Positions 1 to 40,896 of a stretch of 40,896 bases of DNA are shown here, piece by piece (the first letter of the stretch is position 1; each line of letters opens with the position of its first letter). A model generated the notes under the pieces. The model searched no databases. It was not told the DNA's origin and saw only the letters and a program-made list of their open reading frames with translations. The position numbers and the translations under genes were made by a program. This DNA is from Eubacteriales Family XIII. Incertae Sedis bacterium (lineage in GTDB: Bacteria > Bacillota > Clostridia > Peptostreptococcales > Anaerovoracaceae): the NCBI GenBank assembly GCA_031290135.1, contig JAITOE010000056.1, forward strand, positions 1-40,896, read 5' to 3'.

Positions 1-155
1 AATGGTTTTGCCGTCCCCGCTTCATCTCCCAAGGCCGTCTTGGCCGTTTCCGATCTTGTTTGCCGGACGCAGTGCTGCCTTGTTATCGCGGCTGTATGTT
101 GCATAGGTGAGTAGTAACAATAAATTCGAGAATTCAACGAAAATTCGAGAATCCT

Positions 156-184
156 TTGACAAGGAAACACGCAAGGGTTATAAT
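156..184 (+). promoter_or_regulatory. Consensus sigma70-type promoter for the MCP gene: TTGACA, 17 nt, TATAAT
   Basis: TTGACA at 156-161, 17-nt spacer, TATAAT at 179-184, about 60 nt upstream of the ATG at 244. Confidence 0.8.
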
Positions 185-243
185 GGAAGCTTGAAGAGAC
201 GTTGCTTTATCTGTTAAACACTGGGCTGGGGGGTGTGTTCTTT

Positions 244-2235
244 ATGCCTTACACACAATCAATACGCTTTAAAATCATGCTTTTGGTCGTTGTTCCGCTG
301 TTCGTCGTCGCCGTCGTCTATATCTCCGTCGCGATGTTTACGGCAAACAAGCTGCTGGACGACAACAACATCGTGGTGTCGGAATCCACGGAAGAAACCG
401 TCCTCGCCATCGTTGAAGACTGGCGGACATCGACGCTGGCCTACGCGCAAGTCATCGCCGACCTTCCTTCGGACGCGCTGGCCGCCGCCATGGACGCGAA
501 GGACGCCGACGCCATCATCGCGCTTTCAAAGGAAGCCTTCGCCTACACGGGCTGTGACGGCATGACGTTCACCGACATGGAAGGAACCGCGCTGGCGCGT
601 GTCACGAACCCGGCAAAATTCGGCGACAACATCAAATCGTCCTTAGCCATCGCCGACGCGCTGGAGGGGAAATCGGTTTCCTACGCGTACCCGACCGCCA
701 ACAACGGGTTCAGCATTACCGCGGGCGTCCCCGTTGAATATTACGGGACGCAAATCGGCGTGCTATTTTTGTCCAAACGCCTTGACAAGGCGGAAAACCT
801 GGAAGATATCAAGCGCATGTCGGGCTGCGAGGTCGTGCTGTACCAGAATGACGAGCTTGCCATGGCCACATTTGAAGACGATGCCTACGCGCCCGGCCAG
901 AAGCTGGACGAAGCGATCTGGGCATCCATAAGCGCCAAAGACAGCTTTGCTGAAACCGCGAAAACGGGCGGCAATGACGTGCTGCGGCGTTACACGCCCC
1001 TCACCGGAAAAGACGACGCGGTGGTAGGGACCTTGCTGACAATCAGCATAAAAGAACGAAGCAACTGGACAATTACCATGTGGGCCATCATCTTTGTCTT
1101 GTCCATCATCATACTGTTCCCCGTCCTTTCGGTGAACATCCTGAAATTCGTAAAGCCGATCCGCTTGCTGAGCGACCAGGCCAAGCAGCTTTCTTCCGGC
1201 GACGTCAACGTGGAAATCCAGCATACCCGCAAGGATGAGATCGGCGTGCTGCAAGACAGCATGAAAGGCCTGGCGAACGCGATGACCCGGCAGGCGGACG
1301 CCATCGCACACATCGCCGCCGGGGATTTTTCCGTGACATACACACCCCGCTCCGCGCAGGACACCGTGGGCAACAGTTTAACTGAAATGCTGGCGCGCAA
1401 CAACGCGGTGTTTTCCGAAATCCGCTCGGCGTCCAACCAGGTCATGTCGGGTTCGCAGCAGGTTTCCCAGGCGTCCCAGAACCTTGCGTCGGGCGCCGGC
1501 ACGCAGGCTTCGACCATCGCGGAGTTCAGCGCCACCATGGCGGGGATCCAGGACATGGCAGACGGAAACATGGAAACGGCCACGGAGGCGCTGGCGGACG
1601 TCGCGGAGGCGGGGCGCGTGATGGGCGCCTGCATGGAAAATATGGAGCGGATGCTTGAAGCGATGCGGAACATCGACGAAAAATCGAAAAGCATCTCAAA
1701 TGTCATCAAGGTAATTGACGACATTGCGTTCCAGACCAACATTTTGGCGCTGAACGCGGCAGTTGAGGCAGCCAGGGCAGGGGAACACGGGCGCGGTTTC
1801 GCGGTCGTCGCAGATGAAGTCCGCAACCTCGCGGCAAAGAGCGCGGAAGCCGCGAAAGAGACGACCGCCCTGATTGCGGGCAGCACCCAGAGCGTTCAGG
1901 AAGGCAACGGGATTGTCGCTAAAGTGAACGAAGACCTTCTCGCGGTCAGCGAAATTTCCGCGAAAAACGGGGAGGCGATCGAAAAGCTGCATTCCGCGTC
2001 CAAGGAACAAAGCGGTTCATTGGCAGAGGCCACGACATCCATCGAGCAGCTTTCTTCCGTGGTACAGGCGAATTCCGCCGCCGCCCAGGAAACAGCGGCG
2101 GCCTCCGAGGAAATGTCCGCGCAGTCCGTGATACTCAACGAGATCGTGGACAGGTTCAAGCTGGACGAAAACGGGCAGGGGCCGGACGCAGACAGATACA
2201 GACCGGACGAAGGACCGTTTCTCCGGCTGGAATAG
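244..2235 (+). CDS. Methyl-accepting chemotaxis protein (periplasmic sensor, HAMP, MA signalling domain)
   Basis: ORF from MPYTQSIRFK; two hydrophobic segments; signalling hairpin motif IDDIAFQTNILALNAAVEAARAGEHGRGFAVVADEVRNLA. Confidence 0.95.
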   Translation: MPYTQSIRFKIMLLVVVPLFVVAVVYISVAMFTANKLLDDNNIVVSESTEETVLAIVEDWRTSTLAYAQVIADLPSDALAAAMDAKDADAIIALSKEAFAYTGCDGMTFTDMEGTALARVTNPAKFGDNIKSSLAIADALEGKSVSYAYPTANNGFSITAGVPVEYYGTQIGVLFLSKRLDKAENLEDIKRMSGCEVVLYQNDELAMATFEDDAYAPGQKLDEAIWASISAKDSFAETAKTGGNDVLRRYTPLTGKDDAVVGTLLTISIKERSNWTITMWAIIFVLSIIILFPVLSVNILKFVKPIRLLSDQAKQLSSGDVNVEIQHTRKDEIGVLQDSMKGLANAMTRQADAIAHIAAGDFSVTYTPRSAQDTVGNSLTEMLARNNAVFSEIRSASNQVMSGSQQVSQASQNLASGAGTQASTIAEFSATMAGIQDMADGNMETATEALADVAEAGRVMGACMENMERMLEAMRNIDEKSKSISNVIKVIDDIAFQTNILALNAAVEAARAGEHGRGFAVVADEVRNLAAKSAEAAKETTALIAGSTQSVQEGNGIVAKVNEDLLAVSEISAKNGEAIEKLHSASKEQSGSLAEATTSIEQLSSVVQANSAAAQETAAASEEMSAQSVILNEIVDRFKLDENGQGPDADRYRPDEGPFLRLE

Positions 2236-2271
2236 GGTATGCGCTGCGCCGTTCATCGGCTCACTTTCCGG

Positions 2272-3540
2272 TTACGCATCGTCGTCCTCCGGTTCAATGA
2301 GCGGCTGTTCATCCGGCGTTTCAGTCAGTTCCTCGACTCCGCGCAGCGCCTTGTTAATCTGCCGCGTCCTCACCCCGACGATTTGCTCTATCGTGTTGTC
2401 TGCGGTCTGGAGCTGTTTGTGCGCCTGCGCAAGCAGCTTCTCGAACTCCGTAAACTGCTTCTTGACGGAGCGGAGCGTGTCCCAGACCTCCTGCGACCGC
2501 TGTTCTATGGCAAGTGTTTTGAAGCCCATTTGGAGCGAACCCAGGAATGCCGAAAGCGTCGTCGCGCCCACCGCCGTGACCTTGTATTTGTCGCGCAGTT
2601 CCTCAAACAGCCCGGCGTTTTGCACCACTTCCGCGTATAAGCCCTCGGTGGGCAGGAACAGCAGGGCGAAATCCGTGGTTTTCGGCGGCACGATATATTT
2701 ATCGTGAATGTCCTTTGCTTCGCTGCGGATACGGGCGAACAGGGCTGCCCGCGCCGCCTTGATTTCCTCCTTGTCCTCCGCGTCGATCAGGCGGTTGTAA
2801 TCCTCAACCGGGAACTTGCTGTCAATCGGCAGAAGGAGGGGGGCGTCCCCGCTGCCGGGCAGTTTGATTGCGAACTCGACCCGCTTATTTGCCGCTATTT
2901 CCACGTTCGTGTCGTATTGGATCGGCGCGAGTATGTCCGACAAGAGCTTTTCAAGTCGCACTTCGCCGTAAGTGCCGCGCTCCTTGACGTTGGTCAGCGC
3001 GTTTTTGAGCGACTTCGCGTCGGTGGCGAGGGCTTTCATTTCGCCCAGCCCCCGGCCGACGCTCTCCAATTGTTTGCTTACAAGCTCAAATGACTGCGAC
3101 AGCCGCGTCTCCAGCGTCTTTTGCAGTTTTTCGTCCACCACGCCCTGCATCTGTTCAAGGCGCTTCTCGTTGCTTTCCTGGAGGGCCTGCATCTTGCGTT
3201 CGAGCGTGGCGTTGACCTTTTCAAGGTTTTCGGCGTTCCCGCGCTGAATGGCGGACAGGCGGGAATCGACTTGGGACTGGAACTCCCGCATTTGTTTCGC
3301 CTGTTCCTCGCGGCTTGACTGGAGCGTGGTCTGCACGCTCTCCTGAATCACGCCGAAGCGCTGGAACTGCTCTGTCACGCCCGCCGATATTTGTTTGGAC
3401 ACGCTGTCTGTCTGCTCGGCGGCGGCGCGCTTCAAAAGCGCGGCGATCTCGCCGACGTCAGACGTTTTGCGGCCGGTTATCTGCAAGACGATGACCACGA
3501 TCAAAAGGACTGTTATTGCCGCGGCCATAGCTATTTCCAT
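2272..3540 (-). CDS. rmuC: DNA recombination protein RmuC
   Basis: N-terminal TM helix, long coiled coil, then the RmuC core (KERGTYGEVRLEKLLSDIL, LPIDSKFPVEDYNRL, FLPTEGLYAEV). Confidence 0.93.
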   Translation of the reverse strand: MEIAMAAAITVLLIVVIVLQITGRKTSDVGEIAALLKRAAAEQTDSVSKQISAGVTEQFQRFGVIQESVQTTLQSSREEQAKQMREFQSQVDSRLSAIQRGNAENLEKVNATLERKMQALQESNEKRLEQMQGVVDEKLQKTLETRLSQSFELVSKQLESVGRGLGEMKALATDAKSLKNALTNVKERGTYGEVRLEKLLSDILAPIQYDTNVEIAANKRVEFAIKLPGSGDAPLLLPIDSKFPVEDYNRLIDAEDKEEIKAARAALFARIRSEAKDIHDKYIVPPKTTDFALLFLPTEGLYAEVVQNAGLFEELRDKYKVTAVGATTLSAFLGSLQMGFKTLAIEQRSQEVWDTLRSVKKQFTEFEKLLAQAHKQLQTADNTIEQIVGVRTRQINKALRGVEELTETPDEQPLIEPEDDDA

Positions 3541-3544
3541 ATCG

Positions 3545-3720
3545 TCACCTCGTCACTTTCGCCATGAACGGAGCATAGCCGTCGATGACATCATAAACCA
3601 CGTCGCCGCCGATGATAGCCGCAAAATGTTCACGGGGCGCGGAATGACTGAACGGACGGCACGGCAAAATGCGCCGCGTGTTCTTGAAAGAACACCTGCC
3701 AATCCAGTATAACAAAATGT
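3545..3720 (-). pseudogene. Unidentified gene remnant directly upstream of rmuC; reading frame apparently disrupted
   Basis: C-terminal-looking peptide HFAAIIGGDVVYDVIDGYAPFMAKVTR* ends 2 nt before the rmuC ATG. Upstream coding-like peptide HFVILDWQVFFQEHAAHFAVPSVQSF lies in a different frame. Confidence 0.3.
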
Positions 3721-3839
3721 TACTGACGGAGCAACTGTTTCCGCACCTTCGGGAAGTCTCCGAGAAGTGGAATGCGAAGCGGAAGGACATATTGGGTGAA
3801 GTTCTTGTAGGAGGTTGTTGTCGTGGAATATATAACCCT

Positions 3840-4025
3840 TTGTCAGAAAGCCCGCATGCGGAAATGAAGGTTGTGTGCAGGGGCGTTCCTGCTGTACTGT
3901 TCGGAGACCACAAAGGCATCGCTTACATACTTGATTTCACACAGGTTGGTGACGCCGTCGCGCCTGTCGAGGACAAGGTCAATTTGCGCCTGCGGCTCCG
4001 AATATGTTGCGAAAAGCGTGTTTAT
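3840..4025 (-). pseudogene. Remnant of the C-terminal nuclease-like domain of an AAA-family ATP-binding protein
   Basis: Minus-strand translation TLFATYSEPQAQIDLVLDRRDGVTNLCEIKYVSDAFVVSEQYSRNAPAHNLHFRMRAF* resembles the 'GAQIDLxIDRxDxVINLCEIKYS..F.I...Y...L' C-terminus of bacterial AAA ATPases; no upstream ATPase domain is present. Confidence 0.6.
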
Positions 4026-4111
4026 TTTTGAGATTCCGCAACGTATTATTTTGCGGATTCACTTGAAACCGACTGTGTTTAGCTGATACAATTAAAATAA
4101 TCATAAAATAT

Positions 4112-4152
4112 ATGCCGCGAAAAGTCAATTGTTTTTACACTTTTCGCGGCAT
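4112..4152 (-). terminator. Strong hairpin downstream of the cyclophilin gene
   Basis: Perfect 14-bp inverted repeat atgccgcgaaaagt ... acttttcgcggcat with a 13-nt loop. Confidence 0.65.
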
Positions 4153-4184
4153 TGCACGGCATTGGAAAGATCCTCCCGCAGCTG

Positions 4185-4667
4185 CTACAGCAGCGTCACT
4201 TTCTTCATGACGGCGTCTTCCAGCGGCTTATCCATGCCGCCGCGTTTTTTGAGCACGATGGCGTCGGCGGCTTCCATTCCCTCCGTCACCTTTCCGAAAG
4301 CGGCGTATTTGCCGTCCAAGTGCGGCGATTTGGCCACCATGATGAAGAACTGCGATGATGCCGAATCCGGGTCGTTTGTCCTTGCCATGGACAATACGCC
4401 GCGGTCATGCGCCAGATCGTTCTGGAAGCCGTTTTCCGTGAATTCGCCGGAAATGCTTTCCGCCCGTTCCGTGGCGGAATCGCCGCCTTGGATCATGAAG
4501 CCGGGGATGACCCTGTGGAAGATCGTCCCGTCATAAAAGCCTTTTTCGACCAGCCCGATGAAGTTTTCGACCGTTTTCGGGGCGATGTCCGGGTAAAGCT
4601 CCGCCCGGATGACGTCGCCGTTTTCCATTTCAATCTGTATCGTTCTTTTTTCCGTGTTTTCGCTCAT
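4185..4667 (-). CDS. Peptidyl-prolyl cis-trans isomerase, cyclophilin type
   Basis: VENFIGLVEKGFYDGTIFHRVIPGFMIQGGD, FGKVTEGMEAAD. Start set at MSENTEK because the longer ORF N-terminus is a translated dispersed repeat (DCFAPLAMTK). Confidence 0.95.
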   Translation of the reverse strand: MSENTEKRTIQIEMENGDVIRAELYPDIAPKTVENFIGLVEKGFYDGTIFHRVIPGFMIQGGDSATERAESISGEFTENGFQNDLAHDRGVLSMARTNDPDSASSQFFIMVAKSPHLDGKYAAFGKVTEGMEAADAIVLKKRGGMDKPLEDAVMKKVTLL

Positions 4668-4703
4668 TGTCGTCTCCTTACCTACATTTATATGTAACGA
4701 TTT

Positions 4704-4776
4704 CGTCATTGCGAGCGGGGCGAAGCAATCCAGTTGCATGCGGGTTGCTTTGTCGCCATGCTTCTCGCAATGGCGG
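4704..4776. repeat. Dispersed imperfect-palindrome repeat (GTCATTGCGAG...GAAGCAATCC class), copy 1
   Basis: tcattgcgagcggggcgaagcaatccag ... gggttgctttgtcgccatgcttctcgcaatgg forms an imperfect inverted repeat; related copies near 22380 and 38005. Confidence 0.75.
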
Positions 4777-4832
4777 AGGGGTATAGCCATCCGCGCCGGG
4801 TTCCGTTACCATGCGAAACGAATACCGCCGCC

Positions 4833-5294
4833 CTACCTTACCTTAAACACCGCATGGCCGCCGCGTCCCGCGTTTGTTTCCGCCAGAACGTCCCAGAGTT
4901 CGTCCCGGATGGCGGGCGGGTATACCTGCGGAAGCGCGGCTGTTTCCGCGCGCGTGAAAAAACGCAGCTCCCGCAGAACCTGGTGGCCGGCGTCAAATTC
5001 CGGGTCGCTGCCCAGCGACGCCCGGCCGCCCTCCGTCTCCGAGAGGAAGAAATTCACGAAGTGCTGCCCTCTCTCCGGCGACACCTCTTCCACATGCCAA
5101 ATCAGCGCCCCCGCCCGGATATCCAGCCCGGTTTCCTCGCGGACTTCGCGGACTGCGGCTTCTTCCGCGTTTTCATTCTCTTCGATGCCGCCGCCTGGAA
5201 GCATCCAGATATCTTTGTCTTCATGGCGCTGCCGGACCAAGAGGATCCGTCCCTCCGGATCAAGGACTACGACTCTGACGCCGCCTTTCCACAT
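4833..5294 (-). CDS. NUDIX hydrolase
   Basis: Nudix box GGGIEENENAEEAAVREVREETGLDI. Confidence 0.93.
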   Translation of the reverse strand: MWKGGVRVVVLDPEGRILLVRQRHEDKDIWMLPGGGIEENENAEEAAVREVREETGLDIRAGALIWHVEEVSPERGQHFVNFFLSETEGGRASLGSDPEFDAGHQVLRELRFFTRAETAALPQVYPPAIRDELWDVLAETNAGRGGHAVFKVR

Positions 5295-5312
5295 TTTCTT
5301 CGCTCCTTCGGC

Positions 5313-7058
5313 CTATCCCTTCACCATCCCGCGGATCTCCGCCCGTATCAGCCGGATGGCGTCCGCCACGGCGTCCGCCGTGTTTTTTTCGGTAAAGCCG
5401 CCTTCCCGCCGCAGCTTGTATTCCACCCGGTCCGCGGCGGCGTTTTTCCCGACGGTGATTCTTATGGGAATGCCGAGAAGATCCGCGTCGTTGAATTTGA
5501 CGCCCGGCCGTTCGGCCCGGTCGTCCAGCAGGGCTTCCGCGCCGCCGTCCAGCAGGGCCGCGTAGATTTTTTCCGCCAGGGCTTTCTGCACCGGGTCGTC
5601 GTGTTTGACAAGCGTCACGATGACGTGGTACGGCGCCACGGAAACCGGCCAGATCAGCCCTTTTTCATCATGGTGCTGCTCCGCCACCGCCGCCAGCGTC
5701 CGCGTCACGCCGATCCCGTAACTGCCCATGACGACCGGATGGTCCTGCATGTTTTCGTCTTTGTAGTACGCGCCCATGGATTCGCTGTACTTCGTTCCCA
5801 ATTTAAAGACCTGCCCCACCTCGATGCCGCGCGCCAGTTTCACGGGTGCGCCGCAAACCGGGCAGGGGTCGCCCTCCCGCACTTTTTTCAAGTCTGCGAT
5901 AAGCTCCGCCGTGTAATCCCTGCCGTAATTCACATGAATCATGTGATGATCCGGCTTACAGGCGCCGGCGCACATGTTTTTCATGCCCGGAAGCTCGCTG
6001 TCCACGATGATTTTGCAATTCCGGATGCCAATAGGCCCGGTAAAGCCTCCCACGCTGCCTGTTTCCGCCCCCATCGCCTGTTCGTCCGCAAAGCCGACGC
6101 GGTGTTCCGGCACGCCCAGGAAATTGATGAGCTTGGTCATGTTCAGTTCCCGGTCGCCGCGCACAAAGGCCGCCACGTATTCCGCAGGCCGCCCTTCTTC
6201 GTCGTATACCGTCAAAAGGAGCGCCTTGATCGTTTTTTCTTTCGGGATCCGCAGATAAGCCGCCACCTCTTCGATGCTCTTCGTTCCCGGCGTGGAAACG
6301 GTTTCCAGCGGCAGCTCCGCTTCGTTTCCGGGCGCGGTGCCTTGCATGGCCGCCCGTTCCGTGGTCGCCGCCATGTCGCAGGCGTCGCAATAGGCGATCT
6401 CGCTCTCTCCCACGTCGGCCAGGGCGGTAAACTCATGGGAGGCATTCCCCCCCATGGCGCCGCTGTCCGCTTCCACCGCGCGGAATGTCAGCCCGCAGCG
6501 TTCAAACACCCGTTCGTAGGCTTCGTACATGTCCGCATAGCTCTCATCCAAGCCCGCCGGGTCCCTGTCGAAGGAATAAGCGTCTTTCATGACGAACTCC
6601 CGGCTGCGCATGAGCCCGAAACGCGGCCTTGCCTCGTCCCTGTATTTGGTCTGTATCTGGTACAGGTTGAGCGGCAGCTGCCGGTAGGAGCTCACCTCCG
6701 TCCGCACGATGTCCGTGAACACCTCTTCGTGGGTGGGACCTAAGCAGAATTCGCGCTCGTGCCGGTCTTTCAGGCGCCACATCTCCGGCCCCATCACGTA
6801 CCATCTGCCCGATTCCATCCAAAGCTCGGCGGGCTGGATGGCGGACATGTGTATCTCCTGCGCGCCTTTCGCGTCCATTTCCTGGCGGACGATTTCTTCG
6901 ATTTTACGGACGGAGCGAAAACCCATCGGCATAAAGCCGTACACGCCCGAAACTAACTTACGGATCATTCCACTTCGCAAAAGCCATATGTGGCTGGGTA
7001 TTTCCGCCTCGGCAGGCACCTCCCGAAGCGTGTTCAGATGCAGTTTCGAAAGTCTCAT
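5313..7058 (-). CDS. proS: Prolyl-tRNA synthetase (bacterial type with YbaK-like editing insertion)
   Basis: GFMPMGFRSVRKIEEIVRQEM, LGPTHEEVFTDI, MRSREFVMKDAYSF, GSYGIGVTRTLAAVAEQHHDEKGLIWP. Confidence 0.97.
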   Translation of the reverse strand: MRLSKLHLNTLREVPAEAEIPSHIWLLRSGMIRKLVSGVYGFMPMGFRSVRKIEEIVRQEMDAKGAQEIHMSAIQPAELWMESGRWYVMGPEMWRLKDRHEREFCLGPTHEEVFTDIVRTEVSSYRQLPLNLYQIQTKYRDEARPRFGLMRSREFVMKDAYSFDRDPAGLDESYADMYEAYERVFERCGLTFRAVEADSGAMGGNASHEFTALADVGESEIAYCDACDMAATTERAAMQGTAPGNEAELPLETVSTPGTKSIEEVAAYLRIPKEKTIKALLLTVYDEEGRPAEYVAAFVRGDRELNMTKLINFLGVPEHRVGFADEQAMGAETGSVGGFTGPIGIRNCKIIVDSELPGMKNMCAGACKPDHHMIHVNYGRDYTAELIADLKKVREGDPCPVCGAPVKLARGIEVGQVFKLGTKYSESMGAYYKDENMQDHPVVMGSYGIGVTRTLAAVAEQHHDEKGLIWPVSVAPYHVIVTLVKHDDPVQKALAEKIYAALLDGGAEALLDDRAERPGVKFNDADLLGIPIRITVGKNAAADRVEYKLRREGGFTEKNTADAVADAIRLIRAEIRGMVKG

Positions 7059-7068
7059 AAATCCCTCC

Positions 7069-8400
7069 TCAGAATATAATATCCCGACGCCAGAGCAACA
7101 CCGCCGCGTGTGCGGCGATCCCTTCCTCCCGGCCGGTGAATCCCATTCCCTCCGTGGTCGTGGCCTTTACGCTGATCTGTCCCGCCTCCGCCGCCAAAGC
7201 GCCCGCCAGCCTTTCCCGCATCGCTTCCGTATGCGGCGCCAGCTTCGGCTGCTGCGCGACCACCGTAATGTCGGCGTTTCCCAGTTCGTATCCGGCGTCC
7301 CGGACCGCGCGCATCACCTTTTCCAGCAACGTCAGGCTGGATATGCCCGCATATTCCGGCGCCGTGTCCGGAAACATCTTACCGATGTCGCCGAGGGCCG
7401 CCGCGCCCAGCAGCGCGTCCATCAGGGCGTGCGTCAGCACGTCCGCGTCGGAGTGTCCCAGCAGGCCGCGCGCGTGGGCGATCTCCACCCCGCCCAGCAC
7501 AAGGGGCCGCCCTGCGGAAAAACGGTGCGCGTCGTAGCCCTCCCCGACGCGGACGCCCGTCCCCGCCGGTCTTGCGTCCGAAGCATCCTCCGGATTCGTC
7601 GCCGGTCTTGCATCCCTCGCTGGCCTTACCTCTGCTTCCGCCCCCGGTCTTACATCCCCCGTCGGCCTTACTTCCGCCGCCCCCCCCGACGGCCTCAACT
7701 CCCCACCCGAAGCAGTCTCTGCCGCCCCCGCAATGGATTCCCCTGCGGCCAGATCCTCCGGCGTGGTGATCTTAATGTTATCATACGCCCCCTCTGTAAG
7801 ATACACCTTTTTTCCGATCCGTTCAAGCAAAATCCCGTCGTCCGTTCCGGCATAGCCCGTTTTTTTCGCCTCCGCGTGCGCCTCCGCGAGCCACGCCCGC
7901 CGAAACCCCTGCGGCGTCTGGACGGCATAGAGCCGGTCCCGTTCGAGGTTCCCGGTAAAAACGCCGTCCGCCGCGCAGCGGATCGTGTCTTTCACCGCCA
8001 CTGCCGCCAGGACCGCGCCCAGCTCCGCCGCGCCGCGGATCACGCGGTCTATGCAGCCCTGTGAAACAAAGGGCCGCGCCGCGTCGTGGACCAAAACCAG
8101 TTCCACCGCCTCCGGCAAGGCCGAAAGTCCCGCCCGTACCGATTCCTGCCGCGTCGCGCCGCCGGGGATCACGCCCCGCAGTTTGGGGCCGCCGCCCTCT
8201 TCCCGGCAAAGCGCCAGCTGCGACGCGTCCGCGACAATGTAAATATCGTCAACGGAAGCATTCTTTTCGAATGCTTCCGCTGTTCTTGCCAGAACCGACT
8301 TCCCGCCGATTTCCATAAATTGCTTCGGGGTTTCCGCGCCCATGCGCGAACCCGTGCCGGCCGCCGCGATCAGCGCCGCCACTCGTTGATTTCGATACAT
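7069..8400 (-). CDS. ispDF: Bifunctional IspD/IspF fusion (MEP cytidylyltransferase / MECDP synthase)
   Basis: IspD part ([29 protein letters not shown]) and IspF part ([63 protein letters not shown]) in one ORF. Confidence 0.95.
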
Positions 8401-8405
8401 CCGAA

Positions 8406-9512
8406 TTATTTACCCTTTGGTTTTCCGAAGATCATCTTGCCTGCGGAGGTTTGCAGCACGCTGGTGACGGTGACGTCGATGGTTTTCCCGATAAAGCGCC
8501 GGCCGTCCTCCACGACGATCATGGTGCCGTCGTCCAAATACGCCACGGCCTGGTTGTTTTCCTTGCCCTCCTTCACGAGGAAAAGGTTCATCGATTCGCC
8601 CGGCAGCACCACCGGTTTCAGCGTGTTGGCCAGCTCGTTGATGTTCAGCACCTCCACGCCCTGGATGGTCGCCACCTTGTTCAGGTTGAAATCATTGGTG
8701 ACGACTTTTCCGTGCAGGTTCTGCGCGAGCTTCAGCAGCTTGATGTCCACTTCCGGGATTTCTTCAAGGCTTTTTTCCGCCTCCGTGTTGTAGATCTCCA
8801 CGCCGTGTTCCGTCTGGATGCGGTTGAGGACGTCTAAGCCCCGCCGGCCCCTGTTGCGCTTCAGGCTGTCCGAAGAGTCCGCGATATGCCGCAGCTCCAC
8901 GAGGACGAATTCCGGGATCACGATCTTGCCTTCAATGAAGCCCGTCTTCATGATGTCCGCGATCCGCCCGTCGATGATCACGCTGGTATCTAAGATCTTC
9001 GGCGTCGCGTCCGCGTCCTTGCCCTTTCCCCTGCCCTTGGCCGGGGCGCCGAGCCGGGCCGCAAGCAGGAGCGAAACGACGTCCTTCGCTTTCCGCGTGG
9101 CGATGACAATGCCCAGATAGCCCATGATGATGTAGGTGACGATGCTCAGGACCACGCTGATGTATTGGCCCGTGCCCGCAAAGATGTTGCTGATCAGAAA
9201 GGCGATGAGCAAGCCTATCACAAGGCCCGCCGTTCCGACCAGAATGTCGTTTGCGGGGACGGACTGCAGATCCGTTTCTATGTTTTTCGCGACTTTCGCG
9301 CCTTGTCTGCTGAGGGCGGGCGTTATGAAAAAAAACAGGACCCCGAAAACGATTACGCAGGCCGCTGCAAAAATGGTGCTGTGCAGCGGTTCCATCCGCG
9401 TAAGGTCATACTGGCCCGTCAGAGGTCCCAGCAACCGTATCAGCAGGAAGACCCCGTACCCCAAAAAAAGACCCACCACGGCCGCAACGATCCGAATTAA
9501 CGTTTTTATCAA
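8406..9512 (-). CDS. PIN/TRAM domain membrane protein (YacL-like)
   Basis: Four hydrophobic segments, PIN motif [16 protein letters not shown]-terminal TRAM-like region. Confidence 0.92.
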
Positions 9513-9608
9513 TAACCCATCCCTTTCAATTCGCGTTTATTGCGTTTATTGCGTTTTGTTTAAACGAAAACTGCAAAAAACGCCCCCAATTCCCCCCTGT
9601 TTATAGCA

Positions 9609-10091
9609 TTAAATGCCGCAAACCATCTTTTCTATCTTGGTTTCCAGTTCGGAAGCCTCTACATTCACCGCGAGGATCAGTTCGCTGATCAGGATCTGCT
9701 TCGCGTTGCTCAGCATCTTTTTTTCGCCTGTGGACAGTTTTTTTACCCGGTCGATGCGCATGAGGTTCCGCACCACCTCCGCCACGTGGAACGTCTCGCC
9801 CGTTTTCAGCTTCGCCATGTTTTCACGGTAACGGCGGTTCCAGTTGTCCGACATTTCTGTCGAGTCATTGGCGAGGACGTCCATGATATGGGACGTTTCA
9901 TCCGCGTCTATCACCTCGCGCACGCCGATTACATCCGAACTTTCACAGGGTATCATGACCTTCATGTCGCCAAACGCGACCCTTAAAATGTAATACTCCC
10001 TTGTTTCGCCGAGAATTTTTTTCTCTTCAACAGCTTCTATGACGCCGGCACCGTGCATTGGATATACAATTCTGTCACCTATTGCAAACAT
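9609..10091 (-). CDS. CarD family transcriptional regulator
   Basis: MFAIGDRIVYPMHGAGVIEAVEEKKILGETREYYILR. Confidence 0.93.
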   Translation of the reverse strand: MFAIGDRIVYPMHGAGVIEAVEEKKILGETREYYILRVAFGDMKVMIPCESSDVIGVREVIDADETSHIMDVLANDSTEMSDNWNRRYRENMAKLKTGETFHVAEVVRNLMRIDRVKKLSTGEKKMLSNAKQILISELILAVNVEASELETKIEKMVCGI

Positions 10092-10272
10092 TTTACTCCT
10101 CCGTGAATGGCAGATGCGAAACAAAAAAGCGGTTGCATGAAGCATCCCCCTGTCTTATAGTATACCGCATCTTTCGGCAGGCTGTCAAGAAAACAATTTT
10201 TCAGTTTATCACAACGATATTGGCATGTCAACAAATTTTTTTCCCCAGAAGTTTCCATTTTCCATTTTGTAA

Positions 10273-11391
10273 TCATCGGATGCCGTAAAGCAGGCGCGTG
10301 AACGCTTTCACGCCTGCCGCCAAAGCGGCTTCGTCCGGGTCGAACGTATCGCTGTGGAGCGGGGCGCCGGCGCCGCAGCCCAGATGGAAAAAGAGCCCGG
10401 GCATTTGCCGCTGATAGAAAGAAAAATCCTCCCCGGCCATGGTGGGCGCTTCGGGTTCGATGAACGGGAGCGGCTTTTCGCCGTCGCACATGGCGCGTTT
10501 CACTTCGTCAAACAGGGCCGGCTTGTTGATTACGGCAGGGTAGCCTTCCAGGCGCGTGATTTCAATTTTACAGCCGAATTCCTTTTGGAGCCCGTCCGCT
10601 ATGGCGTCAAGGCGGTCCGACATGAAGCGGAAAATCTCATCCTGAAAACAGCGCATGCTTCCGCGCAGCGTTGTTTTCCCGGAGATGACATTGACGGCCG
10701 TCCCGCTCTCAAAAATGCCGAATTTCAACAAACGGAACACGGCGGGGGGGATTTCCTGTTCCATTTCATACGCGGCGCGGACAAAGCGCGTCCCGATCAG
10801 CAGCGCGTCAATCCCGCGTTCCGACCTGGCCGCGTGGCTGCTTCTCCCATAGATCTCGATGCAAAGATTGCAGGTCTTCGCCATGAATTCGTTTTTTCGG
10901 CAAATGACGGCGCCCTGCGGAAATTCGGGCCAAAGATGGAGCCCGAATATTTTTTTCGCCCGGTATTTTTCAAAAATGCCCGATTCGCAGATTTCCTTTG
11001 CCCCCCCGGTGGTTTCCTCCGCCGCCTGGAAGACAAGGAGCAGGTTGTGGGGGAGGGCGGCGAGGTTTTTCGCGGCTTCTTCGGCAAACACCAAAAGGAT
11101 GGCCATATGGCCGTCGTGGCCGCAGGCGTGCATTTTGCCCGGATGCGCCGAAGCGTAGCCGCAGACGTTCTTCTCTGAAATGGGAAGGGCGTCCATGTCG
11201 CTGCGAAACGCCAGCGTGCCGGGCTTCCCAGCGTCAAAATAAGCGCACAGCCCGGCTTTTCCCGCAGGCACGATTTCACAGGGGAGTTTCGAAAGGACGG
11301 ACGTCACATAAGCGAGGGTTTCGGGCAGGTCAAAACCGATTTCCGGTATTTTATGCAGGTCTCTGCGGTATCGAATCAGCCGTTCCAACAT
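10273..11391 (-). CDS. M20 family amidohydrolase/peptidase
   Basis: RRDLHKIPEIGFDLPET, HACGHDGHMAILL, QAAEETTGGAKEI, EAPTMAGEDFSFY. Confidence 0.93.
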   Translation of the reverse strand: MLERLIRYRRDLHKIPEIGFDLPETLAYVTSVLSKLPCEIVPAGKAGLCAYFDAGKPGTLAFRSDMDALPISEKNVCGYASAHPGKMHACGHDGHMAILLVFAEEAAKNLAALPHNLLLVFQAAEETTGGAKEICESGIFEKYRAKKIFGLHLWPEFPQGAVICRKNEFMAKTCNLCIEIYGRSSHAARSERGIDALLIGTRFVRAAYEMEQEIPPAVFRLLKFGIFESGTAVNVISGKTTLRGSMRCFQDEIFRFMSDRLDAIADGLQKEFGCKIEITRLEGYPAVINKPALFDEVKRAMCDGEKPLPFIEPEAPTMAGEDFSFYQRQMPGLFFHLGCGAGAPLHSDTFDPDEAALAAGVKAFTRLLYGIR

Positions 11392-11509
11392 AGCTGTACC
11401 ATCCTTTTCCTCATGAACAATGGATTATGGCGATATTTTTAGTTATGATACCCAAAAATCCGCAATATAATCGCACGGCATGCGCTGTTTCTGAAAAAAA
11501 TAATATCAC

Positions 11510-11538
11510 TTGACAAGCAAACGGAGAAAATGTAGAAT
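11510..11538 (+). promoter_or_regulatory. Predicted sigma70-type promoter for the SLH protein: TTGACA, 17 nt, TAGAAT
   Basis: TTGACA 11510-11515, TAGAAT 11533-11538. Confidence 0.6.
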
Positions 11539-11694
11539 GTAATAGTATAGATTATTATAGAAAGATATATTTTAATGTGTAAAAATGTGGAAAGGAAGCA
11601 CGAATGGATCTACGGAAAAGGGGAAGAGGGGGCGGCGCCGTTTAGGGAAGCGGCGGATAAGCCAAGCAAGAGAAATGAAAGGGGATGAACGTAC

Positions 11695-14124
11695 ATGATT
11701 AGATTTAAGAAAGAAAAGAACAAAGCGCTGGCATTTTGCTTAGCAGTCATGATGGCAGTCGGGGGTATCGGGTGCGCCGGTTTCGGCGCGCCGGCGTTTG
11801 CCGCAAACACAGGCGCGCCGGCCGCAAGTTTTAACGACACGGCAGGGCACTGGGGAGCCGGCGCCGTCGCCAAGTGGAGCGCGCTGAATATTTTGGCGGG
11901 CTATGAAAACGGAAGCTTTCTCCCGGACAACTCCATCACCAGGGGCGAATTCGCGGTGATCCTCGACAGGGTCATGCGATATGAGGACACGGCCACGAAT
12001 TCGTTTTCGGATCTGGACAACGCCTTTTACACGGACGCCATTTTAAAAGCGAACGCCGCCGGGATCATCAAGGGCGACGCGGGCGGGACCGTAAGGCCGA
12101 AAGCCAATATCACGCGGGAAGAAGCCGCCGTGCTTTTCGCGCGGGCCTTCGCCTTTGACGAAGCGGGCGGGGGCGGCGCTTTCAACGACGCCTCACAGAT
12201 CTCATCGTGGGCGGCGGGCTTAGTGTCCGTCATGGCGCAGAAAAACTTCATTCAGGGGAGCAACGGCACGTTCAGGCCGAAAGCCGGAATCACCCGGGCT
12301 GAAGTGGTCACGATCCTGAACAACGCGGTCGCCGGCTTCTATACACAGCCCGGAACCTATACGGTAAACACGCCGGGCGTCGTGATCGTGAACGCGGGCG
12401 GCGTCACGCTGGAAGCCTCCTCCGCCGGAACGCTGATCCTCGCGGAAGGGATCGGCAGCGGGACGGTGACGCTTACCAACGTAAAGGTAAGCGAAAAAGC
12501 AACGATCCGGGGCGGCGGCGAGACCCATGTCGCGGGGGGCAGCATTGCCACGCTCGCCGTCGATAAGCTGAAAGGGGCGGAAAAAATCATCGCTGCCGCA
12601 GACGCGGCGATAGGGACGCTGCATATTGTAAAGGGCGGCCAGTCCGTGACCCTGACCGGCAAATTCGGGGACGTCCGCGTGGACGACAAGGCTCCGGTGC
12701 ATTTTGTGGCAGCGACCGCGAACACAGTCACCGTAACGGCGGAAGGCGCCGTCATAAGCATCGACAAGGATTCGTCCATCGCCACGCTGACCTTTACGGG
12801 GACGGCGAAAAACGCGGCGCTCAACAACGCAGGAACGATCGGAACCCTGAACATAGAAGCCGGGGCGACGGGCATGAAGATCAAGAACACGGGTACGATC
12901 AAGACCATCCATGACAAAACGGGCGAAATAAAGAATGAAGGCACGACAGGCGGCGGCGGAGGCGGCGGCGGAAGCACGGGCGGCGGCAAACCCTCCATTG
13001 TCAAAGTGAGCGTGAAAGACGCCAAGACCGTCCTTCTGGAGTTGGACAGGGCGCCGGGAGCAGCGTTGGGCGTGGCGGATTTCCGCGCGGAAACGACCGG
13101 CGCGTCCATCATCGCCGGCGCAGTCGGGACGCCCGCCGCGATAACGAGCGCGTCCGCCATTGCCGGAACCACCACCCAGTACAGCCTGACGATGGACGTC
13201 GCGATTCTTCTCGGACATTACGTGAAGGTCACGCCGAACTCCAGCAAACTGCAGGGCGGCGCAAAAGAGGGGCAGTATACGGACGTGACCGTGACAGACC
13301 TGGCGGCGCTGAAAGCGATGCTGGCGAATCCGGTGGTCAAGGTCATAAACCTCGCCACGGCGGCGGCGATAGACAGGACGTTTCTCGGCGGTGATCTTTT
13401 CGTCCTGAACAAGACCCTTCGAATCCTGCCGAAAAACAGTTTGACAATCGGGCAAAACGTGGTCGTGTCGGGCAGCGGGATCATCCTCGCGGAAAAGGAC
13501 GCTACGTTTGTCAATGCGTCCAAGAAGGGCGTCAATTTCTTCGGAGGCGAAGAAATCTCCTTGAAACTGCAAGCGCTGTCTACCATGATTGAAAACAGAA
13601 GCGACGGGTCGAAAATGGAAATCAGCCCGGCAGCGGGGGCAGACATGAACCTGACAAGCGGCACGCTGACGCTGAAAAAAAGCAAATATCTCTTTGACGG
13701 CGCAGCCACGGTCAAGTCGAACCGGTTCTCTGCCGCCATAGACTGGGATTTGACGGACGCCGCGCGCGTAACGGTTGCAAACGGAGCCGTCGTAAACTTC
13801 TCCGACAATAAAAAGCTGACGGGAAGCGGGAAGCTCACCGTGAACGCGGGCGGAAAGATCACCGTCAGCGGCACACATGCCCTGACGGGCAGCGTGGCGT
13901 TGCTCTTAGAGAAAAACGCGGCCCTGACCGTGAATGACAAAGCCGTCCTGAAAACCGAAACGAACGCGACCGTCAGGGGAACCGACAAGACCTCCGTCCT
14001 GACGGTGACAACCGGAGGGAAGCTCGAAGGCAAGGGTTTCGCCGGCATAAACACGGCAGAGAACACGGTGGGCAGCTATGTCTGGGACAACAGCAAATGG
14101 GTGAAGCAGACGGCTAAACCATAA
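11695..14124 (+). CDS. S-layer homology (SLH) domain surface protein with repetitive beta-rich C-terminal region
   Basis: Signal peptide; three SLH-like units (HWGAGAVAKWSALNILAGYENGSFLPDNSITRGEFAVIL..., KANAAGIIKGDAGGTVRPKANITREEAAVLFARAF, ...FRPKAGITRAEVVTILNNAV); poly-Gly linker; repetitive beta-helix-like tail. Confidence 0.93.
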   Translation: MIRFKKEKNKALAFCLAVMMAVGGIGCAGFGAPAFAANTGAPAASFNDTAGHWGAGAVAKWSALNILAGYENGSFLPDNSITRGEFAVILDRVMRYEDTATNSFSDLDNAFYTDAILKANAAGIIKGDAGGTVRPKANITREEAAVLFARAFAFDEAGGGGAFNDASQISSWAAGLVSVMAQKNFIQGSNGTFRPKAGITRAEVVTILNNAVAGFYTQPGTYTVNTPGVVIVNAGGVTLEASSAGTLILAEGIGSGTVTLTNVKVSEKATIRGGGETHVAGGSIATLAVDKLKGAEKIIAAADAAIGTLHIVKGGQSVTLTGKFGDVRVDDKAPVHFVAATANTVTVTAEGAVISIDKDSSIATLTFTGTAKNAALNNAGTIGTLNIEAGATGMKIKNTGTIKTIHDKTGEIKNEGTTGGGGGGGGSTGGGKPSIVKVSVKDAKTVLLELDRAPGAALGVADFRAETTGASIIAGAVGTPAAITSASAIAGTTTQYSLTMDVAILLGHYVKVTPNSSKLQGGAKEGQYTDVTVTDLAALKAMLANPVVKVINLATAAAIDRTFLGGDLFVLNKTLRILPKNSLTIGQNVVVSGSGIILAEKDATFVNASKKGVNFFGGEEISLKLQALSTMIENRSDGSKMEISPAAGADMNLTSGTLTLKKSKYLFDGAATVKSNRFSAAIDWDLTDAARVTVANGAVVNFSDNKKLTGSGKLTVNAGGKITVSGTHALTGSVALLLEKNAALTVNDKAVLKTETNATVRGTDKTSVLTVTTGGKLEGKGFAGINTAENTVGSYVWDNSKWVKQTAKP

Positions 14125-14159
14125 GCGTTTCGCGTCCTTCATCGCAATAAATCCAAACG

Positions 14160-14193
14160 CACGCCCCTGCGGGAACGTCTCCGCAGGGGCGTG
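14160..14193 (+). terminator. Strong hairpin downstream of the SLH gene
   Basis: cacgcccctgcgg-gaacgtct-ccgcaggggcgtg, 13-bp stem; only a short T run follows. Confidence 0.55.
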
Positions 14194-14256
14194 TCGGTTT
14201 ATGGGAATCCGCGGCGCTGCTGAAACCGTCAGACGATCCAAAAACGAGGTGGAGAA

Positions 14257-16962
<2,706 letters not shown>

Positions 16963-17004
16963 GATTCATAACAGTCAATCACGGCGGGTTCCGTCACCAA
17001 ACGG

Positions 17005-17055
17005 AAGGGCGCTTTTCGGCTGTTTTTCGGCCGCGAAAACCGCCCTTGCTTTTTC
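17005..17055 (+). terminator. Hairpin plus T-rich tract downstream of the histidine kinase gene
   Basis: aagggcg ... cgccctt closing stem with inner ttttcgg/ccg(c)gaaaa pairing, followed by gctttttc. Confidence 0.5.
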
Positions 17056-17074
17056 ATGCCGTAAAATGTATAAT
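17046..17074 (+). promoter_or_regulatory. Predicted promoter for mgtE: TTGCTT, 17 nt, TATAAT
   Basis: TTGCTT 17046-17051, TATAAT 17069-17074. Confidence 0.55.
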
Positions 17075-17077
17075 TGT

Positions 17078-17238
17078 AGGCGACCTCCGAAAACCCCGCT
17101 GTGCCATCGGAAGAGGATTTTTTTCGTCGGGCTAGGCGGCGGGTTCCGCTGATACTGGCGGTATTAGCGGGTTCCGCCAACAACGCCCGGCGGAAAAAAG
17201 ACCGTCCGGGGGTGCGGCGGGGTTTTCGGAGGTCGCCT
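17078..17238 (+). repeat. 161-bp long-hairpin element with perfect 22-bp terminal inverted repeats, in the mgtE leader
   Basis: aggcgacctccgaaaaccccgc at 17078-17099 is the exact reverse complement of gcggggttttcggaggtcgcct at 17217-17238; further inner complementary segments. Confidence 0.85.
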
Positions 17239-17308
17239 TTAGAGGCTGAAACGGTCTTTGAAGCGTCTGCGTGGGCGTATGCGGGTTCGCCGGAAAGGGA
17301 AAGGCCCG

Positions 17309-18685
17309 ATGGAAAACGAAAAAACCTTTGAAGAGATTTCGGCGGAAATCATCGCGCTGTTGGACGCGAAAAAATACATCCGCGCACGGGATGAAATCCT
17401 GAAGATCAACGAAGTCGATACGGCGGAGCTTCTGGAAGAGATCATCGAAGAACTGGGCATAGAATATGCGGTCATCCTGTTCCGCATGCTGCCGAAGGAC
17501 GTCTCCGTGGAGGTGTTTTCGTATTTGCCGCCGGACGACCGGCTGGCGATCATCAACGTCATTACCGACAAGGAACTGAAATACATCATCGACGAGCTGG
17601 ATTTTGACGACATGATCGACGTGCTGGAGGAGCTGCCGGCGAACATCGTCGATAAGATTCTCGAAAAGACGACAAAGGAAGAACGCAAGCAGATCAATAC
17701 GTTTTTGAACTACCCGGACCGCAGTGCCGGAAGCCTCATGACGCCGGACTACATCAGCCTGCAAAAGGGAATGACGGTGGAGGCCGCCATGGCGCATATC
17801 AAGCGGGTCGGGATGGACAGCGAAACGATCTACACCTGCTACGTGAAGGACCAGGGCAGGAAGCTCATCGGGATCGTGTCCCTGCGGGCGCTCGTCATCG
17901 CGGACAGCGACGCCCGCGTCGCCGACATGCTGGACGAGGACATGGTGTACGTGAACGTCTACGACGACCAGGAAGATGTTTCGGAGATGTTCAAAAAGTA
18001 TGGATTTCTGGCGATTCCCGTGGTAGACAACGAAAAACGCCTGGTGGGGATCATTACGGTTGACGATATCTTCGGCGTCATCGAAGAGGAATATAACGAA
18101 GATTTCGAGAGGATGGCGGGCGTTCTGGATTCGGGCGACGCGGAATATATGGACATCGGCGTGTTCAAGCATGTGTGGAACCGGCTGCCGTGGCTGATTT
18201 TCCTCATGATTTCGGCGATGGTCACGGGCAGCATCATCCGCAGCTTCGAGGTGCTGCTTTCCAATGTCATCAGCCTTGCGGTCTATCTGCCGCTGCTCAT
18301 GGGGACGGGCGGAAATTCCGGCTCCCAGACGGCGACCCTCGTCATCCGCGGCATGGCGGTGGGCAACCTGGAGCTGCGGGACGCCCTGCGGGTGCTCTGG
18401 AAGGAACTGCGCGTCAGCATTACCATCGGATTCATCCTCAGCTGCCTGAATTTCGCCAAGATATTGCTGTTGGACCGGGAAAGCTTGGTCGTCGCGGCAA
18501 CCGTGTGCATTTCCATGCTGGTCATCGTAACGATGGCGAAGTGCATCGGCGGCATGCTGCCGATGCTGGCGAAGCGGGTGGGCATAGACCCGGCGCTCAT
18601 GGCGGCGCCGATGATCTCGTCGCTGACGGATCTGGTGTCGTGCATCACCTATTTTTCGCTGGCAACCATCGTATTGAACACCTAA
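17309..18685 (+). CDS. mgtE: Magnesium transporter MgtE
   Basis: MgtE_N repeats, CBS domains (GSLMTPDYISLQKGMTVEAAMAHIK), TM domain with LPLLMGTGGNSGSQTATLVIRGMAVG. Confidence 0.96.
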   Translation: MENEKTFEEISAEIIALLDAKKYIRARDEILKINEVDTAELLEEIIEELGIEYAVILFRMLPKDVSVEVFSYLPPDDRLAIINVITDKELKYIIDELDFDDMIDVLEELPANIVDKILEKTTKEERKQINTFLNYPDRSAGSLMTPDYISLQKGMTVEAAMAHIKRVGMDSETIYTCYVKDQGRKLIGIVSLRALVIADSDARVADMLDEDMVYVNVYDDQEDVSEMFKKYGFLAIPVVDNEKRLVGIITVDDIFGVIEEEYNEDFERMAGVLDSGDAEYMDIGVFKHVWNRLPWLIFLMISAMVTGSIIRSFEVLLSNVISLAVYLPLLMGTGGNSGSQTATLVIRGMAVGNLELRDALRVLWKELRVSITIGFILSCLNFAKILLLDRESLVVAATVCISMLVIVTMAKCIGGMLPMLAKRVGIDPALMAAPMISSLTDLVSCITYFSLATIVLNT

Positions 18686-18764
18686 CCCGGTTTCTGCAAG
18701 AAACCGCTGGTAGGTGTCATGCAAGGCTCTCCAAAATCTATGATTTTGTGAGAGCTACTGCTGA
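18680..18764 (+). repeat. 85-bp two-hairpin intergenic repeat, copy 1
   Basis: acctaacccggtttctgcaagaaaccgctggtaggtgtcatgcaaggctctccaaaatctatgattttgtgagagctactgctga; about 80/85 identical to the reverse complement of 29837-29921. Confidence 0.9.
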
Positions 18765-18779
18765 ACTTAGGATGAACAA

Positions 18780-19634
18780 ATGACAGACAACCATGTGATT
18801 ACGCCTGAATATCTGCGCGGTCTCCTGAAGCTGCGGCCGAGGGGAAGCCATAAAGGAGATTACGGCAGGCTTCTGATCGTGGCCGGGTCGCCGGGAATGG
18901 CGGGCGCGGCGGTGCTTTGTGCGCGGGGAGCGTACAGGAGCGGCGCCGGACTGGTAAAAATTTCCATAGACGAAACCTTGTTTCCCGTCCTGCACGGCGG
19001 CGCGGCGGAGGCCACCTGCATGGGGCGGGATTTCCCGGAAGGCTGCCCGGAAGGCTTTGACGCGGCGGCGGCGGGGCCTGGGCTGGGCGACACGCGGGAG
19101 ACGGCGGCCTTAGTCAGAATGATCCTGCGCACATATAAAGGAACGCTTGTGCTGGATGCCGACGCGCTGAACGCAATTGCGGGGGACCGGGGCCTTCAGG
19201 CGGAGCTGCGCCTGCTTGCGGGCAGGACGGTCGTTACGCCGCACGCCGGTGAAGCCGCGCGCCTTCTGGGTGCGGACATAGGAGCGGACGGCGGCGCCAG
19301 AATCGCGGCAGCCGTGAAACTGGCGGAGATCACGGGGGCGGTGGCCGTGCTGAAGGGCGCGGACAGCCTGGTGGTTTCGCCGGACGGGGAGATGATGGTC
19401 AACCGGACGGGAAATCCGGGAATGGCGACGGGCGGCAGCGGAGATGTGCTTACCGGGATCATCGCGTCTTTGGCGGGGCAGGGGCTGCGGCCCTTTGACG
19501 CCGCCGCCGCAGGTGTACACATACACGGACGGGCAGGCGACCTTGCTGCGGAAAAATACGGGGAATATGGAATGACGGCTGCGGACGTCGCGGAAATGAC
19601 CGCGTTCGCGATCAAGGAGATCGTCGGGAAATGA
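18780..19634 (+). CDS. nnrD: ADP-dependent NAD(P)H-hydrate dehydratase
   Basis: KGDYGRLLIVAGSPGMAGAAVLCARGAYRSGAGLV, TGNPGMATGGSGDVLTGIIASL. Confidence 0.93.
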   Translation: MTDNHVITPEYLRGLLKLRPRGSHKGDYGRLLIVAGSPGMAGAAVLCARGAYRSGAGLVKISIDETLFPVLHGGAAEATCMGRDFPEGCPEGFDAAAAGPGLGDTRETAALVRMILRTYKGTLVLDADALNAIAGDRGLQAELRLLAGRTVVTPHAGEAARLLGADIGADGGARIAAAVKLAEITGAVAVLKGADSLVVSPDGEMMVNRTGNPGMATGGSGDVLTGIIASLAGQGLRPFDAAAAGVHIHGRAGDLAAEKYGEYGMTAADVAEMTAFAIKEIVGK

Positions 19635-19671
19635 CGGGCGGTATGCGGACGGCGTAACAAAAGGAGGGCTT

Positions 19672-20103
19672 ATGAAAAAGCGCGCAATCGTGGTTTTGCT
19701 TATACTTCTGGCCGTCGCCGGCGTTACGGTAACGGTTTGGGGCGCCGGGGAAACCCCCGGATCGGAGGGGGATCCCTTAGTGACGAAAAGCTACGTGGAC
19801 CAAAAGCTCGCGGAAACGGAGAACGTCTTCACGCCGCTGGAGATTAAAGCGGGCGGGAAGCTGACGGGCGCCGAGGGCGCGGAGATCATCCTGCGGAGCG
19901 GGGAAGCCGTCGCCATAGGGAGCGAGGACAACGGGGTCGCCGACCTGACAAGCGGACAGGATTTGATGAGCGGAGCTGCCGTGGGGCAGAACCACCTGCT
20001 TTTGATTCCGAGAAACGACGGACGCGGCGTGGAAGCGGTGACGGACGTCTGGATTCTGATCCGGGGCGCATACAGCCTGCAAGAAGCGGAAACGGGGGAG
20101 TAA
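19672..20103 (+). CDS. Small secreted/anchored protein of unknown function
   Basis: N-terminal hydrophobic signal, GDPLVTKSYVDQKL motif; 3 nt upstream of the DUF5693-like gene. Confidence 0.75.
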   Translation: MKKRAIVVLLILLAVAGVTVTVWGAGETPGSEGDPLVTKSYVDQKLAETENVFTPLEIKAGGKLTGAEGAEIILRSGEAVAIGSEDNGVADLTSGQDLMSGAAVGQNHLLLIPRNDGRGVEAVTDVWILIRGAYSLQEAETGE

Positions 20104-20106
20104 AAA

Positions 20107-22332
20107 ATGACCGGATGCAAGGAATTTATCAAAAGCAACCTGATCCTGCTGATCCTGATGGCCGCCGCTTTCTTGTCCGGCCTGATCATCATCGGCGCCC
20201 GCATGGGCGTGGAAAGCGCGAACAAAAGCTATGACATCGTGCTGGACTATCAGGAAATAGACGCGATGGCCCGACAGTCAAAAGAGGCAACGTCCCTGTG
20301 GCTGGAGCGGTTCAAGGAAATGAAAATCACAAAGGTGGGGCTTGCCGAAGAGAGCCTGGGAAGCCTCATGGACGGCGAAGACCTTCCCGTGTCCGCCGAA
20401 ATCATGGATGTTTTGACAAAAGAAGCCGGATGGCGCGGCAAATATCCCGCCGCGTGGATAGAAGCCGTGGATCGCCTTCCCTTCGACAAATACGACGTCA
20501 TGGTGGACATGCGCTCCAAAGAAGCCTACGATTTTGTCGCGAAAGGGCTTGCCCGCTATGAGAGCGGCCGCGTCCTTCTCTTTCCAGAAGCGGACGGCGG
20601 CTACGCCTTGCTGGACGGAACGCCCGAAATGACCCTGTACACGCCGCGTTACAAAAAGCAAAACTCCCTGGGGGGCGGCTTTCAGGAGCTGATCGACATC
20701 ACGGATTCCAAACTCATATACCTGAGCCTGGGGATGCTGCCTGACAAGGTGGCGCTTATTCAGGGGCTGGGCATGGAAATCATCCCCCGGACAATGAGCT
20801 ATGACACCTGGAACGATGAAAAATACGCCAGAGCCGTGATCGCCGATTACGAAAAATACGGAATAACCCCCCATTACATGATCGTGGGCGGCGAAGGCGT
20901 GCCAGGCTACGACGACGGGATCGCGCGCATCGAACAATACGCGGCGGACAACGGCATCGTTTTCGGCCTGATCGAAAACACGACGCAGCTTCAGAACATC
21001 CTGCAGCACGGCGTCCTGGAACTCACGGAAGCCAGCGCTTACAACACGGTGCGGGTCTTCTCCGTCTGGGATTACATACAATACAGATATCAATATTATG
21101 GGTACGAAGGCGCACAGGAAATTGAAAACACGCTCTTCCGTGCGGTGGCGGAGCGGAACATCCGTCTGATTTATTACAAGCCGATCCGCGAATTCAAAGA
21201 CCTGCACACCTATATGACCGACCTGGACGAATACAAGGAGATGTTCACGAACTTGGAAAGACGGCTCGCGAAACACGGCATCGCCTACGGGGAAGCATCG
21301 GTGATGCAGCCTTATGAGGCACCGCTGGCCGCGCGGCTGATCCTGGCGCTCGGCTGCGCGGCGGCAGGCGTTCTGCTGCTGCACCTGTTCTTCCCCCTCC
21401 CGCGCCGCGTGAAATGGATCCTGTTCGGGCTGGGCGCCGTATGCGCCGCGGGGGCGTTCTGGGCGGCGCCGAATTTCACGGGGCTGATCACCAGCTTGGC
21501 AAATGCCATGATCTTCGCCTGCCTCGCCACGGTTTTCTTCACGCACCGGGCCAAGAAATTTTTCGACAGATCCGCAGGCGCCGCCGGACCGCCGCACGAC
21601 GGCCGGGCGGACAGAATCCGCGTGAACCTAAGCTTCGTCTTTCCGGCTGCCATCGTGACGCTCATAGGCGCCGTCGCCATAGCCCTCGTGGGAGGCATCC
21701 TGACCGCCGCGCCGATTTCATCCGTGAACTACATGCTGGAAATAGACATATTCCGGGGTGTGAAAGCCGCGCAGATCCTGCCCATCGTCTTTTTCGCCGT
21801 CGCTTACTTAGCCTATTTCGGATTCGGCAGCAAGAAACAAAAATCGGGACGGCTGGAATTTCACGATATCAAAGAAATGATGAATACCTCCGTCAAGGTA
21901 TGGATGGTGTTTTTGGCGCTTGTCCTGGCGGCGGGGGGCGTCTATTACATCCTGCGGACCGGCCATGAAGTGCTGGAGGTGAGCAAGGTCGAAATGCTGT
22001 TCAGGAATGAGCTGGAAGAACTCTTGCTCGCTCGGCCCAGGACCAAGGAATTCCTGTTCGCCTTCCCCGCCATCATGCTGATGGCCTACACCGCCTGCCG
22101 CCGGCTGCGCTTCTGGACCGTCATGTTCGGCGTCTGCGGCGTGGTGGGCGTCACCTCCGTGATCAACACCTTCATGCACATCCGGACGCCGCTCTATCTG
22201 GGATTTGTCCGGACCGCGTATTCCGTGGCGTTCGGCCTCGTCATAGGCATCGTCGCCATTCTGGTTTTCAACGCCCTGCTCCGGCTGTACGGGAAAATCG
22301 CGGATTATTACTTGCGGAAAATGTCGGCCTGA
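20107..22332 (+). CDS. DUF5693-type multi-pass membrane protein with large extracytoplasmic domain
   Basis: N-terminal TM, long soluble domain (ISLE-type region near LTEASAYNTVRVFSVWDYIQYRY), several C-terminal TM helices; located directly upstream of csaB. Confidence 0.75.
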   Translation: MTGCKEFIKSNLILLILMAAAFLSGLIIIGARMGVESANKSYDIVLDYQEIDAMARQSKEATSLWLERFKEMKITKVGLAEESLGSLMDGEDLPVSAEIMDVLTKEAGWRGKYPAAWIEAVDRLPFDKYDVMVDMRSKEAYDFVAKGLARYESGRVLLFPEADGGYALLDGTPEMTLYTPRYKKQNSLGGGFQELIDITDSKLIYLSLGMLPDKVALIQGLGMEIIPRTMSYDTWNDEKYARAVIADYEKYGITPHYMIVGGEGVPGYDDGIARIEQYAADNGIVFGLIENTTQLQNILQHGVLELTEASAYNTVRVFSVWDYIQYRYQYYGYEGAQEIENTLFRAVAERNIRLIYYKPIREFKDLHTYMTDLDEYKEMFTNLERRLAKHGIAYGEASVMQPYEAPLAARLILALGCAAAGVLLLHLFFPLPRRVKWILFGLGAVCAAGAFWAAPNFTGLITSLANAMIFACLATVFFTHRAKKFFDRSAGAAGPPHDGRADRIRVNLSFVFPAAIVTLIGAVAIALVGGILTAAPISSVNYMLEIDIFRGVKAAQILPIVFFAVAYLAYFGFGSKKQKSGRLEFHDIKEMMNTSVKVWMVFLALVLAAGGVYYILRTGHEVLEVSKVEMLFRNELEELLLARPRTKEFLFAFPAIMLMAYTACRRLRFWTVMFGVCGVVGVTSVINTFMHIRTPLYLGFVRTAYSVAFGLVIGIVAILVFNALLRLYGKIADYYLRKMSA

Positions 22333-22375
22333 GTAAGATTGCGGAACGAAGGACGTAGCCACAGGGCGGGCGTTA

Positions 22376-22452
22376 CCATTCCGTCATTGCGAGAAGCGCA
22401 CCGTGAAGCAATCCATATGCACTGGACTGCTTCGACCCGCTCGCAGCGACAA
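22376..22452. repeat. Dispersed imperfect-palindrome repeat (GTCATTGCGAG class), copy 2
   Basis: ccgtcattgcgagaagcgcaccgtgaagcaatccatatgcactggactgcttcgacccgctcgcagcgac. Confidence 0.7.
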
Positions 22453-22471
22453 TTGAAACAAGCGAGGTTGC

Positions 22472-23602
22472 ATGAAAGCACTTATTTCCGGATATTACGG
22501 TTTCAACAACATAGGCGACGAATCCATCCTGACGGCGGTGGTCGAGAATTTGCGCGCGCGGCTTCCGGACATCGAAATCACGGTGCTTTCGCAGAACCCG
22601 GCCGCCACGGCGGAGAAGCATCAGGTGGGCGCCGCGGACAGGCGCTCCGCAGGCGCCATCATCCGCGCCGTGCGCCGCTGCGACCTGCTGATCAGCGGCG
22701 GCGGGAGCCTCCTGCAGGACGCGACCAGCAGAAAGAGCATCCTGTACTACCTCGCCGTCATATGGCTTGCGTTCCTGTTCCGAAAAAAGGTGTTCATATA
22801 CAGCCAGGGCATCGGTCCCATCAGCTCCGGCCTGAACCGGAGCCTGACCGCGTGGACGCTGCGGCGCACGGCAGGCATCGTCGTCCGGGACGAAAAATCG
22901 GGGGAGCTTCTGGCGGAAATCGGCGTCCCCCCGGAGAACGTCGTCGTAACGGCGGATCCGGTGCTGCGCATCAAACCCGCCGACCCGGCCACAGGCAGGG
23001 AAATTCTCGCGCGGGAGGGCTTTTTCAGACAGGCGGGGCGCCCCCTGGTGGGCTTCGCGATACGGGAAAAAAAAATACAAAGCGAGTTTGTGGACGAACT
23101 TTGCCTGTCCATACAGCGCCTGCGGACGGAATTCGACGCCCAGATCCTGCTGATTCCTTTCTATTATTCGGAAGATCTCCCGGTGCTTGAAGAAATAGAA
23201 AAGCGTCTCGCCGGAACGGTTTTGGCGATAAAACACAAATATCTGACGGACGAAATGCTTTCGCTCATCGGAAACGTGGACGTTTTGGTGGGCGTGCGCC
23301 TCCACGCGCTGATCTACGCGGCGGTTATGGACGTGCCGATGATCGCGGTTTCCTATGACCCTAAGATCAATTCGTTCATGCATTCGCTCGGACTGAAAGC
23401 CATGTCGGCGGTCTACGACTTTAAAAGCGATTATTTCATAGAAGAGTTCGAGAAAACCATGCGGGACACCCACAAGGTTCAGGCGAAAGTCCGCAAAAAT
23501 ATCGCGGCTTTGATAAAAAAATTAGACACGAACGAAGAAATGATCAAGGAAATCATGTCGCCGTCCGTTCACAAGGGGGGAGCCGATGAAGAAAACGCCT
23601 GA
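22472..23602 (+). CDS. csaB: Polysaccharide pyruvyl transferase CsaB
   Basis: MKALISGYYGFNNIGDESILTAVVENLR, SGGGSLLQDATSRKSILYYLAVI, VGVRLHALIYAAVMDVPMIAVSYDPKI. Confidence 0.95.
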   Translation: MKALISGYYGFNNIGDESILTAVVENLRARLPDIEITVLSQNPAATAEKHQVGAADRRSAGAIIRAVRRCDLLISGGGSLLQDATSRKSILYYLAVIWLAFLFRKKVFIYSQGIGPISSGLNRSLTAWTLRRTAGIVVRDEKSGELLAEIGVPPENVVVTADPVLRIKPADPATGREILAREGFFRQAGRPLVGFAIREKKIQSEFVDELCLSIQRLRTEFDAQILLIPFYYSEDLPVLEEIEKRLAGTVLAIKHKYLTDEMLSLIGNVDVLVGVRLHALIYAAVMDVPMIAVSYDPKINSFMHSLGLKAMSAVYDFKSDYFIEEFEKTMRDTHKVQAKVRKNIAALIKKLDTNEEMIKEIMSPSVHKGGADEENA

Positions 23603-24353
23603 AACAGTAAGGCGCATCCGCATTTTGGGAAGCCCAGTCGATATGGTTTCCGCCGACGAAGCCATGACGACGTTTGCGGAGCTGATGGAAACGGAAGGGT
23701 GCAGCCAGATCGTGACGCCGAATTCCGAAATTCTGTGGAGCGCGTCGAAGGATCCCGTCCTCAAGGCGATCATCAGCGGCGCGGAGCTGGTGCTTCCGGA
23801 CGGGATCGGACTGGTATACGCGTCGCGGCTTCTGGGCGTCCCCCTGCGGGAACGCGTGACGGGGATCGACTTTCTCTCGCGCATCCTCGCCTGGCTTTCG
23901 GAAAACGGCAAATCGGTCTATTTTCTCGGAAGCGCGCCGGGCGTCGCGGAAAAGGCGGCGGAGAACATGCGCGCTAGGTTTCCGGCGCTGAAGACGGCGG
24001 GAACGCGCAACGGGTACTTCGGCCCGGAGGAAGAGGCCGGGATCGTGGCGGAAATCAACGCGAGCGGCGCGGATTTTCTCTGCGTGGCGATGGGTTCGCC
24101 CCGGCAGGAGCGCTTTATCAGCGCGCATAAGGCGGAATTCACGGCGCGGCTTGCCATCGGAGTCGGGGGGAGCTTGGATATCTGGGCGGGAACGCTCAAA
24201 CGGGCGCCCCTGTTTTTCAGGAAACACGGGATTGAGTGGCTGTACCGTCTGGCGCAGCAGCCCAGGCGGATAGGGCGGATGGCCGTGCTTCCGCTGTTCA
24301 TGCTCCGCGTCCTGTTCTACGCGCCCGGCGGGAAAAAACGCGAGGGGACGTGA
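23586..24353 (+). CDS. WecG/TagA/CpsF family glycosyltransferase
   Basis: IVTPNSEILWSASKD, LPDGIGLVYASRLLG, VAMGSPRQERFISAH, GVGGSLDIWAGTLKRAP. Confidence 0.95.
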   Translation: MKKTPETVRRIRILGSPVDMVSADEAMTTFAELMETEGCSQIVTPNSEILWSASKDPVLKAIISGAELVLPDGIGLVYASRLLGVPLRERVTGIDFLSRILAWLSENGKSVYFLGSAPGVAEKAAENMRARFPALKTAGTRNGYFGPEEEAGIVAEINASGADFLCVAMGSPRQERFISAHKAEFTARLAIGVGGSLDIWAGTLKRAPLFFRKHGIEWLYRLAQQPRRIGRMAVLPLFMLRVLFYAPGGKKREGT

Positions 24354-24395
24354 GGGTATATAAGATTCATAACAGCAACTACGAAGGAGGGAAAC

Positions 24396-25208
24396 ATGGC
24401 AGCAGATTTGAAAAAGATCGCGAACGAAATCCGCATCGACATCGTGAAACAGGTGTACTTCGCAGGCTCCGGGCATCCGGGCGGGTCCCTGTCCGCCGCA
24501 GAGATTCTAACCGTCCTGTACTTTGACGAAATGAACATTGACCCGGCGGACCCGAAACGCGGCGACAGGGATAAATTCGTCCTTTCCAAGGGACACGCCG
24601 CGCCGGTGCTGTACGGCGCCCTGGCGGAAAGAGGGTTTTTCCCCAAGGAAGAGCTTTGGAAACTCAGGAAGCTGGGCGCGATGCTGCAAGGGCATCCCAG
24701 CGTGAAGACGACCCCCGGCGTGGAAATATCAACGGGTTCGCTGGGACAGGGCTTTTCCGTGTCGGCGGGAATGGCGCTGGCTTCCCGGATGGACGGCGGC
24801 GGCAGAGTGTACGTCCTGCTCGGCGACGGGGAGCTGGAAGAAGGGCTTGTCTGGGAGACCGCGATGGCGGCGGGGCATTATAAGTTGGACAACCTTTGCG
24901 CAATCATCGACTGGAACGGCTTGCAGATCGACGGAAGAAACAGCGACGTCATGACAGTCGCCCCCATAGACGGGAAATTCAGCAGCTTCGGCTTCAACGT
25001 GCTGACGGTAGACGGACATTCCATCCCGGAAATCACGGAGGCGTTTAAAAAAGCGAGGGCATGCAAGGGGAAACCCACGGCCATTCTGGCGAAAACCGTC
25101 AAAGGCAAGGGCGTTTCGTTCATGGAGGACGAAGCGGGCTGGCACGGCAAGGGACCTACGGAGGAAGAGGCGCGGAAAGCGCTGGCGGAGCTGGGAGGTG
25201 CGTTGTAA
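24396..25208 (+). CDS. Transketolase, N-terminal (TPP-binding) subunit
   Basis: [65 protein letters not shown]. Confidence 0.95.
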
Positions 25209-26140
25209 TGGCGGATAAAATGGCAACCAGACAGGCATACGGGGATTTCCTCGTGGAAAAAGGCAAAACGAAGAAAAACCTGATCGTCATGGACGCGGAT
25301 CTTTCGAAATCCACGATGACGGCGGGTTTCGCGAAGGCGTATCCGGACCGCTTCTTCAACATGGGGATCGCCGAACAGAACCTTTACGGCGTGGCCGCGG
25401 GCCTCGCGCTTTCTGGCAAGGTGGTCTGCGCCAGCACCTTCGCCATGTTCGCTTCCGGCAGGGCGTTTGAAATCATCCGGAATTCGATAGGCTACACGCG
25501 CGCGAACGTGAAGGTTTGCGCGACCCACGCCGGCATCTCGGTGGGGGAGGACGGCGCCAGCCACCAGACCTTTGAGGACATCGCGCTGATGCGGACGGTG
25601 CCGGGCATGACCGTCCTGAATCCGTCCGACGCGAATTCCGCGAAGAAGCTTTTGGAGCAGGCCGTTGAGACGGACGGGCCGTTTTATGTGAGGCTGGGGC
25701 GTCTGGCGGTTCCGGTTCTCTACGCGGACGATGCGGACATCCGGGTCGGCAGGGGGCAATGCCTGCGGGACGGCAAGGACTATACGGTCATCGCGACGGG
25801 GCTCATGACCGGCGAGGCGCTCGCCGCCGCGGAGACGCTGGCGGCGGAGGGGGTGGACGTGCGCGTGATCGACATGCACACGATCAAGCCGTTAGACGGC
25901 GAAATCATCGAAAAGGCCGCGGCGGAGACGAAGGGCCTTGTAACGGCGGAGGAACATTCGGTGATCGGCGGCCTGGGCGGCGCCGTCGCGGCGTATACGG
26001 CGGCGCATTGCCCTGTCAGGATTGCGTTCGTGGGGCAGAAAGACACCTATGGGGAATCCGGCAAGCCGCCGGAGCTTTTGCAGAAGTACGGGATGACAGC
26101 GGCGGACATCGCCTCGGCAGTCCGGAGCTTAGCCGGCTGA
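25208..26140 (+). CDS. Transketolase, C-terminal subunit
   Basis: [53 protein letters not shown]; start overlaps the previous stop as TAATG. Confidence 0.94.
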   Translation: MADKMATRQAYGDFLVEKGKTKKNLIVMDADLSKSTMTAGFAKAYPDRFFNMGIAEQNLYGVAAGLALSGKVVCASTFAMFASGRAFEIIRNSIGYTRANVKVCATHAGISVGEDGASHQTFEDIALMRTVPGMTVLNPSDANSAKKLLEQAVETDGPFYVRLGRLAVPVLYADDADIRVGRGQCLRDGKDYTVIATGLMTGEALAAAETLAAEGVDVRVIDMHTIKPLDGEIIEKAAAETKGLVTAEEHSVIGGLGGAVAAYTAAHCPVRIAFVGQKDTYGESGKPPELLQKYGMTAADIASAVRSLAG

Positions 26141-26211
26141 ACCGCAGCGAACCTTATATGGCAGCTTTGCTGCCGTATACCTGAGATTCATAGCACCACC
26201 AGGATGCGAAG

Positions 26212-26898
26212 ATGAAGAAAGAAGAGATCATACAGCTTTTCAGCAGCAGGCTTGACCCGCCCGCGCACTGTTACAGCGAAAAAGAGGCGGCGATCTTCCG
26301 CGCGCATGTGGAAGCCCGCTTCGGAACCATAAAAAAAGTGCTGCGGGAGCCGTATGCGCAGGACGTCCGGGCGGACGTAGCGATCCTTGATCCGGCGCCG
26401 GGGAGGCCTTTTTACACGCTGGTCACCATCGGGATGGGCGCCTTTGTCATGGACGTGCCGCAGGATCTCATCGACTGCGAGCTGGAGAGGGCGGAACTGA
26501 TGTTCTGCCTGCCGTCGAGCTGGAACCCCGAAAAATCAGGCGACAAATGGCGCTGGCCGTTAGAATGGCTGCGCATCCTCGCCCACATCCCCGCAGAGAA
26601 AGAAATGTGGCTGGGCTGGGGACACATGGTGCCTATAGAAGAGCCTGTGGCGAAAAACCTGGCGTTTTCCTGCATGCTTTTGATCGACCCCGTTGCGTTT
26701 GAAGAGGCGGCTTCGTATTGCGAAATGCCGGACGGAAGCATCGTAAACATCTATCAGGTGCTGCCGGTTTTCGAAGATGAAATGAAATTCAGGCAGGCGC
26801 AGGGCACCGACGCGCTGCTGGAGATTTTTGAAGAGCGGCTCGGACGCCGTCCCTTGGCCGTGCTGGACGTCAGCCGGAGGAGCTGTCTGGCGCCGTGA
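26212..26898 (+). CDS. Suppressor-of-fused (SUFU) domain protein
   Basis: FYTLVTIGMGAFVMDVP, ERAELMFCLPSSWN, W..EWLRILAHIPAEKEMWLGWGHMVPI. Confidence 0.85.
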   Translation: MKKEEIIQLFSSRLDPPAHCYSEKEAAIFRAHVEARFGTIKKVLREPYAQDVRADVAILDPAPGRPFYTLVTIGMGAFVMDVPQDLIDCELERAELMFCLPSSWNPEKSGDKWRWPLEWLRILAHIPAEKEMWLGWGHMVPIEEPVAKNLAFSCMLLIDPVAFEEAASYCEMPDGSIVNIYQVLPVFEDEMKFRQAQGTDALLEIFEERLGRRPLAVLDVSRRSCLAP

Positions 26899-27741
26899 GC
26901 GGCAAAAGATCCACCACCGCCAGCTCCGGCGGGTTGAAAATCCTTGGGATGCGCGTGGACTCCCGCGCCAGGCCCCGGCTCACGATCATCGTGGTCTGCT
27001 GTTCTTCGTACTGCCCGCCCGCGTATTTCGGGAAAAGCCCCTGGTTCGGCACGAACAGCCCGTTCAAAACCCCCGGAATGCGCCAAAGCCCGCCGTGCGC
27101 GTGGCCTGCCAGCGCCAAATCAAAGCCATAGGCGACATAGCGGTCCATATGCTCCGGCCTGTGGGTCAGCAGCACCGTGAAGCGATCCGCCGAGACACAT
27201 TCGGCAACGGACGAAAGATCTTCCGCGAAGCGCCCGCTTTCCGGATCGTCCACGCCGCAGACCGTGACCGTCTGCCCCCGGACGGAAAGGTTCAGGTATT
27301 CGCCCTCCAGAACGGCGACGCCGTATTCCCGGAAAACATCTTTGATCGCCTCGATGTCCCCGCTCCAATATTCGTGGTTGCCGCTGACGTAAAAGCAGGG
27401 ATACCGGTCCGCGACGGCGGCCAGCAACGCCTCCGTGTTGTAAATCGGGATGCTGTCGTCCGCGATGTCGCCGCCGAGCAAAATCGCGTCCGGCGCTTCC
27501 TGATCGATGGCACGGACCAATTCCGCCTGCCCTTCGCCATAATAGCAGCTATGCAGATCGGTGATGAGGAGAAGCCGCACCGCGCTTTGCAGCTTCGGCG
27601 TCCGCAGCTCATAGTGGCGAACCGTGAGTTCCGCGTTCAACGCCGTTTTGGCGAGGAGAACCGCTCCCAGCAGGCAGGCCGCCCATACGATGGCGCGCTT
27701 TTTTTGCTAATTTTCCGCGTTTTGCCCAAGTCTCGTTTCAT
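26870..27741 (-). CDS. Membrane-anchored metallophosphoesterase with an apparent frameshift at an A7 tract (27699-27705)
   Basis: Catalytic domain LLLITDLHSCYYG, ILLGGDIADD, YVSGNHEYWSG, LTHRPEH, LAGHAHGG. ATG at 27741 overlaps the ung stop as ATGA; N-terminal MKRDLGKTRKISKK joins QKKRAIVWAACLLGAVLLAKTAL only after a 1-nt frame change. Confidence 0.8.
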
Positions 27742-28409
27742 AAAGATCCAATCCCCCAGTCAACCCCGCCTCCGAACTGCGCCAGAAACGCGTTTGTTTG
27801 GGTGAAGTGGCCGCAGCCGAAAAACCCGTTGTGCGCGGAGAGGGGGCTTGGGTGGGCGGCGGTCAGGACTAAGTGCTGGCCGCCGGCGACCAACGGGGCC
27901 TTGGATTTTGCGTTGGCGCCCCATAGCAGGAATGCCATGGGCTCCTCCCGCCGGGCGAGCAGGGAAATGACCCTGTCCGTAAAAGTTTCCCAGCCTTTGT
28001 CTTTGTGGGAATTGGCGGCGCCCTCCCGCACGGTCAGGACGGTGTTCAGGAGCAGCACGCCTTGTTTTGCCCAGTCCGCAAGGCAGCCGTGCGCGGGCGC
28101 CCGGATGCCGAGTTCGCTGTCCAGTTCCTTGAAAATATTCACGAGCGAGGGCGGTTTCGGGACGCCTTGCTGCACGGAAAAACAAAGCCCGTGCGCCTGC
28201 CCCGGACCGTGATAGGGGTCCTGCCCCAAGATCACCGCCTTGACGGCTTTATAGGGCGTGTACTTCAAAGCGTTGAAGATATCGTGCATGGACGGGTATA
28301 TCGTATAATTGCGATACTCTTTCTTTAAAAATTCCCGCAAGGCCAAATAATATTCTTTGTCGAATTCTCCCGCCAGGACCTCGTCCCAGTCGTTTCCGAT
28401 GTTTACCAT
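27738..28409 (-). CDS. ung: Uracil-DNA glycosylase
   Basis: VKAVILGQDPYHGPGQAHGLCFSV, FLLWGANAKSK, TAAHPSPLSAHNGFFGCGHF. Confidence 0.97.
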   Translation of the reverse strand: MVNIGNDWDEVLAGEFDKEYYLALREFLKKEYRNYTIYPSMHDIFNALKYTPYKAVKAVILGQDPYHGPGQAHGLCFSVQQGVPKPPSLVNIFKELDSELGIRAPAHGCLADWAKQGVLLLNTVLTVREGAANSHKDKGWETFTDRVISLLARREEPMAFLLWGANAKSKAPLVAGGQHLVLTAAHPSPLSAHNGFFGCGHFTQTNAFLAQFGGGVDWGIGSL

Positions 28410-28459
28410 GAAACCCTCCGTTTACGCGAACGCGTCAACATTTTAACAGGAGAACGGTA

Positions 28460-29818
28460 TTAATTCCGCAGGCTCTGCACGGGCGCCGGTATCCGTCCGC
28501 CGCGCCGGATCATTTTCGACGGCGAAGCCGTGTTCAGGCGCATCACCGGGCCGCTGCCCAGCAAACCGCCGAATTCCAGTTCATCGCCCACGTCCTTGCC
28601 GATGGCGGGGATGATCCGGACGGCGGTCGTTTTTCCGGTGTTCATCCCGTTGGCCGCTTCGTCGGCGATGATGGCAGCCCGCACGTCCGCGGGGGTATCG
28701 CCCGGCACCACGATCATGTCCAGACCCACCGAACAAACCGCCGTCATGGCCTCTAATTTTTCCACCGTCAGCGCCCCGGAGCGCGCGGCGGCGATCATGC
28801 CCGCGTCCTCGGAAACGGGGATGAAGGCGCCCGAAAGGCCGCCCACGCTGGAAGAAGCCATGACGCCGCCCTTCTTCACGGCGTCGTTCAGCAGGGCAAG
28901 CGCCGCCGTGGTGCCGTGTGCCCCGCAGACATCCAGTCCGATCTCTTCCAAAATATAGGCCACGGAGTCCCCGATGGCGGGCGTGGGCGCTAAGGACAGA
29001 TCCACGATCCCGAAAGGCACGCCGAGCTTCGCCGAGGCTTCGTTCCCCACCATCTGCCCCATGCGCGTGATCTTAAACGCGGTCTTTTTGATGATCTCCG
29101 CCACCGCCGTCAGGTCGCAGTCCGGCCCGGCCTTCTTCAGCGCGGCGCGCACGACGCCCGGCCCCGAAACCCCCACGTTGATCACGCAGTCCGGCTCGCC
29201 CGGCCCGTGAAAAGCCCCCGCCATGAACGGGTTGTCCTCCGGCGCGTTGCAGAAAACCACCAATTTCGCGGCGCCGATGCACTGTCTGTCCGCCGTCCGC
29301 TCCGCGGCCTGCCTGATCATCGCGCCCATCAGCGCCACGGCGTCCATGTTGATGCCTGACTTGGTGGAACCCACGTTCACCGACGCGCACACGCGCTCCG
29401 TCGCCGCCAGCGCCTCCGGGATGCAGCGGATCAGCGCGCGGTCGCCCGGCGAAAAGCCCTTGTGGACGAGGGCGGAGAAGCCCCCGATGAAATTGACGCC
29501 CACGTCGCCCGCCACCCGGTCAAGCACCTGTGCGTAGCGGAGCGGGTCGCCGCCAGACGCGCCCGCCAAAATAGCCATGGGCGTGACGGAAATGCGCTTG
29601 TTGATGATGGGGATGCCGTATTTCTGCTCGATCCCGTCTCCCGTTTTAACGAGATCCCGCGCACAGCCGTAAATCTTCTTGTATATTTTTTCGCAGGACG
29701 TTTCCGGGTTGCCGTCGCAGCAATCCAGCAAAGAAATGCCCATGGTGATGGTCCGGATATCCAGATTTTCCTCCTGTATCATGGTGATCGTTTCCATGAT
29801 GTCGGTCATGTTCAGCAT
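28460..29818 (-). CDS. PFL family protein (UPF0210/DUF711)
   Basis: [63 protein letters not shown]. Confidence 0.93.
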
Positions 29819-29836
29819 AATGCCTCCTGTTTTGCT

Positions 29837-29921
29837 TCAGCAGTAGCTCTCACAAAATCATAGATTTTGGAGAGCCTTGCATGGCACCTACCGACGATTT
29901 CTTTCAGAAACCGGGTTAGGT
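29837..29921 (-). repeat. 85-bp two-hairpin intergenic repeat, copy 2
   Basis: Reverse complement matches 18680-18764 with about 5 mismatches; starts 2 nt after the stop codon of the ACT-domain gene. Confidence 0.9.
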
Positions 29922-29923
29922 GC

Positions 29924-30187
29924 TCAAATTCGGTGCATGGAATTAAAAATATCCTCGTGCATGACATGGATCGTCATGCCGTCCACGTTCTGCTTCAGTT
30001 TTTCCTGAAGTTCCGCCAGTTCGCAGTCCATCTTCGCCATGTCAATCAGCATGACCATGGCAAAAAACTCCTGCAGCACGGATTGCGTCACTTCTATCAC
30101 GTTGGCGTTGGCCTCCGCGCAGGTCGTGCTGACCTTTGCCAGAATCCCCACCATGTCTTTGCCGATTACCGTTATTACCGCTCTCAC
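29924..30187 (-). CDS. ACT domain protein (UPF0237 type)
   Basis: MRAVITVIGKDMVGILAKVSTTCAEANANVIEVTQSVLQEFFAMVMLIDM. Confidence 0.93.
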   Translation of the reverse strand: MRAVITVIGKDMVGILAKVSTTCAEANANVIEVTQSVLQEFFAMVMLIDMAKMDCELAELQEKLKQNVDGMTIHVMHEDIFNSMHRI

Positions 30188-30260
30188 CGCGTCCCTCCCG
30201 TTCCCCCGGATTCCCGGTCAGTCAGCGCGGGGGACGGTTTCACGCCATGCCCGCGCCCAT

Positions 30261-30296
30261 AAAAAAGTGCTATAACAGCCAAAGCCATTATAGCAC
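30261..30296 (-). terminator. Intrinsic terminator downstream of the Rrf2 gene
   Basis: Minus strand gtgctataa-tggctttggctg-ttatagcac followed by TTTTTT. Confidence 0.75.
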
Positions 30297-30365
30297 ATTC
30301 ATTTCCGGAACTACAGCGAAATTTACGCTTGCCGGACGCTTGCCCCGGCGCTTGCCGGACGTTTG

Positions 30366-30800
30366 TCAGACCGCCACTGCGGACTTGGCGGCGGCTTCCC
30401 TCTTCCAAAGATCCATGACCTGCTGCTGCTTCAGCGCGTCAATCAGCTGATCTTGCAGCTTCTGGAACGTTTTGTGGATTTCACAGTAGCTTGTCGCGTC
30501 GCGGCTGCAAAAGCGGTCCGAAGCTAAGCAGCGGTTCAGGTGAATCTCGCCCTCCATCAAACAGATGATATCATAAAACGACACCTTGACGGCTTCCTCC
30601 GTTAAATGATAACCGCCGTTACACCCCTGTACCGAACAAATGAAACCTCCCTTTTTCAGTTGATTGATTACTTTCATGGAATATTGGTACGTTATTCCCA
30701 GCTCACCTGCCATGTTTCTGGCGGTTACAAGCTCCCCCTTGTGCTGTGCCAGATAACCTATCATGCGGATGGCATAGTCCGTCGTAATTTGAAGTTGCAT
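30366..30800 (-). CDS. Rrf2 family transcriptional regulator
   Basis: MQLQITTDYAIRMIGYLAQHKGELVTARNMAGELGITYQYSMKVINQLKKGGF..VQGCNGGYHL; three Cys in the cluster region. Confidence 0.92.
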   Translation of the reverse strand: MQLQITTDYAIRMIGYLAQHKGELVTARNMAGELGITYQYSMKVINQLKKGGFICSVQGCNGGYHLTEEAVKVSFYDIICLMEGEIHLNRCLASDRFCSRDATSYCEIHKTFQKLQDQLIDALKQQQVMDLWKREAAAKSAVAV

Positions 30801-31010
30801 TCCCCTTTCACCCCTTTTTCATTAATTCGCCGCCCGCCGTTTGGCGCGGTACGGCTCTACATGTGCGAACCGAAATCATGCAGCAGCTTGTTCGCGCCCC
30901 CCTGGCCCGGACAAACCGCGCACAATGGCTGCGGCCCGTTTTTTACGTCACCCCCGGCGAGTCTTTCTGTCTGCTTCCCGGTCTGCCAACTGTCCCGCCA
31001 TAAAATGTTT

Positions 31011-31084
31011 TGGAGCGGGTGAAGGGAATCGAACCCTCGTATCCAGCTTGGGAAGCTGGTGTTCTGCCATTGAACTACACCCGC
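31011..31084 (-). tRNA. tRNA-Gly (anticodon CCC), CCA encoded
   Basis: GCGGGTG/CACCCGC acceptor, CCAGC-TTCCCAA-GCTGG anticodon arm, GGTTCGATTCC T-arm core, 3' TCCA. Confidence 0.92.
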
Positions 31085-31416
31085 AAAGTATATAACACCT
31101 CTATAATATCAAATATTTTTGGTGATTTCAAGTGTTTTATTTCAACTTTATTTCAATCTTCAATCTTGGATCCGTCCAAAATTGAAACTAACACTCATTT
31201 AAAGCGTAAGGTATATTTTCACCACGGCAATCGCAACTATAAGCATATTATATTAAATTACGATATAAATATCAAGAGATATATGAAAAAAAATTGAAAA
31301 TGCCGCAATTATTTTTGTTATATGGACTTTATGCAACGAATAGACATATTTTATGGCGCAAAACCCCATAAAAATACACTGTGGAGCGATCTGGTGTTTT
31401 TCCCGGAAAAAAGTTC

Positions 31417-31445
31417 TTGACGTTTTGCCGCTTAGACCATAATAT
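31417..31445 (+). promoter_or_regulatory. Predicted promoter for tRNA-Arg: TTGACG, 17 nt, TAATAT
   Basis: TTGACG 31417-31422, TAATAT 31440-31445, about 70 nt upstream of the tRNA. Confidence 0.55.
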
Positions 31446-31513
31446 AGAAGAGTGCCGTAAATAAGCGCACGGCGAAGCGCAAGGCACGCATTGTGTTCCG
31501 GGCCGTGTGACAT

Positions 31514-31590
31514 GCGCCTGTAGCTCAGCTGGATAGAGCGTCAGACTCCGACTCTGAAGGCCGCACGTTCGAACCGTGTCAGGCGTACCA
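31514..31590 (+). tRNA. tRNA-Arg (anticodon CCG), CCA encoded
   Basis: GCGCCTG/CAGGCGT acceptor, TCAGA-CTCCGAC-TCTGA anticodon arm, TTCGAAC T-loop, 3' ACCA. Confidence 0.93.
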
Positions 31591-31594
31591 TGTG

Positions 31595-31633
31595 GAAACC
31601 CTTGGAATCTCAATGATTCCGAGGGTTTTTTCG
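31595..31633 (+). terminator. Intrinsic terminator downstream of tRNA-Arg
   Basis: aaacccttggaatc-tcaat-gattccgagggtttttt. Confidence 0.75.
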
Positions 31634-31864
31634 GTATCGGGCCTCACGGAAGCCCTGCCATCAGCATGCGGCATATTTTCTGCCTCCGCTGCGAAAACCC
31701 CTTGCCGTAAACCGCAGTACTGCGTGCTCATCACGGCATGATCATCAAAATAACGATAACGATATTGAGTCAATCGATTTTTTGTTTGGCATATGTCCAA
31801 GCGGCCTTTCTATGGCGCCAGCTCTTCCCAAAAGCCAGAACCGTGGAAAAAAATGGAAAAAACA

Positions 31865-31893
31865 TTGACATCCCGCCGGCTTGCGGCTATACT
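31865..31893 (+). promoter_or_regulatory. Predicted promoter: TTGACA, 17 nt, TATACT
   Basis: TTGACA 31865-31870, TATACT 31888-31893, upstream of the ATG at 31960. Confidence 0.6.
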
Positions 31894-31959
31894 GTAATAG
31901 TATGAGGGGAACGCGCGCGGCATTTGCGGGCGCAGGGGGAAAGGAGAAACACGGAATTC

Positions 31960-32937
31960 ATGAAAGAACATTGCGTGGAGCGGCTGAAAACGGATGAAGA
32001 AATCGTCGGTTTTTTTATGGTACGGATGCTCGCCGTTAAAATAGGCTCCAACAAAAAACAGTATCTGGATTTGCTGCTCGCGGACAACACCGGGGAAATC
32101 ACGGCGAAAAAATGGGACGTAGCGGACACGGAACTGCCGTCGCTCAACGAAATACAGGCAGGGGACGTCCTGAAGGTCAAGGCGATTGTGACGGAATGGA
32201 GCGGCATGCGTCAGCTCAAAATCATCCGTCTGCGAAAGGCCGTGGAACAGGACGGGATCGAGCGTTCGGACTTCATCAAGGCCGCGCCGGAAAAACCGGA
32301 GGAAATGTACGCATATCTGCTGGCGGGGGCGGAAGCCATCGGCGACGCGGACTTGCGGGGGATTTCCGTGCGAATTCTGGAAGAAAACCGGGAAAAGCTC
32401 ATGTACTATCCGGCCGCGGCAAAAAACCACCATTCGGAAATGGGCGGCCTGCTGTACCATATGAAGCGGATGCTGATGATGGGGGAGCGGTATTGCCAGG
32501 TGTACGAGAACCTGAACCGGGATCTCGTGACAACGGGGGTCATCATACACGACATGGAGAAGCTGACGGAAATGATCGCCGACACGGACGGCATCGTGTC
32601 GGAATATTCGTTTGAGGGGCAGATGCTGGGGCATTTGATACAGGGCGTCAAGCAGATAGCCCGCCTGGCTTCCGAGCTGGGCGTCCCGGAGGAAAAGGCC
32701 GTCATGCTGGAGCATATGATCCTTTCTCACCACTACGAGCCGGAATTCGGCAGCCCGAAAAAGCCGCTCTTCCCGGAAGCGGAGATCCTGCATTATCTGG
32801 ACATCGTGGACGCGCGCATGTACGATATGCAAGCGGCGCTGAACGCGGCGCCGCCGGGCGGTTTCTCCGAGAAGGTGCGGACGCTGGAGAACAGGAGGCT
32901 ATACAGGCCGCGTGGTTTCGGGATGCCGGCGGAGTGA
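31960..32937 (+). CDS. OB-fold + HD domain 3'-5' exoribonuclease, YhaM-like
   Basis: OB region LLLADNTGEITAKKWDVADTE; HD region HHSEMGGLLYHMKRML, GVIIHDMEKLTEM, HMILSHHYEPEFGSPKKPLFPEAEILHYLDIVDARM. Confidence 0.9.
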   Translation: MKEHCVERLKTDEEIVGFFMVRMLAVKIGSNKKQYLDLLLADNTGEITAKKWDVADTELPSLNEIQAGDVLKVKAIVTEWSGMRQLKIIRLRKAVEQDGIERSDFIKAAPEKPEEMYAYLLAGAEAIGDADLRGISVRILEENREKLMYYPAAAKNHHSEMGGLLYHMKRMLMMGERYCQVYENLNRDLVTTGVIIHDMEKLTEMIADTDGIVSEYSFEGQMLGHLIQGVKQIARLASELGVPEEKAVMLEHMILSHHYEPEFGSPKKPLFPEAEILHYLDIVDARMYDMQAALNAAPPGGFSEKVRTLENRRLYRPRGFGMPAE

Positions 32938-33070
32938 TTGCGCCCGCCCGTTACTGTTCAAAGCCTGTGTCCGTCTTGGGGGCAGTCCCGCCGGGATGTC
33001 TCTTCGAAAGGCAAACCCGATATACCGGGCGGATGTTTGAATAGTTGCGCCCGCCCCGCAGCCGGGGTGA

Positions 33071-35341
33071 ATGACCGCCAAAACGGATGAACACATGGAA
33101 GAAAAAACGGCGACCTTAAAAGAATTGGTATACCACAACGCGGAAAGCGCCTATACGGTAGGCGTTTTTCAGGGCGCGGAAGACAGCTTCACCGCAGTGG
33201 GGCATCTGCCCGCCGCTTCGGCGGGACGGACGTTCCGGCTGGGCGGCGTCTGGAAGGAACACCCGGCCTACGGGAGCCAGTTCTCTTTTTCGGAATACAG
33301 GGAGGAAATGCCCGACACGGACGAAGGCATCGCGTCATTTTTGGCTTCCGGAGCGCTGAAAGGCGTGGGGAAAAAACGGGCAGCCCTCATCGTGGAGGCG
33401 TTTGGCACGGACACGCTCCGCGTGATCGACGAGGAACCTCACAAATTGACGGAGATCAGCGGGATAGGCCCCAAAAAGGCGGCCGACATATGCGAGGCGT
33501 TCCGGCAGCACAGGGAATTCGCGGAAGTCAGCCTGTATTTCCAGCAATTCGGCGTGTCGGTGCCGGCCGCCATGCGGCTTTACAAGACATATGGCGCGGA
33601 TACCATAAACGCGGTCAGGGAAAACCCGTACCGGCTGATCGGCGACGTACACGGGATGGGCTTCCGGGCGGCGGACAGCATCGCCATGAAGATGGGGATC
33701 GACAAAAACAGCGTCTTCCGCCTGCAAAGCGGGATCAAATACATCCTGTGGTACCATGTGAACGACGGAAGCGCCTTCATCCCGAAAACGCTGCTGTTGG
33801 ACAAGGCGGCGCAGCTTCTGGACGTATCGCGTGACGACATCGAGGAATGTCTGCCGGAAATGGTTTTTGAAGGCGAGCTGCAGATTGAAAACCTGGAAGG
33901 CCGCCCCGTGGTCTTTCTGGAAGCCTACTACGTGGCGGAGCAGAGCGTGTGCAAAGATCTGATACGCTTAGAAAGGGCGGAGCTGCGGACGCTCCAGGCG
34001 GATGTGGAAAACCTGCTGGACATGACGGAGCGGGAATCCGGCGTCCGCCTGTCGGAAAACCAGAAATACGCCGTGCGGGAATCCCTGGACCACGGCGTCT
34101 TTGTCATAACGGGTGGGCCGGGGACAGGCAAGACGACCATCATCAACTCGATCATCGCCATTTTGAAAAGCGGCGGCATCGAAACGGGGATCGCCGCGCC
34201 CACGGGACGGGCCGCCAAGCGCATCACCGAGACGACGGGGCACGAAGCCTCCACCATACACAGGATGCTGGAATATTGCTATTCCGAGAACGATGACGCG
34301 ATGCGCTTCGGCAAAAATGCGGAAAACCCGCTGCCGCTGGGCGCGGTCATCGTTGACGAGGCGTCCATGATAGACATCATGCTCATGAAAGGGCTGCTGC
34401 AGGCCATTCCGTCGGGCGCCCGGCTCATCGTCGTGGGCGACGCGGACCAGCTGCCCTCCGTGGGCGCGGGCAACGTGCTGCGGGACATGCTGGACAGCGA
34501 GCTTATTTATTCCGTCAGGCTGACGGAGATATTCCGCCAGGCGAACGAAAGCTCGATCATCGTGAACGCCCACCGGATCAACCGGGGCGAATACCCGGAG
34601 TTCAACAGCCGGGGCGGGGATTTTTTTCTGGTGCAGCGGAACGACGACGAACACATCCTGGAAACCCTGCAAGAACTCTGCGCCACGAGGCTGCCGAAAT
34701 ATTACGCCGACTGCGACATCCTGAAAGACCTGCAGGTGCTGACGCCAGTGCGCAAAGGCGTGCTGGGAAGCGCCCATTTAAACAAGATGCTGCAGGCCAT
34801 CCTGAACCCGCCGGCGCCGGGGCGGAGCGAACGGACGTTCGGGGAGCGGACGCTGCGCGAGGGCGACAAGGTGATGCAGACCCGCAACAATTACCGGATG
34901 GCGTGGCGAAAGGCGGACGGCGCGGAAGAGGGGGAGGGCGTTTTCAACGGAGACGTCGGCTTCATCCGTGCCTTAGACGCGGAAAACGGCTTGATCACGG
35001 TGGTTTTCGACGACAACCGCTTTGTGGAGTATGATTTCACGCAGACGGACGAACTGGAGCTGGCCTATGCCGTCACCGTCCACAAGAGCCAAGGCAGCGA
35101 ATTCCCGCTGGTCCTCATGCCGGTCACGTGGTTCCCCCCGGTCCTGGCGACCCGGAACCTGCTGTACACGGCGGTGACGCGGGGGAAACGCGCCGTGATC
35201 CTGGTGGGCATGGAAAACCGCATGCGCGTCATGGTGGACAACAACCAGATAAAAGAACGTTTTTCGGGTCTCTGTCCCCGGCTGCGCGCTTTTTTGCCGC
35301 AAAACGGTTCGGGCGGCGAAGCGTTCTGGAACCTGCCCTGA
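33071..35341 (+). CDS. recD2: RecD2-type SF1B ATP-dependent DNA helicase
   Basis: ITGGPGTGKTTIINSIIAIL, VDEASMIDIMLMKGLL, VGDADQLPSVGAGNVLRDM, AYAVTVHKSQGSEFPLVLMP, NLLYTAVTRGK. Confidence 0.96.
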   Translation: MTAKTDEHMEEKTATLKELVYHNAESAYTVGVFQGAEDSFTAVGHLPAASAGRTFRLGGVWKEHPAYGSQFSFSEYREEMPDTDEGIASFLASGALKGVGKKRAALIVEAFGTDTLRVIDEEPHKLTEISGIGPKKAADICEAFRQHREFAEVSLYFQQFGVSVPAAMRLYKTYGADTINAVRENPYRLIGDVHGMGFRAADSIAMKMGIDKNSVFRLQSGIKYILWYHVNDGSAFIPKTLLLDKAAQLLDVSRDDIEECLPEMVFEGELQIENLEGRPVVFLEAYYVAEQSVCKDLIRLERAELRTLQADVENLLDMTERESGVRLSENQKYAVRESLDHGVFVITGGPGTGKTTIINSIIAILKSGGIETGIAAPTGRAAKRITETTGHEASTIHRMLEYCYSENDDAMRFGKNAENPLPLGAVIVDEASMIDIMLMKGLLQAIPSGARLIVVGDADQLPSVGAGNVLRDMLDSELIYSVRLTEIFRQANESSIIVNAHRINRGEYPEFNSRGGDFFLVQRNDDEHILETLQELCATRLPKYYADCDILKDLQVLTPVRKGVLGSAHLNKMLQAILNPPAPGRSERTFGERTLREGDKVMQTRNNYRMAWRKADGAEEGEGVFNGDVGFIRALDAENGLITVVFDDNRFVEYDFTQTDELELAYAVTVHKSQGSEFPLVLMPVTWFPPVLATRNLLYTAVTRGKRAVILVGMENRMRVMVDNNQIKERFSGLCPRLRAFLPQNGSGGEAFWNLP

Positions 35342-35396
35342 TTTTTAAGAAAGGATTTGTTTCTGCAAGCGGCAATTTATTTGCCGCGGCGGCAGA

Positions 35397-36248
35397 ATGG
35401 TGCGAATCATGAAACACGTATGGGAAAAAGCGCTGGCCGCGTGGGCTTTGGTCCGCCCGGCGCTCCGGACGTCGGCCCGCCGGGCCTACGGAATAGCGCT
35501 GGAATGGCTCTACCCCTCTTCCATATACTGCATGTCCTGCGGGAACCTGATAGACGAATCCCGCCCCTACGCCCTCTGCGACGCCTGCATGGGGAATTTC
35601 ATATGGGCGACGGGCAAAAACTGCGGCAAATGCGGCACGATTTTAAACGGGGCGGCGGCGCAGGGCACGGAACCGGCGCTGTGCGGCGCCTGCGCGGACG
35701 GGGAACGCGCCTTCGAAAAAGGCTTTGCCTGTGTTGCTTACAGCAGCGGGCGGGAGGTCGTCCGCAGGTTCAAGTACGGGGGACGCGCCTATTACGGCGA
35801 AAAGATCGCGCGGATTTTATATGACCGGCTTCTCCCGGAACTGCCCGGCGTGGATCTGGTCCTTACGGTTCCCATGTACCGCAGGAAAGAACGGAAGCGG
35901 GGCTATAACCAGGCCGACCTGGCGGGCAGACCGCTTGCGCAAAAGCGGGGGCTGCCCTATGCCGGGGACGTCCTGCTCCGGACGCGGCGCACGGAGGCCA
36001 TGAGCCGGCTGGGGACGGAAGAGCGGAACGCGAACGTGAAAGGCGCCTTTGCCGTGGCACCGGACAAGGCGGGGCAGGTAAGCGGCAAGCGCATCCTATT
36101 GGTGGATGATATTTTTACGACGGGCAGCACGGTCGAGGCCTGCGCCGAAGCGCTTCTTTCGGCGGGCGCCGGGCAGGTGTACTTCGCGGTGTTTGCCATC
36201 GGCAGTGATGATTCTTCGGATTCCGCGGCTGTCCGGGTCTGTGGTTGA
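35397..36248 (+). CDS. comF: ComF family protein (zinc ribbon + phosphoribosyltransferase-like)
   Basis: YCMSCGNLIDE..YALCDACMGNF, CGKCGTIL, RFKYGGRAYYGEKIARIL, KRGYNQADLAG, ILLVDDIFTTGSTVEACAEALLSAGA. Confidence 0.93.
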   Translation: MVRIMKHVWEKALAAWALVRPALRTSARRAYGIALEWLYPSSIYCMSCGNLIDESRPYALCDACMGNFIWATGKNCGKCGTILNGAAAQGTEPALCGACADGERAFEKGFACVAYSSGREVVRRFKYGGRAYYGEKIARILYDRLLPELPGVDLVLTVPMYRRKERKRGYNQADLAGRPLAQKRGLPYAGDVLLRTRRTEAMSRLGTEERNANVKGAFAVAPDKAGQVSGKRILLVDDIFTTGSTVEACAEALLSAGAGQVYFAVFAIGSDDSSDSAAVRVCG

Positions 36249-36440
36249 AAGTCCAGGCCAGCTACGGGCAAAAGGACCCACGTAAGCTGATCCGCAAGGC
36301 GGGCAGTGATCATGGCGTAGCTTAGAAGTAAGTCCTCCGGCAAAGCCGGCAGGCGGGTGTGGGGGCAAAGACCAGGTCAGCCGGACAGCCGCGGGCTCCG
36401 AAGATTTATCCACACCCGCGCTTTGCGGGCGCGGGAGGCA
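36205..36440 (+). ncRNA. Candidate structured RNA downstream of and overlapping the comF 3' end (possibly raiA-motif-like)
   Basis: 36212-36236 pairs with 36381-36405 (22/25 complementary plus one G.U); gcgggtgtgg pairs with ccacacccgc; cc.ccggc-aaa-gccgg.agg hairpin; taagct/agctta pairing. Confidence 0.55.
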
Positions 36441-36902
36441 GGGGACAAAACCGGCTATTCACAGAAGCGAATATTTATACATCGGTGAATACGTTGAAAA
36501 CACTGGGCGTGAGCCGAATAATACAATAATATACAATTACACATGCATAGTTTTTCCGAAAGAAAACTATCCACATGCGGCAGCTTGGTTTTCCAATAAC
36601 CCACAGACTTATCCACAGGTCGCAAAGGAAAAATATTGGCGGCAGAATCAAATAAAACGCGGAAAAACCCGCCGTCCGCGCCGCAGAAAAAATTTATGGG
36701 TTGAATGACGGATGAATAAAAAAATGAGCGAAGCGTGAGCGAAGTTTTGAGCGAAGCTGAGATAAAAAGTTATTATTTAAAGGAGTGTTCGTCTGGGGGC
36801 GGCGCCGCCAAATCTTCGCGCCCAAAAATATGTGTTGCAATAGATATCCACATAATGTATAATATGGATATAAATTACATAATGGCGTGGACGGGGTTTT
36901 TC

Positions 36903-36931
36903 TTGACCGCCCGCCGCAAAACACGTATAAT
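36903..36931 (+). promoter_or_regulatory. Predicted promoter for the Rpn gene: TTGACC, 17 nt, TATAAT
   Basis: TTGACC 36903-36908, TATAAT 36926-36931; ATG at 36946. Confidence 0.6.
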
Positions 36932-36945
36932 GGGAGTGAAGAGAC

Positions 36946-37839
36946 ATGGGAAAGAAACGCGCCCCTGCGGCGAAAGGAACGACGGAACTCAGATACAAGC
37001 TCACCAACGACATCCTGTTCAAGATGGTCTTCGTGCAGCACCCGGAGCTGCTCAGGCGGCTGGTCGCGGAGCTGCTGGGCATACCTTACGGCAACATAAC
37101 GGAGTTCGAGGTGACGAACGCCGAGATACCGCCGGACCTGCTCGGCGACAAATTCTGTAGGCTCGACGTCAACATGAAAGTTGACGGACGGCGGGTGGAT
37201 CTGGAGGTCCAGGTCGCCGATGAGCACGACTACGCGGAGCGTTCCCTGTACCTGTGGGCGCGGGAATACTCATCCGCGCTCCAGGCGGGACATGGCTACG
37301 CCGAGCTTCCCCGCGTCGTCGTGCTGAGCATCGTGGACTTCCCGATGTTCGACGCGGAGGACTTCCATTCGGAGTTCCTGCCGCTGGAAGCGAAGCGCGG
37401 CACACCGCTGACGGACAGGATGTCGCTGCATTATTTCGAGCTTCCGAAAATACCGGAGCCAACAAGTGCGGACGGCGAACTTAAACTGTGGCTCGCGCTG
37501 TTCGGGGCGAAGACGGAGGAGGACATCATGAAGATTCAGGAAATGGACGTGCCGGTCATGGAACAGGCGATAGGAGCCTACCGCGCCGTTTCAGCCTCGG
37601 ATGAATTCCGCGAGATGGAACGTCTGCGCGACCTTGCCCGCCACAACGAGGCTTCGGCGCTGGCGAACGCCCGGCGCGAAGCAACCGCTGACGCTGATGC
37701 TAAATGGCAGGGCGTGGTTGCCGACAAGGACGCGGCACTCGCCGACAAGGACGCGGCACTCGCCGACAAGGACGCGGCCGTTGCGGAGCAAGCGGCGATA
37801 ATTGCCGAACTTCGCGCACAGCTCGGTAAAGACAAATGA
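36946..37839 (+). CDS. Rpn family recombination-promoting nuclease/putative transposase (PD-(D/E)XK)
   Basis: LTNDILFKMVFVQHPELLRRLVAELLGI, CRLDVNMKVDGRRVDLEVQVADEHDYAERSLYLWAREYSSALQAGHGYAELPRVVVLSIVDF. Confidence 0.92.
   Translation: MGKKRAPAAKGTTELRYKLTNDILFKMVFVQHPELLRRLVAELLGIPYGNITEFEVTNAEIPPDLLGDKFCRLDVNMKVDGRRVDLEVQVADEHDYAERSLYLWAREYSSALQAGHGYAELPRVVVLSIVDFPMFDAEDFHSEFLPLEAKRGTPLTDRMSLHYFELPKIPEPTSADGELKLWLALFGAKTEEDIMKIQEMDVPVMEQAIGAYRAVSASDEFREMERLRDLARHNEASALANARREATADADAKWQGVVADKDAALADKDAALADKDAAVAEQAAIIAELRAQLGKDK
37720..37782 (+). repeat. 21-bp in-frame tandem repeat x3 in the Rpn C-terminus (ADKDAAL heptad)
   Basis: gccgacaaggacgcggcactc at 37720 and 37741, gccgacaaggacgcggccgtt at 37762. 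Confidence 0.95.
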
Positions 37840-37857
37840 AGCACAAACTTGATTAAG

Positions 37858-37890
37858 CGGCGGGGCGGCGCCGCCCTTAATTTTTGTACG
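37858..37890 (+). terminator. Hairpin plus T-rich tract downstream of the Rpn gene
   Basis: ggggcggcgccgcccttaattttt: gggcggcgccgccc palindrome followed by a T-rich stretch. Confidence 0.5.
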
Positions 37891-37997
37891 CAGATTCGAC
37901 ATATCGAAAACGGAATTCGACTTTTCACTTTTTATTTAAATAATCGTTACTGTTATGAATCTTGGGTATGTAGGATCACTATTTCTTGCCGCAGTAC

Positions 37998-38150
37998 TCC
38001 CTCTGTCATTGCGAGGAGCGAAGCGGCTTCCGTCATTGCGAGGAGCGAAGCGACGAAGCAACCCAGTGCCAACGGAGCCGGCCCCGCCATACAGGCGACG
38101 AAACAATTTACATGCGCTGCATTGCTTCGATACGTTCGCAACGATGGACG
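37998..38150. repeat. Dispersed GTCATTGCGAG-class repeat, copy 3, with a duplicated left arm
   Basis: gtcattgcgaggagcgaagcg occurs twice (near 38005 and 38033), followed by gacgaagcaacccag ... ctgcattgcttcgatacgttcgcaacgatgg. Confidence 0.75.
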
Positions 38151-38283
38151 CGCCCATTGCAATCAAATATCAGTTGCCGACTGTGTATCTGTTTGGCTCC
38201 TACGCTCGCGGCGAGGCCACCGACGACAGCGACGTGGACATTCTCATTGACCGCACCGCTTTGAATCCAAAAATGCCGTGCTG
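38143..38283 (+). pseudogene. Truncated MNT-type nucleotidyltransferase domain fragment
   Basis: MDAPIAIKYQLPTVYLFGSYARGEATDDSDVDILIDRTALNPKMPC*: GSYARGEA..SDVDILID matches the minimal nucleotidyltransferase motif, then the ORF stops. Confidence 0.75.
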
Positions 38284-40368
38284 ACGGTGCTTGACGGATA
38301 CGGTGTGCCGATAGAGCCTTATTACACGGAAACGGGAGGGACGGCTCTGCTTATCCGCTACTATTTCGGGATGGGCCTGCCTTACACTTACAGGCTGGGC
38401 TACTTGGAAAGATCCGTCAGCAACACCGTGACCTACTACACGGGCCAGACAATCACCATAAACATCGAGGATCTGACGCCGGACGACCCGGATTCGGCGG
38501 TTCAGCCCTGGGATCCGGACACGGACTGGTACGATGATTCGCAGACCTCTTTCGTCATCACGGCGCCGGAACAGCTCGCGGGCCTTGCGAAGCTCGTAAA
38601 CGAGGGCAGGGACTTCACGGGCAAGACGGTGATGCTCGGCAACGACATTGACCTTGCGGATAAGCCCTGGACGCCGATAGGCTCCTATGCCAAGCCCTTT
38701 GACGGCATTTTCGATGGCAGCGGACACGCAATCGAAGGACTGTACATCAAAGACCCGGCGCTAAGCTACGCGGCGCTGTTCGGCTGCTCCACGGGCACGC
38801 TAAAAGACCTCTCCGTTTATGGCGAGGTGAACGCGAGAAGCTCCGTGGCGGGCATCGCCGCACAGGCAAAGGGCACTATTACGGGCGTCACGAACTACGT
38901 CAAGCTCACGGCCAGCGGGGATTTCGTAGGCGGCATCGTGGCGGACGCGATCGGGCATCTCGTAATCGACGACTGCCATAACCGGGGCGGGATAACCCAT
39001 ACCGACATGGAACGGTCAACCGGGCGCGTCGGCGGCATCATCGGGCGCGTTGACAACGGCGAATGGGAAGTCGGGGTCGATGCCGGAAAATACACGATCA
39101 AGGCCTCCGCCGAGATCACAAATTGCTCGAACACCGTTGACATCCTCGGCTACCAGTACGTGGGCGGCATCATCGGCGGCCAGTTCGGCGAGGCGGACGT
39201 GAAAGCCTGCTTCAACAGCGGAAAGATCACGGGCGTGAGCTTCGGCAAGGTGTACATAGGCGGCATCGCCGGCAAATCCGAGGGCGGCACCATTGACAGC
39301 TGCTACAACACGGGAGAGATTTACTGCTCCCACTGGTCAACGGGACATGTCCGGGGAATCGGCGGAATCGCGGGGCTGGAGGAAGGCAGGGCGGCCGGCA
39401 CGACGGCGATCACCAACTGCTATACCACGGGCCTCATCAGCTTCCGTTCGGACAACATCGGGAGCAGCGGGGTTTACGCGGTTGCCAACATTTCGGGCGG
39501 CAACCAGGCGACGGACGCCAGCACCATGCGGTATGAGAACTGCTTCTATTTAGAGAGAATGCTCCCGCAGGGCGAACCGTCGCACCCGGATTACGCGTAC
39601 TGGTCCATCGTGTACAAAAACAACCCGCTTGCCTATGAAACCGCCTATACGACGAAAGTCACGGCGGACGAGCTAAAGGGCGCCGGCGTTCTTGCGCTGC
39701 TCAACAGCAACGGCACTTTCGCCGCGGACGAAGACAGCCTCAACGGCGGCTACCCGGTTCTTTACTGGCAGGCAGGGACATCCGCCCCCGGCGGGCAGGA
39801 ATACGCCGTTGACGCGCCGGAGATCATCGGCGGGACGCCCGCGTCCTCGGCGTCAACGGACGTGGCCAAGGCCGAGCAGGGAACGACGGTCACGGTCACC
39901 GTGGTTCCTGAATCCGGCAAACGCGTGTATAAGGTCACGGTGACGGACAAGGCCGGAAACAGGATCGCCATCACGGAAGTAAGCGGCACGATGTTTACGT
40001 TCACTATGCCGGGCAGGGGCGTGTCCATAGAAGTCGTCCTTGAAAACGACGTGACGGGCACGGATCTCTACACGCTGGGGCTTCCGTCCGGCCTGGACCC
40101 GATATGGACGCTGACGGCTGAATCGTCGGGGTATTCCGAAGGCAGGTACGCGGCCGGCAATACCGTGTTCATAACGGTAAACAAAGCGGCAGGGGCGAAC
40201 ACCGCTTCCATAGGCGGAGTCACGCTGGATCCGGCGGTCCCGGACCTGAATGACCTGGGAGCCGGGCGCTACGGCTTCACCATGCCCGAAAGCAACGTTT
40301 CCGTGACGCTGATTGAGCAGTATGCCGCAATAACGGTGCGGGAACAGGCCAGGCGGGCACTCCCGTGA
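38278..40368 (+). pseudogene. GLUG-type repetitive surface protein, lacking a normal N-terminus and frameshifted near its C-terminus
   Basis: No signal peptide and a stop only 27 nt upstream in frame; repeated VGGI(I/V)G..G.I..C.N.G.I units; ends in REQARRALP* while related coding continues in another frame. Confidence 0.75.
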
Positions 40369-40896
40369 CAAAAGCCGAATACACGCGCGGGCAGATGACG
40401 GCGAAAGCGGTCGCCAGCGTGTACTACAGCGGCTGGGCGACGGAAACCGTCCCGATGACCGGGCGGGCAGACCTTGCCGTGACGCTGGCGACGCTGCTCG
40501 CTGACGCCGGGCTTACATTTGCGAGCGGCGACACGCTGCGGCTGACAAGCATTGACAACGCGGTGACGGATTTCACCTACGACGAGCTGATGGGCGTCCC
40601 ACGCTATTACTACCCGGCCATCATGTCAGATTCGGACGCGGGGAAAACGGAGATCTTACCGTTCTTCGTCGTCAAGGGCAACGCGTCTGAAACCGGCGAA
40701 CCGGGAGCGGGCGACGCGCTCAACACATACCGCTTTATCTTCGGGCAAAGCGAGGACGACTACGCCAATCACACGAAATCCGGCGACAAGCAGCCGAAAT
40801 GGGTGACGGACGTCACAGTCGTCAAGGCTGCGGGCGGCACGGGCGCGCCCGGCTCCGGCGACATTGACGGCGACGGGACCGTGACCATAACCGACG
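40365..40896 (+). pseudogene. Continuation of the surface protein in a shifted frame, with dockerin-like end; runs off the window
   Basis: Open frame VTKAEYTRGQMTAKAVASVYYSGWATETVPMTGRADLAVTLATLLADAG...GDIDGDGTVTITD to the last base. Confidence 0.7.

What the first reader, a model, noticed from the sequence alone, without database searches (positions are those of the whole stretch)
17046..17308. A 161-nt mgtE leader closed by a perfect 22-bp helix that begins at the predicted transcription start
A TTGCTT-17-TATAAT promoter (17046-17074) predicts a start around 17080. The leader from 17078 to 17238 is bounded by exact 22-bp inverted repeats. It has an inner ttttttcgtcggg/cccggcggaaaaaa pairing and an apical gctgatac/gtattagc hairpin, then ~70 nt to the mgtE ATG. 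MgtE genes are classic riboswitch targets (M-box/ykoK), but I do not recognise M-box conserved sequence. It may be a new Mg2+-linked leader, or a MITE-like element that has landed in the leader.
Basis: partly seen in the sequence, partly recalled or inferred. Interest (0 to 1): 0.66.

Follow-up and report, generated by a model that had tools for sequence, protein, structure and literature searches.

The report
Mobile palindrome inserted before mgtE
The giant hairpin in front of the magnesium-channel gene mgtE is not a magnesium switch but one copy of a small palindromic mobile-DNA element, whose relatives, with different outer arms around a conserved core, are scattered through Clostridia, Streptomyces, Acidobacteriota and other bacteria and are absent from the Rfam RNA catalogue.

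Summary
In detail: 17078-17238 is a palindrome with exact 22-bp arms that begins 4 nt after a TATAAT and ends 70 nt before the mgtE ATG. The Mg2+-riboswitch reading is not supported: no M-box hit, and no relative's mgtE leader holds the palindrome. The nearest relative (MgtE 82% identical) keeps a similar promoter without it, so the leader looks like an insertion. The same genome holds about 40 related places at unrelated loci. Only one other copy has the full architecture with the same outer arms; about 30 carry the same ~94-nt core inside quite different inverted arms, and short arms-only derivatives exist. This is a MITE-like palindromic repeat. No transposase with matching ends was found and target duplications are not evident, so I stop at 'MITE-like'. 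Covariance models of the core find relatives, often multi-copy, in 37/291 Clostridia, 8/297 Actinomycetota and 14/149 Acidobacteriota genomes, and BLAST finds them on Streptomyces plasmids. Arms differ between lineages while pairing is kept; a 5-bp stem beside a conserved internal loop covaries strongly. The family is absent from Rfam 15 and was not found in the literature I could search. Its effect on mgtE expression is untested.

The parts
17078..17238 (.). whole palindromic element (D-arm family), 161 bp
   Evidence: inverted repeats; second full copy C54:24828-25016, 82% identical
17078..17099 (+). left terminal arm, exact 22 bp
   Evidence: same end in other elements of the genome
17217..17238 (-). 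right terminal arm, exact reverse complement of the left
17113..17206 (+). conserved core shared with elements that have other arms
   Evidence: about 30 genomic copies; model R1 match 17102-17213, 102.7 bits
17046..17074 (+). likely mgtE promoter, TTGCTT-17-TATAAT
   Evidence: similar promoter before mgtE of G006; not called by the consensus scan
17005..17054 (+). terminator-like hairpin and T-run after the upstream gene, overlapping the -35
   Evidence: read from the sequence; only a smaller part was listed by the scan
17309..18685 (+). mgtE
   Evidence: Pfam MgtE_N, CBS, MgtE; orthologues in relatives
14257..16962 (+). upstream hybrid histidine kinase
   Evidence: Pfam GAF, HisKA, HATPase_c, Response_reg

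Best explanation
17078-17238 is one copy of a non-autonomous, MITE-like palindromic mobile element that inserted into the 5' untranslated region of mgtE just downstream of the -10 box. Shown: related copies at many unrelated loci of the same genome, inverted arms, arms-only derivatives, absence from mgtE leaders of relatives while the nearest one keeps a similar promoter, and a core found in other phyla with covarying pairing. Inferred: it is moved in trans by a transposase that recognises the arms (not identified). Inferred consequence here: mgtE mRNA starts a few nt inside the element and carries a very stable ~160-nt 5' hairpin without a terminator T-run, which should alter mRNA stability or RNase III processing rather than sense Mg2+.
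For: 58 BLAST pieces in the own genome, one full second copy; core in A/B/C elements with other inverted arms, A copies 95-100% identical and often at contig ends; five shortened D-arm copies and one half copy, arms-only copies of other families; copies next to unrelated genes; no match at mgtE of relatives although G006, G012, G024 hold related elements elsewhere; no Rfam family; multi-copy relatives in other genomes.
Against: Only two full-length copies with the window's own arms. No consistent target-site duplication. No transposase with the same ends in this genome (89% complete) or, for its own arms, in complete genome G234. No filled/empty pair from the same species was available.
Confidence: 0.9

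Rival explanations
1. It is a new Mg2+-responsive riboswitch or leader that controls mgtE.
For: Position between a promoter and mgtE; very stable fold.
Against: No M-box; palindrome missing at mgtE of 29 relatives; family members at unrelated genes; a nearly continuous perfect helix leaves little room for a ligand-dependent alternative fold (inference).
Confidence: 0.03
2. The core is a structured nucleic acid with a function of its own, a small RNA or a protein-binding hairpin of DNA or RNA, that has been carried into several mobile-element families; the window copy is one carrier.
For: Conserved core sequence and internal loops with covarying pairs across phyla; some copies lie between tRNA genes (L153), in a 16S-23S spacer (L155), or before genes reading as rpsL and rplK (L176, L198).
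Against: Copies within one genome are multi-copy and bounded by lineage-specific inverted ends, as mobile repeats are. Transposition itself could keep the symmetry. Invariance of the AGGA...GAC loop was partly imposed by the search pattern and regex; model-found copies vary there.
Confidence: 0.25
3. It inserted as a mobile element but has since been adopted by mgtE as a useful mRNA-stabilising 5' hairpin.
For: The arms are still perfectly paired over 22 bp, and the transcript should start just inside it.
Against: No second genome of the species to test conservation; perfect arms are also expected of a recent insertion.
Confidence: 0.15

Closest known systems
Prokaryotic MITEs (review PMC10969869)
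   Same: Short, non-coding, terminal inverted repeats, intergenic, transcripts fold as stable stem-loops.
   Different: Here the core is conserved across lineages while the arms vary; in the usual picture the ends match a parent insertion sequence. No parent and no clear target duplication found.
REP / REPIN palindromes (PMC3733652, PMC2817692)
   Same: Repeated extragenic palindromes.
   Different: REPs are 20-40 bp with GTAG or CGTC tags; this element is about 160 bp with other ends. RAYT transposases were not searched for.
M-box (ykoK) magnesium riboswitch, RF00380 (accession from memory)
   Same: Occurs in leaders of Mg2+ transporter genes.
   Different: No covariance-model match here.
BOX elements of pneumococcus (from memory)
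   Same: Modular repeat with parts that combine differently.
   Different: Here one core sits in different ends, across phyla; no sequence relation was tested.

Membership tests
M-box (ykoK) riboswitch | Match to the Rfam covariance model | tested here: not met
   (gathering and E <= 10)
MITE | Terminal inverted repeats | tested here: met
   exact 22-bp arms
MITE | Several copies at unrelated loci | tested here: met
   only two full copies with these exact arms
MITE | Short and without a transposase gene | tested here: met
   161 bp; no transposase in the element
MITE | Target-site duplication | tested here: inconclusive
   A/B/C copies are flanked by TA on both sides; D copies and G234 copies show no consistent duplication
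MITE | Ends shared with an autonomous insertion sequence | tested here: inconclusive
   none found with A or D ends in an 89%-complete genome nor in G234
REP / REPIN | 20-40 bp palindrome with a GTAG or CGTC tag | tested here: not met
   length about 160 bp; ends AGGCGACC/GGTCGCCT
Known Rfam 15 RNA family | Any match of the core at gathering score | tested here: not met
   (window element and 16 diverse loci)

The most novel reading that the evidence does not exclude
An undescribed superfamily of palindromic mobile elements spans at least Bacillota, Actinomycetota and Acidobacteriota, in which a conserved hairpin core (AAGGCGGAGGA...GACGACAACGC and flanking internal loops) is the functional heart, recognised as folded DNA or RNA by a dedicated partner, while the terminal arms are replaced from lineage to lineage.
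Probability: 0.35. Interest if true: 0.78.

Novelty: new variant of a known kind. Interest (0 to 1): 0.57.

Why it matters
For mgtE it removes a false riboswitch candidate and warns that mobile palindromes can pass for leaders when they land beside a -10 box. More broadly, one hairpin core that persists across phyla inside unrelated inverted ends does not fit the usual picture of a MITE as a deletion derivative of one insertion sequence, where the ends are the conserved part. Finding what recognises the core would show how such elements move and why they stay palindromic; covariance models make members easy to find.

Tried and rejected
M-box or another Rfam family: none. A mgtE-specific regulator: rejected from copies elsewhere and palindrome-free leaders of relatives. 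Autonomous parent with the same ends: searched by end patterns in G000 and complete genome G234; only elements, halves and arms-only derivatives were found. Target duplications of TA, TNA or YTAR type: no consistent result; in G234 the two flanking triplets agree in about half the copies, as expected by chance for T(A/T)A. One Streptomyces copy lies about 500 bp before an IS110 transposase gene; the two other annotated Streptomyces stretches with intergenic neighbours on both sides show none, so a link to IS110 bridge RNA was dropped, though not excluded. Pattern hits lacking the right half (e.g. L171, Nitrobacter) were treated as chance. The control with the element masked by N is meaningless (N paired with N) and is not used. 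Literature searches by sequence strings and terms found no description.

Full report
Observation. The sequence at 17078-17238 is as described: exact 22-bp inverted arms, inner T-run/A-run pairing and an apical hairpin. The longest inverted repeat within 250 bp in 60 first-order Markov simulations of the window is 14 bp, against 22 here; RNA folding gives z = -10. TATAAT ends 3 nt before the element, and the ATG of mgtE (Pfam MgtE_N, CBS, MgtE) is 70 nt after it. The -35 is weak and sits at the 3' end of a terminator-like hairpin of the upstream histidine-kinase gene; the consensus scan does not call the promoter. The nearest relative has TTGATTTTTTGTGCCGTTATAATGTATAAT before its mgtE, which supports the promoter. 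Transcription would then start about 3 nt inside the palindrome.

What it is. In the same genome (2.76 Mb, 274 contigs, 89% complete) the 161-bp query finds 58 BLAST pieces, with only 40 of 80 candidates scored. One is a second full copy with the same arms (C54, 82%), beside genes reading as an acetolactate-synthase small subunit and a molybdenum hydroxylase. Five shortened copies of about 46-56 bp (C171, C114, C178, C142, C151) and one half copy (C100) share the arms. About 30 places share only the core (query 36-129, mostly 77-91% identical), embedded in other, mutually inverted arms: family A (TTATTGCTCCGACAATTAAAC..., about 162 bp, copies 95-100% identical, many at contig ends), B and C. 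A/B/C elements have TA on both flanks. Arms-only 45-61-bp derivatives exist for these families too (C90, C264).

Empty site. Of 61 genomes (own and relatives), 56 have mgtE; none of the 29 relatives' leaders read contains the palindrome. G006 (MgtE 82% identical) has the similar promoter with TATAAT 87 nt before the ATG; without the element the window's TATAAT would lie about 79 nt before the ATG, as in the short-leader relatives. G006, G012 and G024 do hold related elements, but at other contigs and with other arms. So the mgtE leader was most likely lengthened by an insertion.

A wide family. A degenerate core pattern found 88 stretches in one-genome-per-species contigs, mostly 'Clostridiales Family XIII' MAGs, but also Acidaminococcales, Coriobacteriia, Gracilibacteraceae, Peptococcaceae, Oscillospiraceae and Acidobacteriota MAGs; a few hits lacking the right half are chance. 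Model R1 (24 diverse cores) finds the core in 37 of 291 Clostridia genomes, including single-contig genomes with 12 matches among the 13 candidates scored. A Streptomyces plasmid copy led to 29 Streptomyces plasmid records. Model R2, built from 22 sequences that already included four Streptomyces and one Acidobacteriota copy, finds it in 8 of 297 Actinomycetota and 14 of 149 Acidobacteriota genomes, and in 2-65 copies in the nine genomes or records chosen because they carry it. Actinomycetota copy L325 is a long palindrome with arms unrelated to the window's (z = -13); Acidobacteriota copy L333 folds no better than shuffles (z = -0.9) and L336 looks like a chance hit, so the counts at E <= 1e-5 include some false or decayed matches. 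MAG hits may include binning errors; Streptomyces isolates do not have that problem.

Structure. On alignment A1 the 19 named pairs are 95.0% paired against 80.6% in shuffles; double-change cells are 68 against 22, covariation 0.404 against 0.123, and the signal vanishes when partners are slid. The outer 5-bp stem has double changes in all five pairs. It flanks an internal loop AGGA/GAC that is invariant in A1; but the left side of that was imposed by the search pattern and the right side by the extraction regex, and model-found copies vary there. The structure was derived from the same alignment, so percent paired leans towards it. Covariation shows that the palindrome is maintained; it does not tell DNA from RNA function.

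Mechanism. Most likely a transposase acting in trans recognises the arms (inferred). No autonomous element with these ends was found in G000 or, for its arms, in G234, and duplications are not evident, so I call it MITE-like and not a proven MITE. At mgtE the expected result is a large 5' hairpin on the mRNA; any regulation is untested.

Known or new. It is absent from Rfam 15. I found no description in the open-access literature searched; ISfinder, subscription journals and preprints were not searchable, so parts of it, the Streptomyces elements above all, may already be described.

Noticed in passing
mgtE loci of relatives L059, L061, L062, L064, L066, L067, L068, L074, L075, L077, L085: These have a longer mgtE leader (TATAAT about 200-314 nt upstream) with a short upstream ORF starting near AGGAGGTGAAAGC-ATGGA (MD/ME, often followed by P/G/S, e.g. 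MEPVPSHS..., MDSHNNSAGSGPADSS...) and, in several, a downstream GCTTTC that could pair with the GAAAGC at the uORF start. No Rfam match. Possible undescribed mgtE leader; absent in the window.
   Followed up: partly
36228-36389: raiA RNA (RF03072), 141 bits.
   Followed up: no
18674-18765 and 29836-29927: 92-nt inverted pair, 93% complementary, the first copy overlapping the end of mgtE: a further dispersed repeat.
   Followed up: no
16954-17006 and 37949-37970: CATACCTAAGATTCATAACAGT occurs at the end of the histidine-kinase gene and inverted at 37949; similar sequence, with the following CAATCACGGCGGGTTCCGTCACCAAACGG, is also near another element in L137: a second short repeat family just upstream of the mgtE promoter.
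   Followed up: no
22380-22403, 38002-38025, 38029-38052: GTCATTGCGAGGAGCGAAGCG-type dispersed repeats.
   Followed up: no
37720-37782: Three tandem 21-nt in-frame repeats GCCGACAAGGACGCGGCACTC.
   Followed up: no
L153 6806-7151, L155 2831-2855, L188 6118-6594: Core copies in odd places: between tRNA genes in a Coriobacteriia MAG, in the 16S-23S spacer of the Olavius gamma-3 symbiont, and three tandem copies in a Family XIII MAG.
   Followed up: partly
L137:330-450 and L140:490-640: Right halves of the core, or look-alikes, standing alone just after promoter-like sequences in 5' leaders of other genes of the same genome.
   Followed up: no
L030:450-560: A 56-bp arms-only copy lies about 9 nt after a TATACT -10-like box before a gene reading as glycogen phosphorylase, much like the window copy at mgtE.
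   Followed up: no
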